DNA of 64,000 nt from an uncultured Bacteroidota bacterium. GTDB taxonomy: Bacteria > Bacteroidota > Bacteroidia > NS11-12g > UBA9320. Made by a program: the position numbers and the translations under genes. Below are positions 1 through 64,000 of the stretch, piece after piece. The notes under the pieces were generated by a model. It was not told the origin of the DNA. It ran no database searches and was given only the letters and a program-made list of their open reading frames with translations. The stretch covers positions 62,001-126,000 of the forward strand of contig CAKZLB010000059.1 of the NCBI GenBank assembly GCA_937124965.1, written 5' to 3'. Each line of letters opens with the position of its first letter. Position 1 is the first letter of the stretch.

Positions 1-688
1 AGCTCGTTCCGTCGGTGCTTGGGAAGTTTCGAGTCGTTTCATACTCGTCTAAATGGTTGATTGAGTAAGGTTTAACCTTTTTATTAGACTCCTCAAAACC
101 TATTTCATTTAACTCTGGAAATGGTGCAGTATGCTTTATAAAAGAATCAAACTTGAGGCTTTCAACTGGTGTTATGGAACTCAGCTCTACTTTTGAAAGC
201 CATTTATTTTTATAAGGTGTGTAAATCGTATACGGTAACCCGTCGTTCTTTAGCACCTCTGAGAAATCGCATATCACATGATCCTTAAACGATTTTGCTT
301 CAACACCGTTAGTTTTAAGGAAGTCTACTATTTCGTTGTCCCTCGCCAATCCATAAGGTTCGTAATCTTTATTAAAATAAACTTCGTTGACCGAGTAGTC
401 TTTGATAATTCCCTTCCATGCGTCAATAGGTTTATTGTGAAGCACAAGAAGTGAGCTGCCAAATGACTTTAATGAATCATTAAGAATTTGCAATTGTTCG
501 TGAATGAATGTAACACGTGCATCGTTTTTCGATAGTTCATGAAGAATGTCTATATCAAATATAAAAATAGGTAAAACTGGTTTACCTGTATTTAAGGCTG
601 CCGTTAAACCTACATTATCTTCTAGACGCAAATCTCGTCTAAACCAAAAAACATTAACATTGTCTTGGAGAGGGAGGTTACCATTCAT
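1..688 (-). CDS. Cryptochrome/photolyase family protein, partial (C-terminus off the left edge)
   Basis: Encodes about the first 229 residues of a cryptochrome/photolyase flavoprotein. The WFRRDLRLEDN signature lies at residues ~15-25 and begins the Rossmann-like antenna-cofactor domain. The reading frame stays open to base 1, so the FAD-binding C-terminal domain is not visible. In this family the protein either repairs pyrimidine dimers with blue light or acts as a light sensor; the visible half cannot tell these apart. The start at 688 is the first in-frame ATG before the signature. A 92-bp gap separates it from the downstream end of the fused E1 gene, which is on the same strand. Confidence 0.9.
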   Translation of the reverse strand, partial: MNGNLPLQDNVNVFWFRRDLRLEDNVGLTAALNTGKPVLPIFIFDIDILHELSKNDARVTFIHEQLQILNDSLKSFGSSLLVLHNKPIDAWKGIIKDYSVNEVYFNKDYEPYGLARDNEIVDFLKTNGVEAKSFKDHVICDFSEVLKNDGLPYTIYTPYKNKWLSKVELSSITPVESLKFDSFIKHTAPFPELNEIGFEESNKKVKPYSINHLDEYETTRNFPSTDGTS

Positions 689-780
689 ACCTGTAAGAAA
701 GGATTCTAGTTGATTTTTGTTTTAAAAAATCCTTAGAATTCCTATTTCACTTGTAAAACAAAGACGTTTTTTAAAGTCAC

Positions 781-3189
781 TTAAAGCATCGGAGGAAATT
801 GTCCGGGATCTGCTTCATTCATCATGCTGTATATTACAGAAAAAATGTCTTCGGCATTGGGCTTAGAAAAATAATCACCATCGGTACTGTATGCTGGTCT
901 GTGTGCTCGCGATGTAATAGTTTTTGGTTGACTGTCTAGTAACGTGTATCCATTTTGCTTTTCCAATACTTGTTGCAACATGTAAGCTGTGGCTCCGCCT
1001 GGAACATCTTCATCTAAGAATACTACTCTATTTGTTTTTTCAAGTGATTTAACAATGTCTTTATTTAAATCGAACGGGAGTAATGATTGCACATCAATTA
1101 ACTCAACAGAAATATTGTGATTTTTCAATAAGTTGATCGCATCTTGTGCAATGCGAACACACGACCCATAGGTTACCAAGGTAACATCTGTTCCTTCCTC
1201 AAGCACTTCTACTACTCCTAGTGGTAGTGTATAACTTCCTAAATTGTCAGGCTTCTTTTCTTTTAGTCTATATCCATTTAAGCATTCAACAACTATTGCT
1301 GGTTCATCAGCTTGCAACAACGTATTGTAGAATCCTGCAGCCTTTACCATGTTACGTGGAACTAATACGTGCATACCTCGAACTGCATTGATAATCATCG
1401 ACATAGGTGAACCACTGTGCCAAATTCCTTCTAGTCTATGTCCCCTAGTCCTTATAATTACAGGGTTTTTTTGCCCCCCTTTTGTTCTATATTGAAGTGT
1501 TGCAATATCATCACTCATGATCTGGATTGCGTAAATCAAATAATCTAAATACTGTATTTCTGCAATTGGTCGAAGACCGCGTAAGGATGCGCCCACTGCT
1601 TGCCCGATAATTGTATTTTCTCGAATGCCGGTATCCATAACACGAAGCAAGCCGTGCTTTTCTTGTAAACCTGCAAAGCCTTGATTTACATCACCAATGT
1701 GCCCAACATCTTCTCCAAAAGCCAAAACTTTTGGGTCACGAGACAAAGCCTCATCAAAACACTGTTGTAGGATTTCGAAGCCATTCAATACTTCACTATC
1801 ATCGCTATATGCCGGTGGTACTTCATTGACTTTTAGAGCATTCCATTGAGACTCACTGTATAAATGGCTACTGTAACGATCATAATTTGTTTCCTTATAG
1901 GTGTTATACCATGTTAACAAGGACTCCCTTGCTGAGCTTGTTAATCCAATTGTTTCACGGAGTACTTTTGAAGCTATAACTCCGAAATCTTTTCGAATTA
2001 CGTCCTTACTTCTTTCTAAATCAGAAACAACATTGGTCAATGATTGATGTGCTGTTTCAACTTGCATGTTTTTAAGAACTTGCAGTAACTCATTTTTCTC
2101 GTCATTAATTGGAGTTCGATATGCTTTCCAAGCTTCCTCTTTCGCTTCTTTTACAGAATTAATCGCTTCTTCCTCGATTACAGTCAATTCCTCTGAACTT
2201 GTGATGCTAGTCCGAATCATCCAGTCTTTCATTTGAGCAAGACAGTCGTACTCTCGTTCCCATTCCAACCGTTCCTTAGTCTTGTATCTCTCGTGTGAAC
2301 CTGAAGTTGAGTGGCCTTGTGGTTGAGTAACTTCTGTAACGTGAATTATAGCCGGAGAATGTGTTGTTCTGCACTTCTCAGCTGCCTTTGCGTATGTTTT
2401 TACCAACTCAGCATAATCCCAACCCTTAACGGTATAGATGTCATAACCTTTACCATCTCTATCGGTTTTGAAACCTTTAAGAATCGACGAGAGGTTTTCC
2501 TTTGTTGTTTGATACTTTGCAGGAACTGATATTCCATAAGCGTCGTCCCAAATAGATACTAACATTGGAATTTGCAAAACACCTGCAGCATTTATTGATT
2601 CCCAAAAAGGGCCCTCACTTGTGCTGGCGTTTCCTATTGTACCAAATGCAATTTCGTTTCCGTTAATTGAAAACTCCTGCAAATTGTGTAAATCTGTATT
2701 ATCGCGATATAGTTTTGAGGCCCACGCCAACCCAACTAATCGACTCATTTGGCCTGCAGTTGGACTTATATCGCTTGACGAATTAAAAGAGTCTGTTTGC
2801 GATTTCCAGCTTCCGTCTTCATTAAGAAGTCTAGTTCCAAAGTGCCCGTTCATGCTACGTCCTGCACTAGCTGGCTCTTGCTCAATATCAGTTATTGCGT
2901 ATAACTGTGCAAAAAACTCTCTAATAGAGCTCATTTCTTTAGCAAACATGAACGTTTGATCACGGTAATATCCAGATCTGAAATCACCCTTTTCAAATGC
3001 TTTAGCCATTGCAATCTGGGCAACCTCTTTTCCATCACCGAAGATTCCAAACTTAGCTTTACCCGTCAAAACCTCTTTTCGGCCTAATAAACTTGCTTGA
3101 CGACTTTCAAATGCAATCTTATAATCATTGATTATTTCTTGTTTAAATTCTTCTTTGCTTAAGTTTGCTTTGTCCGCCACTTGATTCAT
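781..3189 (-). CDS. Fused alpha/beta E1 component of a branched-chain 2-oxoacid dehydrogenase
   Basis: An 802-residue thiamine-diphosphate enzyme carrying both E1 halves in one chain. The alpha part comes first (about 1-400), with the TPP/Mg motif GNASTSEG and, further on, WDDAYGISVP. The beta part (about 460-802) contains FGEDVG, MDTGIRENTIIGQAVGASLRG and the RGHRLEGIWHSGSP segment. E1 decarboxylates branched 2-oxoacids from Val/Leu/Ile and passes the acyl group to lipoyl E2; in Bacteroidota this feeds iso-branched fatty acids. The usual GDG Asp of the TPP motif reads as Asn here (GN). Alpha/beta fusions of this length are common in Bacteroidota. The gene stands alone; no E2 or E3 gene is in the window. 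A promoter-like TACTTTTG lies about 70 bp upstream. Confidence 0.92.
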   Translation of the reverse strand: MNQVADKANLSKEEFKQEIINDYKIAFESRQASLLGRKEVLTGKAKFGIFGDGKEVAQIAMAKAFEKGDFRSGYYRDQTFMFAKEMSSIREFFAQLYAITDIEQEPASAGRSMNGHFGTRLLNEDGSWKSQTDSFNSSSDISPTAGQMSRLVGLAWASKLYRDNTDLHNLQEFSINGNEIAFGTIGNASTSEGPFWESINAAGVLQIPMLVSIWDDAYGISVPAKYQTTKENLSSILKGFKTDRDGKGYDIYTVKGWDYAELVKTYAKAAEKCRTTHSPAIIHVTEVTQPQGHSTSGSHERYKTKERLEWEREYDCLAQMKDWMIRTSITSSEELTVIEEEAINSVKEAKEEAWKAYRTPINDEKNELLQVLKNMQVETAHQSLTNVVSDLERSKDVIRKDFGVIASKVLRETIGLTSSARESLLTWYNTYKETNYDRYSSHLYSESQWNALKVNEVPPAYSDDSEVLNGFEILQQCFDEALSRDPKVLAFGEDVGHIGDVNQGFAGLQEKHGLLRVMDTGIRENTIIGQAVGASLRGLRPIAEIQYLDYLIYAIQIMSDDIATLQYRTKGGQKNPVIIRTRGHRLEGIWHSGSPMSMIINAVRGMHVLVPRNMVKAAGFYNTLLQADEPAIVVECLNGYRLKEKKPDNLGSYTLPLGVVEVLEEGTDVTLVTYGSCVRIAQDAINLLKNHNISVELIDVQSLLPFDLNKDIVKSLEKTNRVVFLDEDVPGGATAYMLQQVLEKQNGYTLLDSQPKTITSRAHRPAYSTDGDYFSKPNAEDIFSVIYSMMNEADPGQFPPML

Positions 3190-3257
3190 GTTTTTGTAGA
3201 ATTATTGCTATTGAAAAATGACTCGAAGTATGTAGACTTCTGGTCATTTGAGTGGTG

Positions 3258-3265
3258 CAAAAGTA
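3258..3265 (-). promoter_or_regulatory. -7 promoter box for the fused E1 gene
   Basis: TACTTTTG on the minus strand matches the Bacteroidota TAnnTTTG consensus. It would give a leader of about 60 nt before the ATG at 3189. A TTG trinucleotide lies about 23 bp upstream of the box, within the range of the -33 element. Confidence 0.5.
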
Positions 3266-3310
3266 TCTAATTTGTTGCAATTTATTAACCAATTGGCCTC
3301 ACGTGTGTTA

Positions 3311-3318
3311 TAGATTTG
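3311..3318 (+). promoter_or_regulatory. -7 promoter box 4 nt before the DCC-family start
   Basis: TAGATTTG ends 4 nt before ATG 3323. In this promoter class transcription starts a few bases after the G, so the mRNA would begin at or next to the start codon. Confidence 0.55.
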
Positions 3319-3322
3319 AGAT

Positions 3323-3754
3323 ATGAAAGATTCTGAATTCGATATTGGCGAGCTTCGTTCCACTAACATTGTATTCTTTGACGGTGTTTGTACTTTGTGC
3401 AACTCGTCGGTAGACTATCTCATTAGTAAAGATAAAAAGGCTGTTTTGCGATATGCTTCTTTACAGTCAAAAACTGCAGAAAACCTTCTAGAAAAGCACG
3501 ACATAAACCACGTCACTCCAGAAAGTATCGTGTTTTATGAGGCGGGTAACGTTTGGTTTAAGTCAGACGCAGTTTTCCGAATATGTAAACACCTTCCATT
3601 TCCTTTTGCCCTCTTAACTGTGTTTAAGATTATTCCACGATTTGTTCGTGATTATGCGTATGATTTAATTGCCAAAAATCGATATAAGTGGTTTGGTAAG
3701 CGTGACACATGCCGCCTTCCAAAGGATGATGAGCGAGAATTGTTTTATGACTAA
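3323..3754 (+). CDS. DCC-family (DUF393, YuxK-like) thiol-disulfide oxidoreductase
   Basis: A 143-residue soluble protein. It opens its fold with VFFDGVCTLCN, where Cys23 and Cys26 form the CxxC pair of the DUF393/DCC family. The conserved segments ALLTVFKIIP and NRYKWFGKRDTCRLP follow. Family members are thioredoxin-fold proteins presumed to act in thiol exchange; the substrate is unknown. There is no signal peptide. The last 4 bp overlap the stop of the convergent PspC gene. It has its own promoter box just before the start. Confidence 0.88.
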   Translation: MKDSEFDIGELRSTNIVFFDGVCTLCNSSVDYLISKDKKAVLRYASLQSKTAENLLEKHDINHVTPESIVFYEAGNVWFKSDAVFRICKHLPFPFALLTVFKIIPRFVRDYAYDLIAKNRYKWFGKRDTCRLPKDDERELFYD

Positions 3755-5904
3755 TCCATCTTTTTGACGGTTGCGGTAACAGACTTTTTAAACTTTGAAT
3801 GTTTGGTTCCTTTATATCTAAGCGATGAAGCACCACTAACATCTCCAGTTAAATCACCTGAAACAAACACTTTTGCTGTACTGCTGCCATCTAACTCCAG
3901 ATTACCATGATCTACTTCGAAGTTGTCTGCTATTAAGGTTGAGGCGCCATCACAGTCTGCTAACATCAAGTCCCCACTTCCAGAAATCGTTAGCCCCGAA
4001 GCACCATCCATATTTATCGTGATTTTACCTACATTAATATTTTTCATCCTTACTTTAGTTGCACCTTCTAAGTCGACTGACAACAGGGATTTTTCTCGAT
4101 TTTTTCCATCGATATCCGCTTCACAAGCTCCTGACATTTTTATACTTTCAAGATTCAGTATTTCAATAACAATCTCCTTGTTGTCAATAGGAATACCATC
4201 ATTTTGTTCCAATTTTAATGTTCCATTTTTTATTGAAAACTTGACCCAGTCCGTGTCTCCGTTATACGTTGGTATTTCAATATTCTGAGGTTTACCTTCA
4301 GTAATTTTTATCTTCAGAGCACCTTCAACTTCAATTCTTGAGAAATCACCATTTATCTTCTGCTTTGAAGTTGGTTTAACCTCTTCATCACAATCTAGAC
4401 AGTTTAAACCAGCGCTCGACATATAAAAACTGTGACCCGCCATTCTCGGGTCGTAGATGTTTTGAATATTGTCAATATCATGAATAACGTCAACAGTTGA
4501 CTCGTGAAAAATAACGGTTTTTCCAATAGGAATGCGCAACGTTATTTTGTGCTTCGGTGCATTAACTTTGCTTTTCTCCAAAACTTGAACCCTCTCATTG
4601 ATTATCAATGTGTTGCCCTTCAGCCTATATCCATCAGCAATTGCACGTGTCGATTGTTTGGCAAAATCTACAGACTTACCTCGTGACGACTTTTCTGATT
4701 GAATATTGACCGTTTCAGAAACACTTTGTACCACGTTTAAACGGATTCGTTCACTAACCTCAATTAGGTTATCAGAATACAGATCGTCCACACGTATAAT
4801 AATGGTATCACTAACGAGCTCAATTGGCGTTTTTTCTTTAATCGTTCCTTCGGCCTGAAACTGTTGTGCATTGTAGAAAAATCCAAGCACTGCAAGAATT
4901 ATTGCAATAAACCATGATGAAACTAAACCTTGCTTTACTGCTTTTGATGGCTTAGGAGCAGACAAGACTTCTGGCACTAACATCATTGCTATGAAAAGGA
5001 GGGGAATGGCAAAAATTAAATAAAATGCAATTTTAAATAACCATGATCCCGAACCAATTAGCAGTAAACCAAGCACTTGGCCATTAATATTTACATGATT
5101 ACCATAATTCAAAAAAGTTCCTTGAAAAACGAAACCGATGAGTGAAACTATTAATAATATCGTCACACCAACCAGGGCGGCTATGGCAAATAATTTAAAA
5201 AACACTCCAAAAAGTCGCTTTAAAAAATTAAGTATTCCATCAATGAAGCTTGCTACAGATTTCCTGTTCTCTGGAGTAGCTATTCTCTCATACGCAGCTT
5301 TTGCCTCACTGTGAATCGTGTTTTTTATATTTTCTATGTTGGGTGCTTCTCCCATCATTTCTAACTTTTCAGCTGCAGTCTTCGGTTCGGGTAAGATCGC
5401 CCATAAAATAATATAGAACCAAAAGCCAAAGCCAAAAACTGCAATCGATATAACCCACAACAATCTAAAAACAGTAGGGTCAAGGTCAAAATATCGTGCT
5501 AAACCAGAACACACCCCTCCAACATACTTGTTGTCAACATCGCGAAAAAGTCTCCTTGCTTTTCTTTTTTCTGACCTAGTTTGTTCACTTGTTGCCGACG
5601 TTTGTTGTTCAGACGTAGTTTCCTCCTTCGCTCCTTCATCTTCCGCTTCAAAATCAGAAGGGTAACCCATTGTTTGCGCAACCTCTTCAACATCTGAAGT
5701 ATTAACTGAAACTTTCGGCGGTTTGAGTTTTGCTGCGAGCATTTCACCTATACGCAATTCTATATCTGCGATTATTTCATCTCCATTTTCAGTTTGACTA
5801 AAATGAGTTGAAATGTTCTTGAGGTAATTGCGCAGCTCATCAAAAGCGTCTTCCTCAATTGAAATAGCGATACCGCCAATGTTAATGGTAATTATTTTAT
5901 TCAT
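3751..5904 (-). CDS. PspC-domain membrane protein with C-terminal GIN (DUF2807) adhesin-head domain
   Basis: A 717-residue protein in three parts. Residues 1-110 form a cytoplasmic region rich in acidic residues. A PspC domain at about 112-178 (RDVDNKYVGGVCSGLARYFDLD) carries its hydrophobic segment, and three or four further membrane segments lie between 220 and 350. A beta-rich C-terminal GIN/DUF2807 domain lies at about 520-700, with repeated short strands such as SIKNGTLKLEQNDG. PspC proteins act in envelope stress responses; the GIN domain is probably periplasmic. The gene starts 7 bp after the PadR gene stops, on the same strand, so the pair forms an operon, a pairing common in Bacteroidota. 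The exact role is unknown. Confidence 0.88.
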   Translation of the reverse strand: MNKIITINIGGIAISIEEDAFDELRNYLKNISTHFSQTENGDEIIADIELRIGEMLAAKLKPPKVSVNTSDVEEVAQTMGYPSDFEAEDEGAKEETTSEQQTSATSEQTRSEKRKARRLFRDVDNKYVGGVCSGLARYFDLDPTVFRLLWVISIAVFGFGFWFYIILWAILPEPKTAAEKLEMMGEAPNIENIKNTIHSEAKAAYERIATPENRKSVASFIDGILNFLKRLFGVFFKLFAIAALVGVTILLIVSLIGFVFQGTFLNYGNHVNINGQVLGLLLIGSGSWLFKIAFYLIFAIPLLFIAMMLVPEVLSAPKPSKAVKQGLVSSWFIAIILAVLGFFYNAQQFQAEGTIKEKTPIELVSDTIIIRVDDLYSDNLIEVSERIRLNVVQSVSETVNIQSEKSSRGKSVDFAKQSTRAIADGYRLKGNTLIINERVQVLEKSKVNAPKHKITLRIPIGKTVIFHESTVDVIHDIDNIQNIYDPRMAGHSFYMSSAGLNCLDCDEEVKPTSKQKINGDFSRIEVEGALKIKITEGKPQNIEIPTYNGDTDWVKFSIKNGTLKLEQNDGIPIDNKEIVIEILNLESIKMSGACEADIDGKNREKSLLSVDLEGATKVRMKNINVGKITINMDGASGLTISGSGDLMLADCDGASTLIADNFEVDHGNLELDGSSTAKVFVSGDLTGDVSGASSLRYKGTKHSKFKKSVTATVKKMD

Positions 5905-5911
5905 TATTCTG

Positions 5912-6238
5912 TTATAGGCTTGTTAATTGATTAACGGAATAGCTCAACACTTTCCATGTTTTATCAAGTTCTTCTAAAAAACTCTTCCCTTCTTGAGTTA
6001 TTGAATAATACTTACGAGGAGGCCCCTGATCAGACTCTTGCCAGTTGTATGTTAAAAATCCCGCGTTTTTTAGTCTTGTTAGCAACGGGTAAAGTGTACC
6101 TTCAACAATAAGTAGTTTTACCTCTTTGAGTTTTCCAATAATATCAGAAGCATAGATTTCTTCTTTGCTAATAATCGCTAGTATGCAGTATTCTAAAATA
6201 CCTTTACGCATTTGCGCTTGTATGTTTTCTAACTTCAT
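5912..6238 (-). CDS. PadR-family transcriptional regulator
   Basis: A 108-residue winged-helix repressor of the short PadR type. It has the characteristic GILEYCILAIISKEEIYASD opening helix, VEGTLYPLLTRLKNAGFL as recognition helix and wing, and DQGPPRKYYSITQEGK as the beta-wing signature. It lies first in an operon with the PspC-GIN gene, which it probably controls together with itself. A promoter and a pair of 7-bp direct repeats lie just upstream. Confidence 0.92.
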   Translation of the reverse strand: MKLENIQAQMRKGILEYCILAIISKEEIYASDIIGKLKEVKLLIVEGTLYPLLTRLKNAGFLTYNWQESDQGPPRKYYSITQEGKSFLEELDKTWKVLSYSVNQLTSL

Positions 6239-6261
6239 GAATCAACTATTAATTGGTAATG

Positions 6262-6269
6262 CAAATATA
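6262..6269 (-). promoter_or_regulatory. -7 promoter box of the padR-pspC operon
   Basis: TATATTTG on the minus strand. A TTG lies 21 bp upstream (around 6291), giving the -33/-7 layout of Bacteroidota promoters. The predicted leader is about 20 nt. Confidence 0.6.
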
Positions 6270-6282
6270 TGGGCTTTAAATG

Positions 6283-6306
6283 GTACTATGCAAAACAAAG
6301 TACTAT
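6283..6306. promoter_or_regulatory. Candidate PadR operator: two GTACTAT direct repeats
   Basis: GTACTAT occurs at 6283-6289 and 6300-6306, a period of 17 bp, flanking the presumed -33 element of the padR-pspC promoter. The position suits a repressor site. That PadR binds here is inference. Confidence 0.4.
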
Positions 6307-6340
6307 AAACAACGAAAAAACATCGACCAAACGCCAACAA

Positions 6341-7012
6341 TTAGTCAAAACACTCCATGAGCATAAGAATTCCTGATTGAAATGATATCTCAATCAAGCC
6401 AGTTTCGGAAGCTTCATTACTGCTACCCGTTCTAAGGGGAACGATTAAATCCTCGTCAGAAAGATTATATTTTAATCCAGATGTGGTAATACCCAAAACA
6501 TTGGTAATCGGTAACAAAGAGATCATTGCACCCGCTTCATAGAATTTACTAAACTTTTTTGGCCTTGATGGTAAGGCATAGGCTTTTGAATAGTCGTCTA
6601 AAATGCAAATTGGGTAGTCGACACTGTGTTTTGCTACAGTCAACAAGTTGTTGTAGCTATGATCTAATCGTTTACCCGTTGACCAAACCACGTTGATAGC
6701 CTTGTGGTCTGTAGACTTCAAATACTCAATACCCTTCTCCAAGTCAGTAGTTTCCTGGCTTTCATCAACTATCCATTCTATCGATTGTTCATCGTCAACA
6801 GTAAGTCTACTAACATTTAAGCTATCAAAATCACCAATAACCGCATCCACCTTGATACCTTTCATCAACACTCTATCAAGTGCACCGTCTAATACCAAAA
6901 CAAATGGGTTCCACTCCAGTAATTGATTCAACAATTCGTTACTGCAATCCTCACCGTTGGCAATTATTAAAGCTGGTTCTTGTTTGTCTTTTACAAAATG
7001 ATGTGAGGACAT
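6341..7012 (-). CDS. Thiamine pyrophosphokinase
   Basis: A 223-residue cytoplasmic enzyme that transfers pyrophosphate from ATP to thiamine, giving thiamine diphosphate. Visible motifs are ALIIANGE at the N-terminus, VLDGALDRVL, VDAVIGDFDSL (the Asp-rich ATP/Mg site) and TDLEKGIEYL. The C-terminal beta domain that binds thiamine follows (LLPITNVLGITTSGLKYNL). Length is normal for the family. Its product is the cofactor of the fused E1 enzyme encoded 3 kb away, although the two genes are not in one operon. Confidence 0.93.
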   Translation of the reverse strand: MSSHHFVKDKQEPALIIANGEDCSNELLNQLLEWNPFVLVLDGALDRVLMKGIKVDAVIGDFDSLNVSRLTVDDEQSIEWIVDESQETTDLEKGIEYLKSTDHKAINVVWSTGKRLDHSYNNLLTVAKHSVDYPICILDDYSKAYALPSRPKKFSKFYEAGAMISLLPITNVLGITTSGLKYNLSDEDLIVPLRTGSSNEASETGLIEISFQSGILMLMECFD

Positions 7013-7101
7013 AGTTTTACTAATCAGTTACAAGTTTATCTATTGAATACGCTTAATTTGTTATCCTGTTAGATGTTGCACAAAATTAATCGAATCGTAT
7101 A

Positions 7102-9153
7102 ATGCGCAAAAAAATCCTATTCACCCTAATTGTTATTGTTGGTCTCGTGGCCTGTCGAAGAGATCAAAAGCGCTGGGATACTGAAATATCAGCACCTTTA
7201 TTCTCTGCTGAGTTAGGTTTTGATGACTTAATCGACGACTCACTGCTTTTTACTGCTTCAGATAAAAGCTATGATTTAGCATACAACTACGAATACGCCA
7301 TTGATAGTGTTGGTAGCTATTTAGATGTTCCAGATACTGTTGAGAATGTAAAAATAACATTAGACAAACTGGTCTTGGCTAACAGAACGATTGTTGATAC
7401 TTTTACATTACGTGAAATGGATCCAACCACCGGACTATTTGACGGTTTAACCTTACCCTTTGATGCACAGAAAATAGAAAACCCTCAGGGTGAACAAATT
7501 ATTGATGTAAGCGAAGAATTTTTTCAAACTGCAAAATTCAACAAAGGGTTTTTAGACATTACAATTTTTAACGACCTTCCTGTGTATGTCGATAAAATCA
7601 TTTTTAAATTAGCCAATAAGGAAGGTGGTGATGTTGTAGCTCAAGATACGTTTCTTGACATCGCACCTAATTCATCAGCGTCAAAATCAATTGATCTGTC
7701 AGGTAAAGTTGTTGATGGTGTTTTGGTGGGAAACATCTTACTCGTTGAAACGAGAGCAAGCGACGGTCCTGTATTGATAGATGCAGACAAAGGAGTCAGA
7801 CTTGAACTTTCAGTAAGAGACTTGGAGCCAGAGTATGCTACCGCAGTTTTTCCAGCTCAAACACTAGTAGAAGACAAACAAGAAGTAGTTTACAACTTTG
7901 GCGGTCCTCAGATTACCGAAATAAAAGCTCGGTCTGGCTGGGTTAAAATGAAAATATCTAGCACCATTCAAGAAGAAATAATCATTGATTACTCATTTCC
8001 CAATAGTGGTGAGGGTGGAGACTTTAACAAACCTTTTAACAAGCAATATCGAGTTCCACCAGCAGAACCAGGTACCGTTCAGGTCATAGAAGGTGAATTT
8101 CCTTTAGATGGTTATGTAATGCAATATAAAGGGAAGGACCCAAATGAAGCACCCTTTTTCAACACGGTTTATAGCGAACTAACCGCTAGAACAGTTTACT
8201 CAGGAAAAGTAAGAGATTTATCCTTAGACGATTTCGTAGAAATTGATTTTGGTTTAGTTGATGTAAAACCAGAATACGCTTTTGGTGATTTTGGTTTAAA
8301 AGAGTTTGAAATAAATGAGATTACTGAAATTCCAATTTTTAAAAATGTTTCTGGTACAGTTGACTTAGAAGATGTTTCAATGGCTCTTTATTTAGAAAAT
8401 GCGTTTGGAATTGAGGCTCTGACTACTATTAACTCAATTACGGCATCAAATACAAACAACAACACCTCTGTTAGTCTAACACAACCGTTAGTAATTGGTA
8501 AAGATGTTTTACTTAGCAGAGCTACAAACCCTCCTTTATTTCCGAAAACACAAGTATTTATATTCGACAAAAACACTTCTAACATTAAGGAGTTTACAGA
8601 AGTCTTGCCTGACAAGATTGAGACAAATATAAAAATTGTCAGTAGACCAAATGGTAGTAATGGATACACAGATTTCGTTAAAGATGAGAGTTATTTAAAA
8701 GCGCGTTTGCGTGTCGACATGCCTGTTCAATTCGCAACAGACAACCTTACTCTTGTTCAGAAAAGGCCGTTTAACTTACTCGATGTTGAAAACTCCGATC
8801 GCATTAAAAGTGGTACATTCACACTTCATGTTGAAAACGATTTTCCTATTGATGTCTCATTTATTATTGAATTTCTGTCTGACACTGATGAAGTCCTTGC
8901 TACATTGTTTAATTCTGGTGAAAAAATAGAAGCCGCTCAGGTTAATACGTCCACAGGCAAAACCGATGGTTCTGTTAAATCTAGTTTAAAAGCGGAGGTG
9001 TCAGAACAAACCATGGACTTGATTAAAGATTCTAGGAAAGTTCGTATTACGGCGGTATTTGACACTCCAAACGGAAACAGAAACACTATGTTTAGCGATT
9101 ATAAACTGAAAACACAATTAACTGCAGATTTTATCTATGAACAAGCTTTTTAG
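7102..9153 (+). CDS. Large secreted lipoprotein of unknown function
   Basis: A 683-residue protein with a lipoprotein signal (IVGLVAC, lipidated Cys18). The rest is hydrophilic and beta-rich, with no domain I recognise; several strands resemble the immunoglobulin-like modules of Bacteroidota surface lipoproteins. The last 17 bp overlap the next gene, an outer-membrane barrel candidate, so the two are translationally linked and probably work together at the outer membrane. Confidence 0.8.
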   Translation: MRKKILFTLIVIVGLVACRRDQKRWDTEISAPLFSAELGFDDLIDDSLLFTASDKSYDLAYNYEYAIDSVGSYLDVPDTVENVKITLDKLVLANRTIVDTFTLREMDPTTGLFDGLTLPFDAQKIENPQGEQIIDVSEEFFQTAKFNKGFLDITIFNDLPVYVDKIIFKLANKEGGDVVAQDTFLDIAPNSSASKSIDLSGKVVDGVLVGNILLVETRASDGPVLIDADKGVRLELSVRDLEPEYATAVFPAQTLVEDKQEVVYNFGGPQITEIKARSGWVKMKISSTIQEEIIIDYSFPNSGEGGDFNKPFNKQYRVPPAEPGTVQVIEGEFPLDGYVMQYKGKDPNEAPFFNTVYSELTARTVYSGKVRDLSLDDFVEIDFGLVDVKPEYAFGDFGLKEFEINEITEIPIFKNVSGTVDLEDVSMALYLENAFGIEALTTINSITASNTNNNTSVSLTQPLVIGKDVLLSRATNPPLFPKTQVFIFDKNTSNIKEFTEVLPDKIETNIKIVSRPNGSNGYTDFVKDESYLKARLRVDMPVQFATDNLTLVQKRPFNLLDVENSDRIKSGTFTLHVENDFPIDVSFIIEFLSDTDEVLATLFNSGEKIEAAQVNTSTGKTDGSVKSSLKAEVSEQTMDLIKDSRKVRITAVFDTPNGNRNTMFSDYKLKTQLTADFIYEQAF

Positions 9154-10360
9154 TCTACTACTACTTCTTTCGTTAAGTTCAGCCGTTTACTCACAATCTA
9201 ATAAAACCATAGTAGACGTACAACTAGGCTTTAATGACTCATTGGAAGTTTCCTTAGTTGGAAGTGCTGGGATTGTTTCTTCATTTTTGAGCAATTCCCT
9301 AGTTAAAAATGACTTCTGGACCACTGACATAATCGATGAGCAAATACAATCTTTAAATGAATATAATCGAATGGGTGGCTTTATTACTGCCGAAATAAAA
9401 CTACTTGGTAAGGCTTCGAACATACTTAGTAAAACGAAAAAACATCAGCCTATCTTTGGTATTGGTCATCAGTCATTAACTGCAGTCAAGCTGCAAAAAG
9501 ATGTTTTAGGTCTGGGACTAAAGGGAAACACGGCCTACAGGAATATTTCCCTAGAAACCACTAATAAGTTTGAAAATCAACAATTTAGTTATCTCAAAAT
9601 TGGCTTAGCTCACCTTAATCCTACGCGTACTTCTAAATATGAGATTGGTTTAAACCTAATAACTAGCCACAAAATGACCAGTGGTTATGCTAAAAATGGA
9701 ACGATTCAAACGGATAGTATAAGCAGAAACATTACAATGAATGATGTGGAGTTGGAGTATTATCAATCAACAAATAAGCCATTTAGTGACCTCGGGTTAA
9801 GTTTGTTTTATAGTTACTTAACTAGGCTAAATAACAACAAAGATATTTTAAAAATATCACTAGAAAACGTCGGAATAATGTCGGCTCGAAATCAAATAAA
9901 CCGCGTATTAACTAATGATGTTGATTTCAACGGCTTTGATGTTTCTGAAAACATCCGAAATACAAACTCATTAAACCTTGAAGATTCAGTAAATCAAAAC
10001 TATTTTGAATCTGACTCAAGCAACTCTTTTTACATCACGCCGTTTCATATATCAGCACAATATGTTTACTTCTTAAACGAAAATCAAGCTATAGATGGTT
10101 CTTTAAGTTATTTAAATTTTGCTGGATACTACCCTCTATTAGAAGCAGATTACTGCCAAACTTTTGGTTTAAAGAGCCGATCGTGGTTTATAGGGGCTAA
10201 ACTAGGAGGTTTCGGCACGTACGCCATGAACTTTGGTGTAAAGTTACCAATAGGGAATAGGGGGCTGTTTTCGTTTCAATTAGCTGGTTTAGAGTCGATT
10301 GCATCTGAAAACTTGGCAGTGAATTGGTATAGTAATGTTGGTCTTATATTGGGTCTTTGA
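9137..10360 (+). CDS. Outer-membrane beta-barrel protein, DUF5723-like
   Basis: A 407-residue protein with a cleavable signal peptide ending SSAVYSQ. The body is built of alternating amphipathic strands (for example YLKIGLAHLNP, GLNLITSHKM, WFIGAKLGGFG) and ends in a Leu-rich strand (YSNVGLILGL), typical of an integral outer-membrane barrel. It resembles the DUF5723 family, but I cannot confirm this without a profile search. The start lies inside the end of the upstream lipoprotein gene. Its last 17 bp are antisense to the end of the SulP gene. Confidence 0.7.
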   Translation: MNKLFSLLLLLSLSSAVYSQSNKTIVDVQLGFNDSLEVSLVGSAGIVSSFLSNSLVKNDFWTTDIIDEQIQSLNEYNRMGGFITAEIKLLGKASNILSKTKKHQPIFGIGHQSLTAVKLQKDVLGLGLKGNTAYRNISLETTNKFENQQFSYLKIGLAHLNPTRTSKYEIGLNLITSHKMTSGYAKNGTIQTDSISRNITMNDVELEYYQSTNKPFSDLGLSLFYSYLTRLNNNKDILKISLENVGIMSARNQINRVLTNDVDFNGFDVSENIRNTNSLNLEDSVNQNYFESDSSNSFYITPFHISAQYVYFLNENQAIDGSLSYLNFAGYYPLLEADYCQTFGLKSRSWFIGAKLGGFGTYAMNFGVKLPIGNRGLFSFQLAGLESIASENLAVNWYSNVGLILGL

Positions 10361-12617
10361 TGAGATCTAGTTTTGCATATTCTTGCTTTATTAAAACCAC
10401 CAAACCTCTAGTAAAGCTTATCAACTCCTCAACTTCTTCTGCACTAGCAAATCGATAGTTTTTAAAGACTAGCAAACCATTTTTTGTGCCCTCTATATGA
10501 TACCGGTTGTTAATTGTTAAATACTCAATTAATGCATCGTTAAAAAACTGTTGAACCCTTAAAACGTTAGACCCTTTCACTGAGAAATCATCTGTAAACT
10601 GTTGATCCGAAAACGCTATTTCTTCACGTTTTGCTAAGTCCAAAATACGGCCAAACCATCCTTCTTTTTCTATCTCAAAACTCGGTACCTGCAAATACTC
10701 AAAGGTTACCAATGCAACTGTTGAATGATGAACCTCTGTTGCTAAAAAAGCACCTTCGTCGAAGGTAACATCACACACCTCCCATGAGGCTTTTAAGGTC
10801 TTAAACTTTCCTTTTAATCTGTTTTTACTAAACTCTATTGGTCTAGTTTCAAACATTCGAAACATTCTGAATCTCGATTTAGTCCAAACAACATTTGGGT
10901 CAAAAGACCACTTATTTCGCGCAGATAAGTCTTTAAGATGTTGCTGTCTTTTACTTAAAAACAAACTCGATTTTGGTGGAAGAACATGTAAACTTAAAGG
11001 ATGATTAGACGTAGTGACATGCATGTCCAGACCAACTATATCAAAGCTTCCACCTTTATTCGCGTTTTTATCATCCCAATCTTTTAAAACCTCTAAAACC
11101 GTATGGTCCACCAATCTTGCTTGTGAAAAGTCTATGATAACATCGTTACCATAGCCAATATTATCTAGCTGGGTACTTAGGTTTAAGATATTCGAGAAAT
11201 TCGAAATTCCTTTTACCTTAAGAATAGTCTTACGCTCTTCATTAGAAATGATGTATTGAGGTTTCCGAAGATATTTAAAGAACAGATTTATTGGTATATG
11301 AGATTTAACTAGGTGAATTAATAGAGTGATTAAAATACCAGCAACCAATCCTGTTTTTAGGTCATATTGTAATGTCGTTAAAATTGTAAAGACAACAATT
11401 ACAACTTGTTCATAGCCCATTTTCATAGTGTCTCTAAACATTTTTGGGGAAGCCAACTTAACACCAGTAAATACAAGGATTGCAGCTAGTGCAGCTAAAG
11501 GTACCATTTGTATTTCATCAATCAGGAAAAAAACCAAGGCTAAAAGTATTAACCCATGAAAAAAGTTTGACCACTTTGTTCGTGCCCCATGGTTGATATT
11601 TAATGAACTGCGAACTATAACTGTTATCACAGGTAGTCCACCAACAAAACCAGAAACAATTGTGCTCAATCCTGTGCCAATCAGGTCTTTGTTTAAGTCT
11701 GTAACCCTTTTATATGGGTCTAATTTGTCTACAGCTTTTGAGCTTGGGATAGTTTCAATGGTACTAACCAGGAATACGCTAAATGATATCGCCCAAAATC
11801 GTCCGGTTCCAATTAAATCAAAATTAGGTCTCAGGTTAAAACTATCGGTGATATTTGAAACTTGAATCAAATTTCCTGGTCCGACTAGAAATTCACCATT
11901 GAAAAGTGTTACCGTATGTTCAGAGTTCAAATTGAAAATAAACACAAACGGAATTGAAGCTAACAGCACCAGCATTGGGGCTGGTATGTAATGCAACAAC
12001 TTCAACTTGTTGATAAACAGTGGATGAACAATTAATATTGCTAAACTAACAATTGCAATAATTGCGATTGGCCAATTAATATTTGAGAAGTTTGCTGGAA
12101 GTGCAATTAAACTATCTATTGCCGATGCCTTACCAAAACCAGTATCAAGAGCAATATGTATTTGGCTAGCAAAAATAATTATCCCGATTGCCGCTAATAC
12201 TCCACGAACAACCGATGCTGGTAATAGGTCACCATACTTACCCCACTTAACAAGTCCCATGAGTGCTTGCATCGCTCCTGCCACCATGATGGCCGCCATG
12301 TAATAATTGTAGCCATTTCCGTCACCGATTTCAGACAAAGCAACGACACCGACTAACGAAACACCAACCAAACCAGCTCCTGGCCCATTTATTCCGACAT
12401 GACTGCTTCGAATAAATGTGGTTAGTAATCCACCTATAATAGCAGAAATTACTCCAGCCATTGGCGGTACAGCAGATCCAGATGCAATTGAAATTCCTAA
12501 TCCTAAGGGTAGGGCTACGAGCGAAACACTAATGGCAGCAATTAAATCATGCCTCCAACTTTGTTTAAGTGCTTTTAAGCTGTTTTTTGGTAGGTCTAAT
12601 AATGGAGTTTTACTCAT
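10344..12617 (-). CDS. SulP-family inorganic anion transporter with STAS and extra C-terminal domain
   Basis: A 757-residue inner-membrane transporter. The N-terminal half has 12-14 hydrophobic helices with SulP signatures: AAISVSLVALPLGLGISIASG near the start, then VGINGPGAG, and TIVSGFVGGLPVITVIVRSS. A STAS-like domain follows at about 465-560 (VIIDFSQARLVDHTVLEVL). The family exchanges or symports sulfate, bicarbonate or other anions; substrate cannot be read from sequence. About 190 residues beyond the STAS domain form an additional soluble region (about 565-757) that I do not recognise. A 17-bp convergent overlap with the barrel gene leaves no room for a terminator. Confidence 0.92.
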   Translation of the reverse strand: MSKTPLLDLPKNSLKALKQSWRHDLIAAISVSLVALPLGLGISIASGSAVPPMAGVISAIIGGLLTTFIRSSHVGINGPGAGLVGVSLVGVVALSEIGDGNGYNYYMAAIMVAGAMQALMGLVKWGKYGDLLPASVVRGVLAAIGIIIFASQIHIALDTGFGKASAIDSLIALPANFSNINWPIAIIAIVSLAILIVHPLFINKLKLLHYIPAPMLVLLASIPFVFIFNLNSEHTVTLFNGEFLVGPGNLIQVSNITDSFNLRPNFDLIGTGRFWAISFSVFLVSTIETIPSSKAVDKLDPYKRVTDLNKDLIGTGLSTIVSGFVGGLPVITVIVRSSLNINHGARTKWSNFFHGLILLALVFFLIDEIQMVPLAALAAILVFTGVKLASPKMFRDTMKMGYEQVVIVVFTILTTLQYDLKTGLVAGILITLLIHLVKSHIPINLFFKYLRKPQYIISNEERKTILKVKGISNFSNILNLSTQLDNIGYGNDVIIDFSQARLVDHTVLEVLKDWDDKNANKGGSFDIVGLDMHVTTSNHPLSLHVLPPKSSLFLSKRQQHLKDLSARNKWSFDPNVVWTKSRFRMFRMFETRPIEFSKNRLKGKFKTLKASWEVCDVTFDEGAFLATEVHHSTVALVTFEYLQVPSFEIEKEGWFGRILDLAKREEIAFSDQQFTDDFSVKGSNVLRVQQFFNDALIEYLTINNRYHIEGTKNGLLVFKNYRFASAEEVEELISFTRGLVVLIKQEYAKLDLIKDPI

Positions 12618-12780
12618 TCGATGGGAAAATATAGATTCCTTTGATTAACTCAAAATTTCTTTCCCAATAGAGGCAAATTATCCCATCGTTAATTTCATTT
12701 CTTTTGAACCTGAGTTCGATTATTATTTATGGTTTAGAACGCTAGGAAATAGTGATTGTCAACTAAAATTTATGCAGTAA

Positions 12781-12897
12781 TAGCGGGCTATTTCAAATAA
12801 TTTTTAGGAAGAGAAGCGCTTTTTCCTAGTGAAATAAGTATGTGTTGTTCCATAAAACCCAATATACTTCGTTGGATTTGATTGATTTAGCCCGCTA
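12781..12897. repeat. Nested inverted repeats in the glyA-SulP gap
   Basis: The 328-bp gap 12618-12945 holds no convincing gene. TAGCGGGCTA (12781-12790) and TAGCCCGCTA (12888-12897) are perfect 10-bp inverted arms. Between them a smaller stem pairs TAGGAA (12805-12810) with TTCCTA (12823-12828) around GAAGCGCTT. Closer to the SulP start, CGATGGGA (12619-12626) pairs with TCCCATCG (12681-12688). The element may be a MITE-like remnant or a folded leader RNA. Confidence 0.5.
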
Positions 12898-12945
12898 AAT
12901 TCTCACAAAACCGCCTTGGCTATTGACTTTTATGAAATTCTAATC

Positions 12946-14247
12946 CTATAAAGAAGAATCGAACTCAGGTTTTGAGTAAAGAGGAAAGTTCGCCATTAAT
13001 TCATGTACCTGCTGAGTAACACTATTCAAAACCTCTTCATTTGATGGATTATTAAGAGCGCGGTCAATCAATTCAACTATTTCTTCCATATGTTCAACCT
13101 TCATCCCTCGTGTGGTAATTGCAGGTGTTCCAATTCTCATACCCGATGTTACAAACGGTGATCTTGTTTCCTGTGGCACCGTGTTTTTGTTGATAGTTAT
13201 ATGGCACCTCACCAAAGTATCCTCTGCTAGTCTACCTGTCAAGTCTTCGAATTTTGTTCGTAAGTCAATTAACATTAAGTGATTGTCTGTACCCCCTGAA
13301 ATTACCTTATATCCTCTTTTTTCGAATTGAATGGCCATTTCTCGAGCGTTGAGAACTAATTGTTTACAATACTCTTTATATTCTTCCGTCATTGCCTCCT
13401 TAAACGCAACAGCTTTACCAGCAATAACATGTTCGAGGGGGCCACCTTGACTACCTGGAAAAACAGCAGAATCTAGCAGAGCTGTCATTTTTCTTAGGTT
13501 TCCTTTTTTATCTTTAACCCCAAGTTTGTTTTCAAAATCTTGGCCAACCATTATCATTCCACCGCGGGGACCCCGGAGAGTCTTGTGTGTTGTTGTTGTT
13601 AGAATGTGACAATGTTCTACAGGGTTGTTTAAAAGTCCACTTGCGATAAGTCCTGAGGGATGTGAAATGTCAGCCAATAAAACCGCATTTACAGAATCGG
13701 CAATTTCTCTGAACCTCTTGTAGTCCCAATCACGTGAGTAACTAGATGCTCCGCATATAATTAACTTTGGTTTTTCCCTTAGTGCTATTTCCTCCACGCT
13801 ATCCATATCAACTAACCCCGTTTCTTGATCAATCCCATAATGGAAAGCCTGATATAATTTACCGGAGAAGTTGACCGGAGACCCGTGAGTTAAGTGCCCC
13901 CCATTTGATAAATCAAAACCCAAAATTTTATCGCCTGCTTTAAGACATGCCAACATAACTGCTGCATTTGCTTGAGACCCTGAATGTGGTTGTACGTTAA
14001 CCCAGCTTACTCCGAACAACTTTTTTGCTCTATCTATGGCAAGCTGTTCTATTTTATCCACAACCTCACATCCACCATAATAGCGTTTATTAGGAAGACC
14101 TTCCGCATACTTGTTTGTTAGCACACTTCCAACAGCTTTTAGAACATCTGTTGAAACGAAATTCTCACTAGCTATAAGCTCTATGCCTTCTTGTTGTCTG
14201 TTTAACTCCTGATCGATTAAGCCAAAAATCTCTTTATCCATTTCCAT
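12946..14247 (-). CDS. glyA: Serine hydroxymethyltransferase
   Basis: A PLP enzyme that interconverts serine plus tetrahydrofolate and glycine plus methylene-tetrahydrofolate. Clear motifs are [41 protein letters not shown], the PLP-lysine segment [13 protein letters not shown], and [14 protein letters not shown]. The frame stays open to an ATG at 14325, but I place the start at 14247: MEMDKEIF aligns with the usual GlyA N-terminus, and a promoter box at 14261-14268 lies downstream of the longer start. This gives 433 residues, the normal length. ATG 14241 is a near alternative. Confidence 0.96.
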
Positions 14248-14260
14248 TATATTGTACAGA

Positions 14261-14268
14261 CAAAGATA
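14261..14268 (-). promoter_or_regulatory. -7 promoter box of glyA
   Basis: TATCTTTG on the minus strand, 13 nt before ATG 14247. It sits inside the longer open frame and so argues against the start at 14325. Confidence 0.5.
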
Positions 14269-14360
14269 AGTAATCACCACAAGGCCTTTTAATAATTGTG
14301 GAGAATTTATTACCTTAGCCCTCACTAACTGCTAGAAACACACTTGAAATCATTGATATA

Positions 14361-17300
14361 ATGCGTATTAGTCGTTTATTTTTCTTGTCAAGAGTTGGGG
14401 ATTTTTTGCCCAATTTTAGTCAAACTCTCGTAGCAACTCTGTTGTTACTATTCTCTTTTACAACTAGTTATGGTCAGGGTGTTGGCGTTAACGAAGATGG
14501 TTCTGACCCAGATGTTTCCGCGATTTTGGATGTAAAATCAAATTCTCGTGGCATGCTCGTGCCACGGTTGTCGAAACTTGCTAAATTAAGCATACCATCA
14601 CCTGCTAATGGTCTTTTAGTCTACCAAACGGATGATACTGTTGGATTTTGGTATTATGACAAAAATAAGTGGAAGCCAATTTTTCAAGAATTTACTGCTG
14701 GCAAAGGTTTAATTGGAGGAAAACTAGATGCATATGGTACAATCAGTTTAGAACCGACAGGAGTCGGCGTTGGGCAGTATGGTTTTGCAGACTCAATTCC
14801 TCAATTCACAATTAACGAGTTTGGTCAACTTACAGTGGCTAAAAACATTCCACTTGTAGAAAAAGATGGAGTAATCGGTAATGAGATATCAGACACCATT
14901 AACTCTTTGGGTGTTTTGCAAAAACTCGGTTCCGGTACGTCTAGCGATCCATACAAAGTAGGCGTGACTCGAGGTACTCGTTTAAATGATATTTGGATGT
15001 GGGATGGTAACAGTTGGGTTTCGACCGAATTTCCTTTTGAAAAAGACTCAATTATTGGTAATGAAATTTCAGACACTTCGCAGTCGCGAGGAATTTTAGT
15101 ACGCAATGGCTCTGGGACTTCCGTGAACCCTTATACAATCGGTGTTACAGCTGGAAACTCCTATGGAGACGTCTTTATGTGGGACGGAAGTAAATGGGTG
15201 TCGCAACCCATTATAATGCCAACAGAAAAAGACAGCGTTGTTGGTAACGAGTTTTCTGATACTCTAAATTCTCGGGGTGTGCTGACTCGTTTTGGTACTG
15301 GCGTTGGAAGCGATCCTTATAAAATTGGTGTAACTCCAGGTAATAATGTGGGTGATGTTTTTATGTGGGATGGCAATAAATGGGTGTCATCTTCCATAAC
15401 TATTCCTACTGAAGTTGACGGGGTTATAGGAAATGAGGTGAATGACACAATTAATGCTCGAGGCATACTATCTCTATATGGTGCTGGATCAGCTGCAAAC
15501 CCGTTAAAAGTCGGTATCGAGCCTGGAAAAAACTTGGGTGACGTTTGGATGTGGGATGGCAATAAATGGCAGCCTTCACAGATTACCAATCCTCCGACAG
15601 TATATCCACGAGAAAAAGATAGTGTGATTGGTAATGAGATATCCGATACACTGAACACTTATGGACTACTTGTTCGACAAGGGTCTGGAACTGCTGCAAG
15701 CCCATACACTCTTGGTGCTAAACCGGGAACTCAAATTGGTCAATCCTTAGTTTGGGATGGAAGTAAGTGGGCATTAACAACGATCGTTTTTCCAAAAGAA
15801 CAAGATAGCATAATAGGTAATGAAGTCTCCGATACAATGGGTTCAAGAGGTATTTTAACCCGCAATGGTTCAGGCACTGCAGGCAACCCGTTAACTATTG
15901 GAATCAATAGCGGTTCTTCGGTTGGGGATGTTTGGATGTGGAACGGAAGTAAGTGGGTTCCAAGTCAAATAACCCACCCAAATGAAGTAGATGGTATTGT
16001 GGGTAATGAATTTACTGATACGGCAAACACCTATGGCATAATAACAAAAAGTGGATCTGGAACCACAGGAAACCCATTCAAATTAGAAGTAAATACTGGT
16101 ACTTCCAATGGGGATGTTTGGATGTGGAACGGAAGTAAGTGGGTTCCAACACAAATTAGCCATCCAGCAGAAGTTGATGGTATAATAGGAAACGAAGTTG
16201 CAGACACAATAACAAATGGCTTCTTAATGATTTCAGGCAGTGGTACTGCTGCTGATCCTAAAAAATTAGGTTTGAAATCAGGCAATGCCGTTGGAGATGT
16301 AATAATCTGGGATGGAACAACATGGGTTCCTGGTCACTTAGATCAAAACACCTTGGATAGAGCGTATGACGAAGGGGGGGCTGGAAATGGTAGAAATATT
16401 ATAGCCGATAATGGCCCTGTTGAAATTGAAGGAACTGATGGTTTGATTGTTTCGGGTACGTTTAACTCTGGTGCAACTGCCGGATCAATGGGTGCAGGAA
16501 CTCGACTTCATTTTAACCCCAGGCTTTCAGCATTTAGGGTGGGCACAGCACTTGGTACCGAATGGAATGCTGCGAATATTGGCTCACATTCGATGGGTTT
16601 TGGAACAGGAGTAAGTGCATTAGACAATTACACTTTTGCCACAGGACACAACTCAGTTGCAAAAGGAGCATATAGCATTGCAATGGGAGATAGTTCAATA
16701 ACACAACTACCCTACTCAATTTCAATTGGAAGTAAGTCCATTACTGGTGGTCGCAATACAATGGCCATTGGGGCAGATAATATTGCCTATGGACAATATT
16801 CATTCATTGTTGGCAACAACTCAAATTCACTTGGAACGAATTCTGGAATTTTTGGTGAACAATGCTTTGTCCTTTCAGGGTACAAATATGGTTATGCAAT
16901 GGGTTATAAAGATACCGTGAAGGGAGATTATGCTATTGCCATTGGTCATCAAGCATATAGTGAAGGTACTGGAGCCGTTGCAATTGGGTCTAATGTGCGA
17001 ACTAACAACCCATACTCTGTGGCAATTGGTAATAATGTTGATGCAATTGCAGATAGGTCTGTAGCTATGGGAAGTTTTGTCTCTACTAACTTTAAAAATG
17101 GGTCATTCATTTTTGGTGATGCAAGTACAACAACGAAAACATTAAGTAGTGCATTGAACACAATGACCATGCGTTTTAATAATGGTTATCACCTTTTTAC
17201 AAAATCTGATTTAAGTACTGGGGTGTATATGAATAACGGGGACGCAAGCTGGTCAAGTGTTTCAGACAGAAACATGAAAGAAAACTTTGAAAACATTGAT

Positions 17301-17615
17301 GGTGAAGAAATTCTGGAGCAATTAAAGGCTTTAGAAGTTACCAAATGGAACTATAAAGGGAACTCCGACAATGTAAAATACATTGGCCCCATGGCACAAG
17401 ATTTTTACTCAACATTCAAACTTGGTGGAACGGATAGCTTGGGTATAAGCACGTTAGCGTTTGATGGTATTAATATGGCTGCCATAAAGGCGCTAATTCT
17501 TCGTACTGAAAAGCTAGAAGAACTGGAAAAAACCGTGGCTGATCAAGACAAGGAAATTCAAGCATTAAAATTACAGATTGCTGAAATCAAAGAACTTTTA
17601 AGAGCGAGAGACTAA
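14361..17615 (+). CDS. Repeat-rich secreted fibre with YadA-like head repeats and C-terminal S74 chaperone domain
   Basis: A 1084-residue protein with an unusually long signal region (hydrophobic core about 24-37, ending SYGQ). An N-terminal adhesin-like stretch (ILDVKSNSRGMLVPRLS) precedes eight repeats of about 62 residues (about 167-660) built on EKDSIIGNEISDT, GSGT and GDVWMWDGSKWV. Collagen/YadA-head-like repeats (SIAMGDSS, TMAIGADN) follow at about 745-925, and the C-terminus is an S74 intramolecular chaperone domain with the SDRNMK site at Ser968. S74 domains trimerise phage tail fibres and then cut themselves off. The end is a coiled coil, not a T9SS signal. The next gene starts 10 bp later. 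A role as a trimeric surface fibre is inferred. Confidence 0.85.
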   Translation: MRISRLFFLSRVGDFLPNFSQTLVATLLLLFSFTTSYGQGVGVNEDGSDPDVSAILDVKSNSRGMLVPRLSKLAKLSIPSPANGLLVYQTDDTVGFWYYDKNKWKPIFQEFTAGKGLIGGKLDAYGTISLEPTGVGVGQYGFADSIPQFTINEFGQLTVAKNIPLVEKDGVIGNEISDTINSLGVLQKLGSGTSSDPYKVGVTRGTRLNDIWMWDGNSWVSTEFPFEKDSIIGNEISDTSQSRGILVRNGSGTSVNPYTIGVTAGNSYGDVFMWDGSKWVSQPIIMPTEKDSVVGNEFSDTLNSRGVLTRFGTGVGSDPYKIGVTPGNNVGDVFMWDGNKWVSSSITIPTEVDGVIGNEVNDTINARGILSLYGAGSAANPLKVGIEPGKNLGDVWMWDGNKWQPSQITNPPTVYPREKDSVIGNEISDTLNTYGLLVRQGSGTAASPYTLGAKPGTQIGQSLVWDGSKWALTTIVFPKEQDSIIGNEVSDTMGSRGILTRNGSGTAGNPLTIGINSGSSVGDVWMWNGSKWVPSQITHPNEVDGIVGNEFTDTANTYGIITKSGSGTTGNPFKLEVNTGTSNGDVWMWNGSKWVPTQISHPAEVDGIIGNEVADTITNGFLMISGSGTAADPKKLGLKSGNAVGDVIIWDGTTWVPGHLDQNTLDRAYDEGGAGNGRNIIADNGPVEIEGTDGLIVSGTFNSGATAGSMGAGTRLHFNPRLSAFRVGTALGTEWNAANIGSHSMGFGTGVSALDNYTFATGHNSVAKGAYSIAMGDSSITQLPYSISIGSKSITGGRNTMAIGADNIAYGQYSFIVGNNSNSLGTNSGIFGEQCFVLSGYKYGYAMGYKDTVKGDYAIAIGHQAYSEGTGAVAIGSNVRTNNPYSVAIGNNVDAIADRSVAMGSFVSTNFKNGSFIFGDASTTTKTLSSALNTMTMRFNNGYHLFTKSDLSTGVYMNNGDASWSSVSDRNMKENFENIDGEEILEQLKALEVTKWNYKGNSDNVKYIGPMAQDFYSTFKLGGTDSLGISTLAFDGINMAAIKALILRTEKLEELEKTVADQDKEIQALKLQIAEIKELLRARD
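14859..16341 (+). repeat. Eight ~186-bp coding repeats of the S74 fibre
   Basis: Eight imperfect tandem units of about 62 codons. Each begins E-K/V/Q-D-G/S-I/V-I/V-G-N-E and ends with W-D/N-G-S-K-W-V and a short linker. Unit 4 has a longer linker; unit 8 is shorter and more diverged. The codons differ between units, so the array is old rather than freshly amplified. Confidence 0.85.
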
Positions 17616-17625
17616 GTCAATATCT

Positions 17626-19932
17626 GTGAAATACATTTTATTAAATATCTACCTTTTTGTCTTTTGCACCACTGGCGTTTTTGCGCAAGGTTGGGTCACA
17701 AAAAACGTAAACATTGTAATTAAAGACGACGCACACATTGTCGTTAACGAAGCTACTGGTAACTATAAAAATGTTGGAACCGGGATAGTAAAAACTGTAA
17801 ACCAAGGAACAATTCACGTTGATGGAAACTGGATAAATAATGGGACATCACACGCAATTGGCAATAATGCTGGAGAGGTTATCCTTACTGGAACCAACCA
17901 GACAATAACTGGAACTAAAAGCACTTCATTTAACAACCTAACTTTGAGTGGTTCTGGTTCAAAAACCTTACAAACAAATACACTTGTTGGAGGTGGTTAC
18001 AATGGTGGGCAAACTGGTCAGTTGACTCTAAATGACCGCACTCTAATTTTAAACTCAAACACTCTTGTTGTCAACAATAACGACACAACAGCTGTATCAC
18101 GTACAACAGGATTTATTGTTGGAGAAACCGACCCAAGTACTGGTTATGGAAAAGTGCAATGGAATATTCGCACAGCTCCGGCAGGTAACAACTATACCAT
18201 ACCGTTTGGCACAACAGACAATATGTATATCCCATTAATTATCAATATCGCTGATGATGGGTACGAAGTCAGTGACTCTGGATATATTACTGTCGCTTCC
18301 TATCCAACGAACCCAATTTCGGTACCCAACAATCGACCTTTGCCTATCGGTGTTCCACACTTAGACAATTTGTACAAGATTGCTAATGACATTAAATCAC
18401 TTGATCGATTTTATATTTTAGGTTCTGACGGTTACTCAACAAAACCACAAGTGCAAATCACGTTTTCGTATACAGACCGTGAGTGGGATTTATCTTTAGG
18501 TGGGTTAAATGATATTATTGAGTCAGAGTTAGAGGCTTCTCGTTATAACAGCATTACAAATTCTTGGGATTACACGTTAAGCTCAACCACCAACCCTTTA
18601 ACAAACGCGACAAAAACCCCGATACTTAGTGAGTATGACGGAGCCTGGGTACTGAACAACTATCCTAAATGTCCTACAGCAAACTTCACATTTAAAAACG
18701 ATTGTGACTTGATCCCAATCTTATTTTCAGACTCTTCGTATATTGATAATGAAACTATTGACACATCTGTCTGGAGTTTTGAAAATCAGCAAGCATACAA
18801 TCAAGCGTCTTTACTTCATACGTTTAGCAAGGACGGGTTCTTTGATATTTCGCGCAAAGTTCGTGGTGACCGCGGGTGTTGGGATTCTATAACTAAAACT
18901 ATTCAGATCTATCCATTGCCTAACTCAATTATTGAATATACCGACACATGTTTTGGACAAAGCACCAAATTTATTTCATTATCTAATTCGAGTTTAGGAA
19001 TGCCTCTAAAACACGATTGGGATATCGAAGGGAACTCATTTAATACACCCTCAACATCTTTCACCTTTTCACAAATTGGCCAAAAATCTATCCAGTTAAT
19101 TACTGAAAACACCTTAGGGTGCTTCGATACTTTAACAACAGTATTAGAAATAGAACCATTACCAATGGTTAATTTTTATTTCGACAATATTTGTGAGCGA
19201 CAAGAGGCTTTCTTTATTGACAGTACCCAAACCAAAGGCAAAATTGAAGATTGGACTTGGAGTGTCTCAAACAAAGTCGTGTCCCTGATAGATCGACATA
19301 ATCAAGTGTTCAATATCGCAGGTGCTTACCCAATTAAGTTGAACGTCACCAACTCTTTTGGTTGCAAAGATTCTGCTGAAAAGCAAATTACAGTTTGGCC
19401 AAAAGCAAAAGCAAAGTTTGACATATTTCCTAAGGAAATTTTCATTACTGACCCGTTCGTTAATTTTGTTGAAAGCGGCTCCGATGCAAATAATTGGGAG
19501 TGGGATTTTGGTGATTTTACACCAGTAGAGAATGGTCCAGAGGCGTTACACCAATATACAGATACTGGTTATTTTAGAAGTAAGTTAATTGCAAACAATG
19601 ATTTCAATTGTGCTGACACATTCTATCGTACAATTCGAATAAAGCCTAACCTTCGCATATTTATTCCAAATGCCTTTAGTCCGGGGCCCGATAATGATGT
19701 GAATCGCACCTTTGGGCCAGCAGGTATGCTTTATGGCTTAAAGTCGATGGAACTTGATATATACACACGGTGGGGTGAACACATATATCACAGCGAAGAT
19801 GTAAATAAACCTTGGGACGGAATGTATCAAGGGGTTCTTGTACAAGAAGGTACGTATTTGTACTTAATTAAACTGAAAGACATTTACAATGATGTCTTTA
19901 GGTACTCTGGCACCTTGACAGTAATTCGATAA
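17626..19932 (+). CDS. Secreted PKD-domain protein with T9SS type B (gliding-motility-associated) C-terminal domain
   Basis: A 768-residue protein starting at GTG 17626, only 10 bp after the S74 fibre gene; no nearby in-frame ATG precedes the signal peptide (FVFCTTGVFAQ). Residues about 25-350 are Asn/Gly/Thr-rich and beta-helical in look. PKD-like modules follow at about 355-680, for example WEWDFGDFTP. The end (FIPNAFSPGPDNDVNRTF, then YTRWGEHIYHSEDVNKPWDG) is the CHU_C/type B sorting domain used by the T9SS. The close spacing suggests it is made together with the fibre and displayed on the cell surface. Confidence 0.88.
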   Translation: MKYILLNIYLFVFCTTGVFAQGWVTKNVNIVIKDDAHIVVNEATGNYKNVGTGIVKTVNQGTIHVDGNWINNGTSHAIGNNAGEVILTGTNQTITGTKSTSFNNLTLSGSGSKTLQTNTLVGGGYNGGQTGQLTLNDRTLILNSNTLVVNNNDTTAVSRTTGFIVGETDPSTGYGKVQWNIRTAPAGNNYTIPFGTTDNMYIPLIINIADDGYEVSDSGYITVASYPTNPISVPNNRPLPIGVPHLDNLYKIANDIKSLDRFYILGSDGYSTKPQVQITFSYTDREWDLSLGGLNDIIESELEASRYNSITNSWDYTLSSTTNPLTNATKTPILSEYDGAWVLNNYPKCPTANFTFKNDCDLIPILFSDSSYIDNETIDTSVWSFENQQAYNQASLLHTFSKDGFFDISRKVRGDRGCWDSITKTIQIYPLPNSIIEYTDTCFGQSTKFISLSNSSLGMPLKHDWDIEGNSFNTPSTSFTFSQIGQKSIQLITENTLGCFDTLTTVLEIEPLPMVNFYFDNICERQEAFFIDSTQTKGKIEDWTWSVSNKVVSLIDRHNQVFNIAGAYPIKLNVTNSFGCKDSAEKQITVWPKAKAKFDIFPKEIFITDPFVNFVESGSDANNWEWDFGDFTPVENGPEALHQYTDTGYFRSKLIANNDFNCADTFYRTIRIKPNLRIFIPNAFSPGPDNDVNRTFGPAGMLYGLKSMELDIYTRWGEHIYHSEDVNKPWDGMYQGVLVQEGTYLYLIKLKDIYNDVFRYSGTLTVIR

Positions 19933-19963
19933 AACTAGGATAGTAAATTAACTTAGTTGTTGA

Positions 19964-20215
19964 CTAAAGTTTAATCAACTCAAACTCATAGTGTTCCATG
20001 ACCTGGTTCGCTAAAAGTTCTTTACATGCTTTTTCGACCTTAGCATTCGCTTCGTCCATTGAATCTGCAGACAACTCTATGGTAATATGCTTACCAATAC
20101 GCACATCTGATATTTCCTTTAATCCGATTAGGTTCATACTTTGGTGAACGGTTTTGCCTTGTGGATCTAATAAAGCCTTTTGTGGCATGACGTTAATTTC
20201 TGCTCTGAAATTCAT
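19964..20215 (-). CDS. purS: Phosphoribosylformylglycinamidine synthase subunit PurS
   Basis: An 83-residue protein with the PurS fold pattern: MNFRAEINVMPQKALLDPQGKTVHQSM, then GLKEISDVRIGKHI, then a C-terminal VMEHYEFEL strand. PurS is the small structural subunit that joins PurL and PurQ in purine synthesis. It shares ATGA with the end of pssA, so the two are translationally coupled although functionally unrelated. PurL and PurQ genes are not in the window. Confidence 0.9.
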   Translation of the reverse strand: MNFRAEINVMPQKALLDPQGKTVHQSMNLIGLKEISDVRIGKHITIELSADSMDEANAKVEKACKELLANQVMEHYEFELIKL

Positions 20216-20898
20216 TTCACAAAATTACGGATTAACGATAAAACTATGTATGTAAATATTATGAGAGTTACGCCCAAAAAATAGAAAAACGAAAGATACC
20301 CGATGCACAAAACTATGAAGCCAAACTGTAGTCTATTATCTGACCACTTTAAATTTTTTAATTTCAATGAAAAAAAGCGCACATCAAGAACCATCATACA
20401 ACCAGCAAAAATTGGAATGACTAAAAAAGTGACAGGAGAGATATACAGCCACTGTGGTAAAAACGGATCGGACTCAATTAAAAACGGCCAAGTAGACAAC
20501 CATAGCGCTGTTACGGTAGTTGTTAATCCGTAAAAGTCTGTTGATTGCCTTGTGTCATTGTTAAACTTAGCCAAACGTAAGGCTGCAAATAATGGAATTA
20601 CAATGGCAACATATTTTATCCAACCCGTATCATATTGAGCTTGAAGGCTAAAAATCATAATTGCTGGAGCAACACCAAAGGTTACCATGTCCGCCAAACT
20701 GTCAAGGTCTTTTCCAATATCAGAAGTTACCTTAAGTAAGCGTGCTACTAAACCATCCAAAAAATCTGGCACCGTAGCAAGTGCAATAAAACCCGACGCC
20801 CATATCAACTCATGTCTCATCGAGCAAATAATTGACAAAACACCCAAGCCTAGGTTAGTTAGTGTAATGGCATTAGGTATGTGTCGTTTAATTTGCAA
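20212..20898 (-). CDS. pssA: CDP-diacylglycerol-serine O-phosphatidyltransferase
   Basis: A 228-residue integral membrane enzyme making phosphatidylserine, the precursor of phosphatidylethanolamine. The CDP-alcohol phosphatidyltransferase motif D-x2-DG-x2-AR-x8-G-x3-D-x3-D is complete (DFLDGLVARLLK...GKDLDSLAD, about 45-75). About seven hydrophobic helices are seen. The start is TTG 20898: the residues that follow (QIKRHIPNAITLTNL) match the usual N-terminus of the family, and no ATG lies near. Confidence 0.93.
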   Translation of the reverse strand: MQIKRHIPNAITLTNLGLGVLSIICSMRHELIWASGFIALATVPDFLDGLVARLLKVTSDIGKDLDSLADMVTFGVAPAIMIFSLQAQYDTGWIKYVAIVIPLFAALRLAKFNNDTRQSTDFYGLTTTVTALWLSTWPFLIESDPFLPQWLYISPVTFLVIPIFAGCMMVLDVRFFSLKLKNLKWSDNRLQFGFIVLCIGYLSFFYFLGVTLIIFTYIVLSLIRNFVK

Positions 20899-20958
20899 AC
20901 TTTTATCTGTTATTTACGTTTGATTGTCTAATCTATCTGGCTCGCAAAATAAGGCCAG

Positions 20959-20966
20959 TAATTTTG
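20959..20966 (+). promoter_or_regulatory. -7 promoter box of the TonB receptor/DUF4249 operon
   Basis: TAATTTTG, 17 nt before ATG 20984. It lies downstream of an in-frame TTG at 20924 and so excludes that codon as the start. Confidence 0.55.
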
Positions 20967-20983
20967 CAAAAAAAATTAGACTA

Positions 20984-23353
20984 ATGCACAGAATATTAGG
21001 GGCGCTATTTTTTATGTCAGTTTCAATTGGTGTTTTCGCCCAAAAGCATACCATTGGTGGTAAAATAACTGATGGTAGTTCGGGAGAAGACTTACTATAC
21101 TCTACTGTCTTAGTACAAGGGTATCCTATTGGAACAGAAGCAAACGATTATGGGTTTTACTCACTCACACTTGATGATGGTGAGTACACGTTGGAGTATG
21201 CCTTTGTTGGTTATCAAACAGTTATTAAGAAAATCACTCTTACTAGCGACACAACTATAAACGTTGAGTTAATGCCAAACTCTAAACAGTTAAAAGCCGC
21301 AGTTATTGATTTAGAAAAGCGAAACCGACAAGTTGAGAACAAAGAAATATCTGTGGTAAACATGGATATTAAAAAAATCAAAGAAATTCCAGTAATTTTT
21401 GGTGAGGTTGATGTTCTAAAAACTATTACGTTAATGCCAGGGATACAGTCTGCCGGAGAAGGAAACTCAGGTATAAATGTTCGTGGTGGGTCGCAAGATC
21501 AAAACCTAATCCTTTTAGATGAAGCAACGGTATACAACGCTTCACACTTGCTCGGGTTCTTTTCTGTTTTTAATGGAGACGCTATTAAAGACATCCAAGT
21601 TTATAAAGGCGGCATCCCAGCGCAATATGGCGGGCGTTTGGCCTCATTAATTGATATAAAAATGAAAGATGGCAACAAGAAAAAGTTTGGTGCCACTGGA
21701 GGAATTGGAACTATTTCCAGTAGACTGACTGTTGAAGGCCCAATAAAAAAAGACACATCTTCATTTATGATCGCTGGTCGTCGTTCGTATGCAGATATAT
21801 TTCTGCCGCTTGCCGGTACTGAGGTTGCCCGAGAAAGCAAACTATACTTTTATGATTTAAACCTGAAACTTAACTATAAGCTTTCTGATAAAGACAAGTT
21901 ATACCTAAGTGGGTACTTCGGACGAGACGTCTTTGGGTTTGGAAGTCTATTTGGAATTAATTGGGGTAATGCAACTGCAACAGTTCGATGGAATCACTTA
22001 TTTAATCAAAAGTTATTCTTAAACACTTCTTTTGTTTTTAGTGATTTCAACTATGGATTTGATTTCAAATTTGCAGAAAATGCTGCATTTGGTCTTGAGC
22101 AAAATATTCGTGATTTTTATATCAAACCAGACTTTACCTATTACATCTCACCGAAGAATACGCTTCGATTTGGAATGCAGCTAACACGTCACTACTTCAA
22201 CCCAGGGACGTTCTTTGCTGCGAACGACGAAACTGAACGCAACTTTCCAGAACCCACAGTAATTGAACAAAGAAACGCACTAGAAGGTGCCGTTTATGTA
22301 GACAACAGCATTAAGTTTTCTGAAAAATTCAACATACGTTACGGTGCGCGACTTTCTTCATTTTCAAATATTGGAGGAACAGAATACTCGTATACTAAAG
22401 ATGAAAGTTTTGCCCCAATTGATTCGTTAACTGTAAGTACTGCATACAGTCCTGGTCAGATATATAATACATATTGGGGATTAGAACCTCGATTTTCTGC
22501 TAGTTATAATATAGCTAAAATGACTGCTTTAAAAACATCCTACAACAGAACCTTTCAATATATTCAGCAAGCATCCAATACCGCATCAGCATTCCCAACC
22601 GATCAATGGTATTCAGCAAACTTGAATATAAAACCTCAAATCGCAGATCAGGTGTCTTTTGGTGTATTTAAAAACTTCAAGAAAGGAATTGAGACATCTG
22701 TTGAGGTTTATTATAAATGGATGCAAAATCAAGTAGATTATCGTGACCAAGCCGTACTAATTTTTAATGAAAACCTTGATGGCGAATTACTTACAGGTGA
22801 CGGTCGTGCATATGGTTCCGAATTCTTCATTAACAAGACCGAAGGAAAAACTACTGGTTTTATTTCTTACACCCTAGCAAAAACTACTCGCCAAACCATT
22901 GGAATAAATAACGACGAAGAATATGTGGCCAACTTTGACATTCGAAACAACCTTTCAATCGTGGCAACCCGTAAGTTACTTAGCCGACTAACTGCCTCTG
23001 CTACGTTTACGTATACTACTGGTAGGCCATACACTACTCCAGTTGGAAAGTACTTTTTTGAAGGGGAGTGGAATCCAATTTACGGAGAACGGAACAACGC
23101 TCGACTGCCGGACTATCATCGCTTAGATGTTGGTTTTACTTGGAGAAACAAAGAGTCTAAAAAGTATAAAAGTAGTTGGAACTTTTCGGTATACAACCTA
23201 TATAATCGAGCCAACGCATATGCGATGTACTTTCGTGAAGCGACGGCAGAGGATGCCAATGAAAACACTTTCGTAAATGAAGGAGATCAAGTTGCTGTTC
23301 AAGTAACACTATTTAAAATAATACCATCAATAACCTGGAACTTTGAGTTTTAA
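20984..23353 (+). CDS. TonB-dependent outer-membrane receptor with carboxypeptidase-like N-terminal domain
   Basis: A 789-residue receptor from ATG 20984. A signal peptide (GVFAQ) precedes a CarboxypepD_reg-like beta-sandwich (about 22-105: TIGGKITDGSSGEDLLYSTV). The plug follows, with INVRGGSQDQNLILLDEATVYN and AIKDIQVYKGGIPAQYGGRLASLIDI, then a beta barrel ending ITWNFEF with a terminal aromatic. It imports a substrate through the outer membrane using TonB energy; the substrate is unknown. The following DUF4249 lipoprotein gene starts 4 bp after its stop, a common pairing in Bacteroidota in which the lipoprotein probably acts as surface partner. Confidence 0.93.
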   Translation: MHRILGALFFMSVSIGVFAQKHTIGGKITDGSSGEDLLYSTVLVQGYPIGTEANDYGFYSLTLDDGEYTLEYAFVGYQTVIKKITLTSDTTINVELMPNSKQLKAAVIDLEKRNRQVENKEISVVNMDIKKIKEIPVIFGEVDVLKTITLMPGIQSAGEGNSGINVRGGSQDQNLILLDEATVYNASHLLGFFSVFNGDAIKDIQVYKGGIPAQYGGRLASLIDIKMKDGNKKKFGATGGIGTISSRLTVEGPIKKDTSSFMIAGRRSYADIFLPLAGTEVARESKLYFYDLNLKLNYKLSDKDKLYLSGYFGRDVFGFGSLFGINWGNATATVRWNHLFNQKLFLNTSFVFSDFNYGFDFKFAENAAFGLEQNIRDFYIKPDFTYYISPKNTLRFGMQLTRHYFNPGTFFAANDETERNFPEPTVIEQRNALEGAVYVDNSIKFSEKFNIRYGARLSSFSNIGGTEYSYTKDESFAPIDSLTVSTAYSPGQIYNTYWGLEPRFSASYNIAKMTALKTSYNRTFQYIQQASNTASAFPTDQWYSANLNIKPQIADQVSFGVFKNFKKGIETSVEVYYKWMQNQVDYRDQAVLIFNENLDGELLTGDGRAYGSEFFINKTEGKTTGFISYTLAKTTRQTIGINNDEEYVANFDIRNNLSIVATRKLLSRLTASATFTYTTGRPYTTPVGKYFFEGEWNPIYGERNNARLPDYHRLDVGFTWRNKESKKYKSSWNFSVYNLYNRANAYAMYFREATAEDANENTFVNEGDQVAVQVTLFKIIPSITWNFEF

Positions 23354-23357
23354 TACA

Positions 23358-24221
23358 ATGAAAAAGCATCATATACTATTTATTATCCTGTCAGCATTTA
23401 TTTTCTCCTCGTGTGAAAAGGTAGTTGAACTTAAAGTCGACAGTGGTGAACCAATATTAATAATTGACTCACAATTGTCTACAGAAAAAGAACCTTGGGT
23501 TGTAACCCTTTCTTTAACACAGCCTTATTTTGATCAATCTACTATTGACTACATCGGTTCTGCTACTGTGACAATTGCAGACAACAATGGGCGTACAGAC
23601 ACCTTAAACCACACCACTGATGGTGTTTACGTCTCAGATGATTCACTGGCGTGTGAATCTGGTATGACATACACACTTAGTGTCGTCTATTTAAACAACA
23701 CATACACAGCAACAGAACAATGCTTTTACCAAGAGCCGATTGACTTCATTAGGTCGTACTTCTTGCCAGAAGCGAACGGCTTCATTCCGAAAGGATATTA
23801 CGTTTTTCAAAAGTCTTTGGAATACGAGCCTGAAGGGGATTTTTACATGTGGAAAATCTATCAAAACGATACAAACCTGTTGGACCAAATTGGATATCAA
23901 ATCGAAAACGATGAAAACCGTGAAGGAGGATATTGGAACATTGCTATAGATCCTGATGATCCTTTGAAGGATATTGATCGAGGTGTTTTCCCTCGGCCAT
24001 TTCCTTATAATTTTGAAAAAGGAGACAGTGTACGAGTTGAACAGTACAGAATAAGCCGTGAATATTATAATTTCATTGGAGAATTTTCAAATCAACAAAA
24101 CCGTTCTGGTACTCCTTTTGATCCTCCACCATCTAATCCAAAAACAAACATTATTGGTGGCGCCTATGGGTTCTTTAGCGTTGTAAATGTCTCTTCTGCT
24201 GAGGTGGTTGTCTCAGATTGA
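23358..24221 (+). CDS. DUF4249-family lipoprotein, partner of the TonB receptor
   Basis: A 287-residue lipoprotein from ATG 23358 (lipobox FIFSSC, Cys19); an in-frame TTG at 23343 lies inside the receptor gene and is not needed. Family features are EKVVELKVDSGEPILIIDSQLSTE, then ATVTIADNNGRTDTL and a C-terminal NIIGGAYGFFSVVNVSS. DUF4249 proteins travel with TonB receptors; function is unproven but a surface ligand-binding role is likely. The gene ends 5 bp before the convergent TlpA-like gene ends. Confidence 0.85.
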   Translation: MKKHHILFIILSAFIFSSCEKVVELKVDSGEPILIIDSQLSTEKEPWVVTLSLTQPYFDQSTIDYIGSATVTIADNNGRTDTLNHTTDGVYVSDDSLACESGMTYTLSVVYLNNTYTATEQCFYQEPIDFIRSYFLPEANGFIPKGYYVFQKSLEYEPEGDFYMWKIYQNDTNLLDQIGYQIENDENREGGYWNIAIDPDDPLKDIDRGVFPRPFPYNFEKGDSVRVEQYRISREYYNFIGEFSNQQNRSGTPFDPPPSNPKTNIIGGAYGFFSVVNVSSAEVVVSD

Positions 24222-24226
24222 CGCTT

Positions 24227-25450
24227 TTATTTTGACAACATAACTAAGTTTCTAATATCATCTTCTATTCGACGAACTTGCAGCTTGTAATTTGCCCCTG
24301 TTCCTGGACCATAGAAACCTGTATGAATTCTAAATACTTTTCTATTAGGTAAGACATATAAGAGTGTTGGGTAGGAAACAACTTCTTTTATCCAAGGTAC
24401 TGATTTCACCGCAACTGACTTATCAGCGCTCCCAGCGTACAAAATAGGATATTTTATATTGTGTGCTTTCTTCACTTTTTTCAAGCTTGGAAGCACATTT
24501 TCATAGCTTAAACGTTCAAAACTTAATGCTACCATTTCCACGTTCTGTTCTGCCAGTTTATCTTGAATACCTGAAAAATACTCTAACTGGTCTTTGCAGT
24601 TTGGGCACCAACTTGCCATAATTTGAATGATTAAGGGTTTATCTAAAAATGATGAATCTTCCAAGCTAATTCGTTTACCTTCTGTATCCATAAACGAAAA
24701 AGAAACTGGTTTTTCTGGATCAACCAGTTCTGTAAGTTTATACGGGTTGCTAAGTGTCACTGTATCATTTCTCCATGCAACAAAGGGTTCCTTAAAATGC
24801 TTACCACTATAAAACCAGCCGTTTATTGTATCTCCCTTCAATGTTGCATCAAATAAAAATGCATGCGCCCCATCAAACGTTGAGAGCAACAAAGAGTTTC
24901 CACCAAATCCTCCTTCAAGGAATCGGTAATCACCAGTTTCTGTTAGAAACGTCCCTTTCATGCTGTTTTGATCCGTGTTAAAAAGTCCAATTGCCTTGTA
25001 CTTATCATCATTACCAAACCATACTTCCCATTTTCCATCAATTGAGTCGTTAAGTGGCTGATTGAACTTAAAACGATGTGTTAAATTGTATTTCCCAGAT
25101 ACCCGCATTTGATAATCTTTTCTGTTGTGATCAGTCCAAACCCCTTCAACAGTGTTTCTATTAAACTTTAACCGTATAGTTGAATTAAAATAAGGGTTAT
25201 CCAGAATTACTGAATCATTCTTAAGCATCACATATTCATGAACGATCTTTTCTTCACCATTCCAAAATGCCGCTTTTAAAACTGAGTTTTCCGAGATAAA
25301 CTCTAGAAAGAATGGTATCGATTTCTCTTCTGACTCAACGTCAAGTTCCAATTTCCAAACTCCCAATAAGTCTGTTTGTTTTAACTCTATCTTGTTGTCA
25401 CAAGAAATAAAAAACGCCAAGCACAGAACATAAAAATGGGTCCTTTTCAT
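24227..25450 (-). CDS. TlpA-like thioredoxin-fold lipoprotein
   Basis: A 407-residue lipoprotein (lipobox FFISC, Cys17). Residues about 25-245 form a beta-rich region found ahead of TlpA domains in Bacteroidota. The thioredoxin-fold domain follows, with IQIMASWCPNC (Cys282 and Cys285), and includes the cis-Pro region VVSYPTLLYVLP. The family reduces or exchanges disulfides in the periplasm. It is a single gene with a promoter box 4 nt before its start. Confidence 0.9.
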   Translation of the reverse strand: MKRTHFYVLCLAFFISCDNKIELKQTDLLGVWKLELDVESEEKSIPFFLEFISENSVLKAAFWNGEEKIVHEYVMLKNDSVILDNPYFNSTIRLKFNRNTVEGVWTDHNRKDYQMRVSGKYNLTHRFKFNQPLNDSIDGKWEVWFGNDDKYKAIGLFNTDQNSMKGTFLTETGDYRFLEGGFGGNSLLLSTFDGAHAFLFDATLKGDTINGWFYSGKHFKEPFVAWRNDTVTLSNPYKLTELVDPEKPVSFSFMDTEGKRISLEDSSFLDKPLIIQIMASWCPNCKDQLEYFSGIQDKLAEQNVEMVALSFERLSYENVLPSLKKVKKAHNIKYPILYAGSADKSVAVKSVPWIKEVVSYPTLLYVLPNRKVFRIHTGFYGPGTGANYKLQVRRIEDDIRNLVMLSK

Positions 25451-25454
25451 GGCT

Positions 25455-25462
25455 CAAAAATA
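25455..25462 (-). promoter_or_regulatory. -7 promoter box 4 nt before the TlpA-like start
   Basis: TATTTTTG on the minus strand, then 4 nt, then ATG 25450. A near-leaderless layout. Confidence 0.5.
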
Positions 25463-25539
25463 ATCGTTTCAAAATCCTAGTGCTTATAAATGCTAAACTC
25501 TATAGACAATTTGTGATTTTATTGTTTCTTTGAGATACA

Positions 25540-28413
25540 ATGCTCTTAAATACAAATTTACTTTTTAGATTTAGTCTCATTGTTTTCGTCACATTAATAG
25601 GTACATCGGTGATTGGTCAAACAATCACAGGCAATGTTAGTGATGAAGATGGAGAGGCTTTAATTTCTGCTGATATTCTAGTGAAGGGTGAGCCTAATGG
25701 TACTTCGACAGATGAAAGTGGGAATTTCAGTTTAACCGTAAAAAAGTTACCTGTTACTTTGTTGATTAGCTATCAAGGTTATACTGACGCAACCTATGTT
25801 GTGGCTGACATTTCAAATGTGTCGAACATTCGAATAACTATGAAAGCAAGCAGTGACCGGTTAGGAACTGCTGTTATTAAAGTTGACCGTGTTTCACAGA
25901 AACAAAAAGAAGAACCTTTAACCGTAGAAAGTATTGGTTTAAAAGAAATTAAGGAGGCCCCTTCTGCCTCGTTTTATGAAAGCTTAGGAAATTTAAAAGG
26001 GGTAGATGTTACGGCAGCCAGTTTAGGATTTCGTGTTGTAAATACACGTGGCTTTAACAGCACCAGCCCCGTGCGAAGTCTTCAATTAATTGATGGTGTC
26101 GACAACCAATCGCCAGGATTAAATTTTGCCCTAGGCAACTTTTTGGGTGCCAACGACTTAGACATTAAGAGAGTTAATATCGTAGCTGGAGCAAGTAGTG
26201 CCTTTTATGGGCCCAATGCGTTTAATGGGGTTATAAGTATGGAAACAAAAAACCCATTCGATTATCCTGGGTTAAGCGTTGAGCTTAAAGGTGGCGAGAG
26301 AAACTTGGGTCAAGTTGCCTTCCGATATGCCGATGTAATACAAGACAAGAATAAAACAGATCGGTTTGGTTATAAGATCGGTGTGTTTTACATGCAGGCT
26401 CAAGACTGGGAAGCAGACAATTATAAGCCAACTATTGACAGTGAATATGGAACATCAAACCCTGGTGGGTATGATGCGGTAAACGTATATGGTGATGAAA
26501 GTTTTGAACCAAACAATGACTATACAAGCTCCACGTCTAAGTTAACAAATCCTGGCTTAGGGTATTTTTACAGAACCGGTTATCGAGAAGTAGATCTGGT
26601 GGACTATCAAACCAATAATTTGAAGTTAAACACCTCTTTACATTACCGGTTTAAAGACTCTTCAGAAATAATATACGCGTTTAACTTTGGAGGCGGATCT
26701 ACAGTTTATCAAGGTGACAATCGCTACCGATTGCAAGACATCACTTTTTGGCAACACCGACTTGAATACAAAACGGATGATTTCTTTATTCGTGCTTATT
26801 CGACCTCCGAAGATGCAGGAAACACCTATGATATAGTATCTACTGCGTTTGAGTTAAACGCTTTAAGCAAAGCTAATTCTAGTTGGAACACAGCTTATAA
26901 GACTAATTGGCGACTACTGAGATTTAAAAACAAAGTTGAAGATCTACCAAACTATCCTCGGTTTAATCAGGATGAACATGGCACCATAGAAAATTGGGCG
27001 ACGAATGTTTTAGATCCCTTTTTAGCATCTTACCAAGATTCTTTGTTTACCTGGCATGCTCAAAACCGCGGTTACGTTGACAATGCTGGAGGCGGAGGAA
27101 CTCTTCCAAGGTATAATGAGGGGGGCGAGGGTTTTGATAGCGTTTTTAATGACGTTACATCTCGTCTTTTTACAGATAATGGCACACGTTTCTTTGACCG
27201 GTCTTCATTATACCACATACAAACAGAAAAAGTGTTTAAGAAGAAGTTTGCTGAATTCACTGTTGGTGCCAATGCGCGTTTGTATGCACCCGATTCACGT
27301 GGAACAATCCTTAACGACACAGGGGATGTTGTGATTCGTAATGCCGAAGCTGGTGTTTATGGAGGCATGAAAAAGAAACTAAAAAAAGACAAAATAACTG
27401 TGAATGTTACAACCCGCCTCGACAAAAATCAAAACTTTGAGTTTTTACTATCGCCAGCGGCTTCAGTAATTTATTTACCAAATAAAAAACATACACTTAG
27501 AACCTCTTTTTCATCCGCCATTCGCAACCCAACATTGGCTGACCAATATCTATATTATGATGTTGGAAGAGCAAGATTGATTGGAAACCTAAACGGTTAC
27601 GATTCATTAATTTCTCTATCCTCTTTCAATGATTATCGCAACGCCGCTGGCGTAGTTCCAAATGTAGAGTTGTTATCTTATTTCAATGTCGACCCAATAC
27701 GACCTGAAAAAGCTCGAACAATTGAATTTGGATACAAAGGGTCTCTACTCGACAACTCTTTGTTCGTTGACTTTGGATATTACTATAGTTTGTATGTTGA
27801 CTTTATTGGGTACAACATTGGTTTAGATGCAGAGTTTGATCAACAAACAAGTTTCCCTATTGGTGGCGTGGATGTTTATAGAGTTGCTGCTAACGCCCAA
27901 GATAACGTAACCACCCAAGGCGCTTCACTTGGCATAAATTACTTTTTTAAGAATTATGCCCTTGGAGGAAATTACTCGTGGAATGTTTTGAACAAAAAAG
28001 GTACTGACGACCCAATCATACCGGCGTTTAATACGCCAGAACATAAGTTCAATATTTCTTTTAGTGGTAGAAAGCTGAAACTTCCAGGGATAAAATTTGC
28101 CAATTTTGGTTTTGGTGTAAATTACAAATGGATTGAAGGTTTCGTCTTTGAAGGTTCACCACAGTTCACGGGTTTTGTTCCCACGTATGACATGTTTGAT
28201 GCACAAGTCAACTATCTATGGGACAAAAGAAACACAACTTTCAAGTTAGGCGCATCAAACATACTTGGGTTGTTACCACTATTTGATAAAGAGGACTCTG
28301 GTCATAGAAGAACCGTATTTAATAATCAAAACTATCAGGTATATGGGGGACCTTTCGTTGGGCGCTTAGCTTATTTTTCAATCCTTGTTGAGTTGGATAA
28401 AAAAAAGAAATAA
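25540..28413 (+). CDS. TonB-dependent receptor with carboxypeptidase-like N-terminal domain
   Basis: A 957-residue outer-membrane receptor. A signal peptide (SVIGQ) is followed by a CarboxypepD_reg-like domain (TITGNVSDEDGEALISADILVKG), a plug containing VNTRGFNSTSPVRSLQLIDGVDNQSP and INVAGASSAFYGPNAFNGVI-like residues, and a long barrel ending YFSILVELDKKKK. It differs from the receptor at 21-23 kb in length and has no DUF4249 partner. The next gene, 64 bp downstream, encodes a T9SS hydrolase-fold protein with its own promoter box. Substrate unknown. Confidence 0.92.
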   Translation: MLLNTNLLFRFSLIVFVTLIGTSVIGQTITGNVSDEDGEALISADILVKGEPNGTSTDESGNFSLTVKKLPVTLLISYQGYTDATYVVADISNVSNIRITMKASSDRLGTAVIKVDRVSQKQKEEPLTVESIGLKEIKEAPSASFYESLGNLKGVDVTAASLGFRVVNTRGFNSTSPVRSLQLIDGVDNQSPGLNFALGNFLGANDLDIKRVNIVAGASSAFYGPNAFNGVISMETKNPFDYPGLSVELKGGERNLGQVAFRYADVIQDKNKTDRFGYKIGVFYMQAQDWEADNYKPTIDSEYGTSNPGGYDAVNVYGDESFEPNNDYTSSTSKLTNPGLGYFYRTGYREVDLVDYQTNNLKLNTSLHYRFKDSSEIIYAFNFGGGSTVYQGDNRYRLQDITFWQHRLEYKTDDFFIRAYSTSEDAGNTYDIVSTAFELNALSKANSSWNTAYKTNWRLLRFKNKVEDLPNYPRFNQDEHGTIENWATNVLDPFLASYQDSLFTWHAQNRGYVDNAGGGGTLPRYNEGGEGFDSVFNDVTSRLFTDNGTRFFDRSSLYHIQTEKVFKKKFAEFTVGANARLYAPDSRGTILNDTGDVVIRNAEAGVYGGMKKKLKKDKITVNVTTRLDKNQNFEFLLSPAASVIYLPNKKHTLRTSFSSAIRNPTLADQYLYYDVGRARLIGNLNGYDSLISLSSFNDYRNAAGVVPNVELLSYFNVDPIRPEKARTIEFGYKGSLLDNSLFVDFGYYYSLYVDFIGYNIGLDAEFDQQTSFPIGGVDVYRVAANAQDNVTTQGASLGINYFFKNYALGGNYSWNVLNKKGTDDPIIPAFNTPEHKFNISFSGRKLKLPGIKFANFGFGVNYKWIEGFVFEGSPQFTGFVPTYDMFDAQVNYLWDKRNTTFKLGASNILGLLPLFDKEDSGHRRTVFNNQNYQVYGGPFVGRLAYFSILVELDKKKK

Positions 28414-28443
28414 TACCCTTTTATGGAATCATCAATAAATCAT

Positions 28444-28451
28444 TAAATTTG
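28444..28451 (+). promoter_or_regulatory. -7 promoter box for the hydrolase-fold T9SS protein
   Basis: TAAATTTG, 26 nt before ATG 28478, between two same-strand genes. Confidence 0.45.
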
Positions 28452-28477
28452 ATACAAGACAAAAAATATAAAAATAT

Positions 28478-30187
28478 ATGAAACGATTGTACGCATTACT
28501 ACTTGTCTCTGGACTAATGATAACTAGTTTAGAGCTATTTGCACAAAAAAGGTATATCAATGAAGTTTTTACTGACGCTGATGTTGAAGTAACAACTGAC
28601 ATTACCTACGCTACTAACATTGATTTTCTTAGATCATCACGGTTATCGACTACAAGTCAAAGTAGAATTGTTAATGAATTAACAACTCTAAAAACCGCCG
28701 TTGGAACTGGACAGCCGGTTCCAGCAACTCATTTAAACCCTGCGGATACGTCTTCAGTTATTAAAGTCCAGCAAATCAAAATGGATGTTTATGCCCCAAA
28801 GGCGTCTGCAGATACTGCCACTGAACGAGCTGTAATCATTTTCTTGCACACTGGAAACTTCTTACCGGCACCAATAAATGGAAGCCCGTTAGGAAATAAA
28901 AATGATAGTAGTGCGATTGTTTTATGTCAAGGATGGGCAAAACGTGGTTATGTAGCAATTTCTGCAGATTATCGTTTAGGGTGGAACCCTTTAGCCTCAG
29001 GTCCTACAGGGGAATTTGAAAGACGTGGAACATTACTAAACGCGGTTTACCGATCAATTCAAGATGTGAAGCAATGTGTTGCTAACCTAAAAGCGGAAGC
29101 TGCTGCTTCTAACCCATACAAAATTGATCCGGATAAAATCGTTTTATACGGTGAAGGAACAGGTGCATACATCACCCTTGCATATAACTCATTAGACAAG
29201 TACTCAGAAATTGAGTTGACGCAATTTTTAAATCCGTTAACCCAAAAGTCATTTGTAGACACAACTGTTGTTGGAAGAATCGACGGTTCGGGAGGGGCTT
29301 CGTCTCTAACATTATATGGCGCTCCTAAGGCTAGTACTGAAATTTCCGCAGTTGTTGCTGCTGGAGGAGCTTTAGCCGACACTTCTTGGCTGGAAGCTGG
29401 AGATGCACCAATAATTGCATTACAGTGCATAAGAGACCCTTTTGCACCATTTGATGGTGGTACTGTAATTGTGCCAACAACGCAAGAGGATGTTGTTGAT
29501 GTTCAAGGAGCAAACGTATACATGAAAAAAGCGGTTGCACTTGGGTTAAACAAAGCATTCGTTGATATGCCAGATGACGTATATACTGCTGCTGCAAGAG
29601 CCAAATACGGAAAGACATATGATTATATCTTCCCAGCACCTTTAGATAAAATTACCCTAAACGATGGTTTAGAAGGTTTGTTTCCAGTAGATGTAAAGGC
29701 AGGTGCTTCATTGTTTCAAAACCAAGCTGGACCATGGCAGTGGTGGGATCCAGAGTCTCCACTAGCAAAGTATGAGGTAAGTACTGGTGTTACTGCCCAC
29801 ATGGCGTCACTGCAATCAAACCCAGATATGTCACCAGCAAAAGGTAGAGCTTATGTTGACACTATTCAAGGCTACGTAACACCTAGACTTGCTGTTGCAT
29901 TGGGTTTTTATACTACCGCTGAGTTGTCTACAAGGTCAATTTCTGCACTTAGCGGAAAAGTGTTTCCCAACCCAGCTTCAGGAAGCTTGAATATTGAAAT
30001 GAGTAATGGGTTACTTATAAAGTCAGCGAAAATCTTAGACCTAAACGGACGCGTACTTTTGAGTACAGAACTTGTAAATAGTTCTTCTACAAACTTCGAT
30101 CTTTCTTCACTTAAAGATGGATATTATTTCTTACAAATAGATACTGATAGTGGTTTAGCTACTCAAAAAGTAGTTGTTTCTCACTAG
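28478..30187 (+). CDS. Secreted alpha/beta-hydrolase-fold protein with T9SS type A sorting domain
   Basis: A 569-residue protein with a signal peptide (ELFAQ), a carboxylesterase-like alpha/beta-hydrolase fold (about 90-470) and a C-terminal type A sorting domain (VFPNPASGSLNIEM, ending ATQKVVVSH). The oxyanion-side strand AVIIFLHTGNF and ISADYRLGW are clear. At the nucleophile elbow, however, the sequence is G225-E-G-T-G229, so the Ser of GxSxG is Gly, with Thr next to it. It may be a non-catalytic binding protein or use another residue. A strong terminator follows. Confidence 0.85.
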   Translation: MKRLYALLLVSGLMITSLELFAQKRYINEVFTDADVEVTTDITYATNIDFLRSSRLSTTSQSRIVNELTTLKTAVGTGQPVPATHLNPADTSSVIKVQQIKMDVYAPKASADTATERAVIIFLHTGNFLPAPINGSPLGNKNDSSAIVLCQGWAKRGYVAISADYRLGWNPLASGPTGEFERRGTLLNAVYRSIQDVKQCVANLKAEAAASNPYKIDPDKIVLYGEGTGAYITLAYNSLDKYSEIELTQFLNPLTQKSFVDTTVVGRIDGSGGASSLTLYGAPKASTEISAVVAAGGALADTSWLEAGDAPIIALQCIRDPFAPFDGGTVIVPTTQEDVVDVQGANVYMKKAVALGLNKAFVDMPDDVYTAAARAKYGKTYDYIFPAPLDKITLNDGLEGLFPVDVKAGASLFQNQAGPWQWWDPESPLAKYEVSTGVTAHMASLQSNPDMSPAKGRAYVDTIQGYVTPRLAVALGFYTTAELSTRSISALSGKVFPNPASGSLNIEMSNGLLIKSAKILDLNGRVLLSTELVNSSSTNFDLSSLKDGYYFLQIDTDSGLATQKVVVSH

Positions 30188-30201
30188 TAAAGATTATTTA
30201 C

Positions 30202-30239
30202 AAAAAAAGCGCGGCAAATTATTGCCGCGCTTTTTTTTT
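30202..30239. terminator. Bidirectional intrinsic terminator
   Basis: GCGCGGCAA (30209-30217) and TTGCCGCGC (30222-30230) form a perfect 9-bp stem with loop ATTA. Seven A precede it and nine T follow, so it can stop transcription of both converging genes. Confidence 0.95.
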
Positions 30240-30256
30240 GTTGTCCTTTTTGATTG

Positions 30257-31396
30257 TTATTTCAAAATATCTCTTGAAATAACAACACGTTGAATTTCAC
30301 TAGTTCCTTCGTATATCTGGGTGATTTTAGCATCTCTCATCATACGTTCCACATGATACTCTTTTACATATCCATATCCTCCATGAACCTGAACTGCTTC
30401 AACCGTAGTTTTCATAGCTGTTTCCGATGCTACCAACTTAGCCATGCTGCTTGCGCGATCATAGTCTAATCCATTGTCTTTTAACCATGCTGCTTTTAGA
30501 CATAGCAATCTAGACATTTCTATTTCTGTTGCCATATCTGCCAACTTAAACGCTATTGCCTGATGGTTTTTTATTTCAGTACCAAAAGCTTTTCTTTCCT
30601 TTGAGTAAGCGACCGATCTTTCATATGCACCTGAAGCGATTCCTAGCGCTTGAGAAGCAATTCCTATTCTTCCACCAGAAAGAACCTTCATCGCAAACTT
30701 AAAACCAAAGCCATCTGCACCGATTCTATTTTCTTTCGGTACCTTAACGTCTTGAAACATTAGTGAATGAGTATCTGATCCTCTTATACCAAGTTTATCT
30801 TCTTTTTTACCGACAACAAAACCTGACATATCTTTAGTGACGATGAGTGCATTGATTCCTCTATGCCCTTTTTCTACATCTGTCTGCGCAATTACCAAAA
30901 AGGTATCTGCCGTGTTACCATTTGTTATCCAATTTTTTGTGCCATTCAATAAATAATGGTCGCCCATATCTATGGCAGTTGTTCGTTGTGAAGTTGCATC
31001 GCTTCCTGCTTCAGGTTCTGATAAACAAAACCCGCCATGTATTTTTCCTTGGGCCAAAGGAACAAGAAACTTTTGTTTCTGCTCTTCAGTACCAAATTCC
31101 TCTAGACCCCAGCAAACTAAGCTATTGTTAACAGACATCACAACTGAGGCTGATGCGTCAACCTTAGAGATCTCCTCCATTGCTAATACATACGAAACAG
31201 CGTCCATACCTGCTCCACCGTACTTTGGGTCTACCATCAAACCCATAAAACCTAATTCTCCCATTTTTCTTACTTGCTCTAATGGGAACCTTTGTTCATT
31301 ATCACGTTCGATTACTCCTGGTAACAACTCTGTTTCTGCGAAATCACGAGCTGCTTGTTGGATCATTAAGTGCTCTTCTGTAAGTTCAAAATTCAT
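30257..31396 (-). CDS. Acyl-CoA dehydrogenase
   Basis: A 379-residue FAD enzyme of the short/branched-chain acyl-CoA dehydrogenase class, which catalyses the first step of fatty-acid or branched-chain acyl-CoA oxidation. Motifs: FCLSEPEAGSDATSQRT (FAD/substrate), NGTKNWITNG, GRIGIASQALGIASGA, and VQVHGGYGYVKEYHVERMMRDAKITQIYEGTSEIQR with the catalytic-base Glu in YEGTSEIQ. Length is normal. The isovaleryl/2-methylbutyryl type would fit with the branched-chain E1 in the window, but chain specificity cannot be read. Confidence 0.95.
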   Translation of the reverse strand: MNFELTEEHLMIQQAARDFAETELLPGVIERDNEQRFPLEQVRKMGELGFMGLMVDPKYGGAGMDAVSYVLAMEEISKVDASASVVMSVNNSLVCWGLEEFGTEEQKQKFLVPLAQGKIHGGFCLSEPEAGSDATSQRTTAIDMGDHYLLNGTKNWITNGNTADTFLVIAQTDVEKGHRGINALIVTKDMSGFVVGKKEDKLGIRGSDTHSLMFQDVKVPKENRIGADGFGFKFAMKVLSGGRIGIASQALGIASGAYERSVAYSKERKAFGTEIKNHQAIAFKLADMATEIEMSRLLCLKAAWLKDNGLDYDRASSMAKLVASETAMKTTVEAVQVHGGYGYVKEYHVERMMRDAKITQIYEGTSEIQRVVISRDILK

Positions 31397-31481
31397 ATGC
31401 TTTACTGCAATTTTAATGAGCTGCGAATTTACGGTTAAATCCGATTTTTGCTAACTCCTTAATAATAGGTTTCTTTGTTTT

Positions 31482-32384
31482 ATGAAGAAACCTAAAAACC
31501 TTGTAAAAGGTTCACTAGTTCGCATAGTTTCTACTGCTCGAAAAATTAGCTATGATGAATTAATCCCGTCAATAAAGCTATTCGAAAGTTGGGGGTTGAG
31601 AGTTGAGTTAGGGGCGAACACTTTAAGTGAGTATAATCAGTTTGCTGGCACATTTGATTTGAGGCTAAAGGATCTTCAAGGCGCAATAGATGATCCGAAT
31701 GTAGATGCAATTTGGTGTTCACGTGGTGGTTATGGTACCACGATGTTATTGGACCACTTAGACTTTTCACACTTCAAAACCCACCCTAAATGGGTAATTG
31801 GCTATAGTGACGTCACTAGTTTGTTGTGTCATATCACCACTAATCTTAAAATCGCCACATTGCATGCAACCATGCCTATTAACATAAAACCACCAAAAAC
31901 CGAAGAACAAACGTTAACCACTGAATCTCTTCGAAAAGTTCTTTTTGGTCAATCGCTTACGTACGAATTACCTGATCACGCACTCAATTCAATTGGAACA
32001 TGTTCAGGTCCATTAATCGGAGGGAACCTCTCGATCTTATACAGTATATTGGGCTCAAAATCAAGTCCTAACACTAACGGTAGTATTTTGTTTATTGAGG
32101 ATCTTGATGAATACTTATATCACATCGATAGAATGCTTGTTAATCTAAAGCGTAACCATGTATTTGACGGGTTATCTGGGGTGATTGTTGGGGGCATGTC
32201 TGATATGAACGATAATACCATCCCTTTTGGTCAAACCGCTGAGGAGATTATACATAGTCAGTTAAAAGACTATTCGTTTCCTGTTTACTTTGGTTTTAAT
32301 GCTGGGCATGTTACGCCAAATCTTGCTCTTCCTTTTGGCATACCAATCACAATTAAAAACTCAACAATATCAATTGATTTTTGA
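31482..32384 (+). CDS. Murein LD-carboxypeptidase (peptidase family S66)
   Basis: A 300-residue cytoplasmic serine peptidase that trims the terminal D-Ala from recycled muropeptide tetrapeptides. The S66 triad is complete: Ser109 in VIGYSDVT, Glu206 in LFIEDLDEYLYHIDRM and His276 in GFNAGHVTPN. The IWCSRGGYGTTMLLDHLD loop is typical. No signal peptide. It is convergent with xerD, 5 bp apart. TTTCTTTG, a one-base variant of the -7 box, lies 4 nt before the ATG. Confidence 0.93.
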   Translation: MKKPKNLVKGSLVRIVSTARKISYDELIPSIKLFESWGLRVELGANTLSEYNQFAGTFDLRLKDLQGAIDDPNVDAIWCSRGGYGTTMLLDHLDFSHFKTHPKWVIGYSDVTSLLCHITTNLKIATLHATMPINIKPPKTEEQTLTTESLRKVLFGQSLTYELPDHALNSIGTCSGPLIGGNLSILYSILGSKSSPNTNGSILFIEDLDEYLYHIDRMLVNLKRNHVFDGLSGVIVGGMSDMNDNTIPFGQTAEEIIHSQLKDYSFPVYFGFNAGHVTPNLALPFGIPITIKNSTISIDF

Positions 32385-32389
32385 CATTA

Positions 32390-33277
32390 CTAGCTTCTTG
32401 GGTGAAACTCCTTTATTACATCTTTTAGATAACCTCTATCTAAGTGAGTATAGATTTCCGTCGTAGTAATTGACTTATGACCCAACATTTGTTGTACTGC
32501 TCTTAAGTCTGCCCCAGCCTCTACCAAACTGGTTGCAAATGAGTGCCTTATCGTATGAGGGCTGACATTCTTTTTTATACCACTTTTTTCAGCAAGTTCT
32601 TTGATAAGCATAAAAATGTACACTCGAGACATTTTGCCGTTTCTCTGGTTTACGAAAAAGTTAGTGGCTTTAGACGCTTGTCCATAAGTCACGTTTCGCT
32701 CCCTTTGATACATAGCTAGTTGTTTAAGCGCAGAACCACCGACTGGAACTAGTCGTTGTTTGTTCCCTTTACCTGTTATCAAAACAAGTTCATCATCGAA
32801 AAGAATATCTCCTACCTTGAGGTTAATGACTTCTGACACTCTTAACCCAGAACTGTACATCAATTCTATAATAGCTCTGTTTCTGTGTCCACCATTTTTA
32901 GAGAGATCGATAAACGAAATCATTGTTTCTATCTCGTGATGATCTAAAACCTCTGGGAGCTTTTTACTAAGTTTGGGTGTTTCGAGAAGTTCAGATGGGT
33001 TCGTTGGAATACTGTCCTCTAATACCAAAAAGTTATAATACGCTTTAACTCCTGAAATTATGCGTGCTTGACTCCTCTCTGACAGACCTAATTCAGAGAC
33101 CCATTTCACAAAGTCGAGCAACTGTTTTAGGTTTAACTTTTCTGGAGAGGTTTTCAACTCTTCACAGTAACAAATCAGTTTATCTAAGTCTGACAGATAC
33201 GCGTCAACGGAATTTTTTGAAAGAGATAATTCTAATTTTAGATATGTTTTAAAACCAGTATAGCTCTTGTTTTTCAT
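32390..33277 (-). CDS. xerD: Site-specific tyrosine recombinase XerD
   Basis: A 295-residue recombinase with an N-terminal SAM-like DNA-binding domain (about 1-90) and a full catalytic set: Arg146 (SSGLRVSEV), Lys170 (TGKGNKQR), His241/Arg244 (HTIRHSFAT), His267 (LGHKSI) and Tyr276 (IYTHLD). It resolves chromosome dimers at dif with a Xer partner; no dif-like site or second recombinase is visible here. The start ATG directly abuts the stop of the upstream Omp28-like gene, so both are cotranscribed. The C-terminal end (IKEFHPRS) is that of chromosomal XerD, not of an integron or phage integrase. Confidence 0.93.
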   Translation of the reverse strand: MKNKSYTGFKTYLKLELSLSKNSVDAYLSDLDKLICYCEELKTSPEKLNLKQLLDFVKWVSELGLSERSQARIISGVKAYYNFLVLEDSIPTNPSELLETPKLSKKLPEVLDHHEIETMISFIDLSKNGGHRNRAIIELMYSSGLRVSEVINLKVGDILFDDELVLITGKGNKQRLVPVGGSALKQLAMYQRERNVTYGQASKATNFFVNQRNGKMSRVYIFMLIKELAEKSGIKKNVSPHTIRHSFATSLVEAGADLRAVQQMLGHKSITTTEIYTHLDRGYLKDVIKEFHPRS

Positions 33278-34177
33278 TTATAGAACTGACACCTCAGCAC
33301 ATTGAATTACCTGATAATCATCCGGTGTTGGGTCCGGTTTAGAATCAGCTTTTGTTAAAAGAACAACAATGTTGCAGTTTTCTAAATCGTATTTGTTCGG
33401 TATCTCAAACTCAACACCTTTTTCAAATACCCTTCCTTCTTCAACCTTATCCGCTAGTTTTATTCCTGATACGTTTGTTATCCCTTGTCTTAGGATGTAA
33501 TTATGTTCATAATCGTCAATTGGACCATCAGTAGATAATTGTTTGCTAATTATTTTACTTTCTGTCAAATAGATTGACATATACACAGGTGTTTCGTCTG
33601 ACTCCAAAAATGTTGAGGTTACGTTTACTAGAAATTTTCTATTCTCTTTTGCAGCAACTTCCAAATCTATAGCGGCCTTTGCTTCTTCTTTTAGCAACTC
33701 GTCAACATGTGACTCCCACGTTGTATAGGATAAATATGTCTGGGTTTGGCCATCAAATACCTTTCGATTTATTCCTCCCGTTGGTAATCCACTAATATTT
33801 CCAATATATCTCGTTGTTGCAATTTCAGAAGAAACTACCGTATTAAACGTGTCATTACTTGTACTATAAGGGCTGGTAAGTTGTGGTAATTCCATTATGT
33901 GCAGAGTCATTACCACTACTCTACCCTCTGCGTTATTATCCTGAATGTCATGCGCAATTTTTGCAGCCTTGGGACAATTGTTACACTTTACACCACTAAT
34001 GTCTTCAATGAGAACATTGTTTTTTATTCCTGAGGGCAAGTCATTTGTGATGTATGTTGTATCCTTTGCTAACACCACAGGATCCGAAAAGTCGATATTT
34101 GGTGGTATTTCTTTACAACCACCGATTAACACTGCTAAGGCAAACAACCAACTCGAAAAATTAACACCTTTTATCAT
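33278..34177 (-). CDS. Omp28-related lipoprotein
   Basis: A 299-residue lipoprotein (lipobox VLIGGC, Cys21). The thioredoxin-like N-terminal part contains VLIEDISGVKCNNCPKAAKIAHDI (Cys65/Cys68), as in Omp28/TlpA-like outer-membrane proteins of Bacteroidota. The C-terminal beta domain (about 165-299) is typical of the Omp28 family. Function is uncertain; the CxxC suggests redox or copper handling. A promoter box lies 4 nt before the ATG, inside the end of rluB. It is followed without gap by xerD. Confidence 0.85.
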   Translation of the reverse strand: MIKGVNFSSWLFALAVLIGGCKEIPPNIDFSDPVVLAKDTTYITNDLPSGIKNNVLIEDISGVKCNNCPKAAKIAHDIQDNNAEGRVVVMTLHIMELPQLTSPYSTSNDTFNTVVSSEIATTRYIGNISGLPTGGINRKVFDGQTQTYLSYTTWESHVDELLKEEAKAAIDLEVAAKENRKFLVNVTSTFLESDETPVYMSIYLTESKIISKQLSTDGPIDDYEHNYILRQGITNVSGIKLADKVEEGRVFEKGVEFEIPNKYDLENCNIVVLLTKADSKPDPTPDDYQVIQCAEVSVL

Positions 34178-34181
34178 ATCC

Positions 34182-34189
34182 CAAATTTA
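34182..34189 (-). promoter_or_regulatory. -7 promoter box 4 nt before the Omp28-like start
   Basis: TAAATTTG on the minus strand, then GGAT, then ATG 34177. It overlaps the stop codon of rluB. Confidence 0.5.
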
Positions 34190-35080
34190 TCGTAATCTAG
34201 TCATTCTTTTAAGTTGGCTAACTTCTTTTTCTGTCAAATTTCTCCATTTCCCCTTAGCTAAACCTTGTTTATCAATGCCTGCATAGATTACCCGATCAAG
34301 TTTAACTACTTCATAGCCAAGCGCTTCAAACATACGTCTTACAACTCTGTTTCGTCCACTATGAATTTGAACGCCAATCTTCCGTGCGTCATCTCTATCA
34401 ACCAGAGCAATTTTATCTGGCTTCATAAAACCATCAAAAAGCTTGATTCCATTTTGCAGTTTATAAAAGTGCTTTTGGTCTATTGGTTTATCCAATTCAA
34501 CTGAGTAAATCTTTGATACATTACCACTTGGGTGCATTAACGCTTGAGCAAGCTCTCCATCGTTTGTGAAAATCAAAATTCCTGTTGTATTTCTATCCAA
34601 CCTACCCACAGGATATACCCTTTCTGCTTCAACATCTTCAATTAAGTCCATCACCGTTTTACGTTGTAAAGGGTCGTTAGTTGTGGTAATAAAGTCCTTA
34701 GGTTTGTTAAGTAAAACATAAACTTTTTTTGTTGGAGAAATAATTTTCCCATCAACAGTTATTTCATCTTCCAATTTTACTTTGTGTCCTAACGTTGTAA
34801 CTTTCTCCCCATTGACCAAAACCCTACCAGCTGATATTATTTCATCAGCTTCTCTCCTACTACAAACCCCACCATTACTAATGTATTTATTGAGTCTGAT
34901 TTCTGTTTTCTCCACTTTGGGAGCTGGTCTTTCTTGGGTAATCTTGCGTATTTCTCCTGCTGGTTTTACTATTCTGCGTCTTTTTCTTTTACCTCCGTTT
35001 TGACTGTCATTTCTAAAGTCTTCACGGTTGTTGCGAGGATTGGTATTCCCATACCTATTTCCATTATTCTCATTATTCAT
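34187..35080 (-). CDS. rluB: 23S rRNA pseudouridine synthase RluB/RsuA family
   Basis: A 297-residue RNA-modifying enzyme. An Asn/Arg/Lys-rich tail (1-50, including KRKRRRIVKP) is followed by an S4 RNA-binding domain (IRLNKYISNGGVCSRREADEIISAG, about 60-105) and the catalytic domain with VGRLDRNTTGILIFTNDGELA, whose Asp attacks uridine. SGRNRVVRRMFEALGYEV marks the RsuA/RluB/RluF group. The basic low-complexity N-terminal tail is usual in Bacteroidota. Confidence 0.92.
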   Translation of the reverse strand: MNNENNGNRYGNTNPRNNREDFRNDSQNGGKRKRRRIVKPAGEIRKITQERPAPKVEKTEIRLNKYISNGGVCSRREADEIISAGRVLVNGEKVTTLGHKVKLEDEITVDGKIISPTKKVYVLLNKPKDFITTTNDPLQRKTVMDLIEDVEAERVYPVGRLDRNTTGILIFTNDGELAQALMHPSGNVSKIYSVELDKPIDQKHFYKLQNGIKLFDGFMKPDKIALVDRDDARKIGVQIHSGRNRVVRRMFEALGYEVVKLDRVIYAGIDKQGLAKGKWRNLTEKEVSQLKRMTRLR

Positions 35081-35084
35081 GGTG

Positions 35085-35092
35085 CAAATTTA
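35085..35092 (-). promoter_or_regulatory. -7 promoter box 4 nt before rluB
   Basis: TAAATTTG on the minus strand, then CACC, then ATG 35080. Confidence 0.55.
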
Positions 35093-35226
35093 CTGTTAAA
35101 CTTATGAGGAGACCCAATACAATTCGTAAAAGTGTCTTATCAATAGATCAAATTTCCCCCATATATTGTATGCAACGTGTCAAGAGTATACTTGGGGCGT
35201 CTTAATATATTGATTTTCACAACATA

Positions 35227-36963
35227 ATGTTTGTACCTTCGTTGTTTATAGTTGTGAAGCATCTTACATCATATTGTATTCTAATTTTATTTGCTGTAAT
35301 CAATTCGAGTGATTCCAATGCTATTACATCTGCTCCAAACTTAATAAGAGCATGTTTGGATATTAATGATAGCACTGTAACAATAGACTATTCGAGTATT
35401 ACTGATGCATGTGGTTCTTTTAATGAGCATCATGTATATGGTTCTGAAACAAGTACCAATTATCGATTACTACATACTGAAACCTCGTTTAATTCAACTA
35501 CCACAAAATTTAAACTACCTAACGCAAATGGAACGTGGTCATTCTTTTTTGAAACCAGGTACAAGTGTAATGGAGTTGATACAGCAAAATCAAATATAAT
35601 TTATATTGATAATCGTCGTCCTGACGATATTGAAATAGACTCTGTTAGCATAGATTACAAAACACAACAAGCCATAGTTGGTTGGACTGCAAACAGTAGT
35701 TCAGACACCAAAGGATATCGAGTTTATACCTTGTCTAATGGTATAAGTAGTTTTGTCGGAGACACGCAATCATTACATTATCTTGTTGAAAATCAATCAA
35801 TAAATAAATTTAGTCAATTTCGCATCGCTGCATTTGATAGCTGCAATCTATTTTCACGGATATCTAATCCGCATAAAGCTATTAGTCTCTCCACAACTTT
35901 GGATACTTGCACCAAAACCGCTCAACTTACATGGACGCCATACGTGGGTTGGCAGACCGATGAGCAAAGAATATTGTATTCAACAAATCAAAGCACGTTC
36001 ACTTCGGTTCCAGTATTGACATCAGATCAAAGTTTTGCTCTATCGAACATCTCATTAGGTGATAGTGTGTGTTTTCTTATTCAATCGAAAAACTTAAGTG
36101 GTTCTATTGAAAGGTCATCAACTTCCAATGCTTCATGTATTAAACTTAAAAAACCAGTATATCCTAAGGAAACTTACTTGTCAAATGTTTCTGTTTCTTC
36201 ACCTACAGAAATTTCCATAGAGTCATATGTTGATAATTATGGAAATGCCGATAGTATATCTCTTTATCGTGGAACCGGTGCAAGTTCGACAAAAATTGGA
36301 TCTCATAAATTATTACAAGGTGCTAATCTCTACGAATGGAATGATAATAACGTAAATACAAATAACTCTAGCGAAACATACTTTGTTCGTACATTTGCCC
36401 CTTGTTTAGGCGGCATTACCTCTTCATTAAATAGTAACACAATTCTACTCAAAATTGATAATGAGATGTTAACTTGGAACGATTATATAAACTGGAGCGG
36501 TGGTGTACTGCATTATGATATTATGGGTTACGATGGTTCCACGTGGAACATATTAAATACTCAATTAGAAACCAGCTATAATACTGTTGACACAACTATT
36601 CAATGTTATAAAGTAGTAGCAAAAGAACGAACTAACAAATTTGGGTTCAGTCGTTCGAGTATGAGCAATGAAGTTTGTGTTAAAAGAGAACCAATATTCT
36701 ATATTCCTAACACTCTGAATCCACTAAGCCACAACCATACATTACGTGTAATTGGGCCAACTATAGATGTTGACAGATCGACAATGATTGTATTTAATCG
36801 CTGGGGAGAACAAATATTTCAAACAAACAACATCAAAGAAGGATGGACCGTAGCTGCTGATAGAGTGTTTATACCAATGGGAATCTATTTCTATGATGTA
36901 TCAATATTTGATTTAGTTGGCAATCGGCATAGAATATCTGGAAGTGTAAGAGTAATTAGATGA
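35227..36963 (+). CDS. Secreted beta-sandwich protein with T9SS type B-like C-terminal domain
   Basis: A 578-residue protein with an N-terminal signal (hydrophobic core about 15-28) and FN3/PKD-like modules with Cys pairs. The C-terminal region (FYIPNTLNPLSHNHTLRVIGP, then VFNRWGEQIFQTNNIKEGW, ending SGSVRVIR) is a type B/CHU_C sorting domain lacking the usual NGDGVND stretch. Its last 4 bp (ATGA) overlap ybeY, so a surface protein heads an operon of core translation genes. A parS-like site lies inside its coding sequence. G is strikingly scarce on this strand, as in the next three genes. Confidence 0.8.
   Translation: MFVPSLFIVVKHLTSYCILILFAVINSSDSNAITSAPNLIRACLDINDSTVTIDYSSITDACGSFNEHHVYGSETSTNYRLLHTETSFNSTTTKFKLPNANGTWSFFFETRYKCNGVDTAKSNIIYIDNRRPDDIEIDSVSIDYKTQQAIVGWTANSSSDTKGYRVYTLSNGISSFVGDTQSLHYLVENQSINKFSQFRIAAFDSCNLFSRISNPHKAISLSTTLDTCTKTAQLTWTPYVGWQTDEQRILYSTNQSTFTSVPVLTSDQSFALSNISLGDSVCFLIQSKNLSGSIERSSTSNASCIKLKKPVYPKETYLSNVSVSSPTEISIESYVDNYGNADSISLYRGTGASSTKIGSHKLLQGANLYEWNDNNVNTNNSSETYFVRTFAPCLGGITSSLNSNTILLKIDNEMLTWNDYINWSGGVLHYDIMGYDGSTWNILNTQLETSYNTVDTTIQCYKVVAKERTNKFGFSRSSMSNEVCVKREPIFYIPNTLNPLSHNHTLRVIGPTIDVDRSTMIVFNRWGEQIFQTNNIKEGWTVAADRVFIPMGIYFYDVSIFDLVGNRHRISGSVRVIR
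36535..36550. other. parS site 1 (ParB-binding centromere site)
   Basis: GGTTCCACGTGGAACA contains the perfect 14-bp palindrome GTTCCACGTGGAAC (36536-36549) and matches the bacterial parS pattern TGTTNCACGTGNAACA at all but the first base. It lies inside the T9SS gene, in frame as Ser-Thr-Trp-Asn, about 4.5 kb from the predicted oriC. Confidence 0.85.
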
Positions 36964-37406
36964 TACAGTATAGTTGGTATAATATCAAGAAGCCTGCTTT
37001 TTTTAACTCCATTACTTCTTGGTTAGAGTTATGTGTTTCTCAACTCTTTACATCTGTTAACAACGTGCATTATATTTTTTGTGATGATAACTATATTCTC
37101 ACCATCAACCGAGAACAACTTGATCATGATTACTTTACAGACATAATTACATTCGATTATAGGGAAGACGAATCAGAACCATTGGAATGCGAAATATTTG
37201 TGAGTATTGACACTGTAAGGGATAATTCATTTATCTATGAAACATCATTCCAGGAAGAACTTATGCGCGTTGTAGTGCATGGTTTACTACATATGTGTGG
37301 GTACAACGATTCTACAGATTCTGAAAAATCTATCATGCGTACAGAAGAAAATAAATTGATAAGTCTATATAATAGTTCCACGTGGAACAACAATATTAAT
37401 GAATAA
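36960..37406 (+). CDS. ybeY: Endoribonuclease/rRNA maturation factor YbeY
   Basis: A 148-residue zinc protein needed for 16S rRNA 3'-end maturation and ribosome quality control. The metal motif is VVVHGLLHMCGYNDSTDSEKSIMRTEE; the third His of the enterobacterial H-x3-H-x5-H pattern is not in place, but related Bacteroidota proteins also end CGYxD here. The N-terminal half has INREQLDHDYFTDIITFDY. It overlaps the gene before by 4 bp and mnmG by 8 bp. The second parS site lies in its last codons. Confidence 0.9.
   Translation: MIQYSWYNIKKPAFFNSITSWLELCVSQLFTSVNNVHYIFCDDNYILTINREQLDHDYFTDIITFDYREDESEPLECEIFVSIDTVRDNSFIYETSFQEELMRVVVHGLLHMCGYNDSTDSEKSIMRTEENKLISLYNSSTWNNNINE
37374..37389. other. 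parS site 2 (ParB-binding centromere site)
   Basis: AGTTCCACGTGGAACA carries the same perfect 14-bp palindrome (37375-37388). It lies in the last codons of ybeY, 10 bp before the mnmG start, 839 bp from site 1. It also reads Ser-Thr-Trp-Asn in frame. Confidence 0.88.
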
Positions 37407-39258
37407 TACATATGATCTAATTGTAGTTGGTGCTGGACATGCTGGTTGTGAAGCAGCGCATGCAGCTGCAATGCTAGGCAGCAAAGTGTTGTTGATTACA
37501 ATGAATATGGAAGCTATTGCAAAAATGTCATGTAATCCTGCAATGGGCGGAGTAGCGAAAGGACAAATCGTTCGTGAAATTGATGCACTTGGTGGTATGA
37601 GCGGAATAATATCTGACAAATCTGCTATTCAGTTTCGAATGTTAAACCGATCTAAGGGCGCAGCAATGTGGAGTCCTAGAACACAAAACGATAGAATAAT
37701 GTTTTCCAACCTTTGGAGGGAAGCGTTAGAAGAAAACCAAAATGTGTCAATGTTCCAAGATATGGTTTCATCGTTACTTATAAAAAACAACAAACTGACA
37801 GGTGTTGTGACAGCAATGGGATTTACATTCCACGCAAAATCAGTAGTACTTACAAGTGGTACATTTATGAACGGTTTAATTCATATTGGCCGTAATCAAT
37901 TTGGTGGTGGACGAATGGCAGAAAAAGCCTCTACCGGCATCACTGAACAACTTGTGTCTTTAGGTTTTGAATCTGGCCGTATGAAAACTGGAACACCTCC
38001 TCGTGTTGATGGACGTACGTTGGATTATTCCGTAATGGAGGAACAAAAAGGAGATGAACAACCTTCATCCTTCTCATTTCAACCTACTACAATATTAAAA
38101 GAACAAAGGAGCTGTCATATCACATATACAAACCCAGCTGTTCACGAAACTTTACAAAAGGGTTTCTTAGATAGTCCCATGTTTAATGGAACAATTAATA
38201 GTATAGGTCCTCGGTACTGTCCAAGTATAGAAGACAAAATCAATCGTTTTGCCGAAAGAGATCGTCATCAAATATTTGTTGAACCCGAAGGTTGGAATAC
38301 CGTAGAAATCTATGTTAATGGTTTCTCCACTTCCTTACCCGCAGAAATACAAATAGAAGCAATGCAGTTAATTCCTGGTTTTAAAAATGCTAAAATATTT
38401 CGTCCTGGTTACGCTATTGAGTACGACTTTTTTCCTCCTACTCAACTTAAAATAAATCTTGAGACCAAGCTAATTGATAATCTATTCTTTGCAGGACAAA
38501 TAAATGGAACCACAGGTTATGAAGAAGCTGGATGCCAAGGTTTAATGGCGGGAATCAATGCACATCTAAAAATAAATGGTTCCGAGCCGTTCGTTTTAAG
38601 TCGTTCTGAAGCATACATAGGTGTTCTAATCGATGACCTTATTAATAAAGGCACCAAAGAACCATACAGAATGTTTACATCTCGTGCAGAATACAGAATT
38701 CTCCTAAGACAAGACAATGCGGATTTAAGACTAACCGAAAAAGCACATGCACTAGGGTTAGCTTCACAAGAAAGGTTAAATAGATTAATAACAAAACAAA
38801 CAGAACTAAATTCACTAAAGTCCTATATAGAAGAAACTAGTATTCCTCCTGAAGAAATAAATCCTATTCTCGTAGAAAAAGGTACCAACACGGTTGATCA
38901 AAAATATAAATTCAAAAAACTACTCTCTAGACCACAATTACACATAGAAGATTTTGAAACTGTTAAAACAGTTTCTTCATTCTTAAAAAAACACGATCAA
39001 CTCGTAAAAGAACAAGTAGAAATACTAATTAAGTATCATAACTATATTCAAAAAGAAAAAGAAATGGCCGACAAACTCACAAAGTTTGATAAGCTTACAA
39101 TTAAACCCAACTTTGACTATTCAATTCTGTCTTCTTTATCTGCAGAGGCACAAGAAAAACTTTCTACTATAAAACCAACAACCATTGGACAAGCCAGCAG
39201 AATTAGTGGTGTTAGTCCTTCAGACATTTCTGTATTATTAGTTTACTTCGGACGATGA
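37399..39258 (+). CDS. mnmG: tRNA uridine-5-carboxymethylaminomethyl modification enzyme MnmG (GidA)
   Basis: A 619-residue FAD protein that, with MnmE, modifies U34 of several tRNAs. Motifs: VGAGHAGCEAA (FAD dinucleotide fold, residues ~8-18), CNPAMGGVAKGQIVREIDALGG, GTFMNGLIHIGR, RMKTGTPPRVDGRT, FFAGQINGTTGYEEAGCQGLMAGINA and RAEYRILLRQDNADLRLT. The C-terminal helical domain is complete. mnmG (gidA) near the replication origin is a classic arrangement. Its ATGA stop overlaps the next gene. Confidence 0.97.
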   Translation: MNNTYDLIVVGAGHAGCEAAHAAAMLGSKVLLITMNMEAIAKMSCNPAMGGVAKGQIVREIDALGGMSGIISDKSAIQFRMLNRSKGAAMWSPRTQNDRIMFSNLWREALEENQNVSMFQDMVSSLLIKNNKLTGVVTAMGFTFHAKSVVLTSGTFMNGLIHIGRNQFGGGRMAEKASTGITEQLVSLGFESGRMKTGTPPRVDGRTLDYSVMEEQKGDEQPSSFSFQPTTILKEQRSCHITYTNPAVHETLQKGFLDSPMFNGTINSIGPRYCPSIEDKINRFAERDRHQIFVEPEGWNTVEIYVNGFSTSLPAEIQIEAMQLIPGFKNAKIFRPGYAIEYDFFPPTQLKINLETKLIDNLFFAGQINGTTGYEEAGCQGLMAGINAHLKINGSEPFVLSRSEAYIGVLIDDLINKGTKEPYRMFTSRAEYRILLRQDNADLRLTEKAHALGLASQERLNRLITKQTELNSLKSYIEETSIPPEEINPILVEKGTNTVDQKYKFKKLLSRPQLHIEDFETVKTVSSFLKKHDQLVKEQVEILIKYHNYIQKEKEMADKLTKFDKLTIKPNFDYSILSSLSAEAQEKLSTIKPTTIGQASRISGVSPSDISVLLVYFGR

Positions 39259-40847
39259 AATATTACCTAGCCTATCTAATACTATTGTTACTTTCCTCAT
39301 GTGCTTCAATTGACTTACCTCCTGGTGGTGATAAAGATATTTTGGCACCTGTCATATTAGAATCTACACCTAGTTCAGAACAAACACTATTTACAGGAAA
39401 CACTATACGAATTGTATTTGATGAATACTTTTCTCTTAATAATTTTAACACCAATCTTCTAGTTTCTCCACCTTTAAATGTTCCTCCTAAAACAAAAATA
39501 AAAGGCAAGACTCTGTATCTAAATCTTCAGGAAGAATTATTGCCAAACGTTACCTATCAATTCTATTTCGGTGAAGGAATTGTAGATTTAAATGAAGGTA
39601 ATAAAACCAAAGACTTACGTTTGGTATTTTCTACTGGTCCATCTTTAGATACAAACGTTGTTTCAGGATATACTCTTGATGCTTTTACAAAAGAAACTTT
39701 AGGTGATATTAAACTTCTGCTTTACAAGGAATATCAAGATAGTCAATTGTTGAATGGTCAACCATATTATATTACAAAATCTGACAAAAACGGATCGTTT
39801 ACTTTTAATAATATCAGTGATAAAGATTTCTTTCTTTATGCAATAGACGATCAAAACAATAACAACAAATTAGATATAGATGAATCTTTCGCTGTTTGTG
39901 ATACAATTATTAACCATAAGAGTAAAGCACCCTCCCTCATGCTTTCCAAACAAATCCAAACAAAAACTTTACAACTCTCTCGGTTAGAGCAGCCCATTAT
40001 TGGTCAATATAAATGTGTATTTAATCAACCGCTAAAACTTTCAAACGTACTATTAAAATCCACTTCATTACAACCTAGTAGTAAAACAGGGAAGGTTTTA
40101 TGGCACTTTGGTAAAACCTCTGATACTTTATTTTTCTATGATACTAATAAACAAACAAATGATTCAATTTACACATTGATACATAACAAGGACACCATAG
40201 ACATCAATTTAAAAAATGCAAAAACCAATCCTATAGAATTTATCTCAAAAATTGATATACCCCAAATTACACCAACTCTACCGATAACCATTAATGTTAA
40301 TTATGCGGTTGAAAAGACCAATTCAACATTAATACGATTAACTGATCTTACTGATTCTGCTGTTATAGCTATAGACAGCATTACTATAGATCAATTAAAC
40401 AAAATTAAGATAGCTTCAGAAATAAAAGAAGGACACAATTATGAATTTGTTTTTTACAAAGGCTCCGTAACATATATTAATGGAAAAACCAATATATCTG
40501 ATACGATTAAACAACAAGTCATTCAAAAAACTGAAACAGGAGAAATAGAACTAAAAGTATTATTCTCTTCTGATAGCTCACCAAGAAAAACTATTATCCT
40601 GGTCATAGAAGGAAAGAATAATAGATTAGATAATATTGTTTGCACTTCCGATACTTTAATAACTAAAACATTTCTAAAACCAGACAAATATTCCGTTTAT
40701 GCTTTTGAAGATTTAGATGAAAACGATGAGTGGACGCCAGCCAATTATTTAAAAAAAATAGAACCAGAGCCTATTTGGAGGCTAAAATCACCTATAGATG
40801 TAAGAAAAAATTGGAGTAACAAAAATATAGAACTAAAAATTAATTAA
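39255..40847 (+). CDS. Ig-like (SbsA/Big_5-type) domain lipoprotein
   Basis: A 530-residue lipoprotein (lipobox LLLSSC, Cys16) with the Bacteroidota signature CASIDLPPGGDKDILAPVILESTPSSEQTLF and an N-terminal Ig-like domain (IRIVFDEYFSLNNF, about 50-125). The remainder is beta-rich, and a metallochaperone-like stretch DEDQNNNNKLD is absent in favour of AIDDQNNNNKLDIDESFA, an acidic Asn-rich loop. Function unknown; outer-membrane or periplasmic location is likely. It overlaps mnmG by 4 bp and ends at the left border of the presumed oriC. Confidence 0.85.
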   Translation: MKYYLAYLILLLLSSCASIDLPPGGDKDILAPVILESTPSSEQTLFTGNTIRIVFDEYFSLNNFNTNLLVSPPLNVPPKTKIKGKTLYLNLQEELLPNVTYQFYFGEGIVDLNEGNKTKDLRLVFSTGPSLDTNVVSGYTLDAFTKETLGDIKLLLYKEYQDSQLLNGQPYYITKSDKNGSFTFNNISDKDFFLYAIDDQNNNNKLDIDESFAVCDTIINHKSKAPSLMLSKQIQTKTLQLSRLEQPIIGQYKCVFNQPLKLSNVLLKSTSLQPSSKTGKVLWHFGKTSDTLFFYDTNKQTNDSIYTLIHNKDTIDINLKNAKTNPIEFISKIDIPQITPTLPITINVNYAVEKTNSTLIRLTDLTDSAVIAIDSITIDQLNKIKIASEIKEGHNYEFVFYKGSVTYINGKTNISDTIKQQVIQKTETGEIELKVLFSSDSSPRKTIILVIEGKNNRLDNIVCTSDTLITKTFLKPDKYSVYAFEDLDENDEWTPANYLKKIEPEPIWRLKSPIDVRKNWSNKNIELKIN

Positions 40848-41106
40848 AGTACTGATAATCAATTATTTAAAAAATATTTAAAATGTTAGTATTCTGTTCT
40901 TTTTATGTTGATAAACCAAACTAACAAAAAAAAAATTAGGCATTGGTTCATAACAGTCAATTTACCAAAAGTTAACCCAAGCAATTTGCACATAAATTGT
41001 GAGAAACACTTTTCAACATATTTTAACTATACCTTTTTTATATCAACACAAAACAAAAAGACACCATTAAAATAAAGAGACATAAGAAAATAAAATTCAT
41101 ATACCT

Positions 41107-41115
41107 TGTGAATAA
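41107..41115 (-). other. DnaA box
   Basis: TTATTCACA on the minus strand, a full match to TTATNCACA, 27 bp from the second consensus box on the opposite strand. Confidence 0.65.
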
Positions 41116-41142
41116 AAAAACATAGTTTTAAAAAAGATTTGC

Positions 41143-41151
41143 TTATCCACA
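41143..41151 (+). other. DnaA box
   Basis: TTATCCACA, the strongest DnaA-box sequence. A weaker AAATCCACA follows, sharing one base with it at 41151-41159. Confidence 0.7.
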
Positions 41152-41250
41152 AATCCACAGCACTAATAAAGAAATAAGAATTTAAATAATTAAGTATAAT
41201 ACTTATAGAAGTGTGTTAAAAGGTTCATCAAACAAATAAATTTTCTGAAG

Positions 41251-41258
41251 TACTTTTG
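41251..41258 (+). promoter_or_regulatory. -7 promoter box 5 nt before pheS
   Basis: TACTTTTG, then CCTCG, then ATG 41264. It marks the right border of the presumed oriC and drives pheS away from it. Confidence 0.6.
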
Positions 41259-41263
41259 CCTCG

Positions 41264-42277
41264 ATGAAGGAGCAGATAAAAAAAGTTTTGAAAGAGATTG
41301 AGGATTTTGAAATCTTAACAGAAGAGAACTTAGAAAATTTTAGAAAAAACTTTTTATCAAAAAAGGGAGCAATTGGAGAGTTGCTTGAAAACTTCAAAAA
41401 GTTAGAAAAAGAGGAAAAGAAAATTTTTGGTGCTGATTTAAACAGTTTAAAAAAACAAGCAGAAGAAAAGTTTGGAGTAAAAAAAGATTCTTTAGTAAGT
41501 GGACAAGAAGAAAAAAATGATTTGGATTTAAGCCTACCCGGACAAAGAATGCCACAAGGGTCAAGACATCCATTATCAATTGTACAAAACACAATGATAA
41601 ATATTTTTAAAGAAATGGGTTTTTCTTTATCTGTGGGGCCAGAAATTGAAGATGACTGGCATAATTTTTCTGCATTAAACTTTCCAGAGAATCATCCTGC
41701 AAGAGATATGCAGGACACATTTTTTATTGAAAAAGATATTTCTCTACGTACTCATACTTCTTCGGTTCAGGTAAGAGTAATGGAAGAAAATGAACCACCT
41801 ATAAGAACAATATCCCCAGGGCGTGTGTATAGAAACGAAGCAATAAGTGCACGATCAAATAGTTTCTTTCATCAAATTGAAGGTCTATATATTGATAAAG
41901 GAGTATCATTTGCAGACCTTAAACAAACCTTATTTCATTTTGTACAAAGATTTTTTGGAGAAAAAACAGAGGTTCGTTTTAGACCAAGTTATTTTCCTTT
42001 TACAGAGCCGAGTGCAGAGATGGATATTTACTTAGGAACAGGGACAGAAGAGGATTATAGATTAACCAAGGGTACAGGATGGCTAGAAATATTAGGCTGC
42101 GGTATGGTAGATGTTAATGTTTTGGAGAATTGCGGTATTGATCCAAAAGTATTTAGTGGTTTTGCTTTTGGTATGGGAATAGAAAGAATAACAATGTTCC
42201 AATATGGTGTGAAAGATATTAGGACTTTATTTGAAAATGATAAAAGGTTTTTAGATCAATTTAAAACACTAACATAA
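41264..42277 (+). CDS. pheS: Phenylalanine-tRNA ligase alpha subunit
   Basis: A 337-residue class II aminoacyl-tRNA synthetase subunit. The N-terminal coiled coil (about 1-85) contacts tRNA. The catalytic core shows HPLSIVQNTMINIFKEMGFSLSVGPEIEDDWHNFSALNFPENHPARDMQDTFF-type motif 1/2 residues, RTHTSSVQVRVM, GRVYRNEAISARSNSFFHQIEGLYID, and motif 3 GFAFGMGIERITMFQYGVKDIR. It loads Phe onto tRNA-Phe together with PheT, which is not in the window. It is transcribed away from the presumed origin. tRNA-Pro starts 6 nt after its stop. Confidence 0.97.
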   Translation: MKEQIKKVLKEIEDFEILTEENLENFRKNFLSKKGAIGELLENFKKLEKEEKKIFGADLNSLKKQAEEKFGVKKDSLVSGQEEKNDLDLSLPGQRMPQGSRHPLSIVQNTMINIFKEMGFSLSVGPEIEDDWHNFSALNFPENHPARDMQDTFFIEKDISLRTHTSSVQVRVMEENEPPIRTISPGRVYRNEAISARSNSFFHQIEGLYIDKGVSFADLKQTLFHFVQRFFGEKTEVRFRPSYFPFTEPSAEMDIYLGTGTEEDYRLTKGTGWLEILGCGMVDVNVLENCGIDPKVFSGFAFGMGIERITMFQYGVKDIRTLFENDKRFLDQFKTLT

Positions 42278-42283
42278 AAATTA

Positions 42284-42358
42284 CGGGATGTAGCTTAGTC
42301 CGGTTAAAGTGCTCGTCTGGGGGGCGAGAGATCGGAGGTTCAAATCCTCTCATCCCGA
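42284..42358 (+). tRNA. tRNA-Pro (anticodon GGG)
   Basis: A full cloverleaf. The acceptor arm CGGGATG pairs with CATCCCG, with discriminator A at 42358. The anticodon stem CTCGT/GCGAG encloses the loop CTGGGGG (anticodon GGG), and the T arm has GGTTCAAATCC. The 3' CCA is not encoded. It lies 6 nt after pheS and 6 nt before the next ORF, so it is probably cut out of a shared transcript. Confidence 0.97.
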
Positions 42359-42364
42359 CTAAAA

Positions 42365-42685
42365 ATGAAAAAGATAATAATAGCATTGTTTATTTTTAGC
42401 TTGTTGGCATTTGTTACAAACCCAAGTGAAGATAAACATAAAGAAGCGGTAAAAAGAGAATTGGACTCAAGATTAGAAAAGGGTTTAGGGAAGGTTGGAG
42501 AGTTGATTTCAAGTCAATGGAACATAGAAGGAACATCGTCCAGTCAAGGTATTAGAAAGTTCGTAAAAAGAGAAAACTATTATGTCTTTTCTAAAACAAA
42601 GCTATCTTTATTGGGAGAGGAAAAGGTAATTGGTTATGGTTTTTTTGGCTTTGTAATAATAGATACTAAAGTTATTAATAAATAG
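42365..42685 (+). CDS. Small exported protein, DUF4359-like
   Basis: A 106-residue protein with an N-terminal signal or anchor (IIIALFIFSLLAFVTNPS). The NPSEDKHKEAV opening after the signal and the later ENYYVFSKTKLSLLGEEKVIGYGFFGFVI resemble DUF4359 proteins of unknown function. The ATG is 6 nt after the tRNA-Pro gene. The last 11 bp overlap the convergent rdgB. Confidence 0.7.
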   Translation: MKKIIIALFIFSLLAFVTNPSEDKHKEAVKRELDSRLEKGLGKVGELISSQWNIEGTSSSQGIRKFVKRENYYVFSKTKLSLLGEEKVIGYGFFGFVIIDTKVINK

Positions 42686-43259
42686 ACTTTAGTTTATCAA
42701 ACATTTTTCTAAAAGCGATAGCGCGATGACTAATTTTATTTTTTTCTTCTAAAGAAATTTCTGCAAATGTTTTATCGTAACCTTCGGGAACAAAAATGGA
42801 ATCATATCCAAACCCAAAGGAGCCTCTTTTTTTTTCGATAATTTTACCCTTTACTATACCTTCAAACATGTAATTATTGTTTTCATAAAAAAGGGAAATG
42901 ACAGTTCGGAATTGCGCAGACCTATCAGTGAAACCTTTTAGGTTTTTTAAGAGTAATGAAATGTTTTGTTCATTATTTTTTTGTTCTCCTGCATATCTGG
43001 CTGAGTAAACACCAGGTTCTCCTTTAAGGGAAAAAACTTCTAAACCAGTATCATCACTAAACACATTGCATTTGAATTTGTCGTAAACAAAGGAAGATTT
43101 TTGAAGTGCATTGCCCTCTAAAGTGTTTGAAGTTTCAGGAATTTCTTGAGATAAACCAATCTCATCTAAGGTTTTTATAGAAAAACCAACACCAATTAAT
43201 TTTTGTATTTCCGCAGTTTTGTTGGAATTATGTGTTGCGAAGACAATTTGTGTAGTCAT
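42675..43259 (-). CDS. rdgB: Non-canonical purine NTP pyrophosphatase (RdgB/HAM1)
   Basis: A 194-residue enzyme that hydrolyses dITP, XTP and ITP to monophosphates, keeping damaged purines out of nucleic acids. Motifs: IVFATHNSNKTAEIQKL (substrate-binding SxNKxxE region), ETSNTLEGNALQKSSF, FSDDTGLEVFSLKGEPGVYSARYAG, FGFGYDSIFVPEGYDKTFAE and KISHRAIAFRKM. Starts 2 bp after the RidA-family stop, on the same strand. The second SDDTGL Asp pair for Mg binding is intact. Confidence 0.96.
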   Translation of the reverse strand: MTTQIVFATHNSNKTAEIQKLIGVGFSIKTLDEIGLSQEIPETSNTLEGNALQKSSFVYDKFKCNVFSDDTGLEVFSLKGEPGVYSARYAGEQKNNEQNISLLLKNLKGFTDRSAQFRTVISLFYENNNYMFEGIVKGKIIEKKRGSFGFGYDSIFVPEGYDKTFAEISLEEKNKISHRAIAFRKMFDKLKSIY

Positions 43260-43261
43260 GT

Positions 43262-43753
43262 TTATTTAACAGCTATTATGCTAATCTCAACATTAACGTT
43301 TTTAGGAAGGGTTTTAACTGCAACTGCTTCTCGTGCAGGAGGGTCATTTTTAAAGTAGGTAGCGTATACATCATTTATTTCTTTATAATGATCCATTGAG
43401 GACATAAAAATGGAAGCTTTAACAACGTTGTCTAAATTCATATCTGCTTCTTTCAAAACGGCTTGAATGTTTTTCATTATTTGTTGAGTTTCCATGGTAA
43501 TATTTGCAATCATCAAGGAATTATCTTGTGGGTTAATGGCAATTTGTCCAGAACAATATAAAGTGTTTCCTGCTAAAACGGCTTGACTATAAGGACCGAT
43601 GGCTTTTGGTGCAAGGGGAGTGTTTATTATTATTTTTTTTGTTTCCATTTCTTGTTGATTAGCAATTGTATTTTTGTCGGACGCCCGTTGACATGAGGAT
43701 AAAAATAAAAGGTACACACACGCAAAAGGAAGAGCTAAAAAAGCGCATTTCAT
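43262..43753 (-). CDS. RidA/YjgF-family protein, possibly a lipoprotein
   Basis: The C-terminal 128 residues (from METKKIIINTPLAPKAIGPYSQAV) are a normal RidA/YjgF domain with GQIAINP, ENDPPAREAVAVKTLPKNVNVE-like and FMSSMDHYKEINDVYATYF segments; RidA deaminates reactive enamine/imine intermediates. The frame continues 35 codons upstream with a clear lipoprotein signal (LLFLSSC, Cys21). That start at 43753 overlaps the divergent gene by 61 bp; METKK would start at 43648 without overlap. Neither has a recognisable promoter box. I keep the longer form because the lipobox is unlikely by chance, with low certainty on the start. Confidence 0.8.
   Translation of the reverse strand: MKCAFLALPFACVYLLFLSSCQRASDKNTIANQQEMETKKIIINTPLAPKAIGPYSQAVLAGNTLYCSGQIAINPQDNSLMIANITMETQQIMKNIQAVLKEADMNLDNVVKASIFMSSMDHYKEINDVYATYFKNDPPAREAVAVKTLPKNVNVEISIIAVK
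43669..43676 (+). promoter_or_regulatory. -7 promoter box for the 3-hydroxyacyl-CoA dehydrogenase-like gene
   Basis: TATTTTTG, 16 nt before ATG 43693. It lies downstream of the earlier in-frame TTG at 43666 and argues against that start. Confidence 0.45.
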
Positions 43754-44349
43754 CTGATCACGAATTGATTGAAGTCAAAAATAATCAATTTGATGATTGT
43801 GATATGATAATTGATTTAAGTTTTGATGAGGATTGGCAGAATTTAAATAATTATAGCACTCTAGAAAACAAAGTAATAGTTGTAGGAGCAACACGGAGAC
43901 AATTAGAGAAAGTTGTTGCAGATTTTGATGAAAAGATACATTGCAACCTATTTGGAATAAATAGTTTACCAACGTTTGTTAACCGTGACCTTGCTGAAAT
44001 GACAAGTTTGTCAAAGGAAGAAAGAAGTTCCATTGAACCGTTGTTTGAAGCGTTAAATTGGCCAATAAAGTGGGTAGAAAGTAGAGTGGGAATGGTTAGT
44101 CCAAGAGTAGTGTGTATGATTATTAATGAAGCCTATTACACTGTTCAAGAGGGAACAGCATCAAAGGAAGATATAGATATAGGAATGAAGCTTGGTACTG
44201 CTTATCCAATGGGGCCATTTGAGTGGAAAGAAAAAATAGGAATATGGAATGTATATACTCTTTTGGAAGCAATATATGAAGACACTAAGGACGAAAGGTA
44301 CAAGATCTGTCCATTGTTAAAAACGGAGTATCTATCTAATTTCAAATAA
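43693..44349 (+). CDS. Short 3-hydroxyacyl-CoA dehydrogenase-like protein
   Basis: A 218-residue protein. The C-terminal half is the dimer/substrate domain of 3-hydroxyacyl-CoA dehydrogenases (RVVCMIINEAYYTVQEGTASKEDIDIGMKLGTAYPMGPFEWKEKIG, about 135-180). The N-terminal half is a shortened Rossmann-like region without a GxGxxG dinucleotide loop (MRIKIKGTHTQKEELK), and the usual catalytic HFFNP is replaced by LFGINSLP. Similar short forms occur in Bacteroidota. NAD-dependent activity is doubtful. The ATG at 43693 is chosen over TTG 43666 because of the promoter box between them. Confidence 0.75.
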   Translation: MRIKIKGTHTQKEELKKRISSDHELIEVKNNQFDDCDMIIDLSFDEDWQNLNNYSTLENKVIVVGATRRQLEKVVADFDEKIHCNLFGINSLPTFVNRDLAEMTSLSKEERSSIEPLFEALNWPIKWVESRVGMVSPRVVCMIINEAYYTVQEGTASKEDIDIGMKLGTAYPMGPFEWKEKIGIWNVYTLLEAIYEDTKDERYKICPLLKTEYLSNFK

Positions 44350-44356
44350 GGATTAT

Positions 44357-44905
44357 TTGAGAAGTTTATACAGTTTTTTGTTTAGGATACTAGGTTGGAA
44401 AGTAGAAGGGCATTGGCCTAATAACTTAGAAAAATACCTTTTAGTAGTTGCTCCACACACAAGTAATTGGGACTTTTTGGTTGGACTAGGAGCAAGGGCA
44501 GAATTAAACTTTGACCCAAAGTATGCGGCAAAAAAGGAACTTTTTTCCTGGCCAATCGGATGGCTTTTTAAGAAACTAGGTGGGTACCCAGTGGAACGAA
44601 CAGTAAACAATAACTTCGTTCAGAGTGTTGTAGATATTTTTAATAAAGAAGAGAAGTTTATTTTAACCATAACCCCTGAAGGAACCAGAAAAAAGAACAA
44701 TAATTGGAAGACAGGGTTCTATTTTATCGCAAAACAGGCAAAGGTACCAATTGTTCCAGTCGGGTTTGATTTTAGTAGCAAACGGGTGGTTTTTCACGAG
44801 CCAATCATGACGAATCAACCGGTAGAAGAATTAGTGCTTTATCTAAAACAGTGGTTCAGTCAGTTCAACGGTAAAAACCCACAGCAGGGAGTAAGTGTAG
44901 ATTAA
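44357..44905 (+). CDS. Lysophospholipid (1-acylglycerol-3-phosphate-like) acyltransferase
   Basis: A 182-residue membrane-associated acyltransferase with VVAPHTSNWDF (HxxxxD catalytic motif), GGYPVERT, LTITPEGTRKKNNNWKTGFY (EGTR motif) and VPIVPVGFDF. It acylates a lysophospholipid or related alcohol; the short form resembles the glycerol acyltransferases of Bacteroidota. The start is TTG 44357, 7 nt after the upstream stop; no ATG exists before the first conserved motif, so this start is likely and possibly coupled to the gene before. Confidence 0.88.
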   Translation: MRSLYSFLFRILGWKVEGHWPNNLEKYLLVVAPHTSNWDFLVGLGARAELNFDPKYAAKKELFSWPIGWLFKKLGGYPVERTVNNNFVQSVVDIFNKEEKFILTITPEGTRKKNNNWKTGFYFIAKQAKVPIVPVGFDFSSKRVVFHEPIMTNQPVEELVLYLKQWFSQFNGKNPQQGVSVD

Positions 44906-44930
44906 ATATTGGTTCTAGAAGGAACAGTTA

Positions 44931-47819
44931 TCAAAGCTTCAATAGTTTTAATCGTTGAGTAACGTTATGTTCATCCACAATAACCACCGTATAAACACCA
45001 GAGGAAAAACCCACTAAATCAACAGAGACTTTGTTATTATTAGGGTTGGAAACATACTTGATGCAACCCTTAGAGTCGATAATGTTAATTGAAGAAATAA
45101 GAGTTACGGGCGACTGCACAAGGAAAGAAGTAGAAACAGGATTAGGGAAGGCAGTTACGTTATTTTCAGACGGTATTAAAATACTTAAACCTTTGCCAGT
45201 AGTAAACGACCACGTGTCACTCCACTCTCCGGTGGTAAAAGCATTCTTGGCACGCACTCTCCAGTAAAACATTTTACGTCCTTCAAGGTTGCTTAAAACA
45301 CGAATGGAGGAAGGAGTAGAAGCAGATATAGGTGAAGTAAAATCGATATTATCGTCGTATTGCACATCATAATTAGCCCCGGTTATAGGCTCCCATGTCA
45401 ACGTTTGATTAATAGACGCATCAAGTAAGTTGTTTTTAGGACTTAGTAAAACGGGAATATTCATGTTTGTTCTTGTTGTAAATGACCATACATCACTCCA
45501 TTCGCCAAACTCTTGTCCTTGACTGTTTCGACTTTTTACGCGCCAGTAATATGTTGTGGACGGTTTAAGAGCAGCAGAACGAGAATTAGAAGAAACAATT
45601 TGCTGTTGAACCGGAGAAAAAGAAGGGTTTTCAGAGTATTGGATTAAATAAGTACTTGCACCAGAATATTTCTGCCATGTAAAACTAATACCTAGCGGAA
45701 TATCGGAAGCGTTACTATTAGGATAGACCAACAAAGGAGCTACCTTAGCACGAGTGGTAAAAGACCAAACGGCACTCCATTCAGTGGTGTCCTTTGAATG
45801 AAACACTTTAACACGCCAAAAGTATTTTTGATTGTACTTGATTCTAGTGTCGCTAGCAATATAATGAAAGAAAGAGTTATCAATAGAGTCGCTTGAATAT
45901 ACTATCGGATTAGAAAAGGTTTCGATGGTATCAAGATGAACCAAATAACCAGATGTTCCGGATATAGAATTCCAATCTAGGCTGATAGGAGTAATGTTGG
46001 TTGCATTATTTTTAGGAGAACTTAAACGTGCAGGGCCTAATACTTTAAAGACCCATGGTTCACTAAAATCAGAGGTGTCTACCGCACTTATCGCCCTAAC
46101 TTTCCAAGAGTAAACGGATCCAAATAGTAAGTTTTCAAGATTTAGTGCAGAGGTATCAGAAACAATAGATTTATACAAAATAGGAGAATCAAAATTGGTT
46201 GAAGTATCAAGCCAAACCTCATAAACAGAAACCCCTTTCATTGCATTCCAAACAAGAGTAGGGTTTGCACCAGTACCTATAAAAGAACTATTGTAAGGAG
46301 CCTTAAGATTTGGGTTACGAGCGGTTGTAAACTTACTTCCTGCACCAGGCCCAAAGATACCAGACCACTCTGTGGTATCTCTGCTATGCCACGCCCTCAA
46401 GCGGTAATGATATTCTTGACCAAACTTTAATGTTGTACCACCAATAAATGTTGGAGAGGTGTCGAAGGTCGAATCAATAAGTTGCGAAACAAATTTTTGG
46501 GATTCAGAAAGCTGGAGTTGGTAGTGAGTTATACCCCATTTTCCGTAGTTCCATGTAAGACTATCGTTTATAGCAACATCGGAGTTATTAAAAAAAGGAT
46601 AAGATGTTGAAATAGAGGAAAGAGTGGTAAAGACTTTTACTTTGGTCCAAGCACCAGTGTCTGTAGCATGAAACGGTCGACAGCGCGCATAATACACTTC
46701 ACCAAACAGTAAAGAATCATATAGAATTCTTGTGTCAGTGGTCGTTATATAATTATGGAGTTCTATACTCTCGAAATTAAGAGCTGTATCTAATTGAAAC
46801 TGGTATCCAACAATATCAGAGAGTTTTTTGGGTACACCTAAGTATGCGCTAGGGCTAGCGTTGTTCTGCATAGACATAGTCAAGTTTTTAAAACCATCCG
46901 TATAAAATGACCTATTTGACCATTCAGAAGTGTCATAAGGTGTGGTTATTCGAACACGGTAATAATAGTCTTGATCAAAATGCAAATTATTGATATTGAA
47001 GTAATCGATTAACGTGTTTTCACTCATAGTGTCAAACAAGCTGGGAGAACTAAAAGAGGCTGTTGTGTCTAATTGAAATTGAAAACCTGTACTGGTGCCA
47101 CTATTCCAATAAAAGCGAACAGAGGTACTTTGACGATCCTTAGGATTCGATGTTGAGAGCCACACAGAGTCATAAACTGTTCCATAAACGGTATTGGACC
47201 AATTAGTTTTTTTTGTACCGTTAATACCCCGATATCTTGCATAATACGACTGACCAAACGAAAGTCCTTCAAACTGCTGTTGCCCGTAAAAGGTAGAAAA
47301 AGTATCGATAGAAATGGAATCTAGAAGGAATGAAGAGTTAAAAGAAGAAGATGTATCCAATTGAACTTGGACCGAGTCATATTCAAACTGACGATACCAA
47401 GAAAAAGAAGTCGTTGGGTTCAAGAGAACACCATTCGCACTAGGAAAGTAAAATTTTGTGGGCTGTTCGGTTTCAAAAGTCCAAGTGTCAGACCATAATG
47501 AAGAGTCACTCGTTGATTGTGCCTTGACCCTCCAATAGTACGTTTGGTTGATTTTTAATTTAGTGAACCAAACTGAAGTTAGTGAACCATTTTTATTCGA
47601 AGCGCTCAGTGATTTCGGATTGGAAAAACTAGAGTTTTCGGATATCTGAAAAACGATTTGAGTACCCGAATTGTATGAGGGGCCATTCACATATAAATGT
47701 GCCGCAGTTGGTTGACTTTTAGTGTTGTTTGCAGGTAAATATTGTTTTGGTTTTGACAAAGTAGCAAAACAGGATAAACAACTAGAAAGCAGAGTAAAAG
47801 CAATGACAAAAAATCTCAT
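44931..47819 (-). CDS. Secreted FN3-like repeat protein with T9SS type A sorting domain
   Basis: A 962-residue protein with signal peptide (ending SCFATLS) and nine FN3-like repeats of about 95 residues. Each closes with a Y-x-R-V/A-R-x-x-x...W-S-x-x-W-x-F-T-T pattern (for example YFWRVKVFHSKDTTEWSAVWSFTT). The C-terminus (AFPNPVSTSFLVQSP, ending QRLKLLKL) is a type A sorting domain. The protein is likely anchored or released at the surface as an adhesin-like stalk. A single gene, 25 bp from the convergent acyltransferase gene; promoter box 4 nt before the ATG. Confidence 0.88.
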   Translation of the reverse strand: MRFFVIAFTLLSSCLSCFATLSKPKQYLPANNTKSQPTAAHLYVNGPSYNSGTQIVFQISENSSFSNPKSLSASNKNGSLTSVWFTKLKINQTYYWRVKAQSTSDSSLWSDTWTFETEQPTKFYFPSANGVLLNPTTSFSWYRQFEYDSVQVQLDTSSSFNSSFLLDSISIDTFSTFYGQQQFEGLSFGQSYYARYRGINGTKKTNWSNTVYGTVYDSVWLSTSNPKDRQSTSVRFYWNSGTSTGFQFQLDTTASFSSPSLFDTMSENTLIDYFNINNLHFDQDYYYRVRITTPYDTSEWSNRSFYTDGFKNLTMSMQNNASPSAYLGVPKKLSDIVGYQFQLDTALNFESIELHNYITTTDTRILYDSLLFGEVYYARCRPFHATDTGAWTKVKVFTTLSSISTSYPFFNNSDVAINDSLTWNYGKWGITHYQLQLSESQKFVSQLIDSTFDTSPTFIGGTTLKFGQEYHYRLRAWHSRDTTEWSGIFGPGAGSKFTTARNPNLKAPYNSSFIGTGANPTLVWNAMKGVSVYEVWLDTSTNFDSPILYKSIVSDTSALNLENLLFGSVYSWKVRAISAVDTSDFSEPWVFKVLGPARLSSPKNNATNITPISLDWNSISGTSGYLVHLDTIETFSNPIVYSSDSIDNSFFHYIASDTRIKYNQKYFWRVKVFHSKDTTEWSAVWSFTTRAKVAPLLVYPNSNASDIPLGISFTWQKYSGASTYLIQYSENPSFSPVQQQIVSSNSRSAALKPSTTYYWRVKSRNSQGQEFGEWSDVWSFTTRTNMNIPVLLSPKNNLLDASINQTLTWEPITGANYDVQYDDNIDFTSPISASTPSSIRVLSNLEGRKMFYWRVRAKNAFTTGEWSDTWSFTTGKGLSILIPSENNVTAFPNPVSTSFLVQSPVTLISSINIIDSKGCIKYVSNPNNNKVSVDLVGFSSGVYTVVIVDEHNVTQRLKLLKL

Positions 47820-47823
47820 AAGG

Positions 47824-47831
47824 CAAATTTA
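47824..47831 (-). promoter_or_regulatory. -7 promoter box 4 nt before the FN3-repeat gene
   Basis: TAAATTTG on the minus strand, then CCTT, then ATG 47819. Confidence 0.55.
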
Positions 47832-47927
47832 CAATAAGCCAATGTTTAGGTTTTGTCAGAATTGATGGATGCATTAAAATATGGTATATATAGGATTGAA
47901 TTAATGAAAAACGGGAGCAACCCGATA

Positions 47928-47993
47928 GCCTCTTTGAAAAGCCGCACAAAACATTTTTATAAATAGTGCGGCGAAATTTAACATTATAGAGGC
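47928..47993. repeat. Nested inverted repeat in the 47.8-48.2 kb gap
   Basis: The gap 47820-48171 (352 bp) has no convincing gene. GCCTCT (47928-47933) pairs with AGAGGC (47988-47993), and inside it GCCGCAC (47941-47947) pairs with GTGCGGC (47966-47972). A 20-codon ORF (ATG 47904 to TAG 47966, MKNGSNPIASLKSRTKHFYK) overlaps the 5' arms. I cannot tell whether this is a structured RNA, a micro-ORF or a decayed element. Further along are CTCTCCCAAGAGAAG (48035-48049) and AT-rich DNA up to the next start. Confidence 0.4.
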
Positions 47994-48171
47994 AAGCTTG
48001 CAGATACAGGAAACAAAAAGCATTAGGTTATGTTTCTCTCCCAAGAGAAGGTTATTAAAATGAAATAAACAAGCGTCAAGGAAATGCTTTTTTAAACGTT
48101 GAAGCCCAATAGAGATTAATTCAAAAAGGGTTGTGAATGTCAGGATTCTAAACAAAGTAAGACAAGAAAGA

Positions 48172-48588
48172 ATGAAAAAAACAGTATTAACCACAATAGT
48201 ATTTTTTTCGATACTACTGTCAAGTTGTGCGGATGATGCACCAATTGTTAACACAGCCAATAATAGTCTTATAGATATCACTTCACAGGATCAGTTTAAC
48301 GAAGAAGTTAAAGAGGGGGTGTCGCTGATTTTCTATCATGCTTCTTGGTGCTCTAAATGTGCAGCACAAAGACCTGCAGTAGAAGAAGTTTCGGAAGAAA
48401 CAGAGTTTAGCAACGTATTTTTTGCAGAAGTAGAATATGAAGACTTTTCTGAAATTGTAGAGGATAGAGGAGTAAATGGTTTCCCAACAGTTGTGGTTTA
48501 CAAAGACAACGTAGAAATAGAGAAGTTTTCAGGACAAGGACACACAACGGAACAGTTTAGAACAGCACTGAAGCAAGCGCAGAAATAA
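48172..48588 (+). CDS. Thioredoxin-like lipoprotein
   Basis: A 138-residue protein from ATG 48172 with a lipoprotein signal (SILLSSC, Cys19) and a thioredoxin fold: SLIFYHASWCSKCAAQRPAVEEVSEE (CxxC pair) and cis-Pro region GVNGFPTVVVYKDNVEIEKFSG. It probably reduces or exchanges thiols at the cell envelope. An in-frame GTG at 48133 would put 13 polar residues before the signal and is rejected. It ends 3 bp from the convergent TPR gene. Confidence 0.92.
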   Translation: MKKTVLTTIVFFSILLSSCADDAPIVNTANNSLIDITSQDQFNEEVKEGVSLIFYHASWCSKCAAQRPAVEEVSEETEFSNVFFAEVEYEDFSEIVEDRGVNGFPTVVVYKDNVEIEKFSGQGHTTEQFRTALKQAQK

Positions 48589-48591
48589 GTC

Positions 48592-50436
48592 CTAAGGAGT
48601 TGAGTCAGTATCATCGAGTAGCGGTAATAACCGTTTGTAACGTTTACGTGCATCAACCACAAAAAGACTAGAATTGTATTCTAGAATGATTTTCTCATAT
48701 GCTTCTACTGCTTTTTTGACATTGTTTAATTGATTTTCATACAACAGTCCTAAAGCAAATAGTGCATTATCCGCAAGTATATCATCACCAAAATATTTGA
48801 CAACATTGTTATAATACTCCTCTGCTTTACCGTAATCCTTTTTCTTTTCAAAAATTTGAGCTTTAGTAAAGTAAATTTCGTCTTCTAGTGCGTGTTTAGG
48901 GTATTTAAAAGGAAGTAAATTAAGAGCCTCAAGACTTTCGTCAAGTTTATTTTGAAACAGTAACAATTGTGCACTGGAAAATGCCTTTAAAGCATCTGTG
49001 GAGCTGTCTAAGCCAGTATTGTCTTTTATTAGAAGAGATAACTCAATTGCATTGTTAGAGATAAGTTGAGATGTCGCTGTTTTAAGGACATCTAATTGAT
49101 CTTTCGCCCAGTCAAAGTCACCATTAAAATATGAAAGTCTGGCGTTTCTAAATTTCGCTTCCTGACCTAAAGCATCCTCTTTAAATTCTTTATCAACTTG
49201 GCCATAAAGGAGAGTGGCATCCCAAATTTCACCTAGCATTAACATAGCGTCACCAAGTGCTAATTTATACATACCCCTTTGTTTTCCTTGTAAACGAGGC
49301 ATCTCTACCAATTCTTCCAACAGAGCGACACCCTTATTCACATCATGTATGTAATAGATGTAGATGTCGGATAACTGCTTGATACTCGCAGCAGTTTGTT
49401 GATTCTTCCCAAACTTAGATATCATTTCTGTATATCTGTTGGTAAGGTCAAAAAGGGCACTAGAATCGTAATCACTCTTCTCGGTTACGAGCAAATAACT
49501 CGTTTGCAGACTTCCCATTTTAGCATTGATGAAGAAGTATCCATCAGAGCCAAAGGAGACTATTTGATCATAGCATTTGAGTGCAGTAGAGTAGTCTTTG
49601 TTTGACATGCAGATTGCAGCAAGATCAATAAGGTTTTTTCCTTCAGACTTACTTCTTTTGTCCATAGCTGTTGCTTGTCTCAAAGCAGAATTAAACTTTT
49701 TTTGTTGGACAAAAACCCAAAGAAGGAGCTCATCGAACACGAGTTTTTCAGGAAACTTTTGAGAGTATACAGCCGATTTTTCTTGCAAGTAGTCCATTTT
49801 TATATCAGCATCGACTATGAATATTAGGTTTGATTTCATAGCGTCGATGGACGATTCATCGTACTTTAGTGATAGAAGGCACTCGTCAATCAGTAACTCA
49901 TACTCTTTAGTAACTTTATAAATATCAATTAAATTTTGAGCAAAAAGTGTGGGAAGTCCTATGGATTTTCTTGCTTTCAATAAGGAAGATTTTGCATAAA
50001 CAAATTCGTTTCTTTTTAGGAACGCACTAGAGAGTTGTTCGATTTGCGAAATTGGTGCAGATAGTGAGTTTGTAACTCTGTCAGTAGCCTCTTTTATTCC
50101 CTCTTCAAAAAACTTTTCTTTTTCCCTCTCTTTACCTTGAAGTCCATATATATGACCTAAGTCAACGAAATAGGTTGGACGATCAGAATATCGCTTTACC
50201 TGCTTTGCAACCATTTTTTCCGCATCATCCAGGTTGTTTTGCTTCAGCAAGCATTCTAAGTAGTTTTGATAGATATAGATAGACTCATCATTTTTCTTAA
50301 AAAGCTTTTTGTATAAAATTTCAGCTTTATCATATTCCTCATTAAGAAAATACTGCGCAGCCAATTCCTCATCAGCTTCTTGGGCGAAAGAAAGAGTTAT
50401 CGTTAGTATGAATAAGGTCGAAAAAAAAATTTTCAT
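48592..50436 (-). CDS. Exported tetratricopeptide-repeat protein
   Basis: A 614-residue protein with a signal peptide (LTITLSFAQ) followed by TPR-type helices along its length, e.g. AAQYFLNEEYDKAEILYKKLF, DYSTALKCYDQIVSFG, DYGKAEEYYNNVVKYFGDD and NVKKAVEAYEKIILEY near the end. TPRs mediate protein contacts; the exported form suggests a periplasmic assembly or gliding/T9SS-associated role, not provable here. A single gene with its promoter box 5 nt before the ATG. Confidence 0.88.
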   Translation of the reverse strand: MKIFFSTLFILTITLSFAQEADEELAAQYFLNEEYDKAEILYKKLFKKNDESIYIYQNYLECLLKQNNLDDAEKMVAKQVKRYSDRPTYFVDLGHIYGLQGKEREKEKFFEEGIKEATDRVTNSLSAPISQIEQLSSAFLKRNEFVYAKSSLLKARKSIGLPTLFAQNLIDIYKVTKEYELLIDECLLSLKYDESSIDAMKSNLIFIVDADIKMDYLQEKSAVYSQKFPEKLVFDELLLWVFVQQKKFNSALRQATAMDKRSKSEGKNLIDLAAICMSNKDYSTALKCYDQIVSFGSDGYFFINAKMGSLQTSYLLVTEKSDYDSSALFDLTNRYTEMISKFGKNQQTAASIKQLSDIYIYYIHDVNKGVALLEELVEMPRLQGKQRGMYKLALGDAMLMLGEIWDATLLYGQVDKEFKEDALGQEAKFRNARLSYFNGDFDWAKDQLDVLKTATSQLISNNAIELSLLIKDNTGLDSSTDALKAFSSAQLLLFQNKLDESLEALNLLPFKYPKHALEDEIYFTKAQIFEKKKDYGKAEEYYNNVVKYFGDDILADNALFALGLLYENQLNNVKKAVEAYEKIILEYNSSLFVVDARKRYKRLLPLLDDTDSTP

Positions 50437-50441
50437 TGAGG

Positions 50442-50449
50442 CAAATTTA
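50442..50449 (-). promoter_or_regulatory. -7 promoter box 5 nt before the TPR gene
   Basis: TAAATTTG on the minus strand, then CCTCA, then ATG 50436. Confidence 0.55.
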
Positions 50450-50559
50450 TCTTATTAAGAACGCTTAGGTAAATAAAAATGTTGTTAAAAACTAAAATAC
50501 TAGACCAGTGACATTATTAATACGTTAGCTTCGTTATAAAGAAAAAAATGATATAAAGC

Positions 50560-50946
50560 ATGAGTAAATATTTCTTACTACTATTGTTCACGTTCCTTAC
50601 CATTATAAGCTGTAAAGAGGAAGTCGACCCTCGTATGAATGTTTACAACACTTTTGAAATTCAGGCGGTAGATGAGAATGGAAAAGTGTTAGAAAACCAT
50701 CAAACGGAGTTTACCAGCACATTGGAGTTTACAGAGGCAGGTGAAATGTTTTTAGTAGAAGGGCCAGTAAAGAGGGAGGGAACGTTTGAATTAACCAAAG
50801 ATGCAGAAACACTTATTACAGATATGGAACAAAGAAAAGACACGTTTTCAATAAAAGATCTAACACCAGACGGGATGACTTTGGTAGTGACAGGTGGACA
50901 ACGAATTGTATTAAAAGCAAAAGAGCCTATTCAAACCATTCGATAA
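50560..50946 (+). CDS. Small lipoprotein of unknown function
   Basis: A 128-residue protein with lipobox LTIISC (Cys18), then a small beta-rich domain (about 30-125) of alternating charged strands, e.g. GTFELTKDAETLITDMEQRKDTFSI. It has the size and look of lipocalin-like Bacteroidota lipoproteins, but no motif decides it. Lies 170 bp upstream of the tmRNA gene. Confidence 0.75.
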   Translation: MSKYFLLLLFTFLTIISCKEEVDPRMNVYNTFEIQAVDENGKVLENHQTEFTSTLEFTEAGEMFLVEGPVKREGTFELTKDAETLITDMEQRKDTFSIKDLTPDGMTLVVTGGQRIVLKAKEPIQTIR

Positions 50947-51065
50947 ATGACGGGTTATACTTTTGCATCAGTAAAAAACTGTCACGAGTATTTAAGAAAA
51001 TGGCAGAAATGGTCAAAAAAAGTGACAGAGTAACGGCATTTAGTGCTGCTTGAGTAAAATGGAAC

Positions 51066-51073
51066 TAGTTTTG
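51066..51073 (+). promoter_or_regulatory. -7 promoter box for tmRNA
   Basis: TAGTTTTG, 42 nt before the mature tmRNA 5' end. A second match, TACTTTTG, lies further up at 50957-50964. RNase P would remove the leader. The stretch 50947-51065 contains nothing else I can support. Confidence 0.45.
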
Positions 51074-51115
51074 CGAAAGTACTATTATTACTTGTTTGTT
51101 TGACGAACAATCATT

Positions 51116-51485
51116 GGGGCTGACTGGATTTGACGGGAGGGCCAATTAACAGGTAAGCATGTAGAGCGTTGTGGGCATTGCTCTTTAATATAAACCTACA
51201 AACACATAAAAGGCGAGTCTAACTACGCTATGGCTGCTTAATCTTAGAGATTAAACAAATACCATCCGCTCACCGTTGCTCAGTTGGGGCTGCGACGGAT
51301 CATGAGCGGTCGAAATGCCCGAATAGTTGATTGTAACATCTGCGCGCAGTTGACTTATTAGCAGAATAAGGGTGAAAAGAGGTCTTTACCTAACCTTGTT
51401 CACCTCGAAAATAATAGGTAATAAACATGTAGAAAGCTTGATTTAATTCCTTCTCCGGACCCGGGTTCGACTCCCGGCAGCTCCA
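51116..51485 (+). ncRNA. ssrA: tmRNA (transfer-messenger RNA)
   Basis: About 370 nt, rescues stalled ribosomes. The tRNA-like ends pair GGGGCTG (51116-51122) with CAGCTCC (51478-51484), discriminator A 51485; CCA is not encoded. The 5' domain reads TGGATTTGACGGG and the T arm CCGGGTTCGACTCCCGG. The tag frame at 51212-51241 encodes GESNYAMAA and stops with TAA. The intervening part holds several pseudoknot-like G/C stems. Confidence 0.97.
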
Positions 51486-51489
51486 CTTA

Positions 51490-51524
51490 AAAGGTTTCGA
51501 TTAATTTCGGAACCTTTCTTTTTT
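51490..51524 (+). terminator. Intrinsic terminator of ssrA
   Basis: AAAGGTTTCG (51490-51499) pairs with CGGAACCTTT (51508-51517) with one G-T pair, an 8-nt loop and a following run of T's. Confidence 0.9.
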
Positions 51525-51726
51525 GTTAGGTGAAATCGTATTAGACAAATTGAACCAGTGCAGGTCGTCTAACCATTTTAACACTATTTTTACCATTAAT
51601 TGAGATCATAAAAAGGAACCCTAATGTACATAGAGTGTTGTAATACGTGAAAATGAAATTAACTAGCGGTAAACAATTGTTGCGAAAAAACGTTCCAATG
51701 ATTATCTTGATTATAACACTGTTAGA

Positions 51727-54003
51727 GTGGTGATAAAACTGAATAGGGTATTTACAACGTCTTCAGCGGTTTGGATGGTTATATTAATTACCACAATAAC
51801 CACACTGTTTGGATACTTTGCTTTAACAGGGACAACTTATTCAGTCGATTTTGAACGTTACTACCCCAGAGAAAATGAGCAAATACAGTTTTACGAAACG
51901 TATAAAAAAGCATTTCTTGATTCAAGTGAGCGGACAATCGTTGCTGTGAAAACTGACAAGAGTGTGTTCAACCCCCATGTATTAAAAGAAATCGAAAAAC
52001 TAACAGACTCATTGCTGTCGTTAAAGAATGTGAATGCTGTTTCGTCAATTACAAATGCCAATTATCTCTCATATTCCTCCATAGTTGGTATTATTCAATT
52101 TCCATATGTTCACCCACAAGATCCGGAAATGGCAGAACGCGACTCCCAGTATATCGTTGATGAAAGCGAATTAGTAGGAACGTACATAGCTCAAAATCAC
52201 CACGGATTTTGTATCCAAATTCTGGGGAAATATGCTCTTTCCAATGAGGAAGCAGTAGTGTATAAGAACGATTTAACAAGGGTATTAAGAAATTGTGGTT
52301 TCAATGATTTCTATTTAGGTGGTCGCATTATTGGTCAAAAACACATACTTGACACAATGCAGCGTGAAATGATATTGTTTACGTTGTTATCCATGTGCGT
52401 AGTGCTAATTGTATTAGGTTTTATCTATAAAACAGTTTGGGGTTTGGCAGGGCCACTGCTAGTTATTGGTGTAACAACAATTTGGACCCTCGGAATAATG
52501 GCAATATTGCACATACCATTAGGACTATTTAGCTCAATAATTCCAGCTATTCTTTTTGTTATTGGAACCTCTGATGTTGTTCACATTTTGCACAAGTACA
52601 TTGACGAGTTGAGGCTTGGATTAAATAAATCAGAGTCCCTAATAAATGCATACAGGGAGGTTGGAAAGGCAACATTTTTAACAACGTTAACTACTATTAT
52701 TGGCTTTTTAACTCTGCTAACTTCAAGCATTGTACCGATAAGAGAGTTTGGGATTTTTGCAGCAGCAGGTGTGGGAATAGCTTTTTTGTTGACGTACACC
52801 TTGTTTCCTGCATTTTTACTTTTAACCCCAATTCCAAAGATTACAACAAGTCAAAATGGGGTTAAAACAAACGTACTATTAACAAAATGTTATTACGCTA
52901 TTCTGCGAAACAAGCCAGCTGTTCTTATTTGCTTTGGCGTGGCAATGACAGCGGGTGTTTGGACAGCTAGCAACTTAAAAGCAGACAATTACCTTACTGA
53001 GGAGTTGCCGGATAATGATCGTTTCAAAAAAGGCTTTAACTACATTGAAAAAAATTATTCAGGACTGCGCTCATTTGAAGTAGCTATAACGATAAAAGAT
53101 ACAAATAAGACCGCAATAAATTTTACCTCGCCAAAAATTCTTAAAGAAATTGATACACTAACACAGTACATTAATTCAAGTTATGCTGCTAATTCAGTTT
53201 ACAGCATTGCCACTGTAGTTAGAAGACTTTATGAAGCGAAAACGGGCGAATCATTAAAGGATAATGTGGTTTCAGACAATCAATTAAATTTTGTTTCACG
53301 AGAAGTTAAAAGTGCTTTACGTACAAAAAACGCACGATTATTAGTTAATAAGGAACTGCAAATGTCCAGGGTTAGTGGCTTGGTTAAGGATATTGGAGGT
53401 CACCGCAGCGTTGCAAAAGATAAGGACCTTGAAGAATTTGCACAAGTTAATTGTCCTTCATTGAATATTACAGTGACAGGCATGTCACATTTAATTGATC
53501 AGAACAATAAAAGGATTGTTCGAGACATGGTTGAAGGACTAATAATAGCGTTTTTTTTAGTGAGTCTTTTAATCGCCTTCATATACAAATCTTTTAAGAT
53601 TGTGTTGATTGCGCTAATCCCTAACCTAATTCCTTTGTTAGCAGTAACGATTCTGATGTACGTTTTGAAAATTAACCTAAACGTTTCTACGGCATTGATA
53701 TTTGCAATAGCTTTCGGTATTACAGTTGATGACACTATTCACTTTCTAAGTAAATTGAAACTTGAACTTGACAAAGGAGAAACGCTGTCAGACGCCATTG
53801 AAAACACTTTTGTTACAACTGGTAAGGCAATAATTATTACATCAATTATTTTATTTTTAGGCTTCATCGTGTTGGCACTATCAAGTTTTACGAGTAACTA
53901 CTATTTTGGCGTGTTGGTCAGCTTAACAATTGTATTTGCTGTTCTTAGTGATTTACTAGTACTTCCAGTGCTGTTACAGTGGAAAAGAACTCGTAATAAA
54001 TAG
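51727..54003 (+). CDS. RND/MMPL-superfamily exporter
   Basis: A 758-residue inner-membrane protein with 12 predicted helices in two halves: TM1 about 14-36, five more at 210-365, TM7 about 392-412, five more at 600-750. Each half has the SSD-like motif (GTSDVVHILHKYIDELRLG; FGITVDDTIHFLSKLKLEL). Two large periplasmic loops follow TM1 and TM7. Family members export lipids, hopanoids or drugs with proton energy. The start is GTG: GTG 51727 or GTG 51730. An ORF of 26 codons upstream ends in TGA 51731-51733, overlapping GTG 51730. ATG 51775 would cut TM1, so it is rejected. The 202-bp leader 51525-51726 holds nothing else clear. Confidence 0.9.
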   Translation: MVIKLNRVFTTSSAVWMVILITTITTLFGYFALTGTTYSVDFERYYPRENEQIQFYETYKKAFLDSSERTIVAVKTDKSVFNPHVLKEIEKLTDSLLSLKNVNAVSSITNANYLSYSSIVGIIQFPYVHPQDPEMAERDSQYIVDESELVGTYIAQNHHGFCIQILGKYALSNEEAVVYKNDLTRVLRNCGFNDFYLGGRIIGQKHILDTMQREMILFTLLSMCVVLIVLGFIYKTVWGLAGPLLVIGVTTIWTLGIMAILHIPLGLFSSIIPAILFVIGTSDVVHILHKYIDELRLGLNKSESLINAYREVGKATFLTTLTTIIGFLTLLTSSIVPIREFGIFAAAGVGIAFLLTYTLFPAFLLLTPIPKITTSQNGVKTNVLLTKCYYAILRNKPAVLICFGVAMTAGVWTASNLKADNYLTEELPDNDRFKKGFNYIEKNYSGLRSFEVAITIKDTNKTAINFTSPKILKEIDTLTQYINSSYAANSVYSIATVVRRLYEAKTGESLKDNVVSDNQLNFVSREVKSALRTKNARLLVNKELQMSRVSGLVKDIGGHRSVAKDKDLEEFAQVNCPSLNITVTGMSHLIDQNNKRIVRDMVEGLIIAFFLVSLLIAFIYKSFKIVLIALIPNLIPLLAVTILMYVLKINLNVSTALIFAIAFGITVDDTIHFLSKLKLELDKGETLSDAIENTFVTTGKAIIITSIILFLGFIVLALSSFTSNYYFGVLVSLTIVFAVLSDLLVLPVLLQWKRTRNK

Positions 54004-54019
54004 AATAATCAGGACTTCC

Positions 54020-54040
54020 AGCACAATGTTCTGTTGTGCT
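54020..54040. other. Hairpin after the RND gene
   Basis: AGCACAA (54020-54026) pairs with TTGTGCT (54034-54040) with a 7-nt loop. A run of A, not T, follows, so on the + strand it is a stem without terminator tract. Confidence 0.4.
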
Positions 54041-54147
54041 ATAAAAAAACAGTAAAATATTCTTAGTATGAGCACAATAATAGTATATGGGTGTGAGTTA
54101 ATACATAAGAATGTTGTTGGCACTCATTTACCACTATAAAAAACATT

Positions 54148-54618
54148 ATGAAAAACGGGACCTCCCTGGATGAGATTGATGTAAAAATACTCAAGCTTCT
54201 CCAAAGTGATGCCAAACTAACCGCCAAAAACATAGGAGACCGAATTGGGTTATCCCAAACACCGGTTTACGAAAGAGTAAAAAAATTAGAACGAAACGGA
54301 ATAATCAAGCGATATGTGGCTCTTGTGGAACCGGAATTGCTGGACAAGAGTTTAGTAGTATTAATGAATATTACTATCCAAGAGCACAAAATTGGTAGCA
54401 GGGAATCGTTTGTCAAGAGTATAACCGAACTTCCACAAGTAGTTGAACTCTACCATACCTCCGGAAGATTTGATTTCATAGCAAAAGTAAGGGTGTCTAA
54501 AGTTTCTGAATACAGAGACTTTTTGTTGGATAAAATTACGCCTATTGAAAACGTCAAGGACATTGATAGTCACATTGTTTTAGAAGAACTTAAATACACT
54601 ACATCTATCGATTTATAA
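54148..54618 (+). CDS. Lrp/AsnC-family transcriptional regulator (copy 1)
   Basis: A 156-residue regulator with an N-terminal helix-turn-helix (IDVKILKLLQSDAKLTAKNIGDRIGLSQTPVYERVKKLERNGIIKRY, about 9-58) and an RAM ligand-sensing domain (VVELYHTSGRFDFIAKVRVSK). Lrp-family proteins sense amino acids or feast/famine state. The next gene encodes a close paralogue, with 135 bp between; the two share most of the recognition helix (LSQTPVYERVKKLER against LTQTPVYERIRKLER), so they may bind related sites. Confidence 0.93.
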   Translation: MKNGTSLDEIDVKILKLLQSDAKLTAKNIGDRIGLSQTPVYERVKKLERNGIIKRYVALVEPELLDKSLVVLMNITIQEHKIGSRESFVKSITELPQVVELYHTSGRFDFIAKVRVSKVSEYRDFLLDKITPIENVKDIDSHIVLEELKYTTSIDL

Positions 54619-54627
54619 ATATACTTA

Positions 54628-54707
54628 AAACGAATTCGTTTAAATCTCAATAAGTTTTGTTAGTTTTTAACTAATTAACAACCTGATTTAAGTAAAAAAA
54701 ACTTATT
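54628..54707. promoter_or_regulatory. Cluster of dyad symmetries between the two Lrp genes
   Basis: AAACGAATTCGTTT (54628-54641) is a perfect 14-bp palindrome. TTAGTT (54660-54665) pairs with AACTAA (54669-54674), and AATAAGTTTT (54649-54658) pairs with AAAACTTATT (54698-54707). Such dyads suit Lrp/AsnC operators upstream of copy 2. No binding data can be inferred beyond symmetry. Confidence 0.45.
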
Positions 54708-54753
54708 ATTGATTAAACATAGGCTTTTTCCCTTTTTAAGTAATATTTAAACG

Positions 54754-55215
54754 ATGCATGTACTTGATGAGACAGACAAGAAAATTTTAAACCTCTTACA
54801 ATCAGATGGCAAGCTAACTGCTAAAAATTTGGCTGATTCAATAGGTTTAACGCAAACTCCTGTTTATGAGAGAATACGAAAACTTGAACGGTTAGGCATT
54901 ATCGACAAGTACGTTGCACTGGTAAATCCGTCTTTACTGAATAAAGACCTTGTTGTCTTTATGAACATTACAATCAAAGAACATGTTGCGGGTAGTCGTG
55001 AAAAACTAGTAGCTGCATTGACTGATATAAACGAGGTTACGGAACTATACCACACTTCGGGTCGTTATGATTTTATGGCAAAAGTTCGAGTAGCGGACGT
55101 CAAGGATTATAGAGACTTTTTGGTTGAGAAAGTTGGCAAGATTGATAATATCAAAGACATTACAAGTCACATGGTGTTAGATGATATTAAAACGTCAACT
55201 AAAATTTCACTTTGA
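54754..55215 (+). CDS. Lrp/AsnC-family transcriptional regulator (copy 2)
   Basis: A 153-residue paralogue of the gene before, similar from end to end: HTH with DKKILNLLQSDGKLTAKNLADSIGLTQTPVYERIRKLERLGIIDKY and RAM domain TELYHTSGRYDFMAKVRVAD. Both keep KLTAKN, QTPVYER and GSRE, pointing to tandem duplication. The last 9 bp overlap the convergent CDF transporter gene. A dyad-rich region lies before the start. Confidence 0.93.
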   Translation: MHVLDETDKKILNLLQSDGKLTAKNLADSIGLTQTPVYERIRKLERLGIIDKYVALVNPSLLNKDLVVFMNITIKEHVAGSREKLVAALTDINEVTELYHTSGRYDFMAKVRVADVKDYRDFLVEKVGKIDNIKDITSHMVLDDIKTSTKISL

Positions 55216-56103
55216 AATATTCTGAACGGGTATTGCGCCTTCTCCACACAGTTCATCTGTCAACTCGGTTTCTATGGTATAATGTTTAAACGAGTACTTT
55301 TCCATTACTTCTTTAACCTCATTTTTTACAGACAGCAGTTCCGACAAATTATTTATTGGTAACAATTTAATGTGAGTAGTAAAAACATGCTGTTCACCTT
55401 CCAACGACCATACATGCGTGTGGTGTACATTATCTACTCCTTTAACGCTCCTTATTTTGGCTTCAATACTATCCACATCAACATCGTTTGGAGTTCCTTG
55501 TAAAAAGAGAAACACAGTTTCTTTTAAGCGCTTAATCACATTCCATAGGATGTAAAATGTAATTGCCAACGACAAAATTGGATCAAGGAACGGAACATCT
55601 TTGAACATTAATATTACTGAAACCACCAGAATGGCAACCCAACCCAGAACGTCTTCAATTAAGTGCCATGAAATAACACGTTCATTCATGGTTTTGCCAG
55701 TACTTAGGCGCCAAGCAGCATAGCCGTTTACAGATATCCCGACAAGGGCAAAAAGAAACATTCCTTGTGCATTTGATTGTTCAGGATTAATGATTCGTTC
55801 AATCGCCTCAGACACGATAAAGCCAGAACTAATAATTATGACAACAGAATTTATTAAAGCACCTAAAAGGGAGAACCTTGCGTACCCAAAGGAGTATTTT
55901 TTATCTGGCTTTTGTTGTGCTTTCTTTTCTAACATCCAGGAAAGCCCTAAAGACAAACTGTCTCCAAAATCATGGACAGCATCAGACAGGATTGCGACAC
56001 TATTTACATACAGCCCAACGATAATTTCTAGAATAGTAAAACCAAGATTTAGAAAAAAGGCAACTTTTAAGTTTGAATTAGATCGTTGATGATTATGAGC
56101 CAT
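55207..56103 (-). CDS. Cation diffusion facilitator (zinc/divalent metal efflux) transporter
   Basis: A 298-residue inner-membrane metal/proton antiporter. Six helices; the transport-site motifs are SDAVHDFGDSLS (TM2) and HLIEDVLGWVAIL (TM5), giving the HxxxD pairs of zinc transporters. A C-terminal cytoplasmic domain follows with HHTHVWSLEGEQHVFTTHI, a His-rich metal-sensing face. A small membrane protein gene ends 1 bp before its start, so the two are an operon. Confidence 0.94.
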   Translation of the reverse strand: MAHNHQRSNSNLKVAFFLNLGFTILEIIVGLYVNSVAILSDAVHDFGDSLSLGLSWMLEKKAQQKPDKKYSFGYARFSLLGALINSVVIIISSGFIVSEAIERIINPEQSNAQGMFLFALVGISVNGYAAWRLSTGKTMNERVISWHLIEDVLGWVAILVVSVILMFKDVPFLDPILSLAITFYILWNVIKRLKETVFLFLQGTPNDVDVDSIEAKIRSVKGVDNVHHTHVWSLEGEQHVFTTHIKLLPINNLSELLSVKNEVKEVMEKYSFKHYTIETELTDELCGEGAIPVQNISK

Positions 56104-56104
56104 T

Positions 56105-56470
56105 TTATTGAAAACGGAAGATAGATATAATTCCGGTTATGACGACTATTACTATGGATATTGACAAACCATATTCGAACAAACGTATCGAATTCAAGGT
56201 AGTTAAAAAATGGCGTGTTTTAAACTTAGCCCAAAACTCCAAAAGGTAAACGACTGAAAATGCTACGTTAGCGATAAGCAAACAAAGCGATACTTCGCGC
56301 CAATAGCTTGTCCAGTAACTACTATCTTTTGAGTTTATTAAATGCTCTAAACCAGACATAATTACAATGAAAATTAATAATGTAACATTAAATCTCACTC
56401 TTTTGGTTTCCCACCTTTTAAGGATGTTGGTTACTGTCAATGGTGGGTTAAAATCGTCGTCTAATATCAT
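56105..56470 (-). CDS. Small membrane protein upstream of the CDF transporter
   Basis: A 121-residue protein with three hydrophobic helices (about 28-46, 59-80, 97-117) and a polar N-terminal tail. I do not recognise the family. Same strand as the CDF gene, 1 bp apart, so probably its partner or modulator. Confidence 0.75.
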   Translation of the reverse strand: MILDDDFNPPLTVTNILKRWETKRVRFNVTLLIFIVIMSGLEHLINSKDSSYWTSYWREVSLCLLIANVAFSVVYLLEFWAKFKTRHFLTTLNSIRLFEYGLSISIVIVVITGIISIFRFQ

Positions 56471-56587
56471 TTTTAAAATAAAACAAACTGATTATTAATG
56501 CTTTAAAAGTTTTTTCATAAGTGCAAAGCAACCTTCTAACAAACCTATAGACTAAAAAGTATACAACAAAATACTTAATAGCACTTT

Positions 56588-58486
56588 ATGAAAAAATCAT
56601 TCACTCAGAAAACATACTTACTAGGTAAGTCATTCTTTTTACTTTTATTTTCAATCATACTTACAACAGTAAATGCACAGACGCAATGCATTGACAAATT
56701 AGATTTTAAATATGTGGTTGATCATCAGTCTAAAACCGTAAAATATATTGCCGTTGCTTCAAAAGGTGCATTAGCTTTTGAATGGGACTTCGGTAACAAA
56801 AAGGGGTCTAAAGACAAGGAGGTTAAACAGACGTATGATTCAGCGGGATATTACAAAGTATGTTTAACAGCCTATGGTTTTGACAAAACAACCAAAACAA
56901 GATGTTCCACTACTGTGTGCAAACGAATCAAGATTAACAATTGTAACTTATTAAAGGTTGACTTCTCGTCTGCAACTGATGGATTGACGGCAAAGTTTGA
57001 AGCGAAATCAAACAGTAAAACGGTAGTTTATGGCTGGAGTTTAGGTGATAACTCGGCGGAAAGAGGAGCAGCAGTAAAGCACACATACTCCAAAGAAGGA
57101 GGGTACAAAGTATGCCTAATTGCAAAAGACACAGTGACTGGTTGTGAAGCAAGAGTTTGTAAAGAAATTAAAGTTGAGAACCCATGTAAACTAGAAGCGG
57201 CTTTCGAGTTTAGTCGTGATGGTTTAACGGTTAAAGTTGCTGCAAAATCAAACAGTAAATCTGTGGTATACGGATGGACGTTTGGAGACGGATCGTCAGA
57301 GCGTGGTCGGGAATCAAAACACACGTATACAAAAGTTGGTGGATACACTATTTGTTTGGTTGCCAAAGACACAACTACAGGATGTGTTGTCCGAGTTTGC
57401 AAAGATGTGAAGTTTGAGGACCCATGTGAATTAAAAGGAGAGTTTGTGTTCTCACAGGATGGAAACGATTTTAAGTTTAACGCAAAATCGAATGGAAAAA
57501 CGGCTCGTTACGTATGGAAGTTTGGTGATGATGAATCAGCTAAAGGAGCTGAAGTAAAACACACGTACAAAAAACCAGGAACCTACGAAGTTTGCGTGTT
57601 AATTTTCACTGAAAAAACAGAAACAAGCAAAGGTTGTGAGATTAAAGTATGCAAACGTGTAATTGTAAAGGGTAAAACGGACTGCGATTTACGAGCAAGT
57701 TTTACGTACAAGCAAAATGGGACCAAAATAGCTACCATGGCAGAATCTAATGAAAAAGGAATTTTGTACTATTGGTCGTGGGGTGACGGTACTTCGGGTC
57801 ACGGTATTAGTGCAACACACAAGTACAAAAAGTACGGCGTTTATGAAGTGTGTTTAATTGCTTTTAATCCAAAAACGAAGTGTAAGGTCTGTGTTTGTAA
57901 AAGAGTAGTAGTTGAAAAGCCTTGCAGATTAAAAACACGATTGAAGTACACAATAGATGGAAATAATGTCCAGTTCAAAGCAAGAAGCAACAGTAAAAAT
58001 GTAGTATATGGTTGGTCTTTTGGTGATGGCAACTCAGATAGAGGCAACCCAGTAAAGCATGAATACAAAAAACCAGGTATCTACACGGTAAAATTAATTG
58101 CTAAAGACACAAATTCTGGGTGTATTGTAACCAAAACATTTAAGATAATCATTAATGCTAAAAACAAACGCAGTACGGTTATGATTGGCGAAGAGGAAGA
58201 CGGCATGGATGTGTCTCAATCAGGAGCACAAACTCCAGAAGCAGAATCTTCAAATTGGACTGCAAGTGCATACCCAGTACCAGCTTCTGGCACGTTAGCA
58301 TTTGAAGCTGATAAAGACTTAAAGTCTGTTCGAATTTTGAATTCAAGCGGGACTCAAGTATATAAGAATGAGCTCGGTTCAACGGAAAAAATTGATATAT
58401 CTACACTACCTACAGGGTACTATTTTGCTCACTTAACTGCAGCTGATGGTACTGTTAAAGTTGTCAAGTTTGCAAAAAGCGAATAG
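56588..58486 (+). CDS. Secreted PKD-repeat protein with T9SS type A sorting domain
   Basis: A 632-residue protein with signal peptide (TTVNAQ) and six PKD-like repeats of about 80 residues (about 33-535). Repeats are built around VVYGWSFGDG, the HTY/Y-x-x-x-GxY-x-V-C-L strand, and a G-C-x-x-x-V-C pair. Each repeat carries a Cys at its start and two or three more, so a ladder of disulfides is likely. The protein is Lys-rich. The C-terminus (AYPVPASGTLAFEAD, ending VKVVKFAKSE) is a type A sorting domain. A strong bidirectional terminator follows. Confidence 0.88.
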   Translation: MKKSFTQKTYLLGKSFFLLLFSIILTTVNAQTQCIDKLDFKYVVDHQSKTVKYIAVASKGALAFEWDFGNKKGSKDKEVKQTYDSAGYYKVCLTAYGFDKTTKTRCSTTVCKRIKINNCNLLKVDFSSATDGLTAKFEAKSNSKTVVYGWSLGDNSAERGAAVKHTYSKEGGYKVCLIAKDTVTGCEARVCKEIKVENPCKLEAAFEFSRDGLTVKVAAKSNSKSVVYGWTFGDGSSERGRESKHTYTKVGGYTICLVAKDTTTGCVVRVCKDVKFEDPCELKGEFVFSQDGNDFKFNAKSNGKTARYVWKFGDDESAKGAEVKHTYKKPGTYEVCVLIFTEKTETSKGCEIKVCKRVIVKGKTDCDLRASFTYKQNGTKIATMAESNEKGILYYWSWGDGTSGHGISATHKYKKYGVYEVCLIAFNPKTKCKVCVCKRVVVEKPCRLKTRLKYTIDGNNVQFKARSNSKNVVYGWSFGDGNSDRGNPVKHEYKKPGIYTVKLIAKDTNSGCIVTKTFKIIINAKNKRSTVMIGEEEDGMDVSQSGAQTPEAESSNWTASAYPVPASGTLAFEADKDLKSVRILNSSGTQVYKNELGSTEKIDISTLPTGYYFAHLTAADGTVKVVKFAKSE

Positions 58487-58505
58487 TGGATTGCGTATTA
58501 ACAAC

Positions 58506-58539
58506 AAAAAAGCCCGCTTCATTTGATGCGGGCTTTTTT
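58506..58539. terminator. Bidirectional intrinsic terminator
   Basis: AGCCCGC (58511-58517) pairs with GCGGGCT (58528-58534) around a 10-nt loop, flanked by five A before and six T at the end. It lies between convergent genes ending at 58486 and 58561. Confidence 0.93.
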
Positions 58540-58560
58540 AGTTAAAAAAATTAGGTGTTG

Positions 58561-58977
58561 TTACATTGGGTGACAATGAAACGAGATTTCTTTAGTTTGA
58601 GAAGCCCCAGAATGGTCAGTCAAAGCTTCAATACTCAACGTCATGTTGCTGTGTCCAGAAACATTGTTTACCCAATGTTCGTGAATATGAAACATTTTGG
58701 AATCTGAGTGTGCGTGCTTGTTAAAAACAACTGTGTCATTATTTGAGGTATTAATAATGTTGATTTCGTAACCGTGCATTTCAACATCATAAGAAATCAT
58801 TCCATTGATAAAAACAGTATCCCCTTTTCCATACATAGTGCCTGCAACAGGGTCAGAAATATCAAAAGTTACAGCTGTTGGTTCTGGAGTAACAGTCTCC
58901 TCATCGTCCTTACAAGCGTTGATTGAAAAAGTTAGTAATGTTACTATTGCGATGATTGATATATTTTTAAAATTCAT
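58561..58977 (-). CDS. His-rich lipoprotein, DUF4625-like
   Basis: A 138-residue lipoprotein (lipobox FSINAC, Cys22). After an acidic linker (DDEETVTPEPT) comes a beta-sandwich with several His clusters: MHGYEINI, KHAHSDSKMFHIHEHW, SGHSNM and FHCHPM at the C-terminus. It resembles DUF4625 and could bind a metal such as copper or zinc (inference). ATGA overlap with the upstream barrel gene shows they are coupled. Confidence 0.8.
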   Translation of the reverse strand: MNFKNISIIAIVTLLTFSINACKDDEETVTPEPTAVTFDISDPVAGTMYGKGDTVFINGMISYDVEMHGYEINIINTSNNDTVVFNKHAHSDSKMFHIHEHWVNNVSGHSNMTLSIEALTDHSGASQTKEISFHCHPM

Positions 58978-59903
58978 TTTGTGTCTTTTTTTGTGTTTAA
59001 TAGATATAAGAATTGAAAAGTGAAAAGACGATTTGGAGTCGTTAAACCGTCTGAAAGATTGGAAGAAATTGGTATTTGATAATATGCTCGTAACCCAACA
59101 GAGTTCAGGTACAATGATGACCCAATTTGTGCTGCAATAAGCTCAACACCACTGAACGGGTTTTTTGTATTTAGACTATGATATAGATAGTCTTTTTGAC
59201 GATGCAATTGATAAATACCTATTTGAGGAATTAATGTAGAACGTTCATTTTTAAACCTATAGAAGAATATGTTGGTTGATGATATTTCATTACCAAAGCG
59301 ATAGTCATTGGAATTCGTTCCATATGTCATCGTTCCAACTTCCGAACTAAAACCAAGGTTAAATCTCCTAACGGAGAACAGGTAGCTTATGCCTCCTGAA
59401 AACGTACCTGTTCCTGGCTGTAAGTTTGGAAGGGTGAAACGAGTATCATTATCGATTCTGCCCGAAGGAACTACCAACGAACCTCCCACAAACAAATTCA
59501 ATTGTTTGTCGGACATGGTGTTACCCTTATTCACGATTCCGTATAAAGGCTGGATTCTAATGTCCCCAATGCCCCGTACAATTGTTTTTGAAGAGTTCTC
59601 GACAACTGAGTTGTTCTTAAATGGAACGTAGCCAGAGACCATAAACTTCTCTGTAAAATAGTATCTACCCCACAGCACAGCTGTGTTAAAATCGTCTATG
59701 CTTGTTGTTCTATCCTCATTTGCGAATAAGGGTGGGTGTTCGGTGGTGAACTGATTGTATTGATATGTCAACCCAATCAGATGTTTTTTTTGAAAGGGCA
59801 CATATCCAAAACCAACGCCACCAGTGGAACAGCCACAGGCATCACAAGCCTGTACTATCATGTTAGACAATAACACAATAGTACATACTGCTATTAAGCG
59901 CAT
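58974..59903 (-). CDS. Outer-membrane barrel with N-terminal Cys motif (CDACGCS)
   Basis: A 309-residue protein with a signal ending in VQAC; the mature N-terminus begins CDACGCSTGG, a short Cys motif that looks able to bind metal. The rest is amphipathic strands (HLIGLTYQYNQF, KLNLFVGGSLVVPSG-like, FRTFRFNLGFSSE-like) typical of a beta barrel, ending FTFQFLYLL. Members of this type lie near copper or heavy-metal genes in Bacteroidota. Middle gene of the 60.3-58.6 kb operon. Confidence 0.75.
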   Translation of the reverse strand: MRLIAVCTIVLLSNMIVQACDACGCSTGGVGFGYVPFQKKHLIGLTYQYNQFTTEHPPLFANEDRTTSIDDFNTAVLWGRYYFTEKFMVSGYVPFKNNSVVENSSKTIVRGIGDIRIQPLYGIVNKGNTMSDKQLNLFVGGSLVVPSGRIDNDTRFTLPNLQPGTGTFSGGISYLFSVRRFNLGFSSEVGTMTYGTNSNDYRFGNEISSTNIFFYRFKNERSTLIPQIGIYQLHRQKDYLYHSLNTKNPFSGVELIAAQIGSSLYLNSVGLRAYYQIPISSNLSDGLTTPNRLFTFQFLYLLNTKKDTK

Positions 59904-59956
59904 GTAATTATTTTAAGTTAAAAATTGTAAAATGTTGTTTGGCTTAGGATGACGTT

Positions 59957-60310
59957 TTAAGAAATTGGTGGTTTTAACAATCCACTTAAGTCAGGTGAGG
60001 TATAAAAAGAATAATCTCGATCACAGATAGCAGTAGAAATTATTTGTTGATTAAAGGAAACAGGGTGAGATTCTAAAATAAAAGACAAGAGCTTTAATTC
60101 AATTACAATACCTTTTTGTGGTTGAACGTCATCTATCTTTTTTGCAAGCACACAATGCCCACCACAGTCAGAGTCCTCGACAAACCTATTTTCACATAGC
60201 TCAGATACAATGTAACTTTTTTCAATTTGAAACCATGTAAACACAGCAATGTTCAGAGCAAAGCTTGAACACAAAACAACGCATAACGATATGGCTATAA
60301 ACCGCTTCAA
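59957..60310 (-). CDS. Small membrane-anchored Cys motif protein (CENR...CGGHC)
   Basis: A 117-residue protein with an N-terminal anchor (about 5-28), then ELCENRFVEDSDCGGHCVLAKKI; the C-x-N-R and C-G-G-H-C motif is shared by small Bacteroidota proteins found near metal-efflux genes. The function is unknown; metal or redox handling is an inference. The start is TTG 60310, supported by a promoter box exactly 5 nt before it; no ATG is available. First gene of the operon with the barrel and the His-rich lipoprotein. Confidence 0.75.
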   Translation of the reverse strand: MKRFIAISLCVVLCSSFALNIAVFTWFQIEKSYIVSELCENRFVEDSDCGGHCVLAKKIDDVQPQKGIVIELKLLSFILESHPVSFNQQIISTAICDRDYSFYTSPDLSGLLKPPIS

Positions 60311-60315
60311 TCTGA

Positions 60316-60323
60316 CAAAGGTA
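60316..60323 (-). promoter_or_regulatory. -7 promoter box 5 nt before the TTG start of the metal operon
   Basis: TACCTTTG on the minus strand, then TCAGA, then TTG 60310. The spacing equals that of other genes here and fixes the TTG start. Confidence 0.55.
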
Positions 60324-60404
60324 TCACGATATTTAGACAGAGATAGTGATAATAATCATTTTTTGAGCATCAATTCTTACGAACCAGTATCACTCTAATA
60401 TTGG

Positions 60405-60412
60405 TATATTTG
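60405..60412 (+). promoter_or_regulatory. -7 promoter box 5 nt before the serine hydrolase
   Basis: TATATTTG, then AGTAA, then ATG 60418. Confidence 0.6.
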
Positions 60413-60417
60413 AGTAA

Positions 60418-61524
60418 ATGAAACAATCACTCTACTATCTTTTATTCATCTTTTTATTTGTATACGGTTGCAAAGAGAAAGATGCACCGATAAATGATCC
60501 GCCAACTGACACTAATTTGGAAGACTTATACTTTCCACCTATTGGAAGCGACACTTGGGACAAAGTTAGTCCAGAGACATTAAGCTGGGACACATCAAAG
60601 ATTTCTGATCTTTATCAGTTTATGGATGATGCTGGAACTCGTGCTTTTCTGGTGCTGAAGGATGGTAAAATCGTATTAGAGCATTACAATGGAAAGGATA
60701 TTTTGAATCTTGGAAACTTTAATGCATCGTCTCAATGGTATTGGGCCTCAGCAGGAAAAACACTCACCTCGTTTTTAGTTGGGCAAGCGCAACAACAGGG
60801 TTATCTACAAATAACAGATAAGACATCATCCTATTTAGGCGATTGGACAAGCACCACTTCAGAACAACAAGAGAAGATCACAATTAGAAATCAACTTTGT
60901 ATGACGAGCGGATTAGATGATTCTGGAAATTCGGATTGTACAGAAAAAAGTTGCTTAACATATAAAGCAGACGCTGGAGATAGATGGGCGTATCACAACG
61001 CACCATATACCATTTTGGACAGTGTAGTTCAAGCAGCAACTGGTCAAAATTTTGATGACTATTTCAATAGTGAGTTGAGAAACCCGATTGGTATGGAAGG
61101 GGAGTGGCGTTATGTTGATTACAATCATGTCTATTTCAGTACGGCGCGCTCTATGGCACGCTTTGGGTTGCTAGTACTTAACCGTGGTGATTGGAACGAA
61201 ACCTCAATTTTAGGTGACGAAATCTTCTACAATCAAATGGTAAACACCAGTCAAGACTTGAATAAATCATATGGATATTTATGGTGGTTGAATGGAAAAG
61301 AGTCGCACCAATTGCCTGGTTTACAGTTTGTAATCAAGAAACCAATTTCCGCAAATGCCCCTTCAGACATGATTTCTGGGTTGGGTAAAAACGGTCAATT
61401 TTTAAATATTATTCCAAGTCAGAATCTAATTGTTATACGAATGGGGGACAACCCAGACAACTCTTTAGTACCAACCGTCTTCCTTAATGACATGTGGGAA
61501 AAGCTGAATACAGTGATAAAATGA
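60418..61524 (+). CDS. Serine hydrolase of the beta-lactamase/D-Ala-D-Ala peptidase fold, lipoprotein
   Basis: A 368-residue lipoprotein (lipobox FVYGC, Cys18). The class C catalytic motifs are visible: Ser111-A-G-Lys114 (SxxK in WASAGKTLTSFLV), Tyr192-H-N194 (YxN), and a late GLGKNGQF loop at the KTG-equivalent site. The family includes esterases and peptidases; physiological substrate unknown. The next gene shares its ATGA end and encodes a methyltransferase, so the pair is coexpressed. Confidence 0.9.
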   Translation: MKQSLYYLLFIFLFVYGCKEKDAPINDPPTDTNLEDLYFPPIGSDTWDKVSPETLSWDTSKISDLYQFMDDAGTRAFLVLKDGKIVLEHYNGKDILNLGNFNASSQWYWASAGKTLTSFLVGQAQQQGYLQITDKTSSYLGDWTSTTSEQQEKITIRNQLCMTSGLDDSGNSDCTEKSCLTYKADAGDRWAYHNAPYTILDSVVQAATGQNFDDYFNSELRNPIGMEGEWRYVDYNHVYFSTARSMARFGLLVLNRGDWNETSILGDEIFYNQMVNTSQDLNKSYGYLWWLNGKESHQLPGLQFVIKKPISANAPSDMISGLGKNGQFLNIIPSQNLIVIRMGDNPDNSLVPTVFLNDMWEKLNTVIK

Positions 61525-62147
61525 CAAAACTAAATGCCGTTTCATGGAACCGGGTTCGCTACACGATATATGCTCCAATTTACAATTGGGCTGTAAAGTT
61601 TGCCAACAACTCTCGGAAAAATTCCATCGCATCATTAAATTTAGACGGAACGGAATCTATCCTAATTGTTGGAGCAGGCACTGGGTTGGATTTAGACTAT
61701 ATCCCAAGTTCTTGCAAAATCACAGCAACTGATATCACACCAGCTATGGTGCATAAAATCCAGCAAAGAGCTGAGTTGTTAAACAAGGATGTGAAGTCGG
61801 AAGTAATGGATGGACAAAAACTGTTTTATGATGATAAGACTTTTGACATAGTGATTCTTCATTTAATCTTGGCAGTAATACCAGACCCGATCGCATGTAT
61901 TAATGAGGTTGAAAGAGTTTTAAAACCTGAAGGAAAGATTGCTGTGTATGATAAGTTTGTAAAGACGGGTTTGTCTATTTCGCTTTTGCGAAAAATAATA
62001 AATAGTATTACATCAATTCTCGCAACCGATATCACTCGAAGCTTGGAATCAATAATTGAAAATACAAGTTTAAAGGTAGTGTCAGACGTGTCCGCCGACT
62101 TTGGGGGTAACTTCAGGCGAATTATTCTTAAAAAACCAACTTATTGA
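61521..62147 (+). CDS. Class I SAM-dependent methyltransferase
   Basis: A 208-residue cytoplasmic enzyme from ATG 61521 (the earlier ATG 61494 lies inside the hydrolase gene). The SAM-binding sequence is ILIVGAGTGLDLDYI (motif I), then ITATDITPAM (Asp of motif II), VMDGQKLFYDDKTFDIVILHLILAVIPDP (motifs III/IV) and LKPEGKIAVYDKF (post IV). It resembles UbiE/PmtA-type lipid or small-molecule methyltransferases; the acceptor is unknown. ATGA overlap with the serine hydrolase. Confidence 0.9.
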   Translation: MTKLNAVSWNRVRYTIYAPIYNWAVKFANNSRKNSIASLNLDGTESILIVGAGTGLDLDYIPSSCKITATDITPAMVHKIQQRAELLNKDVKSEVMDGQKLFYDDKTFDIVILHLILAVIPDPIACINEVERVLKPEGKIAVYDKFVKTGLSISLLRKIINSITSILATDITRSLESIIENTSLKVVSDVSADFGGNFRRIILKKPTY

Positions 62148-62162
62148 TGAGAATAGAAATGG

Positions 62163-62170
62163 TAGTTTTG
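62163..62170 (+). promoter_or_regulatory. -7 promoter box 4 nt before the GTG start at 62175
   Basis: TAGTTTTG, then TACT, then GTG. The spacing supports GTG 62175 as the true start. Confidence 0.5.
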
Positions 62171-62174
62171 TACT

Positions 62175-62885
62175 GTGATTTTTAGTTCAATTCTTAACCC
62201 AACTATATTTCTTGGATCTTTTGAATGGCGGGAGCCCGTTACCACACTAACAGACTTTTTGGTAGCCTTGGTTTGCTGGACGGCATTTTATTTTTTCAGT
62301 CGAGTGTCGGACAAAAATCATCCTTCCTATCCATGGTTTAGAATGTATTTCTTAATTTTTGGAATCGGCATGACCAGCGCAGCGTGGTTAGGACATGGCT
62401 TACAAGCGTATGTAATACCAGAAATGAAGGTAATAGGCTGGATATGTGGAGCAACTGGAATACTTTTTCTGCAAATTGGAAGTATTCAACTAATTAAATC
62501 TAACCTTACAAATAGTATTAAAAAGGGGATTACGACGTGGGTAGTAATTCAATATTTTGTCGCAGTTTGTAGCATGATTTACTTTTTAAGAATTGGCATC
62601 GTCGAAGCTTTCAAGGTAACGCAAGTTAACTCTGTAATAGGATTAATTGGAGTGGTGTTGCCTTTGCACATAGTTTCTGTAATCAAACTAAAAAAGAAGT
62701 CAAGTAAAATTGTAATCGCAGCATTGGTTTATAGCGCCATTCCTGGCCTGGTTTATTCTAACCAAATTAGTATCAGTTGCTGGTTTAACTACCACGACAT
62801 TAGTCATGTTCTTATGTCAATTTTTATGACTGTAATGTTTTTCGGTTTATTTAGGCTAGTAAATGGAACAAATCAAGCTGAATGA
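62175..62885 (+). CDS. Seven-helix membrane protein, DUF6962-like
   Basis: A 236-residue integral membrane protein with about seven hydrophobic helices. The N-terminal SFEWREPVTTLTDFLVA is characteristic of the DUF6962 group. His residues lie near helices 3 and 7 (AAWLGHGLQAY, YHDISHVLM). The function is unknown. The start is GTG 62175; no ATG lies before the conserved WREPVTTLTD. 27 bp after the methyltransferase gene. Confidence 0.8.
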   Translation: MIFSSILNPTIFLGSFEWREPVTTLTDFLVALVCWTAFYFFSRVSDKNHPSYPWFRMYFLIFGIGMTSAAWLGHGLQAYVIPEMKVIGWICGATGILFLQIGSIQLIKSNLTNSIKKGITTWVVIQYFVAVCSMIYFLRIGIVEAFKVTQVNSVIGLIGVVLPLHIVSVIKLKKKSSKIVIAALVYSAIPGLVYSNQISISCWFNYHDISHVLMSIFMTVMFFGLFRLVNGTNQAE

Positions 62886-62923
62886 TTGTTGTCAGTTAAT
62901 AATAATTTCAAAGTGCTATTTTG

Positions 62924-62931
62924 TAGCTTTG
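62924..62931 (+). promoter_or_regulatory. -7 promoter box for the sterol-desaturase-family gene
   Basis: TAGCTTTG, 15 nt before ATG 62947. Confidence 0.4.
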
Positions 62932-62946
62932 TGCAAATTTTAAAGA

Positions 62947-64000
62947 ATGACGGCTAAAGGTTGGATAATACTGCTTTCGGTTTTAGCTCTTCTAATGATA
63001 ATCGAGAAGATTGTCGCAATACGAAGAGATGTAAACACATATACATTTTCGGATTTTTTGGTCAATCTGTCTTGTGGAATCCTTGAGAGGGTTTTTGCAT
63101 TTTTTTGGTATTACATTTTCTATGTAGCTGCTGTATGGGTATTTGAGAACGTTGCCTTGTGGTCAATTCCATTTGATGCAACGGATTTGTCAAACCCAAT
63201 GACTTGGGTTACATGGTTTGGAGGCCTATTGGTTGCGGACTTTTTGGCGTATTGGCATCATAGGCTGAGCCATGAAATCAACTTTTTATGGGCAGCCCAT
63301 ATTGTTCACCACCAGAGTGAAGACATTAATATTTCAACGGTATTTAGGGTGTCATTTTTCGCTGTAATCAATCGCTCGTTGTTCTTCATTTGGATGCCTG
63401 TGTTTGGTTTTCCTCCAGCGTTGGCACTTTCTACTATTTTATTTGTCGGAGCGTTCCAGTTTGTTACCCATAGCAGATTGATAGGTAAACTAGGCTTTTT
63501 AGAAAAGATATTTTCAACTCCGTCAAACCATAGAGTGCATCATGCTAGAAATGAAAAATACATCGACCATAACTATGGCCATGTATTTATGTTCTGGGAT
63601 CATATGTTCGGTACTTATACACCAGAAGAAGAGGAACCAGATTATGGAATCACGACAGGGTTTACAAGTGAAAACGCATACAACTCGGTGTTTTTCTACT
63701 GGAAAGATTTATATAAACGAGCGAAATTAGCATCAAAGTTTAAAGATAAAATAAAGTTGTTTTTTGCTAAACCAGTTTGGACTCCAGACGATGTAGGATA
63801 TTTGCCAAATCAGTTTGAAGTAGATGAAAATGGAAATAGATTGCTACATGTTAGACCAATTACAAAATCTTTTGGACTATACATGCTTCTAAACAATCTG
63901 CTCACGCTTGTCTTTTTTGTTTCCTTATTTGGAATCGTTGAAGACCCAAAGAAAACCGTGTTTAGTGATCTAATTGAGAATAAACACCTGTTGGTTCTTG
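62947..64000 (+). CDS. Sterol desaturase/fatty-acid hydroxylase family protein, partial (right edge)
   Basis: 351 codons seen, open at the window end. A di-iron membrane oxygenase with the three His clusters of the family: H104-H105-H109 (YWHHRLSHE), H118-H121-H122 (AHIVHHQSE) and H195-H198-H199 (NHRVHHARN), with membrane helices at about 5-25, 45-70 and 145-170. The cytoplasmic C-terminal part continues past 64000. Family members hydroxylate or desaturate sterols, hopanoids or lipids; here a bacterial lipid substrate is likely. Confidence 0.92.
   Translation, partial: MTAKGWIILLSVLALLMIIEKIVAIRRDVNTYTFSDFLVNLSCGILERVFAFFWYYIFYVAAVWVFENVALWSIPFDATDLSNPMTWVTWFGGLLVADFLAYWHHRLSHEINFLWAAHIVHHQSEDINISTVFRVSFFAVINRSLFFIWMPVFGFPPALALSTILFVGAFQFVTHSRLIGKLGFLEKIFSTPSNHRVHHARNEKYIDHNYGHVFMFWDHMFGTYTPEEEEPDYGITTGFTSENAYNSVFFYWKDLYKRAKLASKFKDKIKLFFAKPVWTPDDVGYLPNQFEVDENGNRLLHVRPITKSFGLYMLLNNLLTLVFFVSLFGIVEDPKKTVFSDLIENKHLLVL

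Follow-up and report, generated by a model that had tools for sequence, protein, structure and literature searches.

In chromosomes of the E. coli type, oriC adjoins mnmG (gidA). A gidA-adjacent oriC is described for Gammaproteobacteria in PMC6323995, and origins next to mnmG have been reported in two Flavobacteriaceae. In Mariniflexile litorale Ori-Finder 2022 placed oriC at mnmG in agreement with the GC skew, and the position of dnaA did not fit (PMC11278836, which is inconsistent in that its main text puts oriC near mnmG and a figure legend labels ter as mnmG); in Algorimicrobium bowmanii an oriC at mnmG, assigned with Ori-Finder 2022, likewise fits the GC skew (PMC12843772). For gut bacteria it was reported that origins are not always located at dnaA and can be found by parS and skew, and the parS consensus of ParABS systems was given as TGTTTCACGTGAAACA (PMC10197239). 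The locus described here resembles the Flavobacteriaceae cases in having the origin at mnmG and in fitting the skew (PMC11278836, PMC12843772), but differs in that it is localised to a gap between an Ig-like gene and pheS, which contains a conserved tandem pair of DnaA boxes. It also resembles the basal unwinding system (BUS) of Bacillus subtilis and other bacteria: tandem boxes with the better match upstream are followed, after a short spacer, by an AT-rich, repeat-like tract in fixed orientation (PMC8287927, PMC6669920). With the E. coli type it shares the mnmG neighbour and the distant dnaA, whereas the other neighbours differ. Blattabacterium is a flavobacterial symbiont. According to the account in PMC2768785, neither DnaA boxes nor dnaA were found in it, and skew put the origin in dapB. 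A limited literature search yielded no paper on pheS as an origin neighbour in Bacteroidetes.

The stretch of DNA analysed (the window, 64,000 bp) corresponds to C59:62001-126000 of a draft genome of 4.09 Mb in 79 contigs, whose source organism was placed in Bacteroidota via its PheS relatives. The AT-rich, gene-free gap at 40848..41263, between an Ig-like (Big_5) lipoprotein gene (39255..40847, plus strand) and pheS (41264..42277, plus strand), is with high confidence the chromosomal oriC. On the left, mnmG/gidA (37399..39258, plus strand) and ybeY, coding for the YbeY endoribonuclease (36960..37406, plus strand), are conserved origin-flanking genes. The gap is 416 bp long and has an AT content of 76.4% (63.2% in the window); of the window's 416-bp stretches, 0.15% reach this value, and the most AT-rich of all begins at 40792 and overlaps the gap. 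The length and AT-richness given to the gap in the initial annotation were borne out, and no convincing gene was found inside it; a minus-strand ORF of 129 aa (41203-41592) overlaps its end and lies mostly within pheS. The surroundings also include a tRNA-Pro(GGG) gene directly 3' of pheS (42284-42359), a tmRNA gene 10 kb to the right of the origin (51116-51486, predicted tag GESNYAMAA), and about 8 kb to the left a tyrosine-recombinase gene of the phage-integrase family (XerC/D-like; 32390-33277, minus strand), which is retained there in many family-f1 relatives.

The gene order around the gap is conserved. Among 58 genomes searched, own genome included, pheS was present in 49, mnmG in 51 and both genes in 47; by hand count, again with the own genome included, mnmG was located within about 5 kb upstream of pheS and on the same strand in 42 of these 47. 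The usual order in the fetched loci was ybeY-mnmG-(Ig gene)-gap-pheS, mostly with CHU_C before ybeY; in five loci of the usual order the place of the Ig gene was taken by an ORF that had no blast match to it. In three genomes (G007, G033, G040) mnmG and pheS were on different contigs, and in two (G037 and G049) they were rearranged. In the latter two genomes (contig C4 of G037 with loci L173, L174 and L218-L226; L175 in G049), the two genes are apart or in another order, no box pair is present in the gap before pheS, and parS, tested in G037, remains with mnmG. In these genomes the origin seems to have moved. It was located in neither of them; over 202 kb of G037 no convincing box pair was present at the best change point of skew, and this change point (about 244 kb, log-likelihood gain 50) is confounded by gene direction, because every gene counted to the right of it is a plus-strand gene. 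Two records deserve mention on other grounds: at G004:C3:489746-491598 mnmG is split into two overlapping frames with an internal stop, perhaps an assembly error, and CAMDBP010000005.1 (64434 bases), a MAG record of Chitinophaga pinensis, has the same gene layout as G022 of the window's family, so that the species name is probably wrong.

Scanning of the gap for DnaA boxes confirmed the two consensus boxes that had been noticed on opposite strands 27 bp apart: TTATTCACA at 41107..41115 on the minus strand and the perfect box TTATCCACA at 41143..41151 on the plus strand. A third site with one mismatch, TTATCAACA at 40906..40914 on the minus strand, was also as previously described. What had been missed was a second box, AAATCCACA at 41151..41159 (plus strand), which has two mismatches and shares one base with the perfect box, its upstream partner in a tandem pair. 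The tandem pair (41143-41159) outscored all 100 dinucleotide shuffles of the gap and is conserved in two aligned congeners, unlike the minus-strand box at 41107; in G003 its first box reads TTATCCACG. Where the window has the 40906 site, congeners have box-like sequences, TTATTAACA in two and TTATACACA in one, about equally far from the gap start, and in two congeners TTATCAACA aligns with the TTATTAACA-class site. By simple counting, the window as a whole had no excess of boxes: TTATNCACA was found 4 times (4.13 expected) and one-mismatch boxes 20 times (22.3 expected). Since single boxes occur at chance level window-wide, the presence of a box alone is weak evidence. Two of the four TTATNCACA sites, however, are in the gap, which makes up 0.65% of the window length, and the concentration of boxes in the gap together with their tandem arrangement is unlikely by chance.

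The box pair was studied in a set of 42 gaps, from which a duplicate (L002, the same as L191) and two loci with gaps shorter than 150 bp (L006, L057) had been dropped; the set included the rearranged L174 and L175, and no two gaps were identical. Gap length was between 300 and 461 bp in 40 of 44 loci. A tandem pair better than in shuffled sequences (p<=0.05) was present in 28 of the 42 gaps, and in the other 14 the pair was not better than in shuffles. In 32 of 42 the best pair site had the orientation of pheS and lay 50-225 bp ahead of its ORF. Box-pair scores exceeded those of 89 further intergenic gaps from these loci (p 5e-17), a comparison in which the control gaps were shorter on average (275 vs 391 bp) and in which, as with all pooled p-values here, independence is overstated by the relatedness of the genomes. 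The most over-represented 7-mer was ATCCACA, with 34 occurrences in 40 gaps (shuffle mean 1.5) and 2 in 83 other gaps; a second class, TTATTAACA, occurred 18 times in 40 gaps (shuffle mean 2.4) and was absent from the 83 other intergenic gaps. The usual layout on the pheS strand was a 17-bp tandem pair, a short GC-rich spacer and an AT-rich tract, in this order, before pheS. Nine gaps, all of family f2 (L171, L176, L178-L184), contain CACGTG, a parS-like centre, and in G054 (L181) boxes are present and the skew does not change sign at pheS. In three congeners (L153-L155) a minus-strand box-like sequence, TTATCCACGG or TTGTCCACGG, followed by TAGTAATA, was seen about 53 bp before pheS; this may possibly be a second, opposed unwinding site. 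The same scan detected no such opposed minus-strand box with TAGTAATA in the window.

On the 159,251-bp contig that contains the window, the cumulative GC-skew minimum, which had been proposed for the whole genome as a check of the origin, fell inside the gap, at window position 41163. Of all change points of third-position skew along 126 ORFs, the best was between 40847 and 41264, and none of 1000 gene-order permutations gave one as good. In the five blocks to the left of the gap (blocks of up to 20 kb each, cut at the gap) the skew was negative on both gene strands, and in the three blocks to the right every strand with counted genes was positive. Recounting the bases gave the same numbers as before for the two short segments on which the skew switch had been noticed (3 G and 10 C at 40201-40260, 12 G and 3 C at 41281-41340).

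Two parS-like sites with the core GTTCCACGTGGAAC are located at 36535..36550 and, just before mnmG, at 37374..37389. The exact core GTTNCACGTGNAAC occurs in the own genome only at these two places beside ybeY and mnmG, 3.5-4.3 kb to the left of the gap, in line with the expectation that parS sites cluster near the origin; a longer parS pattern with one mismatch allowed revealed one further site in the own genome, on contig C16. The same two-core arrangement was found in seven of the eight other genomes tested. In total, eight of the nine genomes had two exact cores and Polaribacter BM10 had one, each beside ybeY/mnmG, whereas a reversed control pattern gave a single match in two of the nine (G004 and G053). 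The palindromic GTTNCACGTGNAAC sites near the origin are like those of known ParABS systems, the differences being that a genome has no more than two exact cores, around ybeY, and that parB is distant or on another contig, as was the case in all nine genomes. The gene for DnaA is on another contig in the own genome and about 0.85-1.2 Mb from the origin in three relatives with large contigs (dnaA at 1.26 and origin at 2.11 Mb in G016, 1.49 and 0.41 Mb in G053, 1.28 Mb and the region of about 2.46 Mb in Polaribacter), so the statement that the origin is not next to dnaA holds.

The location of the parS sites raises the alternative that replication starts elsewhere around ybeY, mnmG and pheS, in a different gap or within a gene (near parS at 36.5-37.4 kb, for instance), and that the pheS gap is merely nearby. 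The two change points that rank next, one gene to either side, trail by only 5.3 log units (between 42277 and 42365) and 6.6 log units (at 39255), and in Polaribacter BM10, where pheS is about 40 kb from mnmG, skew changes at about 2.45-2.48 Mb, with the minimum of the 80 kb read at 2462837, 12.6 kb from mnmG. A search of these 80 kb for box pairs gave no convincing site; the best origin candidate in this genome, the AT-rich gap 2463606-2464453 with two TTATCAACA sites, is unproven. In the own contig, on the other hand, it is the pheS gap that is the best change point and that harbours the conserved box pair. Pooling of 45 loci, four of them with broken gene order, pointed to the same place: plus-strand skew was -0.28 at 1-2 kb to the left of pheS (38 genes), -0.25 at 0-1 kb (7 genes) and +0.16 at 0-1 kb to the right (45 genes, mainly pheS). 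Against this trend, 19 minus-strand genes within 6 kb to the left were positive, 17 of them from the four broken-order loci; beyond 7 kb to the left the pooled skew was mixed, and in the single locus L192 (G011) the skew to the right of pheS was mixed. An origin elsewhere in this neighbourhood is, on balance, improbable.

Slighter still is the chance that the gap is just the promoter and leader of pheS, with the conserved blocks regulating this gene. The pheS promoter must lie here, and the conserved tract to the right of the boxes (see below) ends 83 bp before pheS. However, no Rfam family attains its gathering score in the gap (40848-41263), the conserved block contains the DnaA-box pair, and neither the sign change of the skew nor the placement of parS would be expected of a promoter. 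The two roles are compatible and can coexist in the same gap.

The extent of the skew switch was assessed in relatives with large contigs by sampling 20-kb stretches and taking the mean third-position skew of the two gene strands. In each genome the boundary between two adjoining stretches was set near the junction of the Ig gene and pheS, which gives the comparison a resolution of 20 kb. For G016, 20 stretches of contig 1 (2.41 Mb) were sampled, one of them without countable ORFs. All seven between 0 and 0.80 Mb had positive skew, the value at 0.91 Mb was -0.02, and all nine between 1.04 and 2.107 Mb were negative; the two that follow were positive, the start of pheS being at 2.108 Mb. For G053, with pheS at 0.406 Mb, 15 stretches of contig 1 (1.79 Mb) were sampled: the four to the left of the junction were all negative, the ten between 0.405 and 1.58 Mb all positive, and the one at 1.69 Mb negative. 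Single strands deviated in sign in some stretches. On each side of the Ig-pheS junction the mean kept its sign, in both genomes and as far as sampled, over 0.3 to 1.2 Mb of the contig. The skew switch is a genome-scale signal and no local effect; with the change point in the own contig, this answers the earlier concern that the flip might be confined to a few genes. The idea that chance boxes in AT-rich DNA coincide with a local shift in skew, brought about by gene composition or an inversion, draws on the lack of TTATNCACA enrichment in the window as a whole. It has hardly any probability left: in the own contig the change is seen in genes of either strand, in relatives it extends over 0.3-1.2 Mb, 0 of 1000 permutations matched it, and the boxes are conserved in place and orientation.

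The gap before pheS thus combines what is looked for in an oriC: a GC-skew minimum in the own 159-kb contig and in the sampled large contigs of two relatives, DnaA boxes above chance (the tandem pair) in non-coding DNA of high AT rank, and a position conserved in 42 of 47 genomes. Its interpretation as the replication origin in the initial annotation is supported by skew, the conserved box pair, gene order and parS placement; the skew switch, the conserved gap and gene order, the fixed orientation of the pair, the placement of parS and the distance to dnaA and parB are all computed observations. In the mechanism envisaged, DnaA, encoded elsewhere, would bind the tandem boxes at 41143-41159 and probably also the site further upstream at about 40906. 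A DnaA oligomer would grow from the tandem boxes to the right, onto 41164-41180, and AT-rich DNA in front of pheS would be opened, for which the stretch at 41181..41215 is, from its sequence, a candidate unwinding region. Two forks would then depart in opposite directions, and the parS pair 3.5-4.3 kb to the left, if bound by ParB, would serve the segregation of the new origins.

Between the boxes and the right-hand part of the gap lie a short GC-rich spacer, GCAC (41160..41163, plus strand), recognised by its sequence and by the pattern across relatives, and a purine-rich tract, TAATAAAGAAATAAGAA (41164..41180, plus strand), proposed as an unwinding element. When three genomes were aligned (mean identity 77%), no other invariant run was as long as this tract (17 columns, the next being 10), and all five members of the genus (G000-G004) have it, identical, next to the box pair. 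By eye, related purine-rich tracts are present in G005, G007, G009, G015, G017 and G019; other relatives are TA-rich at this position, partly with repeats like DnaA-trios. Canonical trio-type repeats follow right after the boxes in G053 (ATA ATA CTA ATA CTA TTA), G029, G022 and others, and the presence of such CTA/TTA repeats in several relatives adds to the likeness to BUS.

The DnaA-trio is given as 3'-GAT-5' in PMC6669920, and the trio-bearing sequence of C. difficile is printed as CACCTACTACTATTACTACTATGA in PMC7561715. Following our reading of these two papers as to the strand, NTN triplets of the box strand were scored as trios. A rule patterned after that of PMC8287927 was tested against 60 shuffles per gap. 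It gave p<=0.05 in 10 of 40 gaps, in 5 of these at the conserved pair. In the window, the tract begins at 41164, close enough to the pair at 41143-41159 for a BUS, in which the repeats lie no more than 16 bp from a DnaA box, often tandem, but instead of at least three DnaA-trios (3'-NAN-5') beside the box there are only two after the tandem pair. Two other trio candidates in the gap have four and three trios, the better with p=0.36, which is chance level. TA-rich trios were consequently rejected as a description of the window's tract.

Because all five genus members carry the purine-rich 17-mer instead of trios, they fall outside the published trio definition. The window's genus thus departs from BUS in that its tract is purine-rich on the box strand and lacks three trios in the published sense, and the window's genome in that dnaA is not adjacent. 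As a tentative and rather doubtful explanation we propose that in this genus and some neighbouring genera a strand-asymmetric purine-rich tract has replaced the canonical DnaA-trios beside the same tandem boxes, so that DnaA would open the origin by way of another single-strand motif or on the opposite strand. It is the position and the conservation of the tract that suggest it may stand in for the trios.

An oriC adjacent to mnmG has already been reported for Flavobacteriaceae, and the new angle is the non-canonical tract. In this group of Bacteroidota the origin is fixed to a conserved gap of about 0.3-0.46 kb; consequently, growth-rate estimates from read depth and the rotation of genomes should use mnmG/pheS and not dnaA. 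Moreover, some relatives have canonical trios next to this box pair and others do not, and comparing the two makes substitutes for DnaA-trios testable with short DNA substrates.
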